From: Actinernus sp. WN-2022
Taxonomy: Eukaryota > Cnidaria > Anthozoa > Actiniaria > Actinernidae
Reading direction: 5' to 3'
Length of the DNA: 64,000 nucleotides
Assembly (NCBI GenBank): GCA_030867875.1
Contig: JAOWCC010001594.1
Span: forward strand, 1 to 64,000
Shown: positions 1 through 64,000 of the stretch, piece after piece
Layout: each line of letters starts with the position of its first letter
Numbering within the stretch: the first letter of the stretch is position 1
Translations under genes and position numbers: made by a program
Notes under the pieces: generated by a model
Database searches by the model: none
What the model was told of the DNA's origin: nothing
The model's input: the letters and a program-made list of their open reading frames with translations, nothing else

Positions 1-3000
1 TCACAATAATCTATGACGGGTAGTAACGTCGTTGTTGCCTATCTAACAGACCTGTATTAACATCGCCACAATATGACCATACCGTATCACAATAATCTAT
101 GACGGGTAGTAACGTCGTTGTTGCCTATCTAACAGACCTGTATTAACATCGCCACAATATGACCATACTGTATCACAATAATCTCATGATGACGGGTAGT
201 AACGTCGTTGTTGCCTATCTAACAGACCTGTATTAACATCGCCACAATATGACCATACTGTATCACAATAATCTATGACGGGTAGTAACGTCGTTGTTGC
301 CTATCTAACAGACCTGTATTAACATCGCCACAATATGACCATACCGTATCACAATAATCTATGACGGGTAGTAACGTCGTTGTTGCCTATCTAACAGACC
401 TGTATTAACATCGCCACAATATGACCATACTGTATCACAATAATCTCATGATGACGGGTAGTAACGTCGTTGTTGCCTATCTAACAGACCTGTATTAACA
501 TCGCCACAATATGACCATACTGTATCACAATAATCTATGACGGGTAGTAACGTCGTTGTTGCCTATCTAACAGACCTGTATTAACATCGCCACAATATGA
601 CCATACTGTATCACAATAATCTATGACGGGTAGTAACGTCGTTGTTGCCTATCTAACAGACCTGTATTAACATCGCCACAATATGACCATACCGTATCAC
701 AATAATCTATGACGGGTAGTAACGTCGTTGTTGCCTATCTAACAGACCTGTATTAACATCGCCACAATATGACCATACCGTATCACAATAATCTATGACG
801 GGTAGTAACGTCGTTGTTGCCTATCTAACAGACCTGTATTAACATCGCCACAATATGACCATACTGTATCACAATAATCTATGACGGGTAGTAACGTCGT
901 TGTTGCCTATCTAACAGACCTGTATTAACATCGCCACAATATGACCATACTGTATCACAATAATCTATGACGGGTAGTAACGTCGTTGTTGCCTATCTAA
1001 CAGATCTGTATTAACATCGCCACAATATGACCATACTGTATCACAATAATCTATGACGGGTAGTAACGTCGTTGTTGCCTATCTAACAGACCTGTATTAA
1101 CATCGCCACAATATGACCATACTGTATCACAATAATCTATGACGGGTAGTAACGTCGTTGTTGCCTATCTAACAGATCTGTATTAACATCGCCACAATAT
1201 GACCATACTGTATCACAATAATCTATGACGGGTAGTAACGTCGTTGTTGCCTATCTAACAGACCTGTATTAACATCGCCACAATATGACCATACGGTATC
1301 ACAATAATCTATGACGGGTAGTAACGTCGTTGTTGCCTATCTAACAGACCTGTATTAACATCGCCACAATATGACCATACCGTATCACAATAATCTATGA
1401 CGGGTAGTAACGTCGTTGTTGCCTATCTAACAGACCTGTATTAACATCGCCACAATATGACCATACTGTATCACAATAATCTATGACGGGTAGTAACGTC
1501 GTTGTTGCCTATCTAACAGACCTGTATTAACATCGCCACAATATGACCATACTGTATCACAATAATCTATGACGGGTAGTAACGTCGTTGTTGCCTATCT
1601 AACAGACCTGTATTAACATCGCCACAATATGACCATACTGTATCACAATAATCTATGACGGGTAGTAACGTCGTTGTTGCCTATCTAACAGACCTGTATT
1701 AACATCGCCACAATATGACCATACTGTATCACAATAATCTATGACGGGTAGTAACGTCGTTGTAGCCTATCTAACAGACCTGTATTAACATCGTCACAAT
1801 ATGACCATACTGTATCACAATAATCTATGACGGGTAGTAACGTCGTTGTTGCCTATCTAACAGACCTGTATTAACATCGCCACAATATGACCATACTGTA
1901 TCACAATAATCTATGACGGGTAGTAACGTCGTTGTAGCCTATCTAACAGACCTGTATTAACATCGCCACAATATGACCATACTGTATCACAATAATCTCA
2001 TGATGACGGGTAGTAACGTCGTTGTTGCCTATCTAATAGACCTGTATTAACATCGCCACAATATGACCATACTGTATCACAATAATCTCATGATGACGGG
2101 TAGTAACGTCGTTGTAGCCTATCTAACAGACCTGTATTAACATCGCCACAATATGACCATACTGTATCACAATAATCTCATGATGACGGGTAGTAACGTC
2201 GTTGTTGCCTATCTAACAGACCTGTATTAACATCGCCACAATATGACCATACTGTATCACAATAATCTCATGATGACGGGTAGTAACGTCGTTGTTGCCT
2301 ATCTAATAGACCTGTATTAACATCGCCACAATATGACCATACTGTATCACAATAATCTCATGATGACGGGTAGTAACGTCGTTGTTGCCTATCTAATAGA
2401 CCTGTATTAACATCGCCACAATATGACCATACTGTATCACAATAATCTCATGATGACGGGTAGTAACGTCGTTGTTGCCTATCTAACAGACCTGTATTAA
2501 CATCGCCACAATATGACCATACTGTATCACAATAATCTCATGATGACGGGTAGTAACGTCGTTGTAGCCTATCTAATAGACCTGTATTAACATCGCCACA
2601 ATATGACCATACTGTATCACAATAATCTCATGATGACGGGTAGTAACGTCGTTGTTGCCTATCTAATAGACCTGTATTAACATCGCCACAATATGACCAT
2701 ACTGTATCACAATAATCTCATGATGACGGGTAGTAACGTCGTTGTTGCCTATCTAACAGACCTGTATTAACATCGCCACAATATGACCATACTGTATCAC
2801 AATAATCTCATGATGACGGGTAGTAACGTCGTTGTTGCCTATCTAATAGACCTGTATTAACATCGCCACAATATGACCATACTGTATCACAATAATCTCA
2901 TGATGACGGGTAGTAACGTCGTTGTAGCCTATCTAATAGACCTGTATTAACATCGCCACAACATGCCCATACCGTATCACAATAATCTATGACGGGTAGT

Positions 3001-4296
3001 AACGTCGTTGTAGCCTATCTAATAGACCTGTATTAACATCGCCACAACATGCCCATACCGTATCACAATAATCTATGACGGGTAGTAACGTCGTTGTAGC
3101 CTATCTAATAGACCTGTATTAACATCGCCACAACATGCCCATACCGTATCACAATAATCTATGACGGGTAGTAACGTCGTTGTAGCCTATCTAATAGACC
3201 TGTATTAACATCGCCACAATATGACCATACTATATCACAATAATCTATGACGGGTAGTAACGTCGTTGTTGCCTATCTAATAGACCTGTATTAACATCGC
3301 CACAATATGACCATACCGTATCACAATAATCTATGACGGGTAGTAACGTCGTTGTAGCCTATCTAATAGACCTGTATTAACATCGCCACAATATGACCAT
3401 ACTATATCACAATAATCTATGACGGGTAGTAACGTCGTTGTTGCCTATCTAACAGACCTGTATTAACATCGCCACAATATGACCATACTGTATCACAATA
3501 ATCTATGACGGGTAGTAACGTCGTTGTTGCCTATCTAACAGACCTGTATTAACATCGCCACAATATGACCATACTGTATCACAATAATCTCATGATGACG
3601 GGTAGTAACGTCGTTGTAGCCTATCTAATAGACCTGTATTAACATCGCCACAACATGCCCATACCGTATCACAATAATCTATGACGGGTAGTAACGTCGT
3701 TGTAGCCTATCTAATAGACCTGTATTAACATCGCCACAACATGCCCATACCGTATCACAATAATCTATGACGGGTAGTAACGTCGTTGTAGCCTATCTAA
3801 TAGACCTGTATTAACATCGCCACAACATGCCCATACCGTATCACAATAATCTATGACGGGTAGTAACGTCGTTGTAGCCTATCTAATAGACCTGTATTAA
3901 CATCGCCACAATATGACCATACCGTATCACAATAATCTATGACGGGTAGTAACGTCGTTGTAGCCTATCTAATAGACCTGTATTAACATCGCCACAATAT
4001 GACCATACTATATCACAATAATCTATGACGGGTAGTAACGTCGTTGTTGCCTATCTAACAGACCTGTATTAACATCGCCACAATATGACCATACTGTATC
4101 ACAATAATCTATGACGGGTAGTAACGTCGTTGTTGCCTATCTAACAGACCTGTATTAACATCGCCACAATATGACCATACTGTATCACAATAATCTCATG
4201 ATGACGGGTAGTAACGTCGTTGTAGCCTATCTAATAGACCTGTATTAACATCGCCACAACATGCCCATACCGTATCACAATAATCTATGACGGGTA
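1..4296. repeat. Satellite array, 86/90-bp monomer
   Basis: About 49 head-to-tail copies of one monomer; the array starts before the window. The basic monomer is 86 bp. A 90-bp form differs by 4 extra bases where CTATGACGGG becomes CTCATGATGACGGG. Other diagnostic variants are GTTGTTGCC/GTTGTAGCC, CTAACAGA/CTAATAGA and ATATGACC/ACATGCCC. The variants are ordered: 90-bp monomers dominate about 1980-2950, and a higher-order repeat of seven monomers (606 bp) separates the ACATGCCC blocks at 3651 and 4257. Near the left edge a 3-mer of 262 bp repeats. There are no long ORFs. The array ends abruptly inside a LINE reverse transcriptase. Confidence 0.97.
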
Positions 4297-4583
4297 AAAT
4301 AAGACTTGTACACAGTGTCTGCACAACTAGCTGTTATGTTGCTCCTAGTGCGACCTAGCATACCAACTCTTTTGCTAGCTCTACAAATAACATGTTTAAC
4401 ATGAGCGTTCCAAGAAAGGCGTTCATCTAAGACAACTCCGAGGTACTTAAATTCGGTTACTCGATTTATGGTGTGTCCCTCAATACAAATAGTAAATTTA
4501 TCAACACTAGAAAGCCTCACGCCAGTGCCAAACAAGAAACACTCAGTTTTGGTCTTATGAAAGAAAAGCCCATTCACTTTAAA
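4289..4583 (-). pseudogene. LINE reverse transcriptase, 3' part (LINE A)
   Basis: The minus-strand reading contains the region after the RT catalytic centre: F-H-K-T-K-T-E-C-F, then a V-T-E-F-K-Y-L-G-V-V-L-D block and S-W-N-A-H-V, typical of CR1/L2-type LINE polymerases. The RT reading stops at ...D-T-V-Y-K-S-Y, where the satellite begins, so the C-terminus is missing. Its N-terminal continuation is not adjacent: it lies at 11206-11640 on the same strand, beyond the 6.6-kb TTAA element. The reading frame resumes exactly when that element and one TTAA copy are ignored. Confidence 0.85.
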
Positions 4584-5473
4584 GACCCAGGGTCGACCAT
4601 CACGCATAGCGCGCCTCACACTTCCGAGCAGCCATTTTGTGAGAGTCGAAAAGTCCAATATTTAGAGCGAAGTGAGAAATCCGTTTCCATCGCCTGTTTT
4701 CCTTCCTCTAACTTCCGAATAACGTTCATTTTTACTTTCTTTATTCATAACTTAACATTTTTACCAAAAATATTCTTTAGATCAGTATTATTTTGAGTGA
4801 ACCGTCTCGCGGTCTGGTGCGAGATTCAGCCAAGAATGGGAAGACCTGGCAACGCTCGATGCATAAGACTTAGGTCGTCTGTATTTTAACTCTGGAACAT
4901 AAAGAAGGACAATCTTGGCAACTAGCGTATTCGCAGAGTATCTGTTACATCTTCAAGCTCCTCAAAGAAGAATTATTCAATCCAAACCAGGGTCCAAGCC
5001 CAAGGACAAGGTGAGAAATGACTTGGAGTCAAATTTTTTTGCGTAAAATAATCCATATCCATAGTTGGGTGAAATAAGCTTACCTTGAATTATTTACAGT
5101 GAGAAAGGTCCTTTTTGCTCGTTTTTTATTTCAGGCATAGACAAATAGCAATGTACACCGAAAATAATGGTATTTGAGCAAATAAAAATGTGTTATGAAT
5201 TTGATAACCAATAAAAATATTGTACTTTAATATTCTTGGTTGGACAACATAATATGCTATATTGAATTCAAGGGAAGCCAATTTGCTACCACAACCTGCA
5301 ATTGCAGTTATATGACAATTGTATAAGCATCCCATTTCTACTGTAAGCTTTCCAGGCTTATACTTATTCTTTCCCCTTGTAAACTAGTTTCCTCAACATT
5401 CCATGCCCCCTCTATTAATGCTTTGTACTGCAAAACTTTGTCTAAAACTAAACTTTATATTTCATGGCTACAG

Positions 5474-5756
5474 GTACCCCTATTTCATGAAAATTATCCT
5501 TGCTGCTGTTGATCACAACATACATCTCTTCTGCAAGCCTGTGGAGACCAAGTCTGGACACAGGAAGTTTTCAAAAAGAACCCAGAAGTACCATGCAGAA
5601 GTGAAGGAGGAGAAAATATACAAATACATGTATGCCTACTTATCCTACATGACTGCTCAAATGCTGTAAGAATGGAAACAGTTTGAGGGCAATTTCTCTC
5701 GGCAGTCTGATGAAGATAACTTCAACCCAAAGGACATTGCTCCAACAATAGACTGA
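5474..5756 (+). pseudogene. Decayed C-terminal exon, possible transposase remnant
   Basis: A plausible splice acceptor (GGCTACAG) precedes an open stretch containing A-A-V-D-H-N-I-H-L-F and F-S-K-R-T-Q-K-Y-H-A-E-V-K. The frame is broken by one TAA at 5667-5669, then stays coding-like (E-W-K-Q-F-E-G-N-F-S-R, N-P-K-D-I-A-P) up to a TGA at 5754-5756. The D-H-N-x-H then basic/aromatic pattern resembles, from memory, the C-terminal domain of proteins recurring in cnidarian transposons, but I cannot name the family. Its position inside the TTAA element makes a former transposase or accessory protein the simplest reading. Confidence 0.4.
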
Positions 5757-5772
5757 TTTACATGTATGTACG

Positions 5773-5933
5773 GTACTGATCAAATCGAAACATTGCCTAA
5801 AATGACAGTGGTATCAGGCATTTGAACAACATTTTTGGACTGGGGGATGATAATTTGAACAAGTCCCAAACTCCAGCAGTTCAAATGCCAGGGGGGAGGG
5901 AAATATATGTTGATGTTTCAATTTGATCAGTAC
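5773..5933. mobile_element. Small TIR element (161 bp)
   Basis: Ends are inverted copies of GTACTGATCAAAT[C/T]GAAACAT (21 bp, one mismatch). Non-coding and nested inside the TTAA transposon. No clear target duplication. Confidence 0.65.
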
Positions 5934-5951
5934 ATTACGTACATGTAGCTC

Positions 5952-6122
5952 GTACATTTGTTGTCCCAATTCAGATCATGCGACAGCTCGCTAGGGATTC
6001 AGTGCTTTGTCTTCCAATTAGAGAAATTTATACATTTCCAATTTGGATACAGAAAAACAAGAAAACATTACTGAAGGGAAAATATTCAGGTAACCTGAAT
6101 TGGGACAACAAATTAAATGTAC
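5952..6122. mobile_element. Small TIR element (171 bp)
   Basis: Ends are inverted copies of GTACATTT..TTGTTGTCCCAATTC; the right copy has four extra bases. TAGCT occurs on both outer sides (offset by one base on the left), a candidate 5-bp target duplication. Non-coding hairpin element nested in the TTAA transposon. Confidence 0.65.
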
Positions 6123-6199
6123 TAGCTAAATCGGTTGATTGGAAGTTGTCTGGTGGTACATGTAGTAGTCTTGCAAAATACTGTTGCTGGTGACTGACA

Positions 6200-8040
6200 T
6201 TTTGATTACCCAGCTGATGGTCAGCCTTATATTATTAGAAGAGAAGTACCATGTGAATGTTCTGATATGCTTTTTTTTCAAACTTTTTCAGCAGAGGATG
6301 GTAAAGATTAAAGTGGATTACAAAAGCTTATTTTAGGAACTTAAAAGTAGTATTTTTCCTTCACTCAAACTTTGCCAAGTATAGTCGGCATACTACTGAT
6401 TATGTTGTCTTTCATCATGAGAAAGTTTATCATTAGGGCCTGGGGGTTGATGGAGCCCCTTGAATCAAAGATGTATGTTGTTTACCTGGGGGACCTAGTT
6501 TCTTATAAGTTGTATCCCTAACTTTGACTACCTCAGTGACTGATTTGAAGTCAAAATGTTTGTTGGAAAACTCGATTATAAACAAGGGAAATGCCTGTTA
6601 TTTTAGTGAACAATAGGTCTATCAATGTTGCAACAACCACTTTGTAAAATCCAAGATGAAGAAAAATAAAGCTTTTTCTTGAAATTACAAGTAACGAGGT
6701 TCCTTCTAGATACATGTTGGCTATTAGAGGACTAATAGAATACTTGGGTAATTTTAAAATAAGTAAAAACGAGATGGCAAATAAATATTTTCATACTTTT
6801 TGGCATAAATAATACTTGGCATAGAAGTACTTGGCTGTAAGCCAACCACTAACTATTTCCACTTTGCATACCAACTAGACATGACCTAGTTTGGACTCTA
6901 GATTTAAGTTTTGTTTGATTATTACTGTACATTGTATTCGTTGAAGTGAGACCCTGGGTATTTCAAGTTGCAAAATTGCATTTACCCATACATGTATGTT
7001 GATCAAACACCAGGCTTGATTACCTTTTGATTGATGGTCAGCTAAATACAATTTTTCTAACTTCCAAGGTATCACTTCATTGAAAACAGTAATGAGCTAA
7101 TGAATAATAATTATTATACAGACCAATACATTTATGTCATGATTTGCTAAATTCTATTAATAATACTTCAGAGGATGAAGCACATTAGCCTCCCCCCATT
7201 CATTTTTAGGGCATTGCACATTCTCACCCCACAATGCCTGCTTGTCTGCGATGGACATTACTTTCTCAATATTTGACCAATCAGAATTAGCTTTCCACAA
7301 AGTCAGTTGACCTTCACCTTGGCCACAAGATTGTACAATAAAAAGAAAATGGCTACCCTTAAAGCATTTAGGAATGGCAGCATGTACTTCATTCAAGATC
7401 ACAAGTTAAAATAAATTATTATTATTCCCAGGGTGTAAGCAGGATTTTGCCAGGGGGTCCCAACACAAATGTTAGACTGAGGTGCTTACCTCTAAGGGCA
7501 TGTTATTAATAATTGTTATTCAATAATTTACCAAAGGGGGTCAAGGGCATCCCCTTGCTATGCCCCTGATTCCTATGCAAAATACAAATACTTTTTAAAA
7601 CAGAAATAGTATCAGTTTTGTTGGAAACAGTCTCATGCTGATGTACATGTATCACTTCAATAGTGAAAGAATTGCACTCATGATTCGATGGGAAAGGCTT
7701 TATTGGATGGCAAACAAACTTTAAAATACTGTTTTAAAAACCCAACAACATTATGGTTGTAGGTGGAAAATAGCATTTACAAACTGGTTTTGCTAATAAA
7801 ACCAGTACTACCAATCTCGTACAAGTGCCTTTAAAATATATGAATATTTTTTGCCACCCTGTCAGTACAACCAAGTGATTGGCCCATAACACTAGTTTTG
7901 AAGGAAACTACATGACACAATGACAATCTAGAAAGGAATGTTGGACGAGCAGGCATTTGTTGGGTGAGAATGCAGGGAAGACTAGAAACACCATCGTCTT
8001 TAAAAAATATGTTTGGTAGTGGTCTAATTGCATTTGACTA
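6200..8040. other. No gene recognised (interior of TTAA element)
   Basis: AT-rich sequence with only short scattered ORFs. None shows a known motif or convincing splice borders. It may hold remnants of intron or transposase sequence of the host transposon. Confidence 0.5.
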
Positions 8041-9165
8041 CACATTGTCAATGGAGAATCATCAGATGAAGTCACTGTGACCTCAGGAGTACCACAAGGA
8101 ACAGTGTTGGGACCTTTGATGTTCCTCTTATACATCAATGACATTGAGGATGGAATAAGTTCTAACATCCGACTCTATGCTGATGATTGCCTATTATTTA
8201 GAAATATTGATGAGGAAGAAGATGCTCTAAAACTTCAGGAAGATCTCAAAACCCTAATTAAATGGTCTGAATCCTGGCAAATGAATTTCAATACCAAAAA
8301 GTGTTATAACCTTAGCATCCACCGTAAAACACAACCCATACTGTATAACTACACAATTGGAGAGAAGAAATTACAACCAGTGGCTGACCACCCTTATCTA
8401 GGTGTGCATCTCCAATCCAACCTGAAATGGAATCATCATATCAATGAAAAAGTGGCCAAAGCTTACAAAACACTTGGCTTTCTTAAAAGAAATTTAAGTT
8501 ACTGCCCAGAAACCGTTAAAGAGCAAGCATATACTGCCTTGGTCAGACCTCATCTGGAATATGCTAGTTCTGCATGGGACCCCTATTTGAAAAAGGATGT
8601 CAACAATATTGAGATGGTGCAACGACAAGCTGCTCGCTTTGTTAAACACAATTACATAAGGGAGCCCGGAACAGTTACTCAAATTCTGAACGACCTTCAT
8701 TGGCCTACCCTAGAATTAAGACGAAAAGAGGCACGGTTATCCATCATGTATCAGGCAGCCCATGGTACAATAGCAGTTACTTTACCAGATCACATTACAC
8801 CTATGAACCCCCGGACAAGACAATACCACCCATTACGGATGACTCAACCAAGTACCTCGTCTGACACATACAAATACAGCTTTTGGCCCAGAACTATTAA
8901 AGATTGGAATTCACTACCTACACAGATTATAAAAAAAACAAATCTAAAAGCCTATAAAATAGCTATGAAAGATAACGTTTTAATGGAACAGAAGTAATTA
9001 CATTTTATTATAATAATATTTTATTACTTTTTATTATTACTTTTTATTATTTATATTTTCTAAATCCATTTTACATGTCAACAATTTATATATATATATT
9101 TATTTATTTTATCTCTGCGTGGTACTCACAAGGTGTTGCAGAGTATTATCATAGAAATAGAAATA
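8041..9165 (+). pseudogene. LINE reverse transcriptase 3' half (LINE B), 5'-truncated
   Basis: An uninterrupted reading frame from 8041 to the TAA at 8995-8997. It begins with the T-S-G-V-P-Q-G-T-V-L-G-P motif (RT block 4) and continues with L-Y-A-D-D-C (catalytic YADD at about 8175). Then come M-N-F-N-T-K-K-C, the Y-L-G-V-H-L block, R-P-H-L-E-Y-A-S-S-A-W-D-P and a C-terminal W-N-S-L-P. This is the order of CR1/L2-like LINE polymerases. A stop at 8035-8037 and loss of homology upstream mark a 5' truncation, the usual result of incomplete target-primed reverse transcription. The AT-rich 3' UTR runs to about 9165 and includes ATCTCTGCGTGG..CTCACAAGGTGTTGCAG, which recurs inverted at 63276-63310. 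The frame is clean, so the insertion is fairly recent and younger than the TTAA element it sits in. Confidence 0.9.
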
Positions 9166-11150
9166 GAACTACAAATAATTCCACATTCTTACTATTTATT
9201 CAAAGTGGCCAAGGTGAACCATTATTTTCTAGAAGAAACAGGTGCACAAACCCTAACCCTACTCTGTAACAACATTTGAGTGTTCTCTAGCTTTATGCAT
9301 TCTACCCAAAAGGCATAATTACATAATGGTTTTCCAGCTTTTTTGATGTCCAGTTATGTAAAAGCCATAAGTTATCACTGTTCCAACTGAGAGTGTAATT
9401 GATGTGGCTACCTAAATAGCAAAGATCTGTTGATAAACCTACACAAGCCTCCTATGCAGATGCTCTTTTGGCTCGTCACACATTCCTCCCAATGATTTTG
9501 GAAGCCTTACTTTGATTGGTCAGTCTCTGGGAAAGGAGTGTGTTGCTCATTTCAGCAGACGTTCTTGGGAGGACTGCATAATGAGCAAAAAGAAATTGGT
9601 GTAGGTACAAGCAGTAGGCACCTATGATTGCAGCTGAGTAAAATGCTTGTACTTATGCTTATAAATTATTGTGAGTGATACTGAACCAGTGGCCAATTTG
9701 GTAAAACGTTTACACAGTATTTTACAAGTCTGTCCATTGCCAGCTATGTAAAAATACATGTGTAAAAGTTTTACTGAATTGATCCCAGCTAGGCCATGAT
9801 GTAAACTAGCCCAAAAACCCATGCACCGTCGTCTGGTACAGGATACTGGATTTCAGGGTGGGTAAGAGGCTATAACTGAACATGCAGATATGACGTGTTT
9901 ATCCTCTGCCAATCTTTCCATACCTCCACAGGGCAAATTATTTATATGCAGCTTTCCTAAAACTTTACATTGTGAAATTAAACCCATCTACATGTGTCGC
10001 ACCTTGCTTTGATACAGACCTCTAGGATATATCTGTCTAAACACATGTTTCTACAAGCTGTATATGCAGTAACACTGGTTACCCTCTTGCATCACACATT
10101 CTCCTGTAGTCTGGCATGGGCAGACACCTTGAATTTACACCAGTCTGGACGATTTCCTGCAGGTGGTCCCCAGTTTTCTCCAGGTATTCCAACTAGCTGT
10201 TTTGTGAAGTCAATTAGGCTGCCTCTACTCGTGCCTAAAAGGTTGATCAATAGCTTGTCTTTTTTTCTCCATGTCCAAGCTTGAAACAAAGTACTAAAAA
10301 GACAACTTATTTACCTATACATGCATTTTTATTTTATATAGTTATTTTCATTGTTTTTGGAAGGTGTTCATTGCAAAATTGTGCATGCTTTTCCGTTGAA
10401 AATGAGCAATCAAAATATTTCCATGTGATTGTGCTACAAAGGGATCCAAGTTGGGTTGAAACAGGTATTAAATACGATTTCTGAAAATTATACGTATTTT
10501 TAATACTTTTATTTCACCCTGAGAAATTTGAACTCGTAATCGTATATATGGCCCCCATCTTGAACCGCTGCAGGTTGAATGTTATCGGCTCTTTCTTCGT
10601 TCTGTTACACCGAAATATAAATAATGTATCATTTGTATCATTGAGACAATCTCAAACAACATTACTGTCAGCTAATCCAAGTCAACTTACAGCTTACCTT
10701 GTTTTATCGCAACCACCTACATGTAGGTCGTGACACTTCGCGTCGGCTTTCGTATTTCGCGGCATTTTCAGGAACCCTTGCCTATTCTCCTTGTGCACTG
10801 ACCTTTGCATGTGCATTTTACTCGGTTTAAATCGGCTTCCGGGATGACCTGACTGAGATTAATAAATCGAGTAATGTTGTTATCCTGTTTATAATAGCAG
10901 TTTCACAGATACGAATCGAAGTCGAAGATCACAAACTTCCTTTAGTTCTTCGTCGATTTGAATATCCACAATCGACGAGCCATACGCATTTCTTCTCCCT
11001 TCTTGCTCCACTGAACCAATAGATGAATTGGAATCCCTCGTGGAACCATTTGTTCTTTAAAAGCTTCGTGCCAACGACTGAACGAACCACACGACGAAGA
11101 ACAAGCGCAGTTCAGTTCACTCGAAACAACAGAAGCCTCGTCTTGGTGCC
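9166..11150. other. No gene recognised (right part of TTAA element)
   Basis: No ORF with a recognisable domain. The terminal 400 bp before the right inverted repeat is more GC-rich than the interior. Nothing can be assigned. Confidence 0.5.
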
Positions 11151-11205
11151 GATCAAAACAAAAACAGAGGCGCGCAAAGCATAATGGTCGACCCTGGGTC
11201 TTTAA

Positions 11206-11640
11206 GCCAGGTGTTAATGGTATCCATCTCCACGTTTAGCACAGACTCGATGGTAGAGACATCCTTTGCTGAGTAGAATACCACGGCATCATCTGCCATG
11301 ATACATAAGTACACTACAATGATTGGCTGTTCCAGGTAAGTCATTGATGAACAGTACAAAGAGTAATGGGCCCAGGATGGATCACTGTGGGACTCCAGAC
11401 GATATGACGTAATCAGAAAGGACATTCTGATAACTAACAGCTTGATGACGATTTAATAAATAGCTATTAAACCACTGCAGCTCAGTATTTGCCACACCAC
11501 AGGAGTGCAGCTTGCTCAGAAGTAGCATGTGGTCTACGCTGTCAAATGCTTTGCGAATGTCGATGAACATAGCACCAGTCTGCAATCCCTGATAAACATT
11601 CATGCGAATTGGGTGGTTTTTATTGTTTCGGATATAATAA
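11206..11640 (-). pseudogene. LINE reverse transcriptase, central part (LINE A)
   Basis: Minus-strand reading gives L-Q-T-G-A-M-F-I-D-I-R-K-A-F-D-S-V-D-H (RT block 3), then a N-S-Y-L-L-N-R block and S-S-G-V-P-Q. The frame shifts after GVPQ, and at the catalytic site a 4-base insertion converts the expected Y-A-D-D context to M-A-D-D. The last codons before the TTAA element read T-I-N-T-W-L-K; the first codons beyond it, at 4579 downward, read V-N-G-L-F-F. So this and 4289-4583 are one LINE copy cut by the transposon. The 5' limit near 11640 abuts a different dispersed repeat. Confidence 0.85.
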
Positions 11641-11935
11641 TAATAATATAGCATTTATATAGCGCCATTATCCATACAGCCCAATGGCGTTTTACAATTC
11701 TTAAGAAAAAAAAGTAATAATTATATGTAAAATGTAGTAAGATAACGATAAAAAGAATATTAAGAATCGAACATTGACCTAATTATATGCTTGATTAAAA
11801 CGTAAAGTCTTAACTACCTACAGATGGACTCTGTCTAATAAAATTGGGGAGAGAGTTCCAGGGTTGCGGGGCGGCTATTGAAAATGCCCTCTCGCCGTAT
11901 GATGCCAGCTTTGCAGATGGTATCAATTATGACGG
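11641..11935. repeat. Dispersed repeat with TTATATAGCGC motif
   Basis: Contains TTTATATAGCGCC..CAGCCCAATGGCGTTTTACAA, the same core (diverged) as at 17338-17400. It is followed by a GC-richer block around 11840-11930. It resembles a widespread marine-invertebrate interspersed repeat (from memory). Non-coding. Confidence 0.5.
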
Positions 11936-12059
11936 TGATAATTATAAAATAACTAATATAAACAATAATAGTATTTATAAATATTTGTTCATTCGACAGA
12001 ATAAGTGTACGAATTGAATTATATATAAATTTTAATTCATTATTATTATTAATCATATA

Positions 12060-12530
12060 CTCAACAAAATTTCTCGATGAGTTCTAATTGGCTGAGTGCA
12101 ACGGTTGTAATTCACTACAGGAAGTTGAAATTCAGTGCAATTTCAGGCAAATTTATAAAGAATCGTCTGTTTTTTGGTGTAATTGACGATAAATATCGCT
12201 CGTAATATAACAGAAAATTCAAACTGCCGCTCGCCTTCCGGAACGTGCAATTTTGAATAATGTTTACTCACCAATATCACTCATGGTATTTATCGTTATG
12301 GCTCGCTTTGGCTCTATCAATTCCAATCCTGCCCACCTTCACCCCCCCCCCCCCTGAATATCTTGAACACTCTAGCTAGAAGATATAAAATTGGGCAGCC
12401 ACCCACATTCGAAAAACGCCTATTTCTCAAATTATAAACAGCTGGTTAAAGTTGGCAGATGTAAATTTCATAGGTAAATTACAATAGATAAGGATATAAT
12501 ACATGATTTTGTCTTCTATCTTGTTTTTAG
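12060..12530. other. No gene recognised
   Basis: AT-rich spacer containing a C homopolymer run near 12342. No ORF or repeat structure that I can support. Confidence 0.4.
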
Positions 12531-12585
12531 AGTTCATGTAAATGTAGAGCAACTATTCTTTGTGTTTATTAGTCCTTTTTTACCA

Positions 12586-12798
12586 TCAGAGCGCCCCTGT
12601 CTCATCAGTAATATTGTACGTAGTACCCTCCTTTTCAATTCTCGCCTCCTCAACTCTGACATTAACTCTCTTAGTAGCCCGCCTGTACCTTTTGTACTGG
12701 TCAGATGTTCTCTTTTCAGCCTTCTTGACCCTTTGGTTGTCTCTTCTGATGCTTGCAATAGCAGTTTGGCTATCTGCTAGTATGTCTGCTAGCTCCAT
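12586..12798 (-). other. Short basic, helical ORF of unknown origin
   Basis: A 70-codon frame starting M-E-L-A-D-I-L-A, rich in K, R and E with a helical spacing (R-R-D-N-Q-R-V-K-K-A-E-K-R), ending E-K-E-G-T-T-Y-N-I-T-D-E-T-G-A-L. The composition is protein-like rather than random, and the E-K-E-G-x-x-Y tail looks like the end of a small transposon-encoded or coiled-coil protein. No homologue can be named and no splice sites or promoter support it. Confidence 0.2.
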
Positions 12799-13021
12799 TA
12801 TCCTATATGTTTCGCAGTAGCACCAGACGAAAACAGAAATACTGCAGAGATGACAGCCATCTCGACACGCTTTCGGCCAAACCATTTATGCTTTGGGCAT
12901 CTCATCCAAACCAGGCAAGTCAGACACTCATTTGGATTTTGAGTATTGCCTGCGGCAAGCACCGTTCCAGCAAAGCATGCGCATCATCTGTTAGTCAAGC
13001 AAATATCAGTGGGCTAAAGGA

Positions 13022-13699
13022 AAGGGCACCCAACGAGTACTTTTTGAAATTCGTCTGAAACCAGTTGTATGCAGCTCATCTAGCCATTTTAAGGCGCCTA
13101 CTATGTCTTTTGACGTATTCTAGAAAGCTATTAGCTGTTCGGATTTTCTAGGTGGAAATCGCGTCAACCGAAAATACTATGGCAAAATATTCCCGGCCTA
13201 CGAATTTGTTAGTAGTCTAGAACATAAATAAGAATTTTCTAGCCCAAGTAACTTCATGTTGCAAAGTTTTGTGGAGGTTCGATTTTTTTAGGGGTTCTTT
13301 TTCCCTTTAGGCAATTCTTTCAGGTGACCTCCATTTGCTAAAGGTTTATTCTTTTGGATTTTAGATGTCAGAATTTCTTAGAGAATGAAAATGTGTTCTC
13401 GAAAACTTTGGGTGGCCGCTTCACTAAATGATTTGTGATAATATATATTTTTTTCATTCCAACCAATGTTTTTTTCCGGATCGTTCTTAATCTATTGATC
13501 AGACGAATACGTACGAATATTTTAGGGGAAACCTTTTAGTCTCCCTTTTCTTCTATAATTTTCTAGGGATTGAAAACAAATTTTCTAGCCAGTCTTTCAG
13601 AAAACAATTTTCTAGGGACATTTTTTTCAAATCCGAAAGTTTTAGGCTAACTTACTCTCCCGAACAGCTTTTTAACCGAAAACTTCGTTGGGTGCCCTT
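13022..13699. mobile_element. TIR element, 678 bp
   Basis: Perfect 15-bp inverted ends AAGGGCACCCAACGA. AAAGGA occurs on both outer flanks (one base further out on the right), a candidate 6-bp duplication. The interior is AT-rich with several TTTTCTAGG motifs and no ORF; a second, inner inverted match (AGCTGTTCGG near 13133 and 13665) lies inside. Non-autonomous DNA element. Confidence 0.65.
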
Positions 13700-14099
13700 G
13701 AAAGGAATTGAACAAATACAGGGTCAAGATGGTGCCTCTTGTTGGTGAATTTCTTTGTCCTGTTCTTGAAGGCACACCAGGCCTAGGAGGTATCTGGGCA
13801 GAACTGGTGTGTCTTTCATTGTCGGGCAGTTTACAACTGTGATATAGTCCAGCCTTTATTTGGAGCTAAATATAGCCATGGATATGGTGGACTTCCCTAT
13901 TAATTTCCTCTAAATTACTAACGATTTGATTGATTACCGACAACGGAAATCTGTGTGGCTCTGAACGCACACCAATTTTCATCCAATAGTAATAATAATA
14001 ACAATAATACTAGATGATTTGTCCCTGATACGTGTATTATAACTATGATACGAACTATTTCTCTTAAAATTAAAATCAAAGTCAATGTCTTAACATTGG

Positions 14100-15110
14100 T
14101 CTTAATTCATGCATTTGTACATATTGACAAGGCGATGCAAGTGTCTCCTTTCTGATAATGGTTGAAGATTCAGTGTCAGTGCTAGCGCCTCAGTGGCAGA
14201 ACTTCGCGGGGGCACATCCAGAACTACTTTAGCCGCTTTATTTAGCAGAGATCGTAGCTGGCACAACAAAATTTCATTGTTCTTATCACCCCACACGATG
14301 TCCCCATAATCAAACAATGGAATAATTAAGATGTTGTAAAGAGTACGTCTAGCTTGACGACACGAATTTTTACCAAAAATACAATAGAATACAACACAAT
14401 ACAATTCAATACTACAATAGAACGCAACACAATACAATACAATAGAATACAATTTGGTAGCAATTCGTGTCGTCCTACATGAAGGTTTGGCCGGGGCTTG
14501 AGAGAACTGAAACACTCAATCGTTTTTACCTTGGGTAATGTTACACCGAAACATATCATGGGCGGATCATATTGATGCCGTACGTATAGGTAAAAAGGTG
14601 AATCAGAAAATTGGAATTATCAGAAGAATGAAACATCTCCTGCCGCTAGCATTAGGGCCACCTTGAGAGAACATGTCATGTAAGCGTCTTAGCTTCTAAG
14701 GGCTTCCAAATACAATAAACTTACATTTCGATCGCAGCATTCAAATCCAGTAGATTATAAGAAAACCACAGACTGTGATACGATACAGTTTTCAAGTCAT
14801 CATATATTCAGTTTATCTTCAAGGTCGCGCATATTTCTAGAAGAGTAATACAATACTGAATCATCGGCGTAGTGGCTTAATTCACTGTAGTGATGTCATT
14901 GATATACACCAGAAAGAGTAAGCTAGGGACCTAAAATGTTGCACGAGGCACTCCCACCTGAGGCACCCCCACAGTCGTGGGAGAGACCGACCCGGCGAAA
15001 GGGCATCACCAACAGCAGTGACCTATCTTCTATTGTTTAGTTACGATTGGAAGCAATTTAAGGAGTTGGCATCCAGGAGTTATCATCCACAATGCGGCTC
15101 TTACTATTTA
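14100..15110 (-). pseudogene. Decayed LINE RT with a locally inverted segment (LINE C)
   Basis: Three pieces of one RT can be read. On the minus strand, 15110-14690 shows an L-N-C-F-Q-S-x-L-N-N-R block, G-V-P-Q, L-L-F-L-V-Y-I-N-D-I, then H-Y-A-D-D-S-V-L after a frameshift, and S-K-C-K-F-I-V-F-G-S. The next segment in protein order (N-I-S-W-A-D-H-I-D-A-V..I-I-R-R-M-K-H-L-L-P-L-A) is on the plus strand at about 14520-14670. The following part (A-R-R-T-L-Y-N-I-L-I-I-P-L-F-D-Y-G-D-I-V-W-G-D) returns to the minus strand at 14370-14100. Only the middle part is flipped. Stops and frameshifts are present throughout. Confidence 0.8.
14356..14474. repeat. Fold-back insert at the LINE inversion breakpoint
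   Basis: Inverted ends GACGACACGAATT.. TACCAAA (20 of 22 matching) enclose a simple repeat of ACAATAGAATACA units. It lies exactly between the minus-strand and plus-strand pieces of LINE C. Confidence 0.6.
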
Positions 15111-15707
15111 TAAACATCTGATAAAGTGCCCCTAAAACCTTTTTTTATTTCTTCATATAAATTCTTATAATATTTAGAGTAATTCTACGAAAAAAGTTTT
15201 GTTTTTGCTTGACTTTCTATAACCTGTTGAAGTTTGCGAACAGCGACCGGGCTCTTTTCACGACGAAGTCAGTCCCTAGTGATAAACGTTCTCATTATGA
15301 AAGACAAAAATAACTATATACTCAGACAGAGTATATGCTTTCCAGGTATGCTGGAGAAAATCTGAGACAATTTTGACGAAGAATGGAAAAGACTAGAGTT
15401 GATGAAAATAGTGCTTTTAAGAGAAATTTAAAGCCACTTGAAACCGCCCGTCTTTCAAAACATTGGGTTTCGAAAAGTGTGCGTTTTCAAAAGTTAGTTG
15501 CGTTTTCAGAAATTTGCGTGTCATTTACGCATTCGAACCTTAAGACTCAAAATAGATGTTAAGAATTTCAATTTCAACTCTTTAAATCCACCAAACTAAG
15601 ATCGCTTACTCTCATGCCTGCTATTAATTCAGTTTTCTAAATAAGTAATCACCTCAAAGTTGCATTTTTGAGTAAACCAGCAACTCATGGATGAAGGCAA
15701 ATATTAA
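15111..15707. other. No gene recognised
   Basis: No open frame with motifs and no repeat structure seen. Confidence 0.4.
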
Positions 15708-15845
15708 GGGTATAGAATGGTCCCTCAAAAAATCGTGAGTCTCGGCAAAATTCAAGCAAGTCTCAAAATCTCGGCGTTTCAAAAATGAGTCTCGGATTTT
15801 GAAACAAGGGTCTCGGCGAGTCTCGGATTTGACCATTCTATACTC
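15708..15845. mobile_element. Small TIR element with GTCTCGG repeats
   Basis: Ends are inverted copies of GTATAGAATGGTC (13 of 13). AATATTA lies on the left and TAATATT on the right, compatible with a short AT-rich target. The interior has four GTCTCGG motifs. Non-coding. Confidence 0.6.
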
Positions 15846-15898
15846 CTAATATTGACACTATAAAACGATAATTGAAACTTGAAAGAATTATCGAACTT

Positions 15899-16588
15899 GT
15901 ATGAGGTGCTTTTAAACTAGAATTTTAAATCGCTTTATCCCCTAAAAACCCAACAGATAGCTCCTACCGTACCTCAGCAAAGTGTTTCTGGGTTTTTCCT
16001 TTACCGGATGTACTGTATGAGGTGCTTTTAAACTAGAATGTTAAATCGCTTTATCCCGTAAAAACCCTACAGATAGCTTCTACCGTACCTCAGCAAAGTG
16101 TTTCTGGGTTTTTCCTTTACCGGATGTACTGTATGAGGTGCTTTTAAACTAGAATGTTAAATCGCTTTATCCCGTAAAACCCTACAGATAGCTCCTACCG
16201 TACCTCAGCAAAGGGTTTCTGGGTTTTCCCTTTACCGGATGTACTGTATGAGGTGCTTTTAAACTAGAATTTTAAATCGCTTTATCCCGTAAAAACCCAA
16301 CAGATAGCTCCTACCGTACCTCAGCAAAGTGTTTCTGGGTTTTTCCTTTACCGGATGTACTGTATGAGGTGCTTTTAAACTAGAATGTTAAATCGCTTTA
16401 TCCCGTAAAAACCCAACAGATAGCTCCTACCGTACCTCAGCAAAGTGTTTCTGGGTTTTTCCTTTACCGGATGTACTGTATGAGGTGCTTTTAAACTAGA
16501 ATGTTAAATCGCTTTATCCCGTAAAAACCCTACAGATAGCTCCTACTGTACCTCAGTAAAGGGTTTCTGGGTTTTTCCTTTACCGGAC
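15899..16588. repeat. Tandem repeat, 115-116 bp, six copies
   Basis: Six near-identical units starting TGTATGAGGTGCTTTTAAAC and ending TTTACCGGATGTAC. Sequence identity is high and variants are point changes (GTAAAAACCC/CTAAAAACCC, AGTG/AGGG). The last unit is truncated before GTAC. Non-coding. Confidence 0.95.
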
Positions 16589-17337
16589 CGTTAAATATTT
16601 CTGGCTTTATATTTCCACTTGGCCCAAAATGTCCAGTTGACGTAGGGAGCTGATATGATTGGTTGCAACATGTCGGCGAAATTATGGTCCAAAATAATAA
16701 AAACAAACACGACGGAAACTTGACCCCTGGCCAAAGGCGTGGCCCAAGTAATAAAAACAGTCTGAGACAATATGTGTATATTGAATATAGGGTGATTTTA
16801 TTACAAACAAAAAAAAACACCTAAAACAATAGGCTTGTACTTTATCCACAATGCTATGCGCGCGAAAAACGTTGAAAGCGGTAGATGTTTGGAATATCAA
16901 AAACAAGCAAGTCAAATTATATTCACACAGAATGCACTGTCATTTACGAGAACAGGAGCCCATAACCAGGGGCGTCCATATTAGCCTATTTTTTAGATCA
17001 TTTTTGCCGCCAATTTTAATAGTAGATTGCACTCGTGGCGGAACAACAGATGCCTCATTAGCTACTTTTGTTATACCAACAACATGGCTGCTACGCTTTT
17101 GTGATTTTATTGCCTTAGGAATAATTGCAACCCAAGAATAGCGGAAAACCGCTCTAAAAATAACCTAACTTGTGAACTGACGCTGTGAAATAGGCCTAGC
17201 TGGTCGCAAAGGATTGTGGACCGAATGTACATGCAGCTGCCAAGATGCTTTTATCCATTACCGCAGTGTTCTCTTGTTTTATTTGATCTGCTAGATACTG
17301 ACTGTTAGATTTTGTCTCACACAAATGGTAAAAATAT
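16589..17337. other. No gene recognised
   Basis: Short ORFs on both strands, none with a domain or splice context. Confidence 0.4.
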
Positions 17338-17400
17338 ATTTGTTTATATAGCGCAAATTATATATGTATTCCAATGCGCTTCACATGGTTATTATTAGGA
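17338..17400. repeat. Dispersed repeat core interrupted by a SINE
   Basis: TTTATATAGCGC..CCAATGCGCTTCACAT matches the core at 11650-11695. The SINE at 17401 is inserted on its right side. Confidence 0.55.
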
Positions 17401-17653
17401 GAGCTGGGGTGGCGCAGCGGTTAAGCGCTTCGCCTCTCACCTCTGTGGCACAGGTTCGATTCCCGGACGCGCGCCGACATATGTGAGTTGAGTTTGTTGG
17501 TATCTCCCCCCTGCTCCGAGGGTTTTTCTCCGGATTCACCGGTTTTCCTCCCTCCTCAAAAACCAACCGAAATTCCAATTCGAGTTCGTCGGAATATTTA
17601 AATACAAGCCTGTATCTTCGACGTAACATAAACCATTTATTATTATTATTATT
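17401..17653 (+). mobile_element. tRNA-derived SINE
   Basis: The 5' head looks like a tRNA with an RNA polymerase III A box (TGGCGCAGCGG, 17410-17420) and B box (GGTTCGATTCC, 17453-17463). The body includes a CTCCGAGGGTTTTTCTCCGG block and CTCAAAAACCAACC, and the tail is (TTA)n at 17635-17653. A degraded relative is at 52430-52640. Such SINEs are abundant in coral genomes (from memory). It is not a functional tRNA: the anticodon arm does not fold convincingly. Confidence 0.85.
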
Positions 17654-18138
17654 TGCCGCCGTGCAGTTTACAATCACGAGTGATTGTTAGTACCTCAGAA
17701 TACCAGGCTGTTGTGTCGGGAGACAACCCCTCCGTATATATTCGAAAGGAAGGGCGACAAGAATTATTCAAATACAGGTTTAGTAAATTTTCCGTAAAAG
17801 GAATTATAACTTAGTTAACTCGCAATTTTAAGCTCAGGCTATTTTTGTTGTTTTTAACGCAACATTTCACAGACCTGAGTAAGAAAATATTTCAAAATAA
17901 TGAAATATGTTTTCGTTCCCTCAAGTTTGTTGGTGGCGAAATGAGAAAGCTGCAAGTCTGGACAGCGAGTCGGCTAAGGCTGGTGAAGCCTTGTGGGTCG
18001 ATTGTGGTGCACATAGATGTTTTGTGCTGTTGCATGGGCCAGTTCAGGTGGATATATATAAATAAGGTACGGGTATTATAAATCAGCTGGGGATTTCGCA
18101 TTTCTGGGGCGGCCTCTCTGTTAATATGATTACGGATT
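17654..18138. other. No gene recognised
   Basis: No supported feature; short ORFs only. Confidence 0.4.
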
Positions 18139-18200
18139 GGCACTACCCAACACACGCTACGAAGTAGCTAGCGTCTAACACGCATGTTCACATCTTATTA
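18139..18200. repeat. Direct repeat, left copy (about 62 bp)
   Basis: GGCACTACCCAACACACGCT..CACATCTTATTA recurs in the same orientation at 18874-18941 with small differences. The two copies flank about 670 bp that includes several TCACG-rich motifs (18520-18700). This could be the remains of a terminal-direct-repeat element or a segmental duplication. Confidence 0.6.
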
Positions 18201-18873
18201 CCCGTGCAGTGGCAACCATGTACAGCTGTTTTGTGCTGGTTAGGACCCATCAGCATGGCATAGCACCCAAGACCATCAGCCTCCCTAAAAATAAAGATTA
18301 TAGGCATTAGAATCTGGTTACTCCAAAGGCGAGCTAAGAGCAATTTTCGAATCACGAAAATGAGCAAGTAACGTATCATCGAATTTCCGTTTTAAGCGCG
18401 AATAAGATCGTATATAAGCCTCGGGGAGTTTCAAAATACAAAGTAATGACAAGAAAAAACGTTTTTCTAAATCGGGAAAGTGTTGTCTTTAGTTCCCATT
18501 AGTTTCGGAGTATCAGTTGAGGGAAAAATCACGTGAAATAGGAATTAAAATCACGAATATCGAATGTTTATTTGGCTTTTTCACGCCGGTCACGCGAAAT
18601 CCGTTGAGCACGGATCACGAAGAATATTTTTTTAAATCACGCGTCACGGAAAATAAAAATGTACGATCACGCGTCACGAGAAACCCCCTGTACGCCCCTC
18701 TTTAAACCCCAGCCACCACAAGCACTAACACGTCAATGAACGGAGCTGGAGCTGGCTGTGAGCAAGGTGCTTAGCGATGTGGATCACTCGAAAGAGGATC
18801 TGGTAGTGCAATTTAACTATATGGAAATGGTGCCGGAAGGCCAAATCCGAAATTATAAATAAAGCAGATGCAT

Positions 18874-18941
18874 GGCAATACCCAATACACGCTACGACAT
18901 ATGTAGCTATAGCGTCTAACGCGCATGATCACATCTTATTA
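18874..18941. repeat. Direct repeat, right copy
   Basis: Partner of 18139-18200. It contains an 8-base addition around CATATGTA. Confidence 0.6.
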
Positions 18942-19052
18942 AAGTCAGTAACCAGTATAGAAGTGATCCTAAGCAACCTCCTCAAAATAGCGAAGTCGAC
19001 AAATCCTCCAAAATTGTCACTGCAAAGACTTTGTTCTAGAAAATATCGTATC

Positions 19053-19239
19053 TAGCCTCCTCCGCAGGCATCTCTAATTTTCGAAGAAATCAGATTTTAA
19101 AAATCGTGAATTGGGTTACCTGTGACTCCGGGAGAGAAGAGGAGGACTGGGTTCCAATCTCCCTCTCTTTTCTTCACCTGCCACAGGGAGCCCATAATCT
19201 GATTTCTTCAAAAAATAGAGATGCCTGCGGAGGAGGCTA
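19053..19239. mobile_element. Mutator-like MITE, 187 bp
   Basis: 44-bp inverted ends starting TAGCCTCCTCCGCAGGCATC with two mismatches, flanked by an exact 9-bp direct duplication TATCGTATC (19044-19052 and 19240-19248). Long TIRs plus a 9-bp duplication are typical of Mutator-type elements. No ORF, so non-autonomous. Confidence 0.88.
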
Positions 19240-19876
19240 TATCGTATCCACATGCCAGTATTCTCGGCTTTCAGCTGACGTCACAATCTTATATGCAAAT
19301 TAGGCGTCCGCCATGTTGGTGCTCATCTCATGTAAATCTAGCCATTTCTATAGAACGCGTGCGCTCTCATTCGAATGTTTCATCTTTTTCTATGGATATT
19401 TCAAAAGAAGAAGACCCCAAAGGACTAGAGGATCTCCTTCAAACTATCCCTTTGCTTGAAAGCCACGTTAAAGAACGATATTTAGCACTCCCCTCCCCGA
19501 CCAATGGGATTTTTTGTTAATTGATACAAAATAATACATTACCCAGTTTTATATTACCGCTTGTAAACAGATAGAAAAAATGAAAATGTTCACGTTTCCC
19601 TTTTTCATTTGTCTTCAATTGAGATATATTTTCTTCTCCACACAGTGATATATTTTTTACAATTGTTTTTCTGGATCGACTGTAATGGGAAACTATACTC
19701 GTTTCATTTTTATTTTGTAACTTATTAAAAAATCAATCTTATAGCTTAGGTTCCGGCCAGAGGTTTTCTATTATTTTCTTCTGACCACAGAGAAGAAATA
19801 CTAGAAACCTCTGCGGACCAGGGTAAGGTCCCTTGAGATTTGAACCTGTTTATAGCTACACCCCCAACTTCGGAAT

Positions 19877-20187
19877 CCCATATAAAAGGGGCGGGGATGC
19901 TCGTCGGAAAATTGTAATTGAAGTATTGAACCCCTAAAATAGACCAATCTGGGCGTGGCCCAAGCTTTGTTTGACCCCTAAAATATACCCCAAAAAATTC
20001 CAGCCCTCACTAGAGCGGCGTCACGAGCAATTGTCGGCGTTTTTTATTTCTCCGGCGCATGCAGCCCTAACCGATACCACGATGGTTAAAAATTTTGGCG
20101 TTCCATCCTAAACACCCTAAGTGATACCAAATCCCGTAATTTTAACCCCTAAAAGACACGACGAGCATCCCGCTCCTTTTATATGGG
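19877..20187. mobile_element. TIR element, 311 bp
   Basis: Inverted ends CCCATATAAAAGG[G/A]GCGGG..ATGCTCGTCG (about 29 bp, two or three differences). The interior is rich in CCCCTAAAA. No ORF. The target duplication is unclear. Confidence 0.75.
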
Positions 20188-20336
20188 GCTGCGTAGTTTT
20201 TGAGTAAAATCTCAGTTTTCGTGTATATAGCATAGGGATTTCAGTGTGCAAGCGGCATCCTAACCTTGGTAATGGGAATTTTAGTTTGATTCATTCGGCG
20301 CCAGCTCGTCGGTGGAGCAGTGTTCAGGCAGGAGCC

Positions 20337-20707
20337 CATTACCAGGAGCGTTCCTCTGTTATGGGTTGGGTCCCCAGCACAGGAGTAGATGAGGCTATTT
20401 TTAGATTCGAAATTCCCGCGAAAAGAGGTTGCCGCCATGTTGGTGCCCTTAAACAATAGATTCCTCGTTAGCTTCTTTTGTTGGGGCACCAACATTTGAA
20501 TCTCTGGGGATTGAGTGAAAACCAGCAATTCGAATTCCCGCGTTGAAAGTGAGAAGAATGATAATGAGAAGTGACGTTAGCTATCTGATTGGCTAAGAAT
20601 AGCCTACCTTTGTTCTTTTTCGCGCGAAACGCAATGCTAAAAATAGCCTCATCTACCTCTGTGCTGGGGTACAGACACAGTGGAGAAGATGGACGCTCCT
20701 GGTAATG
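20337..20707. mobile_element. TIR element, 371 bp
   Basis: Ends CATTACCAGGAGCG are perfectly inverted, and similarity continues for about 70 bp (CCCAGCACAG..TAGATGAGGCTATTTTTAG). The centre (20425-20520) is homologous to the small element at 25145-25288 in inverse orientation, including CATGTTGGTG and CCCCAGAGATTCAAATG when reversed. Short ORFs on both strands here are by-products of the repeat. Confidence 0.75.
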
Positions 20708-21323
20708 CAGGCCGAAACGCAGTCCAAAAATAACCAGGAGCCATTTATACCGGAAATAACCCAGTAATTGAACGCTACATCTCCGTGCATCCTTTGTTAT
20801 AGACAATGGCAAAATCACGCTAAGTCACGCGCCGCTGCGAATTTCTCTTTCGATTGAAATAAATAAAATGTTGCTTTATAAAAATATAACATCAAACCTA
20901 ACCATATAATACTGAAGTATAGTTTTAAAGCAATTTCGGCTCGTGATATCGTGCATATACGCCGATGCAAGCGGATTACTCACGGACTTCTACTTCTGTC
21001 ACATCTTTTGATTTCTTGTCCGCCTGACACATTTTCAAAACTTTGGGCATGAATACTAGTCGTGACACTGCTCCTCTAAGATGCATTACGAATCCTTGAA
21101 ATGACGTCATTTAAGGGAAATTTGCTAATGAGTTGAAAATGAATTTAGTAATAACATTGAATTTCTTTACTTAGTTTTTTAGGTGTCAGACATTTGATGC
21201 TTACAATCTGAGAGAAATATCTTTTGATACATGGAACTGACATAAAAACAGGAAAAGGAACGACTTAAATGACGTCATAGAAATTTGAATCTGAATTTGA
21301 TATCTTCCTTTGCTTCTCTGTAG

Positions 21324-21543
21324 TCAATACAGCCCAAGGAAATCCTCCATCAGAGCTAAAGAACGAGAAGAGCAGATGGAGACGGAACTGGAGGAATTCC
21401 AACAGCGCCACGCCGCCAAGACCCTACAGAAGCAATGGCGTCAGTACAAGGGGAAGAAAGATGTCGAGAGAGAACGCGGTACAAATGAACAGGAACGGGC
21501 AGCTGCGACGCTACAGAAACAGTGGAGAAGACACAGGGACTTT
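21324..21543 (+). CDS. IQCE: IQCE-like gene, internal exon with two IQ motifs
   Basis: First visible exon of a gene continuing to 42140. Acceptor TTCTCTGTAG precedes it and donor GTAAGT follows; it needs two bases from an upstream exon not found here. It encodes a charged helical stretch and two IQ-type calmodulin-binding motifs, A-A-K-T-L-Q-K-Q-W-R-Q-Y and A-A-A-T-L-Q-K-Q-W-R-R-H. IQCE in vertebrates pairs with EFCAB7 to hold the EVC-EVC2 complex at the base of the primary cilium in Hedgehog signalling (established). Assignment rests on the IQ pairs plus a downstream S-D-D-S-D-D-I-V-I-type motif that I recall at the human IQCE C-terminus. Phases of all later exons agree, giving about 631 residues from here to the stop. 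The N-terminal coiled-coil exons must lie upstream, perhaps outside the window. Confidence 0.72.
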
Positions 21544-22319
21544 GTAAGTATCTGTATCCCATTACAGGGGAACTGTCTACAGACCTTATTGGCCATAGTA
21601 TAAAGTGCCACTACGACGAAATTGGACCATTTTGGCACTTTTTTTGTATTACAAAATCACAAACAGTGGAGAAAATATCCAAATCAGTAATAAATATTGC
21701 CCAAGGAAGAACTTAAACTATGAATTTTGTGAAGAGTTTACCGTCAAAATCACGTCCACCATTACTGAAGTGTGTTCGCGATTTTCATCCAGCGGTTTTC
21801 TGAACACGTCGCTCTTTTAAAGCATATTTCTATTCAAAACTTTGTTCTTTTCTTTCCTTTGTGGAACAATAGTAAAACATTGTACTTACTTGTAAGTTCG
21901 AAGGTTTGTGTGAAAAATAGCCCCGCTTGTTGTGTTGAGGAAAATGGCGCTGAAATTTAGCTCTGTCATTGGAACGGGTTCGGGTAATGGCGGACATAAA
22001 AACTCGAAGATTTGGACCCAAAAAAATAAGACTTACTGTCGTCATATCGAAAAACGGTTTCGACAGAAAAATATAGTATCTTTACTTTGCAAATACACAA
22101 AATCATCACTATCTCAAAATTTGATCGAAGGGCACTTTAACAATTAGACTGCGATCTCGAGGTTTCTATCGACAGATAGTTGGCGAGGGGCGCAGCCCAA
22201 TTGTCTTAGCATTAACGAAGCTACGGTTTAATCAACTTAGCGATCGTGAATAGTATGGAAAAACTCGCACAAAAAAAAAACATTTTTCATGTTTGTGTGC
22301 AGCGCGCACGATCAACTGT

Positions 22320-23235
22320 CGATCGTTATAGTTCACCACATGGGTAGCACTAGTTAACGCGCTGTACCACCTAGCAAGCAGCAAATATCTCCCGCATGGC
22401 TAGCACTAGTTAACGCGCTTTACCGCCTAACAAGAAGGCAAATATCTCTCACATGGGTAGCACTAGTTAACGCGCTGTACCACCTAACAAGCAGGCAAAT
22501 ATCTCCCACATGGCTAGCACTAGTTAACGCGCTGTACCACCTAACAAGCAGGCAAATATCTCTCACATGACTAGCACTAGTTAACGCGCTGTACCACCTA
22601 ACAAGTTAACGCGCTGTACCACCTAACAAGCAGGCAAATATCTCCCACATGGCTAGCACTAGTTAACGCGCTGTACCGCCTAGCAAGCAGGCAAATATCT
22701 CTCACATGGCTAGCACTAGTTAACGCACTGTACCACCTAACAAGTTAACGCGCTGTACCACCTAACAAGCAGGCAAATATCTCCCACATGGCTAGCACTA
22801 GTTAACGCGCTGTACCGCCTAGCAAGCAGGCAAATATCTCTCACATGGCTAGCACTAGTTAACGCACTGTACCACCTAACAAGTTAACGCGCTGTACCAC
22901 CTAACAAGCAGGCAAATATCTCCCACATGGCTAGCACTAGTTAACGCGCTGTACCGCCTAGCAAGCAGGCAAATATCTCTCACATGGCTAGCACTAGTTA
23001 ACGCACTGTACCACCTAACAAGTTAACGCGCTGTACCACCTAACAAGCAGGCAAATATCTCCCACATGGCTAGCACTAGTTAACGCGCTGTACCGCCTAG
23101 CAAGCAGGCAAATATATCTCGCATGGCTAGCACTAGTTAACGCACTGTACCACCTAACAAGCAGGGAAATATCTCTCACATGACTAGCTCTAGTTAACGC
23201 GCTTTACTGCCTAACAAGCAGGCAAATATCTGTTC
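22320..23235. repeat. Tandem repeat of ~58-bp units with a 139-bp higher-order unit
   Basis: Units read CTAGCACTAGTTAACGCGCT then GTACC[A/G]CCTA[A/G]CAAG, CAGGCAAATATCTC. From 22601 a longer unit of exactly 139 bp repeats (starts at 22601, 22740, 22879 and 23018), made of two full monomers plus a partial one. It lies in the intron between the first two visible exons of the IQCE-like gene. Confidence 0.93.
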
Positions 23236-23321
23236 ACTGTAGGGTCATTGGTAAGACCAGCGATAAGAAGCGAAAAAAGTAAAACATAGTGTTCATTTTG
23301 TCTTTTCATTTAATATCACAG

Positions 23322-23354
23322 CAACGAACAAAAGAAGAAGTGAGTCAGGAAGAG
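23322..23354 (+). CDS. IQCE: IQCE-like gene, 33-bp micro-exon
   Basis: Acceptor TAATATCACAG and donor GTAATG bound eleven codons, Q-R-T-K-E-E-V-S-Q-E-E, phase 0 on both sides. Charge and phase fit between the two IQ exons. It is the least certain exon because it is short, but its removal or inclusion both keep the frame. Confidence 0.55.
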
Positions 23355-23685
23355 GTAATGTATTGTTTGTATCCTTGCAGTACTGCCCATGAATTCAACC
23401 ACAAAAATCAAAATATCCTGAAGGATGTTTGGAGGCTACCATTACACTATTTGCAATCTCAAATTCCATTATTGTTAACATTAAAGATGGCGGATGATAC
23501 GAAAATTATTTTCCAGACTCTGCTTGTTATTACGTCACAGGTTTCGACCAATTGAGAAGAGTCTGGGTACGAGACTGGCGAAGTGGAAACTCGGTCTTTC
23601 TTTTAAGCTGTTTATTTATTTATTACATTATTATTATTATCATTATTACTTTTATTATAATTTTTGACACGCCTTTCATAACCAG

Positions 23686-23891
23686 GCACTCACCGATATC
23701 CAGGCTGCTTTGCGTGGTCACATGGCTCGCAGACAGAGACTTGACAATTTAGGAGAAAAACCTGATGAACAGGATTCAGACGATGCCATCATCAATATCC
23801 AATCAGCGATGAGAGGACATATGGCGAGGACAAAGGGACGAGAGGAGCCTGAGTATAAGTGGTCACGTAACGGAACGCGTGATATGAGCAG
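23686..23891 (+). CDS. IQCE: IQCE-like gene, exon with the second IQ pair
   Basis: Acceptor CATAACCAG, donor GTTTGT; it starts in phase 0 and ends two bases into a codon. It encodes two canonical IQ motifs: D-I-Q-A-A-L-R-G-H-M-A-R-R-Q and I-N-I-Q-S-A-M-R-G-H-M-A-R-T-K (IQxxxRGxxxR), separated by an acidic linker E-K-P-D-E-Q-D-S-D-D. Vertebrate IQCE has the same arrangement of two such motifs near its C-terminus (recollection). These would bind calmodulin or a related EF-hand partner. Confidence 0.8.
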
Positions 23892-23912
23892 GTTTGTACA
23901 TTTGATGAAAAT

Positions 23913-24335
23913 TCAAAATAAACAGTATCAAGACAATGTACTCATCGAGACATTTCGTTTGAATGGTCACACTTTGGGTTTTCATCCACAGACTCAAAAG
24001 GTACACCAAATCACAAAATAAACAGTCCCAAGAGAATGTACTCAACGAGACATTTCATTTGAATGGTCACACTTTGAGTTTTCATCCACAGACTCGAAAG
24101 TTGCACCAAATCACAATATGAACAGTCCCAAGAGAATGTACTCAACGAGATATTTCATTTGATTGGTTACACTTTGGGTTTTTATCCACAAACTCAAAAG
24201 TTACAACAAATCTCAAAATAAACTACCAAGAGAATGTACTCATCAAGACATTTCATTTGAATGGTCACACTCAGTTGGATTTTTATCCACAAACTCAATA
24301 GTTACAGCAAATCACAAAATAAACAGTGTACTTAT
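23913..24335. repeat. Intronic tandem repeat, ~100-bp unit, four copies
   Basis: Units contain GAGAATGTACTCAACGAGAC and TTTGAATGGTCACACTTTGG. The array starts 20 bp after the exon donor at 23892 and ends just before the next acceptor, so the whole intron is the array. Confidence 0.9.
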
Positions 24336-24354
24336 CAGTGTATATATGTAACAG

Positions 24355-24494
24355 GTCCGGTAAGGTGCTGTCAGACTCTGAGGAATCGGATGACGATATT
24401 GTCATCGGCGGAACATCAGCTTACAGGAGATTGTCCCCTCCTGCCAGCAAGGACAAATCGCCCTTTTCATCTCACAAGAGATCAAGCTTTACAG
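24355..24494 (+). CDS. IQCE: IQCE-like gene, exon with first acidic hydrophobic motif
   Basis: Acceptor TATGTAACAG, donor GTAGGG; one base precedes the first whole codon, completing AGG from the exon before. It encodes S-G-K-V-L-S-D-S-E-E-S-D-D-D-I-V-I-G-G, then a Ser/Lys/Pro-rich tail. The S-D-D-D-I-V-I core corresponds to the motif recalled at the end of vertebrate IQCE and also fits the SUMO-interacting-motif pattern (hydrophobic [VI]x[VI] next to acidic residues). Confidence 0.8.
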
Positions 24495-24559
24495 GTAGGG
24501 GAACCGTAGAGATAATGAGCCAGTCTTATATTACAGAGACCCTCTGCTATATGGACTAA

Positions 24560-24910
24560 CGTTATTCAATATTGCAATGAAATATCTACTGTAGCAACAC
24601 ACCTTTCATCTTGATATATGAACTAACGCATATTCACGCCGTAATGTCTACTGATTCAATTCACCTTGCACATTGAGATATCAACTCTTGCAACTCACCA
24701 TTCGCACCGAAATATAGACTAACGCTATTCAATATTGCAACGAAATGTCTACTGCAATATCACACCTTTCATCTTGAAATATGAACTAACACAGGCCACA
24801 GCTCAGTATTCACACCGAAATTCATCTTTCATATTGAAATATCAACTCTTGCAACTCGCCATCCACACCGAAATATGGACTTGAACGCTGCTAAGTATTT
24901 ACACAGAAAT
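24560..24910. repeat. Degenerate tandem repeat
   Basis: TATTCAATATTGCAA[T/C]GAAAT with CACACCTTTCATCTTGA recurs at about 24563 and 24728, plus weaker copies. Intronic. Confidence 0.6.
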
Positions 24911-25039
24911 ATAAACTCAATCAACTCAATCTCACATCATCACTCAATGACCATCCTTTGACGTCCTTCACTGAGTAACTATATCCATTGATGTCACTGG
25001 CTCTGATGATAAAAACTGTCTGATGTACTGCAGAGAGAT

Positions 25040-25348
25040 TCTGCCGGACTATAACTCAACATGATATTATTCATAATCACTTCACAACAGTTCAATGTCT
25101 GATACACTGGAGAGATCCTGAGTAACTCAACACGAAATTCTATAGATGGTTTTCACTCAATCCCCAGAGATTCAAATGACAAAGGGCATGGCGGCCATGT
25201 TGGTGTACCTAACAAAAGAAGCTAACGAAGAATCTATTGTTAAAGGTACACCAACATGGCGGCCGTGACGTCATGTACATTACCCATCTATATCATCACT
25301 TCACAACAGTTCAATGCCTGATACACTGGAGAGAGATTCTGACTATAA
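25040..25348. repeat. ~72-bp tandem array, left part
   Basis: Units of AACTCAACACGATATTCTGC..CAGTTCAATG..GATACACTGGAGAGATTCTGAC. The array is interrupted by a small element at 25145-25288 and then by the CACTA element at 25349; it resumes at 31121. Confidence 0.9.
25145..25288. mobile_element. Small element with CCAACATGGCGGC inverted core
   Basis: The inverted core GGCGGCCATGTTGGTGTACC / GGTACACCAACATGGCGGCC surrounds about 35 bp. The element is flanked by TATA on both sides (25141-25144 and 25289-25292) and disrupts a tandem-repeat unit. A related copy forms the centre of the element at 20337-20707. Confidence 0.7.
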
Positions 25349-26375
25349 CACTACTGGAAAAAAAACATGAAACTCATGTGACAAACATATGAAAAACATA
25401 TGAGACTTAATATGTTTATCATAGGTTATTCATATGTAATCCATATGTTTGTTGTATGTTTGATTAAAATGCGGAACATATGAAATTGTCCATTTCATAT
25501 GTCCGAAAACACACAACCAAACATATGACAAACATATGACCTTTATTGCATATGAAAAAAACATATGACAAACATATGAAAAGGGTGTACAAAAATGTCA
25601 TATGTTTAAAATATATGATTTTGTCCATTTCATATGCATATCATATGTTCTGAAAATTAATAAACATATGAATATGTTATTAAAATACATATGACTGGAC
25701 ATGTCATATATACATTTAATTTGAAACATATGACATTAAACATATGACTGTCACAATATAAACTAATATGTTATTATATTATTCATTATTTGAAAACATA
25801 TGACAAACATATGAAAACTGAGTTGATCTTTAAGATATTGGTGCAAATTAGACACTGATTTTTGACTCAGGAATCCTCAATCCATGTACCAGTTACAAAA
25901 CATTATTGCAACACCCATGACTAGTACTGCATTATAATATCAATGTGTTCATTTAATTCATCATCTACATCAGGTTTTTCCATATTTTATGTATTAATTG
26001 TCTACAGGTATACATAAATTTGATACATAGCATATTTAAAATGTAAATAAATGTAACAAAGAGATCATTTAGTATAATCAATAAAATATTACTTTACTGG
26101 CCATGATTCGGCCTAAAATTATTGGCAGCCAACTTGTTTCTTAAGGTTTGCTTGAGGATTGCCTCCATTCCAGTGTCGTGCTTGATTATAAATCCTGTAA
26201 TATGGAAGTGAGAATAGTTTCAAGCTTCATAAAGACAATTGTTGAGTTGCTTCATTTTTCATTTGATTTGAATAATTATACAACAAGGCCAATAAACTAC
26301 ATTGTATATAACTAAGTCATTAACCACAGGTGAGCTAGATGACAATTATTATATAATTTCCCCTCTGGACATGTT

Positions 26376-27308
26376 TGGGCTCAATTGGTAAAATCCCGAG
26401 TGCTAACTCAACCCTCCCCCTCAGTTCAAATTTGGCTAGCCTGGGGTAGTTAAATACTGCTGACTTTTTAAGCCAAGTGCTCAAACTTTCCCCCCAATGC
26501 CATTCGGGAGGATTCTGCGGACTCGTTGACGGTAGGTATCGCTTCTTCTGTAGGGTTTCCAATGAAATCTGCTCTTAAGTTTTGGACAAAAAAGCCACTG
26601 TAAGAGAGCTAGATCAAGAGGACATTGTTAAGTCTGAGGATGGCTGAAAAGTACTTGGCTTAGCTTGCTGTTAGTAGGCTTTGTGAGGGCATTTCACTGT
26701 GTTTTTCTGGAAAAAATATTTAATGAAATTCTTGAAATTCTGCAGTTGGTGATCTTTTCTCCCTGCTCAACCTATTAGGATGTGTTTTTGTCACTTAAAA
26801 GCAAAAGCTTGTGTCCAAATCACCGCTCTTGGTTGTAGGGGTAAAAGACTTAATTAATAATCCCCACAGGAGTCCCAGAGGGGGGGGGAGCCCTTGTCAA
26901 TTCTGTGTCCATTACCCAGCAAGCAACTGGAGGCCGGTGGGTGCAGGAAAACATGGAGAGAAATGCAGCATAAAGAATAGCGTGCTTCAGTCGCTTGGTG
27001 TTTTGTGCAAAAAAACCTGGTGGTTGGAAAGATTAAAGAAGGTGTAACAACTGAGTGCTGACTTTGTGTTTGATTTTGATTTCGAGTGCGAACGGGAAGG
27101 GTTTTTTGAGCCGATTTTCGGCTTCTCAAAATTCGTGAAAATCAAAGAAACAAGACATTAGATCTCCAAAACAAATGAGTTTTTCTCCAAAGTGGGGAGT
27201 CAACCGATCGCTGTTTATAAGCTCTTGCTTTTAAGTAATTCATCCCTTGAAATAACATTGCAACATCGTATTTCCTGCATGTCTAGATTTGATGCAATAT
27301 TTTTTTCC
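26376..27308 (+). repeat. 932-bp dispersed repeat, copy 1
   Basis: Alignable along its whole length with 50130-51061, same orientation. Both start TG[G/A]GCTCAATTGGT and end GATGCAATATTTTTTTC. It includes AATGCCATTCGGGAG, a purine-rich AGGAGTCCCAGAGGGGGG block and GTGCTGA[C/T]TTTGTGTTTG. No terminal inverted repeats, no long ORF. The first 20 bases recall a tRNA A-box region but no B box was found. Confidence 0.85.
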
Positions 27309-29182
27309 AGTTACATTGTACATGCTTTATTTTGGCCGGTTTAGTTATTTGTAGTCGAAGGGTTAAGTAAAATGATTTTACTAAGGGACGGGTCATTATT
27401 TACAGGGAGTACTAGATTGGACAAAAACCATACAGAGTATGAAAAAAGCATTGGAAACCTGAAGGGGGTAAGATTTTTTAAACAAAGAAATGAAAGGGTT
27501 TCATTAACAGGGGTAACAAAATTTGGGCTAGAAGTCGTACAGGGTGTTGAAATTTTCAGGGATCAATTTTACAGGAATTGAAAAAATTAAGGAACAAAAC
27601 TCATATTTTCCAACCCTGTACTACCATTAAATAATGGCTGGTACCAAAGTCAGGGCACATTATTTTAACTTACCAATAATGATTTCCACTATCTCCTTGT
27701 TGAGATGTTGCTTGCCATTGGCTCTGGTAAGATTCTTTCCTTGAACCATTTCTCTGTTTGTATACACTGTATATATAAACATATCCCACTTGGTTAATTC
27801 CCCTTGTGCAATGCACCACCCAAACAAAACTTGTACGACTGTGTTTGGCCAAGAGAGAAGTTTATAATGTAACAATTTACAAGATAATAGGATGAAAGAC
27901 AGGACCCGAAGTCCAAACAAGATAACTCCTCTGGACGCATACATACATGTATATAGGAAACTAATAACTATTTTACCCAATATAATGGTATTCTAAAGGA
28001 AGGGTGGGTGGGTTGAAAACTACAAGCATGCATCAGTGTACACACCACCACTCCGAAATGTAACTGATCCCACGAGCATGTGGGCTGAGTATATATGTTA
28101 TGACACAAAGGATTATGATTGACAGGGCAATTATCTATTTTAAGCATACTCAAAATAATGAAATAAACTATAGGTACCTATTTTATATTCTGGTTTATAT
28201 ACCGAGAGAGTCAGGAGTACAAGTGGGGGGTTATAATGTAATTGTTACTCCTTGCTATAGCAAGAGGAAAACAAAAGGGTGCTAATTATGGAATGAACAC
28301 TAATTTTGTAACCTGGAATATTAAAGTTGATTATTGATATATGTTTTAGCTTTAATATGCAGACCAAACCATTATACATAGGCAGTTCATGACTTCCCTT
28401 ATAATAGCTCGGTTGGTTACACCTGGGAATTGAGGAATTCTAGCCCTATATAAAGGCAAAATGAAAAACCATTGACATATATATGGGGCAAGGGCAAACG
28501 GAGCGATTGCAGAATACCCCACCACTTGGTACAAATTTAAACTTTCTAAAAACCTAACCCTGAAACTCAAAAAAATCCTACCCATTTTCAACCCCAAATC
28601 ATTCATACGACGAGTCATAAATACACCAAGTGATCTTTCGAATTCTGCAATCTAGCCGATGATAACGGTATAAATTTATTTATTTACAACTGCGATTTCA
28701 ATGTTTTAATACGTGGATTCAACATACTGCTGATCGCATGCATGATACTGTACTTATTTGACACAGACATACATGTAGAGGAATGTCTGATGAATATATC
28801 TATCTATATATGGTTTTGACATACTGAATCAAATAATTTAGTGCTTTTTCACATTCTGATTTTAATACTCAACAGATGCATGTGTTCCCCATCATCAGAA
28901 GTGGCGAAAATTTGCGCGGATTGCACATCAATATTAACACTACATGTAACGCTGAAATCGATTCTAAAGTTGTATAAATCGACGTGCTTTAATTTCTGAG
29001 CCAAATTGACAACACTACACTTACCTTCGATTGTCGAGGAATCCTGGAGATTGTTATTTAAAAGAAAGCGGTTGATAATGCAAAAACCACAGCAAAAGAC
29101 AGACGAACTTGAACCGACAAACTTCACGTGAAGAGGACGGTTGAGGTTAACGTTGATCGAGCGCCAAAAATGTGCATCATAC
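27309..29182. other. No gene recognised (interior of CACTA element)
   Basis: Short ORFs only; none resembles a CACTA transposase. Several AT-rich and ATATAT runs. Confidence 0.45.
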
Positions 29183-29465
29183 CATAGTTAATAGAGTGGA
29201 ATGGTTATGAAACCCGGCAAACTTCAAAGGGGCTAAGAAAGGCGCTGCGATTTATGTTGGAAGGGGGCAAGACAAAAGATTGTGCAGGGTCATAGTTCAT
29301 TAGCGTCCCCTGAACGACTGAACTCACACGTTTCTATTGGCTGAATGATTAACACATTGGAATTTCTATTGTGTTTTGTGCAGGGTAGTGGTTGAAAAAA
29401 GCTAACAAAGACATATAACAAAGAAGGTCGCTGGGTTTCATAACCATTCCACTCTATTAACTATG
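29183..29465. mobile_element. hAT-like MITE, 283 bp
   Basis: More than 30 bp of perfectly matched inverted ends starting CATAGTTAATAGAGTGGAAT, flanked by the direct duplication ATCATAC (29176-29182 and 29466-29472). A 7-8 bp duplication and CA..TG ends fit the hAT superfamily. No ORF. Nested inside the CACTA element. Confidence 0.85.
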
Positions 29466-29902
29466 ATCATACTTGTGATCGGGTTACCAAACATGACCCG
29501 GATGCTGCCAAAGGTAAATGCGTAAGTTATAAACAAATTAATTCCATGTTGTTCGCCTTGGGGAGAAAGCGCCGTCCATGCATGGAGAATCGATGTCGAT
29601 CAGTTGAAACCAAGAGTTACTAAATGGCGACAAAACAAGAAGAAGTCTTCAAACAACTTCCCAATCCCAGAATCAGAAGGATGTGATCATCGCATAATCC
29701 GAAGTACGTACTACTGGGTTTGTCGATCTCTAAATTAAGTCGATCTTCGACTGATAAAAGTAATCATTTGAACATATCTCGGTGCTCGACCTCAACTATT
29801 TTACTAACTGGCCCTTGGGATAGTGATAGTTAAAAGTTACTAGCCCACAGCCAACTCCAGCACTGATCAGGGTTTATTTACAATGTGTCCGTGAGTGCCA
29901 GT

Positions 29903-29950
29903 CAAGATGGCGGCCAGTCAAGATGGCGGCCAGTCAAGATGGCGGCCTGT
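29903..29950. repeat. Three tandem CAAGATGGCGGCC motifs
   Basis: The 17-bp unit AGTCAAGATGGCGGCC is repeated three times. AAGATGGCGGC matches the consensus bound by the YY1 zinc-finger factor in animals (established). It lies inside the CACTA element, in the intron. Confidence 0.7.
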
Positions 29951-31120
29951 CCGTGATGAAATCCCCGTGATGAGATCCTGGGGTCTACTAGTTTCCAGTC
30001 CTTCATCTTCAACAGAACATTTGCACGTTTAATTTGGGCTGCACTGACTTTTAGTTTTTGAAAGTGTTTTTTTGCAATAATAATAATAATAGTAATAATA
30101 ATCCTTTACCTCGACACCTACTAGCCCTGTGGCTAGTGGATATCAAATTTTACTAGCCCAGGTGTTTTTTTTACTAGTCCCGGGCTAGTGGACAACTGCT
30201 GTTTTATTATTTAAAAAAATAATACAATGTTTTCAAGAAAACACTTTATAATATATATGATAATATATATTAAGTATATATTATATTAAGTATATATACA
30301 CATGTATAGTATTTATTTGATTATTAATTATGTTTACCCAAGATACTGGATTAAGTGTCATGAATGTTTTTTTATTCATATAGATAAAAAGGAAACCTGC
30401 CAGATGATCATATGTTACATAACCAAGTTGCTTTGTCATATGTTTATCATCTCATGCATATTAAATATTCATATGTTTTGTCATATGTTCTGCCAGCAAG
30501 AATATTGAATATTTTTTGGAGTCGTATGTTCCTACTGTCATATGTTATATATTTAGGTACTCTGTCATATGTTTATTAAACTGATCATCCTATCATATGT
30601 TTTGTCATATGTGCTGCCAACAACAAATGTTTGACATTCATATGCTTCTGGTAAGTCATATGTTATTGTGATACTCTGTCATATGTTTATTGAACTGAAT
30701 ATTCCTGTCATATGTTATTGTGATACTCTGTCATATGTTATTGTGATACTCTGTCATATGTTATTGTGATACTCTGTCATATGTTATTGTGATACTCTGT
30801 CATATGTTATTGTGATACTCTGTCATATGTTATTGTGATACTCTGTCATATGTTATTGTGATACTCTGTCATATGTTTTTGTCATATGTGCTGTCAAGGA
30901 AACTTTTTGCAATTCATATGTTTCTTCTTTCAGACGTATGTTTGTCATATGTTTTCTGTGTGTGTCATATGCCTGTCATATGTTTGCTCTGTATATGGTC
31001 AAATTGTAGATTTTGTGAGTTTTGCAAAATGTACGCATGCCATATGTTTTTGTCATATGTTTTTCATATGTTTTTCATATGTTTGTCATATGTTTTTCAT
31101 ATGTTTCCCTTCCAGTAGTG

Positions 31121-31870
31121 TAACTCAACATGATATTCTGCATAATCACTTCACAACAGTTCAATGCCTGCATGATACACTGGAGAGAGATTCTGACTAA
31201 CTAAACACGATATTCTGCATAATCACTTCACAACAGTTCAATGCCTGATACACTGGAGAGATTCTGACTAATTCAACACGATATTCTGCGTAATCACTTA
31301 ACAAAAGTTCAATATCTGATACACTGGAGAGATTCTGACTAACTCAACACGATATTCTGCATAATCACTACAACAGTTCAATGCCTGATACACTGGAGAG
31401 ATTCTGACTAACTCCACACGATATTCTGCATAATCACTACAACAGTTCAATGTCTGATACATAATGGAGAGATTCTGACTAATTCAACACGATATTCTGC
31501 GTAATCACTTAACAACGGTTCAATGCCTGATACACTGGAAAGATTCTAACTAACTCAACACGATGTTCTGCATAATCACTACAACAGTTCAATGTCTGAT
31601 ACGTAATGGAGAGATTCTGACTAATTCAACACGATATTCTGCGTAATCACTTAACAACAGTTCAATGTCTGATACACTGGAGAGATTCTGACTAACTCAA
31701 CACAATATTCTGCATAATCGATCACTACAACAGTTCAATGTCTGATACATAATGGGGAGATTCTGACCAATTCAACACGATATTCTGCGTAATCACTTAA
31801 CAACAGTTCAATGCTTGATACACTGGAGAGATTCTGACTAACTCTACACAATATTCCACATAATCACTTC
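31121..31870. repeat. ~72-bp tandem array, right part
   Basis: Continues the array of 25040-25348 after the CACTA insertion; about ten units of TAACTCAACACGATATTCTG..ACTGGAGAGATTC. Variants include CTACAACAG/CTTCACAACAG and ACACTGG/ACATAATGG. Confidence 0.93.
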
Positions 31871-32794
31871 ACAAGGACTCCACTGTCTGAACCTTTCCCC
31901 ATCTGGTAAGAAAACTAAACAAACCGAAGAAACTGTTGTGGTGAAGCAACGCGTCTCCAGAGAAGAAGCTATAATAAAACATTGGCTAACAGGATTGTAG
32001 ACACACGGACTATTATGCTTATCCCACGAAGTTACCATGAATGCGTACAAGAACTGTTTTAAGGAGAATCATGCAAAGACACAGAACACAGAATAACGAT
32101 TCTTTACACAACTTTATCATGACAACTAACGTGGCAAAACCTTTGACAGACTAGAGTATTATTTAATTGTTATACGAGTACAACAACACAACCCACTTTT
32201 TCTACTAATTTTACAACATTGCATCTTCAAGTTGTAATTTAACACCATCCGCTACAACACGTTAAACTCCCCAATTACACTTGGAAGGCGCCGTTTGCTG
32301 GCATATTCTTTATTTGCGCAGGCGTAGTGCCATTTGCAACCAGAACGCATGTCTCGACAAAAGATATTGTATTATCATATTATACAAAATACAAAGTCGA
32401 ATTGCATAACAATAACCCACTTTTGATATATGCTTCACTTTTCACGCACAAAGGTTTCATTATGAGGCTCTGGGATAACTTAAATTTATTATTTTCTCTT
32501 TTCACGAATCACTGAGCATTATCAGGGTTCACACAGTCATGGAAAGTCATGGAATTTCAAAAATAATTTTCCAGGTCTGGAAAACTCATAGAAATTAGCA
32601 AAAATGTCAAAAGTCATGTAAAGTCATGAAATTTTATCGAAAACTGGCGACTCAGGAGGTAAAATCTAAAGACAAACAGGTGAAGAAATTTCATTGGTCG
32701 ACGAGAAGTGTGCAGACGATTTAAAATGTATTTCATTACCAGAGTTGCGGAATTACATTTAGTCGCGTGTATTGATGAGAATGATGTATTGCAG
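31871..32794. other. Intron sequence, no gene recognised
   Basis: Contains a run of GTCATGGAAAGTCATGGAAT repeats at 32537-32630, a motif seen in dispersed repeats of many animals. Nothing else supported. Confidence 0.45.
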
Positions 32795-33199
32795 TATCGT
32801 ATTTCCTTGAATAATCGCCCCTGCTCGAATAATCATAATCATATGTATTTATATTATGCAAATTACTAAAATTGTTCGGTCAATCAGAGCAACACAGGAG
32901 AAAATAACGACAATAAAATCAGCTAGTAGATTACCAACTAATGACCAATCAGTCATAACAATCGGTTGCTGAGTTGATCTATCAACCGAAACAAAGCTTA
33001 AAATAAACTAATCTAATATAACGTACTGCAATAACACTAAAAAGGTACAAAAGCGTAACCTATCCTAAACGTTACTTGCTTACTAACATTAGTAACTATA
33101 TAGCCATGCTAAAAGTATTGAATAATTGCTTCCAACTTCCTACCTCGGATAATTGCCCCCTTTTGAGTACAAAAAGTGACTATTCAAGCAAATACGGTA
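32795..33199. mobile_element. Tc1/mariner-type MITE with TA ends
   Basis: Inverted ends TA[T/C]CGTATTT[C/G]CTTGAATA[A/G]TC, each bounded by TA. Interior non-coding. TA target sites and this terminus fit mariner/pogo-derived MITEs. Intronic. Confidence 0.65.
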
Positions 33200-33281
33200 T
33201 TTTATCTTAGATAATTATATTTGCTGACAGTAGCTCTAAGCACTTTATGAAAGTGTTTTTTTTGTTATTCTTATTTCTCAG

Positions 33282-33524
33282 CTACTTCACCTGAATCAGA
33301 GTCCTCACCCCCTCAAGCCGCACCCCGCACTAGAACACACACCCCCTCGCACCCACCCCGCCCTGCACCCCGCACCCCCAAAACACCTGATAGTACGCCA
33401 CCCCTTCCGTCACCTCGCCACGTCGCCAAGCCAACCGTACCGACGATCAGCCTGCCTGATTCCAACTCAGATTCCGATGAAGGTGTAGTCGTCGGCAGCA
33501 AAGCTGCAACACGCACTGGCAAGG
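33282..33524 (+). CDS. IQCE: IQCE-like gene, proline-rich exon with second acidic motif
   Basis: Acceptor TTATTTCTCAG, donor GTAAGG; two leading bases complete GCT with the base carried from 24494, and one base is carried forward. A Pro/Thr/Arg-rich low-complexity segment (P-R-T-R-T-H-T-P-S-H-P-P) is followed by P-D-S-N-S-D-S-D-E-G-V-V-V-G-S-K, a second copy of the acidic plus V/I-triplet motif. The 8.8-kb intron before it holds the CACTA element. A minus-strand ORF across this exon is a composition artefact. Confidence 0.8.
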
Positions 33525-33900
33525 GTAAGGTGGGATATACTTTTTATCTCCCTGTTGCTTAGCAACAAAGATAAGGTCACTGAAGTTGTGAGGTGGTTTT
33601 GTTAATTTTGCCAACGAAATTGATTTTTAATTCTGTTATTTGTGTTAACCTGGGTTATATTCAAGTGGTTTGGAACATCGTTTGATTAAAATCTAATCAA
33701 GCTTTAACCACTGCTTAGTTTTGCACTCGGGCTCTGTCGGACGATATTTGGCCTGTACTGGGACAAGTACGAATGTCCTGTTTTATATACTTTATACCCG
33801 ACATCGTTTTTTCAATTAGGTGAAGGTACGCTGCGTCCTGTACTCACAGTGTGCTTGTCTTCGTGTTAACTGTTGTTGTTGCACTTTTTATTTGCACCAG
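33525..33900. other. Intron, no feature
   Basis: Ordinary intron sequence with pyrimidine tract and TTGCACCAG acceptor at the end. Confidence 0.5.
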
Positions 33901-34062
33901 ATCTCGCACCCTCATCTCCAATGAACGCGCACAAAACACTAAATACCAAACGTTCAGCAAAAAGATCACAACCCAACGGTTCTTCACTGTCTGTTGCACA
34001 ACAACGCAAGGTTAACGATACCGGCCGGCCGACAAGCGGTGTGTTGAAAGTGGATGACTCCG
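33901..34062 (+). CDS. IQCE: IQCE-like gene, Ser/Lys-rich exon
   Basis: Acceptor ATTTGCACCAG, donor GTACGT, phase 1 to phase 1 so it can be skipped without shifting frame. It encodes a basic, serine-rich disordered stretch ending G-V-L-K-V-D-D-S-G, with no domain. Support comes from phase agreement with the exons on both sides and protein-like composition. Confidence 0.7.
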
Positions 34063-35049
34063 GTACGTGCTGCTTTCGAGTTAGATTTAGTTAGTTTATG
34101 TTGGATGAGGTATGTTAGGTTAGATACAGAGGAGCAGTAATTTTGTACAAAGAGTAACGTCATCTGTGCCTTTGTACTCTGATAACGTATTGATAAATAA
34201 GAGTGTTTTTAAATTAGACTCAATAGTACGTGCGTTCTGATTGGCTCTTGTCCGTGTTAGCATGAGGTTTTATAAATTAGATTCTATAGTACGCGCACTC
34301 TGATTGGTGCTGGGAGGTATAAACCCGACTGAGCTGGAAGCGAGAGTTTGTAAATCCGACAAAGCACGGACACGAATTCTGTATATGGCTTATCGAACGA
34401 GTATAGAGTCGTGTTTTCAGTTATTTTGGCGATACAACGTATTTTGGCCGAGAAAATCGAAGCAAAGTTTATGTAAATCAGAACGAAATCTGTATCTGAT
34501 TTACAGATGACTTCCCGCTCAGTGATTAGCTTTGGCCTTTTGGCCTAACGCTATTCCTCAAACCCTGACCCTAATCAGACCCGCCTATTTCCAGCCCCTC
34601 TCTGCTCAAGCAATGAAATGTACTAGATTTTAGTACTAAGAGAACGTGTTCTCGTCAGCTGTTAAATTCTCCTTTACATTCTTTGTTTCTAAGGAAGAAT
34701 TTAGAACTTCAGATCACTTAATACACTGTTCTTGCACGAAACCCTTCAAATATAAATGAGCCAAAAATGAAATCCCTGATAGTGAAAAAGTGATATTAAA
34801 TTTAATTTAAGTAATGAATGCTGCGGATGATGTAACAAATAACGTATCAACACAAATATTGATTAGCCTCTTCTCTGGGGGTAACGGGGCTTTGGCGAAA
34901 GCCCTGCTAACTCATGCGGTCTTCCTGTTTCTATAATAACCCACTGAAGGTTAACTTAGATGTCTTTATTATTATGGGTGCTCGACTTTGGCAAATTCAG
35001 ATCTCATTTGACATTCGTTCTACTTCAAAGTATAATGTAAACAGTACTG
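34063..35049. other. Intron; two copies of a short repeat near 34205-34320
   Basis: AATTAGA[C/T]TC[A/T]ATAGTACG[T/C]GCG occurs twice about 65 bp apart. Otherwise nothing recognised. Confidence 0.45.
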
Positions 35050-35310
35050 ATGCTCGGTTAGCTGAGTAGTTAAGCTCCGGTCTGTTGTGCGCGAGGTTGA
35101 GGGTTCAATCTCCAGCCGGACCAACACTCAGGGTCTTAAATTAACTGAGTAGAAGGTGCTGCCTTTGTGAAACAATCTCGTTCTCGAACTGGAAATGGTT
35201 AGACCTTTAGGTCTCACGTCGGTTTCAAGTTTGTCAGTCTCACGAGACTGTCACGAGTTATCGACGTTAAATATGGCTGTTTTACCTTTCCCTTAAACGA
35301 TAATTTAGCT
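35050..35310 (+). mobile_element. Second tRNA-derived SINE family
   Basis: tRNA-like head with A box TAGCTGAGTAG (35059-35069) and B box GGTTCAATCTC (35102-35112), then CCAACACTCAGGGTCTTAAA. The body differs from the SINE at 17401, so it is a separate family. Intronic. Confidence 0.75.
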
Positions 35311-35419
35311 CAGTTACAAAGGATCTTAATTATTGTTACCAAGCTACTAAGCAGGGTCTTAATCTACGGGTCAGACTGTGTTTAGTTGTGTGTTCATTCA
35401 CTGAATATTTCTTGCATAG

Positions 35420-36680
35420 CATTTACCGAAGGGCTGGAGAACTCGCCGACTTTGGAAGTCTCGGACTCAGATATATAACGAGTTGGTTGTGTGCGGTAAA
35501 CAGACACGGCAGACGAATTTATACGTCCAAAAACCAAGGAACATGAAGAAGTAACCAGAAAAATACCAAGGCATGAGCAAAGAGGATTGAAACCGCAAGA
35601 TGAAATTAAAAGAATAACTGCATGGTACTCGTGATAGTCTGGAGGAAAATTTAGAAGAAAAACTAAAGAAAAATGTTGAAGTTAAGAAATCGAGAACAGA
35701 TGATGGCTTGAGAGGACGGGGAATTGAGTACAAGAAGAAAACCGAGAATTGGTCTAAAGAAAAAGAAGCAATCGATGGGTCGAAGAGTAATAAATTAATG
35801 GTAAACGAGGGACACGAAGGAGTGGATACTGAAAATGGATTAAAAAATAACTTGACCGAAAACGTTCCAGGGATCGAAATGTTGATGAAAGAAGTTTGTT
35901 ATTCTACTCGAAATGAAAAAGGTGTAAGGACGACGGTGAACAAGCAATTAGGAGACAAAGATGACGCCGTGTCGTGTAAAAACGTGTTTTCCTCGATGAA
36001 TAATGTTCAAGAAGTAGACAGTTGCTTGCAGCGTTAACCGCTCCATTATCTATTAAGTATTTTACAGGACTCGAGAGGTCCAACACGTGAAGAAACGAAA
36101 CAAAGTAATGTGGGAGAAGAAAGAACGGCTAACGTGACACCGTGTGTAGGTTCATCTTCTAAAAGAACAGAAAAAGGTGACGACACGAGAACGGATTCAA
36201 AAGGCTTTTGGAATTGGGGAGATGTACGAGAATGTGTTGTTGGATGACACGATAAATATTCGATTAGAAGAAGCCGAAGCTACTAGAGTCATTAAAAGTG
36301 AGGGCCAAGAAGAATTAAACTATATAGTAGCAAATTTCGAAAGGGAAAAGCGGTAAAAGGACAGAATCTTTTACGAATTCCTTTATTAGAAAATGACACC
36401 AATGCAAGAGGACATTTGCGGTGGTCAACAATAACGATGAAACAAACGTTCAAGCAGACTCTATTGCGTTGACAAGGCAAGGAGATGCATCATAACACAT
36501 TTCTGATGTTAGAAAAGTAGAGAAAGCAAAGTCAAACAGGAATCTAAAATATTGGATAACAGCTACGAAACAAAGTTAAGCATTGGGAAAGAACCCAATT
36601 TGGAGATGAAAATCCACGAGGAAAACGAAGAAAAGGACGAAAGAGATGGAAATTCCGAGACGACTATTAGGAAACGCTAT
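35420..36680 (+). pseudogene. Decayed large exon of the IQCE-like gene, or inserted coding relic
   Basis: After acceptor CTTGCATAG the phase matches the base carried from 34062 and gives A-F-T-E-G-L-E-N-S-P-T-L-E-V-S-D-S-D-I, then stops at 35475. A shift of frame gives E-L-V-V-C-G-K-Q-T-R, so the S-D-S-D..V-V motif appears here too but broken. Charged coding-like frames continue with further stops and shifts: E-E-V-T-R-K-I-P-R-H-E-Q-R-G, then a long frame ending at 36037, then 36067-36249, then E-M-Y-E-N-V-L-L-D-D-T-I-N-I-R. Either an exon lost from the gene, an alternative isoform damaged by assembly indels, or an unrelated relic. The flanking exons join in frame without it. Confidence 0.5.
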
Positions 36681-36711
36681 GGACTTGACTCCAAATAGAA
36701 AAATGCGAGGT

Positions 36712-37051
36712 TCAAAGATTGAAAGAGAAGCAGTGGTGGATATGACTTTTTCTTAATACAAGAAAAATTATGCAAAAAAAAAAGAGGAATGTAACGGAGT
36801 TCAGCCGAAAGTGTGGCTCCAAGCGAGAAACTGATTCGCTGAAGGCCTCGCAAAAGATCCAGTGAATACTACTAGTGCGCCTCGTTGCTGCTCTAGAACG
36901 CTTCGTCGCGCCGGCAACTTGCTCTTCCTCACTTTCGGACTGAGTTGTATCCGAACTTTCTTCTGAAGACCAAATAAAACTCTCTCCCGAACTATCTATC
37001 GAGTTTTCAGACTCTGACGACCCGGACGGTTCCTCGCTCCTTTCCGCCATG
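36712..37051 (-). other. Acidic ORF with ATG in good context, unassigned
   Basis: Reads M-A-E-R-S-E-E-P-S-G-S-S-E-S-E-N-S-I-D-S-S-G and continues Ser/Glu-rich for about 60 codons before becoming hydrophobic and non-protein-like. It resembles the acidic N-terminus of some transposon proteins, but no domain follows. Possibly a truncated first exon; could also be chance. Confidence 0.2.
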
Positions 37052-37059
37052 TTTGTCAA

Positions 37060-37832
37060 AAGAGATAATTTATGCAGAACTAAGAATCGAATGCTGATTG
37101 GCTAGACGTATCCAGGGTAACCTCCAATTCACGGGAAAAGTGTTCTAAAATAGCTAGGTCTGTCAAAACGCTCCTTCCAAGGGATAGAATGGGAGATGGA
37201 TGCTCCTATTCATGGGCTCCTGATTCCTATAATACGAAATTTGAAATAAGCTCTCTCCATCGTATAAGCGCCTCCCCCTTCCCAAACAAACACAGTTGGA
37301 AGAAGACGAAGACCTGGTTTCTCCTACTGATGCTAAAGTGGATGACTCCCTCATAAGGCACCGCTTTTGGGATTTCGGTGGCAAAAGATGTCTTCAGCTC
37401 CAGTCCCCACTCTGACCTCTTTGCCAAAGGGAGCCCGTTTGTGCGTTTTTATTTTATTTTATGATTGACTTTCCTGTGCAGGCGGCTGTTAGAGTACAAT
37501 AAAGCAATAATTCCAACTTAAATTGTAATAAGTGTAAATTGACACAATTATGGGAAATGTCATATTTAGTCTTTTTAATTAAACATTTTAAACTACTGAT
37601 ACACACATGCATTATGATTGAAAATACTTAGAAAGTTCTAAACAATGCAAATATCATATCGTTTTCATAGATTTATTTATGATCTCTTAATGAAATTCAC
37701 ATTGATTAAATGTATGAATTTCTCCTATTTCTTTGTTTTACTTCACACCTCCACTCATTTACTGTTCGTCTTGTTTCCAATATTTCCCCCCTTTATTGAT
37801 TAAATATTGATTGTTTCCGTTTGATTTGTTAG
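37060..37832. other. No gene recognised
   Basis: Intron sequence; short shadow ORFs only. Confidence 0.4.
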
Positions 37833-38393
37833 GTTTAACAAAACGTGTGAATCCACAGAGAACAATCAAAGAAGCGTCGGAAGACAGCGACGATGATACC
37901 ATCGTTACGAGTTCGTCACGAAAACAAACGAGGGCTCCGGAACGCAGACCGAGTAACTCGCGAAAAGAACAAAATAAACAAAAGGAAAAATCGGATAAAA
38001 GTCGGTACGTAATCATTGACAGTGATGATGACGACGATGATGAAGATGACGTAATAGTGACGTCATCGAAAGGCAAGAGCGCAAAGGGCCCTTCCACGTC
38101 ATCGCAGCGACCAGGCTTATCTCGACAAATTGCCGATCTATCTTCCTCGGCAACAGAAAGACCAGCATTGACCAAATCAACAGGTTTTTCCGGTTCCCAG
38201 AGGCCTGGCTCAACGAGGCGAAGCAGCAAGGAGCGTGAACCCGCAAGGCCTTTTGGGAAAACTGGCCGAGTGGTGGACGAGGAGTCTGAAGAAGACAGCG
38301 AAGATGATGACGTCATTGTAACATCAAAGCGTGCGATTGCTGATGGAAAGAAGAACAAGTCAGTCACAAGTACACGTTCAAGTCTTAGCAAAA
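37833..38393 (+). CDS. IQCE: IQCE-like gene, large exon with repeated acidic V/I motifs
   Basis: Acceptor TGATTTGTTAG, donor GTGAGT; starts with two bases that complete GGT from 34062 and ends one base into a codon. Of its 187 residues, four segments repeat the same design: S-E-D-S-D-D-D-T-I-V-T-S-S, Y-V-I-I-D-S-D-D-D, E-D-D-V-I-V-T-S-S-K and S-E-D-D-D-V-I-V-T-S-K. Between them are Ser/Arg/Lys-rich spacers. The motif matches SUMO-interacting motifs as well as the IQCE C-terminal signature. Expected to be disordered. The minus-strand ORF over this exon is a shadow of its serine codons. Confidence 0.85.
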
Positions 38394-39053
38394 GTGAGTT
38401 AATGTTTGTTTTTTCCAAAACTTTGTTTCATTTTGGTTTGTATTTTAGTGGCTGAAGAGACTGGTCTAGGTCTGGGCTTCGTTATCACTTTGAAAATATC
38501 AAAACTCACACAACAACTAATACAAACTAAAAGATTAATGGTCCAGTTATATTAAAAATTTCGTCAGAAGTGAAAATAACAAAGCTGCAGAAAAGCTTAC
38601 TGGGCTACGGATGGTGTAGATGGATAGAAATCTTGAATGATATGTATCTAAATGAGTGCAGTCCATATGTTGTAGATATAACTAATTTCTTTGAACCCCG
38701 TAGCCTTCACACGCTTGATCTAAAACCAAAAACGTCCTTTAAATATGCAATAGGCGTGCAACTGCAGCAGCCATGAATAACTTTGGCAGCCATGAATAAC
38801 TTTGGAAGCAACAATATAATCCTGAATACGTGTATCCCTCAAAGATCTACATCCCATAGACTATATCGCAATCCCGCCGTCGCAGTGCAATCCAAGATGG
38901 CCGCCCAACAACAACAACAATGGAAAACTGAGATACCCATCCCAGAGTGCATTGTATCCTATTTTATGCCTATCAGTATACCGTAACCTCAGGTTTCTGC
39001 GTACAGATGCATGCCGTACATTCAAACAATCTAGTCTTCTCATTTTTTTCCAG
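38394..39053. other. Intron, no feature of note
   Basis: Includes a 22-bp tandem duplication (GGCAGCCATGAATAACTTTG) at 38768-38807 and an AACAACAACAACAA run near 38908. Confidence 0.5.
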
Positions 39054-39254
39054 CGTCAACTTCTAAAAAAGGCTTGTTCACAACAACAACAAAGTCGCGG
39101 TCAACAGAGAGTAATTCAACCAGAAGACGTAGTTTATTCGATGACAGTGATGACGATAGCGATGACGATGATATTGTGATCTCTTCCAGTACTAAATCCA
39201 AAGCGAAAACTACATCTAAATCATCGACAAACAAACGGGACTCTAAAAGTTCAC
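39054..39254 (+). CDS. IQCE: IQCE-like gene, exon with another acidic motif
   Basis: Acceptor TTTTTTCCAG, donor GTAAGT, phase 1 in and out. It encodes T-S-T-S-K-K-G-L-F-T-T-T-T-K-S then S-L-F-D-D-S-D-D-D-S-D-D-D-D-I-V-I-S-S-S-T-K and a Lys/Ser tail. It is the closest match in the gene to the vertebrate S-D-D-S-D-D-I-V-I sequence. Confidence 0.85.
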
Positions 39255-39817
39255 GTAAGTGGTTATTTGACGATTTAAAAAAAAATGTGTACTTGTTTTA
39301 ATGCCTCTAAAATCTACTTTCCTTCTGCTTTCCTGTGTCATTTAGTTTTTAATTATTTAATTTGTTATATCTTTAAAGTAATGATTCGCCTAATTCAATA
39401 AAACAATAGACTGCGGTAATAGAGTTTTCCGATTTACTAGAAACTTTGAAAATATTTCCGTATTTCTTTTATGGTCTATGTTTTTGTTACAGTACTGGTT
39501 AATTAACGAATATTCCGCTAAATCGGAAAATAATAATAAGGATATCCTCACACACGAGTTTGCTTGAATATGCCTTAAGTGCTGTCTGAGATGTCCACAG
39601 TCAAAATTCCAAGCAGATAAAACAACTGCTATTGGTCATTTTTACTGTGAAAACTTAAATAAAACACCATCCAGCCAATAGGAAAGGAGGACAACAACAG
39701 ATCTTGTAATCACAAATTTGATAATTTTCCTCACGGACTTCTCCTTAAATCAAACTACAGTTAGTTTGATCGAAATGGACACACTAAAATTAATGCATTT
39801 CTGTTTTGGAACCGGCA

Positions 39818-40112
39818 GTGCAACATGCACAATGCAACATGCACGATGCAACATGCACAGTGCAACTGCGCAATGCAACATGCACGATGCAACATGCACG
39901 ATGCAACATGCACGATGCAACATGCACGATGCAACATGCACGATGCAACTGCACAATGCAACATGCACAATGCAACATGCACGGTACAACATGCAACATG
40001 CACAATGCAACATCCACGATGCTACATGCACGATGCAACATGCACGATGCTACATGCACGATGCTACATGCACGATGCAACATGCACAATGAAACATGCA
40101 CGATGAAACATG
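39818..40112. repeat. 14-bp minisatellite (GCAACATGCACGAT)n
   Basis: About 20 copies with A/G variants (CACGATG/CACAATG) and a few partial units. It is stop-free in several frames on both strands, which creates overlapping ORFs rich in M, H, C and T. Intronic in the IQCE-like gene. Confidence 0.95.
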
Positions 40113-40182
40113 CATGAGACAACCTTTTTTGGAATAGATGTATAATGAGAGTAAGTAATGGTGTTATGTACTTTTTTACCAG

Positions 40183-40223
40183 TTTCAAGTCTATGGTCAA
40201 GTTCAACTCGAGAAAAGAAAGAG
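40183..40223 (+). CDS. IQCE: IQCE-like gene, 41-bp exon
   Basis: Acceptor CTTTTTTACCAG, donor GTAAGG; with the carried C it encodes L-S-S-L-W-S-S-S-T-R-E-K-K-E and ends in phase 0. Short, but both splice sites are strong and the phase is right on both sides. Confidence 0.7.
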
Positions 40224-40411
40224 GTAAGGGTGATCAACATCTAATTTCTCTTTAAGATATCAGAACAAAGTCAAGCAGGCAGGTCATGAGAATATTGGAG
40301 TTGATCAGCTGGAAACAAAAATGTTTTGATGTGACGCTACATTCTCTTAACTGACACTACAAGAAATGTATGAAGATCAGTAAGGAGAATTTTGGAAACA
40401 CAATGATATGA

Positions 40412-41913
40412 CCAACCTCGTTCCCAGGGGTCTTTGCGCGCTTAATTCAAGATGGCGTCGAAAAGCTAGTCCTGTGACCCCAAAATATGCCCATATATAT
40501 TTTGAGGAGCTTCCACTATTTTGGATTCATCAACGCGGACATTGTGCTACTTGTACCCACTACAACTTGTACCCAGTACCTATGCATTTTTAGTTGTTTT
40601 CAACGAATTTGAATGCGCAATGCAAGTCCCTTCTATTCCTCATTTTTTTAGAATGGCTAATGATGGCTAGACATGGTACACGTAGTTTGCTAGGTCTGTA
40701 AGTAGGGACTGCCGACTCCTTTGTAAGTTTTGTACCGACCGTGCTGTCAAAAGGATCATATTTTTTTCAGCTCCGCCTCCTAATTAGGGAAGGTATGTTT
40801 TTTTATTTGGGGGGGAGGGCTGGGGCTTCAGAGGGGAGGGTCATCAGAAAAATTGGGAACTTTTTTGGAGGGTCAAGCCTTTTTATTTTGAAAGCCAGGG
40901 AGGGTGAACCTTTTTTTTCCCAAGATGTCGTTGTCTTTTTTAAAGTTCGGCTGTTAAATTTGCCAACTCTTAAGGTGGCGCGACCCGGTTTTTCAGTGGC
41001 GGTACCTTTCACGTTTGAACAAGGAATACGACATCGTAAGCAATCCAATAGAAAATTGACCGTTGCGACATTGTTAGAGATAGATGAAAGTTCAAGATGA
41101 AGTAAGTTTTAGCGAGATCGGAGTTACTATAGCAACGCTGTGACGCCATCGTCCTTTTTACATACAGCCGATTTTCATGAAATCTGAATGCAATATTGCA
41201 TGGTAATTTTTAGGTTTACAAGGGGTGTTGGAAATATCTCGCGAGGTTAAATTATTGTTATACCGTTTGACTACCTTTTATGAAAAGCTGAAGAAAATCG
41301 CTTCGTTTGATTTCGGAAATTCTTGGCTTTAATATAAACGCCACGATTTAAAAACGGTAGATGAATTTTTGTTAACGTCAGGTGTCCTTAAGATTTGTTA
41401 GTATTTTATATGATCTCCAAATTTCAAGTTCGTTGAAACATTTTAAGGCTGTCAAACATTAACCTCAAATCAGTAAACTTTTGCGCCGATTTCCTTGTTG
41501 GTCGCTTATTTTTACATTATACATCCCTTTTGTCTCGAGTTGTCATACTCCCGTGAATTCCAATACATCATGCATTACCCACAACACTTCATTCATTGCT
41601 TTCCGAAGACTCTCCCGAATATGTTAATGTCAAGGTCAGTATTACAATAACAATAGGGACAAGTAAAGCATGTGTCACACCCTTTCTCCAGACATAACGC
41701 GCTTTGGCCAAGCCGAAGATTAACAGAGAGCGAAAGAGGAAAGCCTCTATGTTGAATATAAATCGTGTGTGCAAAAAGTTGAAGGAAAGTAGAAATGAAA
41801 GTAAGTTATGTTTTGCCTGTTGTCTTTTCTCCCAGAATCTGGGTGTATTTGATCACGTGACCAGCCTTTTGCCGCCATGTTGAATGCGCGGAAGACCCTG
41901 GGAACGAGGTTGG
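40412..41913. mobile_element. Candidate TIR element, 1.5 kb
   Basis: CCAACCTCGTTCCCAGGG at the left is inverted at the right, and similarity continues for about 60 bp through TCTT[T/C]GCGCGC and AA[G/C]ATGGCG. No clear target duplication, so these could also be two separate short repeats in opposite orientation. A third copy of CCAACCTCGTTCCCAG is at 45896. Interior holds only short ORFs. Confidence 0.5.
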
Positions 41914-42050
41914 GGCTGACATCCGCGACCTGAGTGGAATACGTTGTAACACGCTTCGTGGTCAAGTGCAACTGAAAAAAAAACATTGCACTCAATAATA
42001 TGATAAATACTGCTATTACAATGTGTTAACGGGAACTCTTTCTCCCACAG

Positions 42051-42140
42051 AGTACATCAGGACTCGACTTCAGTACGTTCGGCACTGGGTTAACATCTTC
42101 AAGCCGGAGAAACGACTCAAAACTCGACGAACTATTCTAG
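42051..42140 (+). CDS. IQCE: IQCE-like gene, terminal exon
   Basis: Acceptor CTTTCTCCCACAG, phase 0; encodes S-T-S-G-L-D-F-S-T-F-G-T-G-L..S-K-L-D-E-L-F and stops at TAG 42138-42140. Two ATTAAA hexamers (42149-42154 and 42157-42162) could serve as polyadenylation signals, which would give a very short 3' UTR. Confidence 0.75.
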   Translation, partial: STSGLDFSTFGTGLTSSSRRNDSKLDELF

Positions 42141-42148
42141 AATACTAA

Positions 42149-42162
42149 ATTAAATTATTAAA
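42149..42162 (+). promoter_or_regulatory. Possible poly(A) signals ATTAAA (two)
   Basis: Two copies of the common variant hexamer 9-22 nt after the stop codon of the IQCE-like gene. Confidence 0.4.
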
Positions 42163-42247
42163 ACTCTGTTAATATAATATTAACATCTCATCACTCAGGA
42201 AAATTTTAAAGTCTCCCCAGTTTGCCCACGGCAGGTTGCAGTTAGTT

Positions 42248-43085
42248 GTTCCGCTATAAAAGGGCCAAGGTCAGACCGCTGACACCTTCAGTTATCACTC
42301 GGCCTTTGTTGAGTGAACATCTCTGTGATGCTCCGCTTATGATATATATATATATATCTATTAAACAGGAAGTTCCGGTATAAAAGGGCCAAGGTCAGAC
42401 CGCTGACACCTTCAGTTATCACTCGGCCTTTGTTGAGTGAACATCTCTGTGATGCTCCGCTTATGATATATATATATATATCTATTAAACAGGAAGTTCC
42501 GGTATAAAAGGGCCAAGGTCAGACCGCTGACACCTTCAGTTGTCACTCGGCCTTTGTTGAGTGAACATCTCTGTGATGCTCCGCTTATGATATATATATA
42601 TATATCTATTAAACAGGAAGTTCCGGTATAAAAGGGCCAAGGTCAGACCGCTGACACCTTCAGTTGTCACTCGGCCTTTGTGGAGTGAACATCTCTGTGA
42701 TGCTCCGCTTATGATATATATATATATATCTATTAAACAGGAAGTTCCGGTATAAAAGGGCCAAGGTCAGACCGCTGACACCTTCAGTTGTCACTCGGCC
42801 TTTGTTGAGTGAACATCTCTGTGATGCTCCGCTTATGATATATATATATATATCTATTAAACAGGAAGTTCCGGTATAAAAGGGCCAAGGTCAGACCGCT
42901 GACACCTTCAGTTGTCACTCGGCCTTTGTGGAGTGAACATCTCTGTGATGCTCCGCTTATGATATATATATATATATCTATTAAACAGGAAGTTCCGGTA
43001 TAAAAGGCCAAGGTCAGACCACTGACACCTTCAGTTGTCACTCGGCCTTTGTTGAGTGAACATCTCTGTGATGCTCCGCTTGAGT
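42248..43085. repeat. 124-bp tandem repeat containing a TATAAAAG box
   Basis: Seven units, period 124 bp (starts at 42248, 42372, 42496...). Each has GTTCCGGTATAAAAGGGCCA, a GACACCTTCAG block, GTTGAGTGAACATCTCTGTG and an (AT)n run. The repeated TATA-like box 100 bp past the IQCE-like gene could reflect duplicated promoter-like sequence. Confidence 0.95.
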
Positions 43086-43486
43086 GTTCCCTACTGATTG
43101 CTTATCGCGCGAAATTCAAATCAAACAGATTAATGTTAAACTTTAGAGTAAGAGCTACATAAAATACCACCTAAAGTCTTTAAAAAAATAAAACCGTTAT
43201 TACGTCTAGTATCTGTTCACTTTTTGATGGCTTGTTTGATTTTAATCCCTCATAATTTCGCATTTTATCAGGAGAGACTGATTCACTCACCTACGTTCTT
43301 CACTGCTCTTAATTTTAATTTAAAATTGTGAGTAGAGAGGAGGGGCTTAGCCTTTTATACCCGAACTCTTTGTTAAAGAAGGCTGACGGTTAAGCCCCGG
43401 TCAAACGGATGCAACATTTTCATGCAAGAAAATGTTGCGTACGTTTCACCACCCTGTTGCACGATGTTGCATGATGAGTAGAGGTT

Positions 43487-43638
43487 ATTGACCAAGCTTG
43501 TTCGGTCAAGATGGGGGGATATTGATCGAGTTCATTTTTTGCGTTTTTATGGACCGAGACGGAGTCGAGGTCCATAAAAACGCAACAAATGAACGAGGCC
43601 AATATCCCCCCATCTTGACCGAACAAGCTTGGTCAATA
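43487..43638. mobile_element. Near-perfect palindromic element, ~150 bp
   Basis: A stem of about 65 bp, from TTATTGACCAAGCTTGTTCG and TCAAGATGGGGGGATATTG inward to GTTTTTATGGACC, with a loop of GAGACGGAGTCGAG. Nested near the left end of the 43393 element. Confidence 0.85.
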
Positions 43639-44612
43639 AGGTTTTTATTATATGGCACAAATGAATAAAATCACACTTTGACACACGCGTCAGGAACCCA
43701 TTGCGTGGTAAACTGAAGAGCGAATAGAAATCAATCTAAAATTAGAGTCTCGACGACTTTTCACTTGAAGTTCAACCTTGTGGCGTTCAAAACAGTTTGT
43801 TTTCCGACGTAAAAAAATGCGTTTTTATGGATGAAAACTGACCTGTGTACTTTACTTCAGATGTACTGAGTTTCAATGACAACTTCATCAGGAAGGCCGA
43901 ATGCATTAACTAGAAACAAAAATGTGCATATTTGTGGAAGATTTGAAAGTTGAAAACCGGCGTTGAAATCACTCGAGTGGCGATAACTCGGATAAGCACA
44001 CTGCAAAACTTGACAAATAGAGCTGTAGAAGAATACAAACAAACTTGTAAGTATTAATCTAGTAAATACTCTCAATTCGTAAGCCATTTACCAAATGTAA
44101 ATGCTGAATTTCTTAGTTCATACAATATAAAACCTGCTTTCTTTGATGAAACTGTGTGCTAAGCTTACTCGTTTCCGTAATAATTTTATTTCTTTCTACC
44201 ACGATTGTAGTAGCGTTGTGAGGTAGCCGAACGTTTCTTTGTGTTTTTGAAGTCACGGCCATTTCGGCTTCGCTATAGTTTTTTATCTCCGTAAGTCCAG
44301 CTTCGTTCAATTCAGTCGCTTTTGCTGCAGTTGTTTTCATCGAACTTGCAAGACTCCAAGAGCCAGAAAAAACTGCAGGTGAAATTTAGCTGTAAATGAA
44401 AAGGCAGAACGATTTTTAAATTAGTATTTGCCTTCATGTCACAAATTGTTTAGTTTCTTTCAAAATGTATGGGTTCTATCGCTATTTGTTTACGAAGAAT
44501 TGTGAGCGGTTTTGTAAAATCCTGAGCGGGCAAGATGGAAAAATCTTGCCCGCTGAGCAACCAATCAGATTGCAGCATTCAGAGTCATCTTGCCCGCTCA
44601 CGGAGCTGCCAT

Positions 44613-44787
44613 GTAATAATTACTGGTTATTTCATGGTTTTCTATGGAATACGGGCGAATAATTCACGAGAAATTTGTATTATTTAGTATACAACGAGCC
44701 TTTAGGCGAGTTGTATACCAAAATCATATGAATTTCGAGTTAAATTTTCGCCCGTATTCCATAGAAAACCATGAAATAACCATATTA
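44613..44787. mobile_element. Fold-back element with ATACGGGCGAA stems
   Basis: Inverted arms GGTTATTTCATGGTTTTCTA and TGGAATACGGGCGAA on both sides of a central palindrome GTATACAACGAGCC..GGCGAGTTGTATAC. Confidence 0.8.
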
Positions 44788-45596
44788 TCCTATAAATAAC
44801 AAATCTACAAAAAGATTTATCACGAAAACAAAGTAACTTACCGGACGATAGACTGCAAATTTTCTTGCCGGAAAACAAAAATTTTGAGTGGTGGCCGCGC
44901 ACCTCTGCAGATTAATTATGTATTCAAAATGGTGAATTCTTATTGGCGGATAAAGAAAGGGCGCGAAATTTCCTGCATTTTGATTGGCCTTGATCTAGCC
45001 ATGAAATACCGCTCTGTATTTAATAGAAAAACCATGAAATACCGCTCTGTATTTCATAGTAAACCTGAGCTCTGATTGGCTGAAATATAATATTTATAGG
45101 ATAATGTACAATATTGCATGAAGTTTGAATCTAGTCAAACTTTCGAGAAATGTTGCATGGATGTTGCGTTCGTTTGACCACCTTCGTGCAACATTGTTGC
45201 ATCGGAGCATGCGCATTAGTTCAATTTAAAGTATCATTGGCATGATGCCCAGACCTCTTATCGACAAACCGGGTAAAAACATACAACACGTTGCAACATG
45301 ATCCAACAATGTTGCACGATGTTGCATGAAATGTTGCATTCGTTTGACCGGGGCTAAGAAATATGAAATAAAATAATAAAAATAATAATGTCAGTTTGTT
45401 TTAACCCTTTCGCAGTCTTACACTGAATTATAGGGACGTCAGCATATGGCACAACATTAACATAAGTATTATAGGGCTTACTTGATATATAAAATACTTA
45501 ACAGTCAAAAATTCGTTATAGCAACCTACCAGTGACATAATTTAAACTACCAGTGACATCATTTAAAGAAACCACCGACTGTTGGAACAAATGTTG

Positions 45597-45709
45597 TACT
45601 GGACGGCAAAAAGTATTTGACAAAACCTGTTTGTAAATGCTATTTCCCACCTACAAACGATTGTCGATCTTTCTAAAACTGCATTTTTGAAGATGGCTTG
45701 CCGTCCAGC
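45597..45709. mobile_element. Small TIR element TACTGGACGGCAA, copy 1
   Basis: Terminal [T]ACTGGACGGCAA / TTGCCGTCCAG. The body AAACCTGTTTGTAAAT..CGATTGTCGATC and more than 100 bp downstream are shared with 48638-48796 and its flank in the same orientation. Confidence 0.65.
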
Positions 45710-45812
45710 ATCTACAACAACGCCTTTCCCTTGGGGATCGCAAGCTCAATTTATTCGTTAATGAAGTATCATATCAACACGTGACTGTTTCCTGCAAAAG
45801 GCCTATTAAACA

Positions 45813-46072
45813 GGCCACTTTGGAAACGAGTAGCGGATTGGGGCGAGTGGTCTCGCAAAGGCATTTGGGATCGTTACAGGGAACATGCATCGTGCCAACC
45901 TCGTTCCCAGTGTCTTCTCGGTCAGATCCCAGATGGCCGCCATCTTGGATCTGTCCGAGATGATACCATGTTTGTTTAGATTCTGCACGATGTGCGTGTA
46001 TCCATGTCACGATCCCACGCGCCATTGCGAGACCACCCTTGCCCAAATCCTCTACTCGTTTCCAAAGTGGCC
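45813..46072. mobile_element. TIR element, 260 bp
   Basis: Inverted ends GGCCACTTTGGAAACGAGTA, with similarity continuing for about 70 bp (GGTCTCGCAA, GGGATCGT). The centre holds CCAACCTCGTTCCCAG and a short palindrome CAGATGGCCGCCATCTTG. Short ORFs on both strands are by-products. Confidence 0.75.
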
Positions 46073-46183
46073 AATTTTAGTTTTCCATGTCCATGTTGCT
46101 GAAATTCGCTGTAACTTGGCACAGGCAGAAGAAGTCGATTTTTATTAAAGATTTACGTTAAATATTATACAGCTCCCAAGCTT

Positions 46184-46419
46184 AGCAGCAGGGGTGCTGA
46201 GCAGAATTCTTGGGTGTCGAATTGTTGTATCCAACGATTTCATTTAGACAAGACACAACGATAATCAACATGTGACCCAACAAAAACAACATGTGACACA
46301 AGAAAACCCACATGTGACACAACGAAATCCAACATGTCAACATTCAGACATCATAAGTACTGCCCATCCCCCTGCTGCTATTGCTATTACATTCGTTGTC
46401 CACATTATCGTATTTCGAT
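46184..46419 (+). repeat. Left terminal inverted repeat of the compact element
   Basis: Pairs with 47835-48069. Contains spaced CAACATGTGAC motifs at about 46267, 46288, 46309 and a partial one at 46331, period 21-24 bp, as expected for recombinase or factor binding sites. Confidence 0.95.
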
Positions 46420-46442
46420 GCCCTATTAGAGAAGGGTTGTTA

Positions 46443-46453
46443 TGTAGTATATC
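46443..46453 (+). promoter_or_regulatory. Shared upstream motif, ORF 1 copy
   Basis: TGTAGTATATC, 16 nt before the ATG at 46459. Same layout as 46621 and 47057. Confidence 0.5.
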
Positions 46454-46458
46454 CACCC

Positions 46459-46596
46459 ATGATACTAACGTATATTCTTTACTTAACGATATTAACGTAT
46501 GTTGCTACTTTAGTATGTATTAATACCACACAGATGAGTCAAGCGCAGGAGTCGAACGGATTGATTGAAGAACCTCAACGTAGACGCCACAACTAA
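46459..46596 (+). CDS. Putative 45-aa single-pass membrane peptide
   Basis: ATG-initiated ORF 40 bp inside the left TIR. Residues 1-22 (M-I-L-T-Y-I-L-Y-L-T-I-L-T-Y-V-A-T-L-V-C-I-N) form one hydrophobic helix; the rest is hydrophilic and ends P-Q-R-R-R-H-N. No homologue recognised. Support: it fills the space between the TIR and the next gene, it stops 41 bp before the next ATG, and it carries the same upstream motif as the other two genes (TGTAGTATATC, 16 nt before the ATG). Its size alone would be unconvincing. Confidence 0.45.
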   Translation: MILTYILYLTILTYVATLVCINTTQMSQAQESNGLIEEPQRRRHN

Positions 46597-46620
46597 GATA
46601 CCAATTAGACACATAACATA

Positions 46621-46632
46621 TATAGGCATATC
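46621..46632 (+). promoter_or_regulatory. Shared upstream motif, ORF 2 copy
   Basis: TATAGGCATATC, 17 nt before the ATG at 46638. Confidence 0.5.
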
Positions 46633-46637
46633 ACACG

Positions 46638-46964
46638 ATGGCTGAGATAATAACTTGCGATTGGCTGATGCGGGGTAAGGACACGAAATGTGTAAGGAAG
46701 TGTTCTAAGATATCAGAGTATTGTGCTCAACATAACTTCCAGATACAAAGAGGGAGCGCCATATTCGTTCCATGTTCGAAGTGCGGTCGTGGTTGCCGTA
46801 CTAGTTACGGACTTTGTACGAAGTGTGGTGCGCCACAGCGCCGTATCATTCGTGAGAAGAAATACCTCGAGACGATACTCCGCAATAAGGATCGCTTTTC
46901 AAATGTGTTGGCGGAATTGAAGGACCATAAGGTGGAATTGAAGGATCACAGGATTCCTAGATGA
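46638..46964 (+). CDS. 108-aa cysteine-rich double zinc-site protein
   Basis: Intronless ORF. N-terminal zinc-site pattern: C7, W9, G13-K14, C18, C22, Y28-C29, H32. Second, ribbon-like site: C46-x2-C49 and C60-x2-C63-G, with an extra C53. The C-terminal 40 residues are charged and helical (K-K-Y-L-E-T-I-L-R-N-K-D, then two similar E-L-K-D-H repeats). The C..GK..C..C..YC..H module recurs in small proteins of large DNA viruses and phages (from memory), but I cannot name a family. Likely nucleic-acid or protein binding; a role beside the TFIIB-like factor is inference. Confidence 0.8.
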   Translation: MAEIITCDWLMRGKDTKCVRKCSKISEYCAQHNFQIQRGSAIFVPCSKCGRGCRTSYGLCTKCGAPQRRIIREKKYLETILRNKDRFSNVLAELKDHKVELKDHRIPR

Positions 46965-46981
46965 TTAGACCTCGCGATATG

Positions 46982-47038
46982 AAAAAAAAAGAAGAAAGAT
47001 AAACCATCGTCATGTCTCTCTTCCTTCTTTTTTTTATT
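46982..47038 (+). terminator. Poly-A/poly-T hairpin between genes 2 and 3
   Basis: AAAAAAAAGAAGAAAGA pairs with TCTTCCTTCTTTTTTTT (16 of 17) around a loop of about 20 nt. It lies 18 bp after the stop of the 108-aa ORF. Several giant viruses use hairpins at transcript ends (established for mimiviruses); that role here is inference. Confidence 0.5.
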
Positions 47039-47056
47039 TTAAACAATAGATAGACC

Positions 47057-47067
47057 TATAGTATACG
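47057..47067 (+). promoter_or_regulatory. Shared upstream motif, ORF 3 copy
   Basis: TATAGTATACG, 19 nt before the ATG at 47076. Confidence 0.5.
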
Positions 47068-47075
47068 CCACTAGT

Positions 47076-47828
47076 ATGGACAACCTACTTGTCTTGCTTG
47101 GTATTAATCCTCCTATTCCACGACCACATATCAATCCCACTGAAACGTGCTCAGAATGTCTATGTCCAATGAAGGTGGTAGGAACCGAATTCATATGTTT
47201 CACCTGTGGCCTTATTTCTGAGGCTGAATTTAGTGAAGAAACGATTGAAGTTGCTACTCGGTTGCGTATAGTAGGTCCAGATAGCTTTCAACATCAACGC
47301 GATCTCGATCGTACCAGACCAACAGATAATCAAGAATTTCAACGACGCACAGCTATGAGAGAACTACAGGCATACAACGAGGCTTATAAACAAAATCACG
47401 ACCTCTCGTTTCCTACAAATGTATTAGTAATCGTAGCCGACGCATTCATTCAATCAAAGAAAGTTTATGTTAAGCGTAGTAATGCTAAGAGAACTGTTTT
47501 AGCTGCTCTACTTTACCAGGCATGTATACAATGTGGGTTTGTTCGCTCTAAAAATGAGGTTGCTAATTTCATGCAACTTGACAACCATCGCATCTATCGT
47601 GGCAACACTTTCATACGCTCGCTACATGCCGACAACAAAATCGATATTGACTTAAATGTCGATCGCATAGCTCCTAATATAGCAACGACCTTTGCAAAGC
47701 TTGACCTACATGAAGCACATCTACAACGAATAGTATACGAGGTCGTTAACATAGCAATCGAAGACCATATAGGTCTAAACTCCCGACTCCACGCCAAAGT
47801 TGTTGGAGCTGTATGTCAGCCTCTCTAA
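47076..47828 (+). CDS. TFIIB-like transcription factor (zinc ribbon plus cyclin fold)
   Basis: 250-aa intronless ORF ending 6 bp before the right TIR. Residues 25-46 form a zinc ribbon: C25-x2-C28-x12-C41-x2-C44-G, followed by L-I-S-E. Residues about 95-235 are helical and cyclin-like; the stretch N-A-K-R-T-V-L-A-A-L-L-Y-Q-A-C then G-F-V-R-S-K-N-E-V-A-N-F matches the pattern of a TFIIB core repeat (A-A..LY.AC..G..R...E.A). TFIIB recruits RNA polymerase II; TFIIB-like and VLTF3-like zinc-ribbon factors are encoded by many nucleocytoplasmic large DNA viruses (family knowledge). Only one clear cyclin repeat is obvious, so it is shorter than host TFIIB (about 315 aa). The lack of introns and tight packing against the TIR argue for a viral or mobile origin. 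Confidence 0.75.
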   Translation: MDNLLVLLGINPPIPRPHINPTETCSECLCPMKVVGTEFICFTCGLISEAEFSEETIEVATRLRIVGPDSFQHQRDLDRTRPTDNQEFQRRTAMRELQAYNEAYKQNHDLSFPTNVLVIVADAFIQSKKVYVKRSNAKRTVLAALLYQACIQCGFVRSKNEVANFMQLDNHRIYRGNTFIRSLHADNKIDIDLNVDRIAPNIATTFAKLDLHEAHLQRIVYEVVNIAIEDHIGLNSRLHAKVVGAVCQPL

Positions 47829-47834
47829 ATTGGA

Positions 47835-48069
47835 ATCGAAATACGATAATGTGGACAACGAATGTAATAGCAATAGCAGCAGGGGGATGGGCAGTACTTA
47901 TGATGTCTGAATGTTGACATTGTGATTTCGTTGTGTCACATGTGGGTTTTCTTGTGTCACATGTTGTTTTTGTTGGGTCACATGTTGATTATCGTTGTGT
48001 CTTGTCTAAATGAAATCGTTAGATACAACAATTCGACACCCAAGAATTCTGCTCAGCACCCCTGCTGCT
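47835..48069 (-). repeat. Right terminal inverted repeat of the compact element
   Basis: Inverted copy of 46184-46419 with three or four differences (for example C/T in TAT[C/T]AACGAT, and a 1-bp indel near 47920). Confidence 0.95.
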
Positions 48070-48109
48070 AGCTTGGACTACCTGTGGTTAAATGGGCATA
48101 TAATAAATA

Positions 48110-48600
48110 ATAATAACAATGTTTATACAGGGGGCTCGCATCACCAAGGTGTTTTTCAGTGAGGCCCTGTTAAAATTATAATAATAAATTAAAATACAAT
48201 GGGGAGTTCAAATATGAAAGTTAAAAATGCTATTATACAAATTAAATAAATAAAATCTAATTAAAAATATGTGTCTTGATATGCTGTTTAAAAACAGCCA
48301 AGGATTCGGATTCCTTTATTGACTTATCTAAATTGTTCCAGTCATAAAAACCTTGGTAAAAAAGCCGTTGTTTTCCATAATTACGTTTTACTAAAGGGAG
48401 GCGATAATCTCCCTTTCTTCTCGTATTGTAGTTGTGAATATCACTATTTCTTAAAATATTAAAATTGTAATTTATAAGTCCGTGGATATACTTAAATATA
48501 AGTATAAGTCTATGTACAAGGCGCCGCTGGGATAAAGTGGGCCAACCAAGTCTATTGAGAGCATCAGTGGCTGAGGCATGCCTATTGCAGGATATTGCAG
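48110..48600 (-). pseudogene. CR1-like LINE 3' end, 5'-truncated (LINE D)
   Basis: Minus-strand frame ending at 48257 encodes the RT C-terminus: S-A-T-D-A-L-N-R-L-G-W-P-T-L-S-Q-R-R, Y-N-T-R-R-K-G-D-Y-R-L-P, F-Y-Q-G-F-Y-D-W-N-N-L. A short 3' UTR follows to about 48110. Homology stops at about 48590 where a TATTGCAGGATA(C) unit repeats. The frame is intact, so a recent truncated insertion. Confidence 0.85.
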
Positions 48601-48637
48601 GATACAATGCATATTGCAGGATACAATCACGTAGTTG

Positions 48638-48796
48638 TACTGGGTGGCAAAATATGCCTGACTTCGTGTATTTAAAGGCACTTGTACGAGATCGGTAGTG
48701 TTGTTAGTAAAACCTGTTTGTAAATACTATTTCCCACCTCCAATCGATTGTCGATCTTTTTTAAACAGCGTTTAGAAGTTTGTTTGCCATCCAGTA
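48638..48796. mobile_element. Small TIR element TACTGG[A/G][C/T]GGCAA, copy 2
   Basis: Diverged copy of 45597-45709 with an extra 40-50 bp after the left end. Homology runs on past the right terminus (CTTTCCC..TGGGATC..TGAAGT..CTGCAAAAGG[C/T]CTATT), so the repeated unit is larger than the hairpin. Confidence 0.6.
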
Positions 48797-48899
48797 ATAT
48801 AAAGTCTTTCCCATGGGATCACGAGTGCAATTCATTGGTTATTGAAGTGATATATCAGCATTCGCCTGTTTACTGCAAAAGGTCTATTGTTAGCAAATG

Positions 48900-49439
48900 A
48901 ATATAGTGTGAGCGAGAGGATTAGGATTACTACTTGGGATCTTCACTTCTTTTTACTTTCTTTACTACTTTTTACTTTCTTCATGCACATGACATTACAC
49001 TACTACTACTACTGACTAACTATAGAATAATATTTTACAGAACTTTTGGGCTTTATTTTATGTTCTCGGACCAGACATAACAGTATACCCGCGGGAGTCC
49101 TTAGATTGGCATGGGTAACTTTTGAGAAGCTATATCCTTTTCTTTTCATAATTTTTCTACCAAATAAGATTGCATAATTTTGATGTTTTGATAAAGTTGT
49201 CAATGATGCCAATTTAATGTAGGTATGCACGCTGGTGTGATACTGTCTGTTCCTGAAACGGCCAATGCTACAATTCTGATATAGAGGCTACGAGCTTGAT
49301 GTCGAAGCTGGCTTTTAACGCCGTCCTGTCCTTTACATTCAATTCTTCCGTTTATGGGAATTTGTGATTTCCAAATTATCTCGATGATCAGCGTGAGTCT
49401 GAATTTTTACCGTAACGCGTAAAATATCAATTTCCTGCC
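48900..49439. other. No gene recognised
   Basis: Contains a TTTTTACTTTC repeat near 48950-48980. No coding evidence. Confidence 0.4.
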
Positions 49440-49865
49440 TTCCGCCGGTCACCTATGGACTGATTATCTGGGGCAGTTGCAACACGACCCTCTTCCAATA
49501 CCCGTTGAGAGGATGGGCTGCCAAGATCATCCACAGATGTGACTTGACCACTCCCATTGCAGACGTCATCAACAAGGCATACTGGGATCCGCTGTTCTGG
49601 AATTACAAATATAAGCTAGCAGTGTTTGTTCACAAATCGCTCAACTCAGAGACACTCCCAAATAAACTCTTCACCCTACTGAGAACAATACGTACTCTCT
49701 AAGAGGTGTTCGCAGAATAGTCATCCCACATGCACGTACAGATGCTATACGCAAGTCAAACACATGCAGAACATCCGTACTGTGGAACTACCTCGACGAT
49801 CTCCTTAAAGATAAAAAAACACGACCTTTAAAAAACTTGTCAAAAAGTACATTAACTCCAGCGAA
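49440..49865 (+). pseudogene. LINE RT C-terminal fragment (LINE E)
   Basis: Reads V-T-Y-G-L-I-I-W-G-S-C-N, then L-R-G-W-A-A-K-I-I-H-R-C-D, W-N-Y-K-Y-K-L-A-V-F-V-H-K-S-L and, after a frameshift near 49700, R-T-S-V-L-W-N-Y-L. Both ends truncated. Confidence 0.8.
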
Positions 49866-50129
49866 TCAAATTCCAGAGTAAAACCAATCGTGGTTTTCGT
49901 CCGTCACGCCATCAATCCACGATTGCGTTTACTTTTCCTCCTGATTGGTTGCTTTCTCATGCCAGGGAAACCAATCGGTATTCACTTTAGTTCGAGATTG
50001 GTTCGTTGTAATTGCTTTGTTTTTGGTTTTACTACAGTCAAATTAAATCTGCTCTATCACGGCCACATCAGCTTTGAACGCTACAGTATTTCCAATACCG
50101 TGTTCAACTCTTTGTCGTCCGATTGTGTG
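49866..50129. other. No gene recognised
   Basis: Spacer between LINE E and the dispersed repeat. Confidence 0.4.
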
Positions 50130-51061
50130 TGAGCTCAATTGGTGAAATCCTGAGTGCTAACTAAACCCTCCCCCCTCAGTTCCAGTTTGGCTAGCCCGGG
50201 GTAATTAAATACTGCTGACTTGTTAAGCCAAGGGCTCAAACTTGCCCCACAATGCCATTCGGGAGAATTCTACGTACTGGTCGACGGTAGGTATGGCTGC
50301 TTCGGTAGGGTTTCCAATGAAATGTGCTCTAATTTTGGAGAAAAATGTCACTGTCAGAGAGCTTGAAGACATCATTAAGTCTGAGGATGGCTGAAAAGTA
50401 CTTGGTTTGCTTTTAGTAGGCCTTGTGAGGGGATTTCACAGGGTTTTTCCGTTGTGTTTGTGATTTCAGACACGGGAAATAAATATTCAATGAAAGCCTT
50501 GAAATCCTGCAGTTGGCATTCTTTTACTCCTGCTCAACCTATTAGGATGTGTTTTTGTCACTTTAAAGCAACGGCTTGAGTCCAAATCACCGCTCTTGGC
50601 TGTAGGGGTAAAAAACCCTACCGGAGTCCCAGAGGGGGGGACCCCTTGTGGAATTTTTGTCCATTACCCAGCATGCAATTGGAGGTGGGTACAGGAGAAC
50701 GTGGTGGAGAGAAATGCAGTGTAAACATCGGCGTGGTTCACAGTCGCTTGGTGTGTTTTGTGCAAAAAAACCTACTGGTTGGAAAGATTAAACAAGGTAC
50801 TGTAACGACTGAGTGCTGATTTTGTGTTTGCTCTTGATTTCAAGTGCGAATGGAAAGGATGTTTTGAGCCGATTTTCAGCTCCTTAGAATTCGTGAAAAT
50901 CGAAGAAACAAAAACGAACGCCAAAACAAATGAGCTTTTCTCCATAGTGAAAGAGTCAAGCGATCCCTGTTATAGCTTTGACTTTGAAGCCATTCATCCC
51001 TTCACATAATATCGCAACATCGTCTTTCCGGCATGTCTAGATGTGATGCAATATTTTTTTC
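50130..51061 (+). repeat. 932-bp dispersed repeat, copy 2
   Basis: Second copy of the sequence at 26376-27308, same orientation and same end points, with scattered substitutions and small indels. A 61-codon frame at 50824-51009 is not conserved in copy 1 and is not treated as a gene. Confidence 0.85.
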
Positions 51062-51250
51062 TCATATAGGTCTCAGGGCACCTATATTTACAGGGCCGGA
51101 CGACAAAGAGTTAACTGATAAATGCTATTATTATATTTTTATTATTATTATATTTTTATTATTAATTTACATAATCTTTAAGGGTAGCTCGATTTTTCTA
51201 TCGTTCCTTTTGTATTTTCACGGCTACATCAGCTTTGACCGCTCCAATTA

Positions 51251-51666
51251 GCCGGTAACAAAACGAGCGGGAGACTGGAACCGACTCAGTAAAACTAATT
51301 CAATTAATAACTAGTCAAAGGAGCATTATTTTCCAAAAGAACAGATCAAACTTGGCTAGTCTGGAAAGTTTGGTAAACTTTGGCTCAATATTGACGATGC
51401 TAGAGGGCATCAAATATGTCAATTTTCCCATACAAACTCTCTTGTCCCTCCAAACCATACACTCATTGTAAAATTTTGGAGGGACAAAGGAATTTCAATT
51501 GTTTATAATTCAGTCAAGATTCGCTTGTATCACGTCAAATTTGGCACACATGCTAATTTCAACATGCTCTACAAAAAAAAGTCATGTGATGAACTTAGAG
51601 TAATTCTTAGAATTAGAGTAATTCTGATAAACTCGGTCCCAGTCTCCTGCTCGTTTTGTTACCGGC
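51251..51666. mobile_element. TIR element, 416 bp
   Basis: Inverted ends GCCGGTAACAAAACGAGC[G/A]G followed by GGAGACTGG[A/G]ACCGA. Interior non-coding with an inner inverted pair TTTTGGAGGGACAA / TTGTCCCTCCAAA. Confidence 0.8.
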
Positions 51667-52429
51667 CATGCCACGCAGCGAGGAGGACGTTTTTTTACAG
51701 CCACTGATTCGATACTGAAAGATCCGCGCGTCATTGATAGACTATAATTACTGAGTAGGTAGGTTATATGCTTGGTTATTTGTAAGCTTCCTTCTTAATT
51801 CGGGGAATACTGGTACCACAATAATATCCATTGGGGGGAGGGGAGGAGCCGATTCTTCGCATTCCTTGCAGAGTGGCATCTGGAGGAGAGCGATTTACGC
51901 AAATTCGCGAGTATACTTTGTCGTACGCTGTACTTTAGGCTATTTTTGATCGTCTTCGTTTGTATTTACTACAGTTCCTTCAGTGCTCCTTATTAGTCTT
52001 GTGTTTTGACGTTAAGTTTACTAAGACAGCGAGTTTAACCCACGAAATATGTTTTGCAACTTTATGATCACGCATGCTAAGCCGTTGACAACTCATGCAT
52101 CAGTATAGTTTGGGGCGGAGATAATGGCTATCAGTTTCCAAAGAGCACAATCTCTCCTGTTATCAAGATGGTGAGCAGCACATCATGTTTCCTTCTATAT
52201 GGCCTTCGATATATACAGACATATACATTTGGGTATGGTATGTGTACTGTATATTATGTCTATACATACATTTGGGTAGTTGATATATCAAGAAAGGGCC
52301 CATATCAGTTATGGTATTTATCCAATTTCTTACTGTGAGGTTTAATTTGGATTACTTATGCTTTCTTACTGTGATGTATTGGTTTACTTTCGTACTGTTA
52401 TGTATCGGCTCACGCTTACGTCTTACGCA
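51667..52429. other. No gene recognised
   Basis: Includes a duplicated ATATACATTTGGGTA segment near 52220 and 52265. Nothing coding. Confidence 0.4.
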
Positions 52430-52640
52430 ATCGGTACTTGACCAGGGTGCAGCCGGGATGCCGGGGCCTCCCTGGCTGAACCGCTGCATGTGTCTTAGGT
52501 TCAATTCTCAACGCAGTTTAACAGGCCTAGAGTTTACTGAATTAGTTGGTATATTTCGCCAGTGCTTCGAGGATTTTCTCTCGGTTCTGTGGGTTTCCTA
52601 CCTTCTCAAAAACCAACTTAAAATTCCATTTTAATCAAGA
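52430..52640 (+). repeat. Degraded tRNA-derived SINE
   Basis: Weak B box (GGTTCAATTCTC near 52499), then TTGGTAT, GAGGATTTTCTCTCGG and CTTCTCAAAAACCAAC in the same order as the SINE at 17401-17653. Confidence 0.7.
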
Positions 52641-52889
52641 GATCACTCAATACGTCGCCTACGTGATGACATTAAGAAATACTATAAGCCTTTTGTTGAT
52701 TTAAAACAGTTGCACGAAGAACTCCGAGGTTGGGGTTCAATCTTAATGACGACATTAAGAAATACTGACATGTCGATAAAGAATGTCGTTCCTGTTTTAA
52801 AAGAACCAGTGTAATTTTAGTCAACCAATCAGAATAAGCCTTTTGCTGATTGACAGTTCTCATTCAACAAGGACCTCTTTGAGGTTGCC

Positions 52890-52897
52890 TATAAAAG
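52890..52897 (+). promoter_or_regulatory. TATA box of the pentraxin gene
   Basis: TATAAAAG, 77 bp before the ATG, which places a transcription start at about 52920 and a short 5' UTR. Confidence 0.7.
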
Positions 52898-52973
52898 CGA
52901 CTTTTCGCTACACCACCAGAAGATCGAAGTATTCCTGTCGGTACAACTAACCCGAACGATTGTTGGCGCAACC

Positions 52974-53241
52974 ATGTTCAAAACTGTTTTGGTATTCTTC
53001 TTCTGCCTTGGCATCCAACTTGCACAAAGCAGGAGATTGATCGCGAAAAGCAATGTGAAGGTCGAGCGAAACTTAACTAAAGTTGAAAGCGCTGTTGGTA
53101 AAATCTATCTGAGCGGTGAACACAATCAGGTATCGATCACGGTTGACGGCGGTTTGAAACGAGAACTGGAAGAGATGCGAAAAATCACCAGACAGCTTGG
53201 TGAACGGTTGGCGGCTCTGGAAAACAAGGACAATCCTCCTG
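52974..53241 (+). CDS. Secreted pentraxin, exon 1 (signal peptide and coiled coil)
   Basis: Begins M-F-K-T-V-L-V-F-F-F-C-L-G-I-Q-L-A-Q-S, a clear signal peptide, in context ACCATG. Residues 25-85 are charged and heptad-like (L-K-R-E-L-E-E-M-R-K..L-G-E-R-L-A-A-L-E-N-K), suggesting a trimerising coiled coil. Donor GTAAGA follows; one base is carried. The three exons join in phase to a 290-aa protein. The layout (signal, coiled coil, C-terminal pentraxin) is that of long or neuronal-type pentraxins, secreted calcium-dependent pattern-recognition or matrix lectins. Confidence 0.88.
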
Positions 53242-53309
53242 GTAAGAACTGATATATTATTACTATATATGTGCCTGATTTATTGTTGTTTCTAAAAGGT
53301 GAATGTTAT

Positions 53310-54140
53310 TGTAGTGGGAAGCACTCCCGACGGAATTTAAACTTGATGAAAAAACTTACATTTGAGAGTCATAGAGAGAAAATTTGCAAAAAAGCTAGTG
53401 CGGGTATTGGCGCCATTAAACGAATAAAACCCTTCGTTCCATTTCATTCACTGGTAAAAATATACAAAGCCTTAGTCCAACCTTATTTCGATTATTGCTC
53501 ACCCTTGTGGGATACGTGTGGCAAGATCCTGCAAGATAAATTACAAGAAGCCCAATCCCGTGCGGCGAGAGTTATAACAGGGGCTGATTATAATACTCGA
53601 CCACTGATATCCTTGACTCTCTAGACTGGAAGATCCTTCATGTATAAGGCGCCAGGAAATAAAAGGATCAATGATTTATAAAATTCTTAATAAGCAATTT
53701 GCCCCAAATCTAAGAACCTCGTTTCTTCGACTTTCTGATAGTGGCATAAACTATAACCTCAGAAATTTACAAACTGACTTAGCACTTCCAAGGCCGAAAA
53801 CTAATTTCGTCAAGCGTAGCTTTAAGTACAGTGGTGCCGTGCTCTGGAATAATCTTCCGAAAGCGGCTTAAAATGCTAGCACGCTTCGACAATTTAAAAG
53901 TAAAGTTGCTTTATTACCTGATGCTGAGTTACGCTGACTACTGTTTTTAAAAGCTTTGCACAGTTTTTAAGCCCTCATATTTTATACAATTGCAAAATGA
54001 ATTTACAATTTGTATTTTTATTGTAAACATGTAGAATCTGTTTTCATACGCCCCATTTGGAAATCAGCCTTCTACTTGTAAATTTGAAGTTGAGGGTTGT
54101 AATGGCTCAGCGTATCAAAATAAAATCTTATGTATGTTAT
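53310..54140 (+). pseudogene. LINE RT 3' fragment in pentraxin intron 1 (LINE F)
   Basis: Reads K-A-S-A-G-I-G-A-I-K-R-I-K-P-F-V-P, L-V-Q-P-Y-F-D-Y-C-S-P-L-W-D and A-Q-S-R-A-A-R-V-I-T-G, then after a frameshift near 53612 D-S-L-D-W-K-I-L, Y-K-I-L-N and V-L-W-N-N-L-P. The 3' UTR ends near ATCAAAATAAAATC (54115-54130). Same orientation as the gene. Confidence 0.88.
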
Positions 54141-54790
54141 GTAAACGGCTTCACATCTATTTTAACAAAAAACTGCCAGAAGCGTGCTTCGCGCTTGGGC
54201 CATTAAAAAAAAAGAAAAAAAACTCAGTCCATAAAATAACCTACGGTATCCGTTGGCCTGGCCGAGCCGTGATCTGAGGTCACTCATTTGTACATATTAC
54301 TCATATTCCCTTGCATATTATCAATGCTTTAGAGTGATTTTACTTAACCTGTGAAATAGATAGTAGCGTATTACGCACTATTAGGGAAGAGGTCAGAACA
54401 ATGGTACTCTGGCGTGATCCAATTTTGATGGAAGGGGGATTGTACAAGGAACCCACCACTTATTTTTGCAAAATCTAGATATTTTACCATAAATATCTAC
54501 TTGAATAAAATACTATATTGCTAGTTTCAATTCCCTTACACTCTAATTATTTTGTTTTATTTTGTGTTTATCTTGGTATTACACACTAACTAATATAGTT
54601 TCTGTTTCACGGGTCAAGTAAAATCACTCTAACACATTCCCTTGCATATTATCAATGTTTTAACACATATTCCCCTTGCATTTTAATGTATATGTATTCC
54701 CCTCGACTTTAATATTTCACACATCTCCTAGTAACTTTATAGAACTACTGATTTTTTATAATTACCTACAGAGAAGTAACATGAAAAAAT
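54141..54790. other. Intron sequence, no gene
   Basis: Contains duplicated CATATTCCC[T]TGCAT..TATCAATG[C/T]TT segments at 54303 and 54635. Nothing else. Confidence 0.45.
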
Positions 54791-54796
54791 TCTTAC

Positions 54797-54875
54797 GACC
54801 CGGAATCGCACTCGAACCCTCGCTCTCTTGATTATTTTTTAGTTCTCTCTCCTATCCACTACACTACAAGCTACG
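54797..54875 (-). repeat. tRNA-like pseudogene or SINE head
   Basis: On the minus strand TAGTGTAGTGGATAGGAGAG resembles an A box and GGTTCGAGTGC a B box, about 35 bp apart. No acceptor stem closes properly, so not a functional tRNA. Confidence 0.4.
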
Positions 54876-54902
54876 TTGATTAAAAAAAACACGAAGCCTT
54901 GT

Positions 54903-55367
54903 GGAGGGGCTGAATTGGGGGGGGGGGGGTACCAATATCAGTTAACAGCTAAATTTTTAGCTATTTATCAGTTATCAGTTAAATTTTGCTGTTATCAGTT
55001 AAGTTATATAAAGAGACTACCCTAACCTGATTTGAATACATATTTGCTGGTACGAAATGAATAATAACCGCTAATTCAACATCAAACACTACATTTTGTC
55101 TATTCAATAGATTTTTCTAGTATCAGATAACTCTGATGTGTCATGTTTAATATTTGGCTATTATCAACTGGATCAAATCTGTCGAAAACCATCCGAAAAG
55201 CCAATAATAGCATGTGACATTACGTCATTTTAATAAAAAATAATGAAATATCAGGTAACAGCTATCTCACAAATATCAGCTAACAGCTAAAAAAAGGTAA
55301 CATTCTCAGTGAACAGTAATATTTTTGGCCATTTCTCAGTTATCAGTTAACCCCATTCAGCCCCTCC
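54903..55367. mobile_element. TIR element, 465 bp
   Basis: Inverted ends GGAGGGGCTGAAT flanked by TTGT on both sides (54899-54902 and 55368-55371). The interior repeats ATCAGTTAACAGCTAAA in both orientations. Located in pentraxin intron 1. Confidence 0.8.
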
Positions 55368-55419
55368 TTGTGAAGAGTAATTTTATATGAAGCTGTTATG
55401 TATTATTCTCTATATTCAG

Positions 55420-55642
55420 CCTTTGATCTAAAATTCCCGAGACGTAGCACTACTGATTACGTCGTGTACCGAGATGTTCCCAGCATGCCGATGCGAGCTG
55501 TGACGACGTGTTTCTGGATCAAGACCACTGCTAAGGCAAACGAGGGAACGCCCGTCAGTTATGCAGTTCCTGGACGTGCTAATGAGATTCTTATGATTGA
55601 CTACAGGAGGTTTCTTATCTGGATTGGAAATAAGAGTTATAG
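55420..55642 (+). CDS. Secreted pentraxin, exon 2
   Basis: Acceptor CTATATTCAG, donor GTAAGC. Starts with two bases completing GCC and ends with two. It encodes the first half of the pentraxin fold: A-F-D-L-K-F-P-R, Y-V-V-Y-R-D-V-P, the T-T-C-F-W cysteine of the domain disulfide, and S-Y-A-V-P-G-R-A-N-E-I-L-M, matching the family's SYA...NEL pattern. Confidence 0.92.
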
Positions 55643-57267
55643 GTAAGCATACCATGATAATTAACGACAAACCAACAGTAAACACATTGAGCACATACAG
55701 GGCGTTCTAACTTGATTCACATATCGATCGTTTATATACGTTCTCTTTTTAACTCGTGGTGCGTGCATGCGTAAGACCGAGTTATTTGTATTGGTGGATT
55801 TCAGACTGATGTCTGTTAGCAGCGGGTAATGAACTTTAGGGCACACCACGATTCCCATAGTTAAACTAGGACACTTACAAAGTACAAAACTGTCCATTAT
55901 AGTACAGGTATATTCAGGGTCGTTATATAATGATTGGGGTCGAAAATGGTTAGGTTTTTTTTATTTGAGGGTTACTAGGTTTGAAGTGATTCGTGGCAGG
56001 TGGCTCAAATTTTGACAGACGTGGTATTGGGTCCCCATCAATCATTTAGTGGTGATGTCGTAACGATGACGTCATCGGTCACGTGATTTTTAGTACATGC
56101 CCGTATCTCTCATTTCTAATGCCAGGCGGCTAGTCAAACTTTGACAACGTCATCGATCACGTGATTTTAAGTAAACTTCCGTATCTCCATTCCTAACCCA
56201 GTAATAGGACATATAGGTACTTCATGTAGGAAACACATAAATGTCACCAGGTCATACCAACATCGTGGAGAACCTCAACTCGGACTGAGACTCCGCGCGG
56301 GCTGAGCGACTCGGGCTCAGACCGGCCGCACGGGCTGGTGGACCTCCACTGTTTAAACCATCTGGCCCGTGCGTCTTCTCTCGAAAAAAATAACAATAGA
56401 AGTTAGAACTCCCTGTGCATTGAGTATATTTTTGGTGCCACGTTTGTCAGTATATAGCCGTTCGGAACACAAGACAACAATACCAGCATGCAGTATTTTT
56501 TTCATATCGGTATCACATCAGTGTTGTTTGTCATAGTAGTATAGGAAATCATATGGTTTCGAGTGCAATTCAGGGATAAATTTGAACGAGTGAGTTTTCA
56601 AAGAGTATCAAAATTGCACATTGCACGACAAAACCGTATGATTCATTGGTAAACATACTGACTCAAAAAAAATACTTGAATCTTCGGACAATCTTCGGAA
56701 ATATATCGGAAAATTTGAATCACCGTTTACATAGGTAATGCTACAACATCTGAAATGTTCGTGATTAGTACTGTCAAATGAATTTACAGAGTTAGACGTG
56801 TTTTTTGCCGTAACCACAGCGAAGTAGTCGGGTTCAACCATTCGGAAATTTTCGGAAACAGTTCGGAATTTGTCGGAATATTATTGGAAAAACATGCTTG
56901 ACCATGCTTTCATTTCATTCTGGAGCTTTTGTTTTCGATTTATAGATGGTCAACTTCCTGATTTGGAGTGCAATTACAACCAAACTGCAATTTGTGAGAA
57001 ATTGTCCTCCAGTCTCGACCAATCAGAATCGAGAAATGTTGTTGAGTATATGATTATGACTGAAAACGACATCAATATTTTAACTTGTACTAATAATCTA
57101 CTTTACATGTCAATAAATAAGGGCAGTCTCATTTAAGTTGTACTAAGCAATATGTATTTTGCTGAAATTAATGCCATACATAATGCCCGTGTACAGGCTG
57201 TGTACAGCCTCTTGTTTCCATTTAAAAATTCAATCTGTTTGCTGATGAACCATATATTTTATAACAG
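55643..57267. other. Pentraxin intron 2, no gene recognised
   Basis: A CACGTGATTTT[T/A]AGTA repeat occurs at 56079 and 56157, and TTCGGAAA motifs at 56690-56880. No supported ORF. Confidence 0.5.
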
Positions 57268-57649
57268 AACAAAGGTAGCCGCTAACGACGGTAAATGGCA
57301 CCACATCTGTTTAACATGGGAGAGCTCCGGTGGGGCGTGGGTGCTGTACAAGGACGGACACGCTGCAGCAAGCGGCCGAGGACTTGCAACAGGTCACGTG
57401 ATCACGGGTAACGGTATCTTGATTTTAGGACAAGAACAAGACTCTTTAGGTGGAGGTTTTGATGCGTCCCAGTCCTTCATCGGTGACATGAGCGGCATGA
57501 ACCTCTGGCGCAGAGCACTGGGCCCGAGGGAGATTTCAAGGATGTCAGCGGCATGCACTGCGGTCGATGGTGACGTGTTCAAGTGGCGCGACGCCAAAGC
57601 GGGTATTCGTGGAGGCGTACAGCTCGTGAAACCATCTCGTTGCAAGTGA
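57268..57649 (+). CDS. Secreted pentraxin, terminal exon
   Basis: Acceptor TTTATAACAG. Contains the pentraxin signature H-H-I-C-L-T-W-E-S (HxCxxWxS, second disulfide cysteine) and the calcium-site loop L-G-Q-E-Q-D-S-L-G-G-G-F-D-A-S-Q-S-F-I-G-D-M. Acidic or amide residues stand at the usual ligand positions; D replaces the common E before A-S-Q. N-L-W-R-R-A-L follows and the tail ends S-R-C-K with TGA at 57647-57649. Length and motif order fit a complete domain of about 200 residues. Confidence 0.95.
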
Positions 57650-57709
57650 GAGGACTGTTGTCTTTGAGGCTGCTGTATTCGATTCTACTGTTCACGATGG
57701 AAGAATCCT

Positions 57710-57715
57710 AATAAA
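57710..57715 (+). promoter_or_regulatory. Poly(A) signal AATAAA of pentraxin gene
   Basis: Canonical hexamer 61 nt after the stop, followed by GTGTTC and TGTGTTTGTCG, a GT-rich downstream region. Confidence 0.85.
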
Positions 57716-57863
57716 GTGTTCTAAAATATTGTGTTTGTCGTTAGATTATATGCATGGGGTCAGATTCCTATGCGCTTTGGATACCTGGAAATATTTTTTT
57801 GACAACATGTACGGGGGCAATGGCGGTCAATTCCCAAACGGTAAACTTGCTCGATCGCGGACA

Positions 57864-60800
57864 TGACTACTCATAACAATAACTACATGACTACTCAGAC
57901 AATAACTACAATCACTAACTAAATGACTACTCATGACAATAACTACATGACTACTCATGACAATAACTACAATAACTACATGACTACTCATGACAATAAC
58001 TACATGACTACTCATAACAATAACTACATGACTACTCCTGACAATAACTACATGACTACTCATGACAATAACTACATGACTACTCAGACCATAACTACAA
58101 TCACTAACTACATTACTACTCCTGACAATAACTACATGACTACTCATGACAATAACTACATGACTACTCAGACAATAACTACAATCACTAACTACATTAC
58201 TACTCGTGACAATAACTACATGACTATACTCAGACAATAACTACAATCACTATCTGCATGACTACTCATGACAATAACTACATGACTACTCATAACAATA
58301 ACTACAATGACTACTCGTGACAATAACTACATGACTACTCATAACAATAACTACATGGCTACTCATGACAATAACTACATGACTACTCATAACAATAACT
58401 ACAATAACTAATTACATGACTACTCATGACAATAACTACTCATAACAATAACTACAATAACTACATGACTAATGACAATAACTAACATGACTACTCATAA
58501 CAATAACTACAATAACTACATGACTACTCGTGACAATAACTACATGACTACTCAGACAATAACTACAATCACTAACTACATGACTACTCATGACAATAAC
58601 TACATGACTACTCAGACAATAACTACAATCACTAACTACATGACTACTCATGACAATAACTACATGACTACTCATAACAATAACTACAATAACTATACAT
58701 GACTACTCATGACAATAACTTATACATGACTACTCATAACAATAACTACAATAACTACATGACTACTCATGACAATAACTACAATAACTACGTGACTACT
58801 CATGACAATAACTACAATATCTACTCATGACAATAACTACATGACTACTCATAACTACAATAACTACATGACTACTCATGACAATAACTACATGACTACT
58901 CAACAATAACTACAGGGCTACTCATGACAACTACAATCAATAACTACATGACTACTCATGACAATAACTACATGACTACTCATGACAATAACTACATGAC
59001 TACTCCTAACAATAACTACAATAACTACATGACTACTCGTGACAACTACATGACTACTCGACAATAACTACAATCACTAACTACATGACTACTCATGACA
59101 ATAACTGCATGACTACTCAGACAATAACTACAATCACTAACTACATGACTACTCATGACAATAACTACATGACTACTCAGACAATAACTACAATCACTAA
59201 CTACATGACTACTCATGACAATAACTACATGACTACTCCTAACAATAACTACAATAACTACATGACAACTACATGACTACTCAGACAATAACTACAATCA
59301 CTAACTACATGACTACTCATGACAATAACTACATGACTACTCAGACAATAACTACAATCACTAACTACATGACTACTCATGACAATAACTACATGACTAC
59401 TCATAACAATAACTACAATAACTATACATGACTACTCATGACAATAACTTATACATGACTACTCATAACAATAACTACAATCACTAACTACATGACTACT
59501 CATGACAATAACTACATGACTACTCAGACAATAACTACAATCACTAACTACTCATGACAATAACTACATGACTACTCATAACAATAACTACAATAACTAT
59601 ACATGACTACTCATGACAATAACTTATACATGACTACTCATAACAATAACTACAATAACTACATGACTACTCATGACAATAACTACAATAACTACGTGAC
59701 TACTCATGACAATAACTACAATATCTACTCATGACAATAACTACATGACTACTCATAACTACAATAACTACATGACTACTCATGACAATAACTACATGAC
59801 TACTCAACAATAACTACAGGGCTACTCATGACAACTACAATCAATAACTATATGACTACTCATGACAATAACTGCATGACTACTCAGACAATAACTAACA
59901 TGACTACTCATAACAATAACTACAATAACTACATGACTACTCGTGACAATAACTACATGACTACTCAGACAATAACTACAATCACTAACTACATGACTAC
60001 TCATGACAATAACTACATGACTACTCATGACAATAACTACATGACTACTCCTAACAATAACTACAATAACTACATGACTACTCGTGACAACTACATGACT
60101 ACTCGACAATAACTACAATCACTAACTACATGACTACTCATGACAATAACTGCATGACTACTCAGACAATAACTACAATCACTAACTACATGACTACTCA
60201 TGACAATAACTACATGACTACTCAGACAATAACTACAATCACTAACTACATGACTACTCATGACAATAACTACATGACTACTCATGACAATAACTACATG
60301 ACTACTCCTAACAATAACTACAATAACTACATGACTACTCATGACAACTACATGACTACTCAGACAATAACTACAATCACTAATTACATGACTACTCGTG
60401 ACAATAACTACTCATAATAATAACTACAATAACTACATGACTACTCATAACAAAAATACATGACTACTCATAACAATAACTACATGACTATACTCATGAC
60501 AATAACTACATGACTACTCAGACAATAACTACAATCACTAACTACATGACTACTCATGACAATAACTACAATTACTAACTACATGACTACTCATGACAAT
60601 AACTACATGACTACTCATAACTATAACTACAATAACTATACATGACTACTCATGACAATAACTACATGACTACTAATAACAATAACTACAGGGCTACTCA
60701 TGACAATACAGACAATAACTACATGACTTCTCAGACAATAACTACAATCAATAACTACATGACTACTCATGACAATAACTGAATGACTACTCAGACAATA

Positions 60801-61330
60801 ACTACAATCACTAACTACATGACTACTCATGACAATAACTACATGACTACTCATGACAATAACTACATGACTACTCATGAGAATAACTACATGACTACTC
60901 AGACAATAACTACAATCACTAACTACATGACTACTCATGACAATAACTACATGACTACTCATAACAATAACTACAGGGCTACTCATGACAATACAGACAA
61001 TAACTACATGACTACTCAGACAACTACAATCAATAACTACATGACTACTCATGACAATAACTGCATGACTACTCAGACAATAACTACAATCACTAACTAC
61101 ATGACTACTCATGACAATAACTACATGACTACTCAGACAATAACTACAATCACTAACTACATGACTACTCATGACAATAACTACATGACTACTCATGACA
61201 ATAACTACATGACTACTCAGACAATAACTACAATCACTAACTACATGACTAATGACAATAACTACATGACTACTCAGACAATAACTACAATCACTAACTA
61301 CATGACTACTCATGACAATAACTACTCAGA
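57864..61330. repeat. 24-bp minisatellite, 3.5 kb
   Basis: The basic unit is ATGACTACTCATGACAATAACTAC. A variant CAGACAATAACTACAATCACTAACTAC is interspersed. Because 24 is a multiple of three and neither strand of the unit has a stop in one frame, long ORFs arise on both strands (M-T-T-H-D-N-N-Y and S-S-H-V-V-I-V-M). A block starting AACTATACATGACTACTC at 58691 recurs at 59595, so a higher-order period of 904 bp is present. The array begins about 150 bp after the pentraxin poly(A) signal. Confidence 0.97.
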
Positions 61331-62287
61331 TTAGCAGAATATGCTTTCCCGTTTATATACTGGAGAAAATATGAAACAGATTTGACACAGTTCAGCACAT
61401 TGTTATCTCTTCTTTGCTCCAACAGACCAGCAGTTTATATATCTCTATCAGCGGTGTCCGGTTTTCCTCAAAACAAACCAATTCTAAAACATTAGCCCCT
61501 GGTAGCTAAGTAGCACAGGGGATCGGACGGCTTGCCGTATTTATTGTATTTGATGGCGAACAATTTCGTACAGTCAGCGGTTGTCATTGTGGGCGCGTAC
61601 GTGAAAATCTATTTTTTTAAAGAAAGCCGTTGATGAGTGTTTGTAGAATGAGGAGAGGTTACATGGACATCGACAGTCAAAATGGCGGACAAGCTGCTGT
61701 TTTCAACGTCTTGCGCGAAGGGAAATGTAACAGCTGAACGAGTCGGGTCTGTCCCTTTAAACTGTGTACGTTTGGGAAGGAGAGTTTTGGCGTTAAAATG
61801 CAGTTATTTACAGGACGTTTGGAACCACCAAAGCAAGTATTTCAACTCGTTTTTCTAGCGCCGGTTAGAATCTTCTTTGGTATCTACAGAACAGATTCAA
61901 ACTTGTGGACCTCAAACATGAACTACTCGGAAGTCTTTGTGATTGAACTTCCTGACTGGCCTTTACAGTATTTAACAGAAGACGTATGGCGGATCTTGCT
62001 AATTTGGGTCGTTTTTTAGCAGAATATACTAGGGAACCGGTCTAATCTTCCACAGCTTGTTAGCAATCATAGTCGAGGGCAGGAGCAGGCATGTTAACTG
62101 AATTTAGAACTTGTGGACCTCAAAAATATAAATACTAAAGCCGGCAGCAAATTGGAAAATCGCGAAAAGGTAAGCCCCGTCTTCACTGTTTTCACTTATT
62201 GTGGAACGACGTGCAATGCATTCTACGCATGCGCGGCGGCCATGATGTACAATATTGTTCGCCATAGTGAGTGAGTCTACGTAAAAT
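61331..62287. other. No gene recognised
   Basis: A 73-codon plus-strand frame at 61798-62019 has ordinary composition but no motif or splice context. ACTTGTGGACCTCAAA occurs twice (61903 and 62109). Confidence 0.4.
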
Positions 62288-62458
62288 AGAGCAGATTTCA
62301 TATGAGTGGGACATACCTGTACTGTACCGTAACTCTGTAATTTGATTGGTCAGCAGGACAAAAACGGTAGGGAAACCATTTCAATGTCACGACATGCCGT
62401 AAAGTAACCGTGCCGTATTCAGTGCCGTAGTTTGTCCCACTCGTACGAAATCTTCTCT
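62288..62458. mobile_element. Small TIR element, 171 bp
   Basis: Inverted ends AGAG[C/A]AGATTTC[A/G]TA[T/C]GAGTGGGACA, with further matches CCGTAA..CCGTA inside. Non-coding. Confidence 0.75.
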
Positions 62459-63269
62459 AATAGTTGGCCCATGAAGATCATCGCGCGCGCCTCTTCCCAG
62501 TTTCCCGCCGAAACGTAAACAAAAGCAATCATATCACCCCTGGCTCTTATTTTAGGTACGTATGTGCAATCTAATTATTTCGCGAATATTAAAGCTAAGC
62601 CTACGACTTCAACAGGCCGAAGTTTTTTAATTTCTAATTCACTCTAAGTTTACTAAGTTATAAAACTATTTACTAAATGCTCAATCATTTTGTTTCGAGT
62701 ATTAAGGTGACATTTTAACTGACTCTGAGCTAGTCAATAAATATATTCTTTGTCTCGGTTAACGGAGACCGGCGTCCCACCTCTAGATTTGACGAGTCTG
62801 CCAGCCTTCCTCCCAGCCGCTGATCAAGTACCCAAAATTCAGCCTTACGAAGTCTGTAAAAGCTCTTTGTATTCAACCCTTTAAAACTAGTGGACCTAAA
62901 AAAATACCACCCCCGTCTCCTTAAATCATTTGCTTACGAGCTTGCCGAACCCGTAACTACTATTTCTAATGCTTCCTCTCTCTACTAAGCGACAGTATAC
63001 CTATGATTTGGAAGGCCTCTATGTAACGCCCATCCCAAAGATTCAGCGTCCTAATATACGTCCTTTTGAAAGCGACACTAGACCCATTTCATTTTGTTGT
63101 TAAGTGGTTGATAGAAAATTGACCCCCAACAATTTGGCTGCCTTAAAGCAACTTCGACTACTTATTGCCTCCTTAATTGATATGATTCATAACTAGCTAT
63201 CTAACATCGACACAGGTCGCCTTTAATTGCTTTCTTGATTGATCGTATTGATTATATCTATCTATATAT
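62459..63269. other. No gene recognised
   Basis: No ORF or repeat that I can support. Confidence 0.4.
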
Positions 63270-63315
63270 GTATACTCCGCAACACCTTGTGGGTAACACG
63301 TAGAGATAAAAAAAT
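63270..63315 (-). repeat. LINE B-type 3' UTR fragment
   Basis: TACTCCGCAACACCTTGTGG and following bases are the reverse complement of the LINE B tail at 9110-9150. This is either a very short truncated LINE or a SINE sharing that tail. Confidence 0.6.
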
Positions 63316-63449
63316 AGATTTAAATAAAAATGTACCGTATTAAAAATTAGGAATTAATGAAAACATTTTCATGCGATAGTAGGATAAAAAAGAAACATTT
63401 AAAAAGAGAAATTTGAAATAGTAAAACAAATGTTAACACTAATGAGATA

Positions 63450-64000
63450 AAATCATTATAACGTACTCCTTCTTCATAAGCTTATCGATCTTGGCGCTAG
63501 ACGTTCACTAATTCCTTGGATCATTAACTTTCTCACTGATCGCAGGCAATGCATCAAGCTTGGCAATGTCACTTCAGAATAGGTCTCTATAGAGACCTAT
63601 TCTATATACTAATGCCGGAGTCCAGCAAGCAACAAACCTGGACCTATTCTGTTTTTAATCATGATCAATGACTTTTCACTTACTTTTCCCCCCCGTACTA
63701 ATATTTGGAAATATGTAGACTCTTACAAGGCACGCTAACTCTGTGCTCCAACTGGATCTTGACGACATCTGCAAATGGGCATCTCATAACTGGATGAAGT
63801 TGAATTCGAAGAAATTTAAAGAAATGCGTGTCTGCTTCTTAATCCGTCAACAACCCACAATTCCTCCTATACAGATTGATAACCAACACCTGGAAATTAT
63901 CATAATGGTGATGAAAATCATTGTGAAGAAAGCGTCTAAACGCTTGCATATTTTACGCGTTTTAATTGCGACGTGGGGGGTACCCCCGTTAAGGACCTCG
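63450..64000 (+). pseudogene. LINE RT fragment running off the window (LINE G)
   Basis: Reads L-I-D-L-G-A-R-R-S-L-I-P-W-I-I-N-F-L-T-D-R-R-Q, then P-I-L-F-L-I-M-I-N-D-F, Y-V-D (degenerate catalytic site region), H-N-W-M-K-L-N and A-S-K-R-L-H-I-L-R-V-L. Several frameshifts; a 24-bp perfect palindrome interrupts it at 63578-63601. It continues past 64000. Confidence 0.85.

Follow-up and report, generated by a model that had tools for sequence, protein, structure and literature searches.

What is the small element at positions 46184-48069 of the window, the whole stretch of 64,000 nucleotides that was analysed? The earlier note took it for an element built around transcription-factor cargo. We arrive at another reading, to which we give a probability of roughly 0.87, namely that the 1.9-kb element is an internal-deletion derivative of a 14-19 kb element, likely a Tlr1-like polinton-like virus. 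On this reading the element is the left 1.63 kb of a long element, joined to a long element's right end. The features of the locus, with their basis in brackets, are as follows.

46179..46183, no strand: left target-site duplication AGCTT, 5 bp (direct reading)
46184..46432, plus strand: left terminal inverted repeat (TIR), first bases AGCAGCAGGGG, with an (AGC)2 end (inverted-repeat alignment and genome matches)
46260..46327, plus strand: 21-bp tandem subrepeats within the TIR, around ACATGTGACxCAA (repeat analysis)
46459..46596, plus strand: membrane-type peptide frame, 45 aa (same ATG-to-stop in homologous copies)
46619..46624, plus strand: TATATA, 14-19 nt before the zinc-protein start, putative promoter element (upstream-sequence inspection and count)
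46638..46964, plus strand: zinc protein, 108 aa, two Cys-rich modules (ORF, copies in long elements)
47057..47065, plus strand: TATAGTATA before the TFIIB-like start, putative promoter element (upstream-sequence inspection and count)
47076..47828, plus strand: TFIIB-like gene, 250 aa, 3'-truncated (ORF, profiles, relatives)
47148..47207, plus strand: zinc ribbon CxxC-x12-CxxC, residues 25-44 (motif and alignment of relatives)
47364..47624, plus strand: first cyclin-like TFIIB repeat, about residues 97-183 (profile matches)
47809..47812, no strand: deletion joint, TFIIB-gene sequence on its left and long-element right-end sequence on its right (copy alignments, junction search)
47822..48069, minus strand: right TIR (inverted-repeat alignment)
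48070..48074, no strand: right target-site duplication AGCTT (direct reading)

The element is 1886 bp long, and the AGCTT duplication reported earlier can be read directly and is exact at both edges. The inverted repeats are likewise real: over 249 and 248 aligned bases, 242 of 247 aligned bases are identical, with 5 mismatches and 3 gap positions, and in the outer 235 bp the differences come down to one substitution and one small indel site. A genome search with the joined host flanks, in which 40 of 793 candidates were scored, gave no uninterrupted paralogous empty site and matched the left flank to this locus only; on the right, high-copy repeat sequence sets in some 25-30 bases away from the insertion. 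A Pentaxin exon lies in the same 64,000-nt window and is suggestive of an animal.

Two ORFs of the element are firm, those of 108 aa and 250 aa, and the inner sequence has a longest ORF of 244 aa, more than any of 1000 first-order Markov shuffles gave (maximum 166). The 250-aa protein has the zinc ribbon that had been noticed before, with cysteines at residues 25, 28, 41 and 44, and all four are invariant in 12 of 12 aligned TFIIB-like sequences. In profile searches the TFIIB similarity stayed below the curated cut-offs of both collections (E 0.0065 for the Pfam TFIIB repeat, E 7.5e-5 for NCBIfam TFIIB). For the first cyclin-like repeat, which misses the Pfam cut-off, a profile made from 12 relatives finds the TFIIB structures 1ais and 1d3u, which we take to be archaeal, at E 1.2e-5, and it reaches other TFIIB structures at E about 0.008. 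The second cyclin repeat was not recognised by sequence and is partly lost in the copy of the 1.9-kb element. With the proteins of this element as queries, Pfam gave no VLTF3 profile at E values up to 10, and of the TFIIB/VLTF3-type factor proposed earlier it is the TFIIB-like part that holds. The TFIIB similarity of the 250-aa protein is real but weak. Seven database relatives (P0001-P0007) of 314-430 aa, with 27-47% identity, sit on contigs of 2-194 kb.

Comparison with relatives shows that this ORF was cut. The protein lacks 56 C-terminal residues in comparison to four intact long-element copies, and 61 in comparison to the closest copy, L038; up to residue 245 it is of the viral TFIIB family, while the last five residues derive from sequence past the joint. 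As 56 residues present in full-length relatives are missing, the frame, cut at 47809, is not intact, and the previous claim that three ORFs are intact is not confirmed, although the 108-aa and 250-aa frames do exist. Three closest copies match TFIIB residues 1-247 at 93-96% and have frames of 314-317 aa, one of them with a stop. The truncated factor, devoid of the end of the second cyclin repeat, is predicted not to be functional, and with nearly the last fifth of its TFIIB-like gene gone, the 1.9-kb remnant probably does nothing.

The joint itself is sharp. TFIIB homology stops at 47809 in four of four aligned copies and right-end sequence resumes within three bases, while copy L040 matches positions 46421-47809 contiguously at 96.6%. 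When 40 of 334 candidates from the 1.39-Gb genome were scored against a query of 211 bases spanning the junction, the 1.9-kb element alone covered it in full. In the other TFIIB hits the match stops at query base 119 or 120, corresponding to 47808 or 47809, and four right-end hits, all from one locus on C888, begin at base 120 (47809). Copy counts in this genome are lower bounds; since a second copy of the same form would be expected among the best-scoring candidates, we take the element to be single-copy as far as scored, with no satellite family. What was kept at the left are the TIR, the membrane-peptide frame, the zinc-protein gene and the TFIIB-like gene to residue 245 (1.63 kb together), and what was lost are the integrase, packaging ATPase, polymerase/helicase and candidate capsid genes. 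Three loci, L041-L043 (on C1496, C1192 and C1274), in which the TFIIB gene has an internal deletion, were considered as a second reduced form. They were rejected as mini-elements because all three represent nearly the same segment, with 98.6-99.9% identity over the aligned parts, and it is followed as usual by the p206 gene in L041 and L042 (no p206 match was found in L043).

The 108-aa zinc protein is 65-69% identical to five aligned long-element copies and 82% identical to that of L032; a separate search for homologues gave nothing. Judging by its cysteine pattern, it would likely be a nucleic-acid-binding partner. The membrane peptide mentioned in the earlier note is most likely the 45-aa frame, which matches no Pfam family. 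The same ATG and stop are open in six of seven homologous copies (L039 is frameshifted), five of the six open copies share an in-frame 12-base deletion, and pairwise dN/dS values are scattered from 0.22 to 1.84 (21 pairs). As the frame is open in most copies but the scatter of dN/dS settles nothing, we grade its coding capacity as plausible. Both this small ORF and the zinc-protein ORF recur in the long relatives. The idea that the membrane peptide is the 21-bp repeat of the TIR read in frame was dropped, the 53-aa TIR frame being a separate one: its outer 46 codons are open in 17 of 23 TIRs, its first codon is ATG in the left TIR of the 1.9-kb element only, and it has no stop inside the element.

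Searching the 1.39-Gb genome with the TIR gave at least 40 scored matches of 242 candidates, and inverted TIR pairs were found 13.9-19 kb apart in eight cases, 34 kb apart in one and 74 kb apart in another. The element is a non-autonomous relative of a Polinton-like element, as had been suggested. The same TIRs are present on larger elements in the same genome, and it shares with them its ends and left-end gene order. The gene content of the eight elements of 13.9-19 kb was read in halves. An rve integrase, a protein with polymerase motifs, helicase and HNH domains, a packaging ATPase and a capsid candidate are each present in all eight, and a penton candidate in seven. The TFIIB-like gene is found in six of the eight, as one open frame of 311-319 aa in four and with a broken frame in the other two, and is absent from two. 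None of the eight is the direct parent of the 1.9-kb element. At six further loci around single TIRs, TFIIB is present in three, and one of the six (L027/L028) has a TIR and a zinc-protein fragment only. In a protein search of the genome, at least 150 places were scored for TFIIB (the best of 2759 candidates, including the 1.9-kb element's own row and some near-identical duplicates), of which 117 are free of stops in the matched stretch and 33 have a stop by hand count.

All eight long elements have inverted ends that align end to end over 273-443 bp, and five pairs have a clean target duplication: CCGCTA, AAACG and GATCT were detected by script, while GTCGGA and TTGGT (with one AGC slipped) were read by eye. 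In the remaining three pairs, L013/14 has inverted flanks, L015/16 differs at one base and L021/22 lost its left tip.

The strength of gene identification varies. The packaging ATPase matches Pox_A32 above the cut-off (E 2e-11), and the integrase, with D73-D138-E173, matches PF00665 (rve; E 1.8e-6) and an IS481-type transposase (E 9.7e-13), both below cut-off. In the 1316-aa fusion protein, motif A (SIDMKSCYP) and motif C (ATDS) lie ahead of SF1-helicase domains (AAA_30, E 1.1e-8; Dda-like helicase, E 7.4e-12) and an endonuclease VII domain of the HNH type (E 6.1e-12). The polymerase part is read from motifs seen by eye, since no polymerase family matched the N-terminal 740 aa, and a PDB search with the fusion protein gave nothing. 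The larger elements anticipated by the earlier note were found, with integrase, packaging ATPase, polymerase-motif protein and capsid candidate, but with no PolB profile: a stand-alone pPolB had no Pfam match among the 20 long-element ORFs scanned nor in further scans. The capsid candidate is a 439-aa protein whose gene adjoins the ATPase gene and which has relatives in all eight elements; neither it nor the penton candidate had a naming family or PDB match in the NCBIfam and PDB searches. Our confidence is slightly lowered on account of the capsid and polymerase assignments, which were made by position and by motifs. No relative was found in IMG/VR, whether with the TIR or with the TFIIB, zinc, ATPase and capsid-candidate proteins as queries, and a phage tblastn search returned nothing.

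Both main ORFs of the 1.9-kb element have a TATA sequence within 30 bases of the start, and so do 10 of 13 distinct genes from three long elements (at most 30 nt from the start), against a background frequency of 16.7% over all positions and 20.5% over those that precede any ATG; P values for this comparison are optimistic, as the motif was picked after the upstream sequences had been viewed.

These promoter-like sites and the open ORFs speak for a true satellite, one that keeps the peptide, the zinc protein and the TFIIB-like factor to exploit or interfere with the long viruses. Purifying selection on the TFIIB family speaks for it as well, with dN/dS of 0.20-0.23 (at dS 1.03-1.06) between the 1.9-kb element and four long-element genes. 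The low dN/dS over long distances indicates that the gene family is kept by selection; among the four long-element genes the values are 0.31-0.48, between the 1.9-kb element and the three closest copies 0.36-0.58, and one pair among these three copies reaches 1.15. However, the private changes of the element's own copy, 2 synonymous and 3 non-synonymous, are too few to show selection, and it is therefore not seen on the remnant. With a TFIIB gene that the deletion has truncated, and a joint seen a single time among the 40 of 334 candidates that were scored, the earlier proposal of a satellite controlling its helper is unsupported, and we regard any true satellite as improbable. An assembly error on the 206-kb contig C640, through collapse or mis-joining of a long element, seems to us equally improbable. 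The contig is short and the many TIR occurrences favour mis-joins, but these would be expected in long shared repeats, whereas the joint lies inside the TFIIB gene with almost no shared bases; moreover, the target duplication is exact on both sides and, as described above, the left flank matched this locus only (40 of 793 candidates scored).

A new small transposon with transcription-factor cargo, unrelated to polintons, would agree with the element having its own TIRs, duplication and ORFs. Such a reading is already contradicted by the deletion joint and by the existence of 14-19 kb elements that carry virus genes, have the same ends and show the left-end genes in the same order, and we consider it almost certainly wrong. 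The preferred reading is the internal deletion of a long element. That the two TIRs are almost identical, and that almost identical relatives exist, is compatible with a fairly recent event, in agreement with the recent activity suggested before.

How could such a remnant arise? The long virus would integrate through its rve integrase, as the 5-6 bp duplications suggest, and its slipped AGC ends and polymerase motifs point to replication by protein priming. The middle was probably lost through end-joining at sites sharing almost no homology, and loss at the integrated locus seems slightly more probable than loss before integration. Any movement of the remnant would depend on long-element proteins; it retains the presumed integrase end sites and might in principle be mobilised in trans, but no sign of such movement was seen. 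In the long elements, the TFIIB-like factor, together with host TBP, would bring host RNA polymerase II to TATA-like promoters near start codons; family membership and promoter layout make this recruitment the most likely role. A bolder proposal, that a lineage of animal polinton-like viruses sets its own promoter choice on host Pol II through its TFIIB while lacking an RNA polymerase gene, and that the truncated TFIIB competes with the full-length factor as a built-in brake on relatives, appears to us a long shot.

Taken alone, the 1.9-kb element is a deletion product of an ordinary kind, and the notable part is the long family behind it: a 14-19 kb Tlr1-like lineage with a TFIIB-like gene, scored at no fewer than 150 places in one likely animal genome. 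This gene likely lets the long elements direct the host gene-reading machinery. TFIIB is a giant-virus marker; here a relative of it turns up in a small virus, which would have to rely on host polymerase for transcription. Two questions become testable, whether a single factor is able to redirect Pol II to viral promoters and whether transcription in giant viruses began with a step of this kind.

MITEs and other deletion derivatives of DNA transposons are short, keep their TIRs, have lost internal genes and are moved only in trans. The 1.9-kb element differs from them in keeping coding remnants and in having been found as one copy. In the literature searched, which left most subscription journals outside, we found no report of this deletion form nor of TFIIB in a polinton-like virus.

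With the vertebrate Maverick/Polinton elements the long elements share TIRs, short integration duplications and an rve integrase, as well as tandem short repeats at the extreme ends, (AG)3 or (AGT)2 in Maverick and (AGC)2-3 here (PMC8097293). They differ in the length of the duplications, 5 or 6 bp instead of 6 bp (PMC8097293), and in having a helicase fusion and a TFIIB gene and no Pfam PolB in the ORFs scanned. Cryptophyte polinton-like viruses are similar in size (14-40 kb), in their many copies, in TIRs of hundreds of bases, in 5-6 bp duplications and, in a subset, in SF1 helicase-endonuclease fusions; unlike here, the word TFIIB is absent from the main text of the report (PMC12220804). 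In animals, a non-Maverick lineage of polinton type is already in print as a cnidarian capsid cluster outside the Maverick group, known from capsid genes (PMC10120064). A TFIIB-type factor encoded by a virus is also known from giant viruses, where TFIIB is named as an NCLDV marker (PMC12638062), whereas here it is found in 14-19 kb elements with no RNA polymerase gene among the ORFs scanned.

The closest likeness is to Tlr1 of Tetrahymena and the Tlr1-like polinton-like viruses, which also have an rve integrase and a packaging ATPase (PMC11071308, PMC4642659, PMC3671162). Tlr1-like helicases are described as fusions in which a protein-primed polymerase palm, altered at the first Asp of motif C, is linked to an SF1 helicase; some also include GIY-YIG or HNH endonucleases (PMC11071308). 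The large protein of the long elements has putative palm motifs with the first Asp of motif C changed, an SF1 helicase and an endonuclease domain, and this fusion is the nearest described architecture to the 1316-aa protein. What sets the long elements apart from this group is a C-terminal domain of HNH/endonuclease VII type rather than GIY-YIG, the TFIIB-like gene and zinc protein at the left end, and a host that is likely an animal and not, as for Tlr1, a ciliate.

Three of the long-element loci fetched from the same genome (L019/L020, L029/L030 and L031/L032) gave no match to the TFIIB-like gene, and in them the gene for the zinc protein is oriented the opposite way. These loci may represent a second subtype of the long element. 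At another locus, L013/L014, the left and right flanks of the element are inverted copies of one another, the arrangement that a large palindrome would show, or an inversion introduced during assembly.

The elements also carry short repeat units. A subterminal unit of ~80 bp is present in one copy per end in the window element and differs in copy number from element to element; at locus L021 (405-1537) many copies of it adjoin one TIR. Units of ~55 bp form a tandem array directly beyond the TFIIB gene in one copy (L040, 444-1321).

Immediately to the left of the window element, at 45808-46077, nested inverted repeats of 40 bp (88% complementary) and 36 bp (83% complementary) were observed, which look like an older palindromic repeat. 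Further along the window, a long degenerate tandem array with units of 24, 60 and 84 bp occupies 60000-61325, and long open frames are maintained in it on both strands. One further feature was recorded in this part:

57152-57649, a Pentaxin domain (Pfam match, E 5.6e-29) in a frame that resembles an exon, which suggests that the host is an animal

On the right flank, high-copy repeat sets in ~25-30 bases from the insertion (48095-48607). This region contains a 116-aa frame on the minus strand, for which a Pfam search returned no match and which resembles the end of a LINE ORF2.
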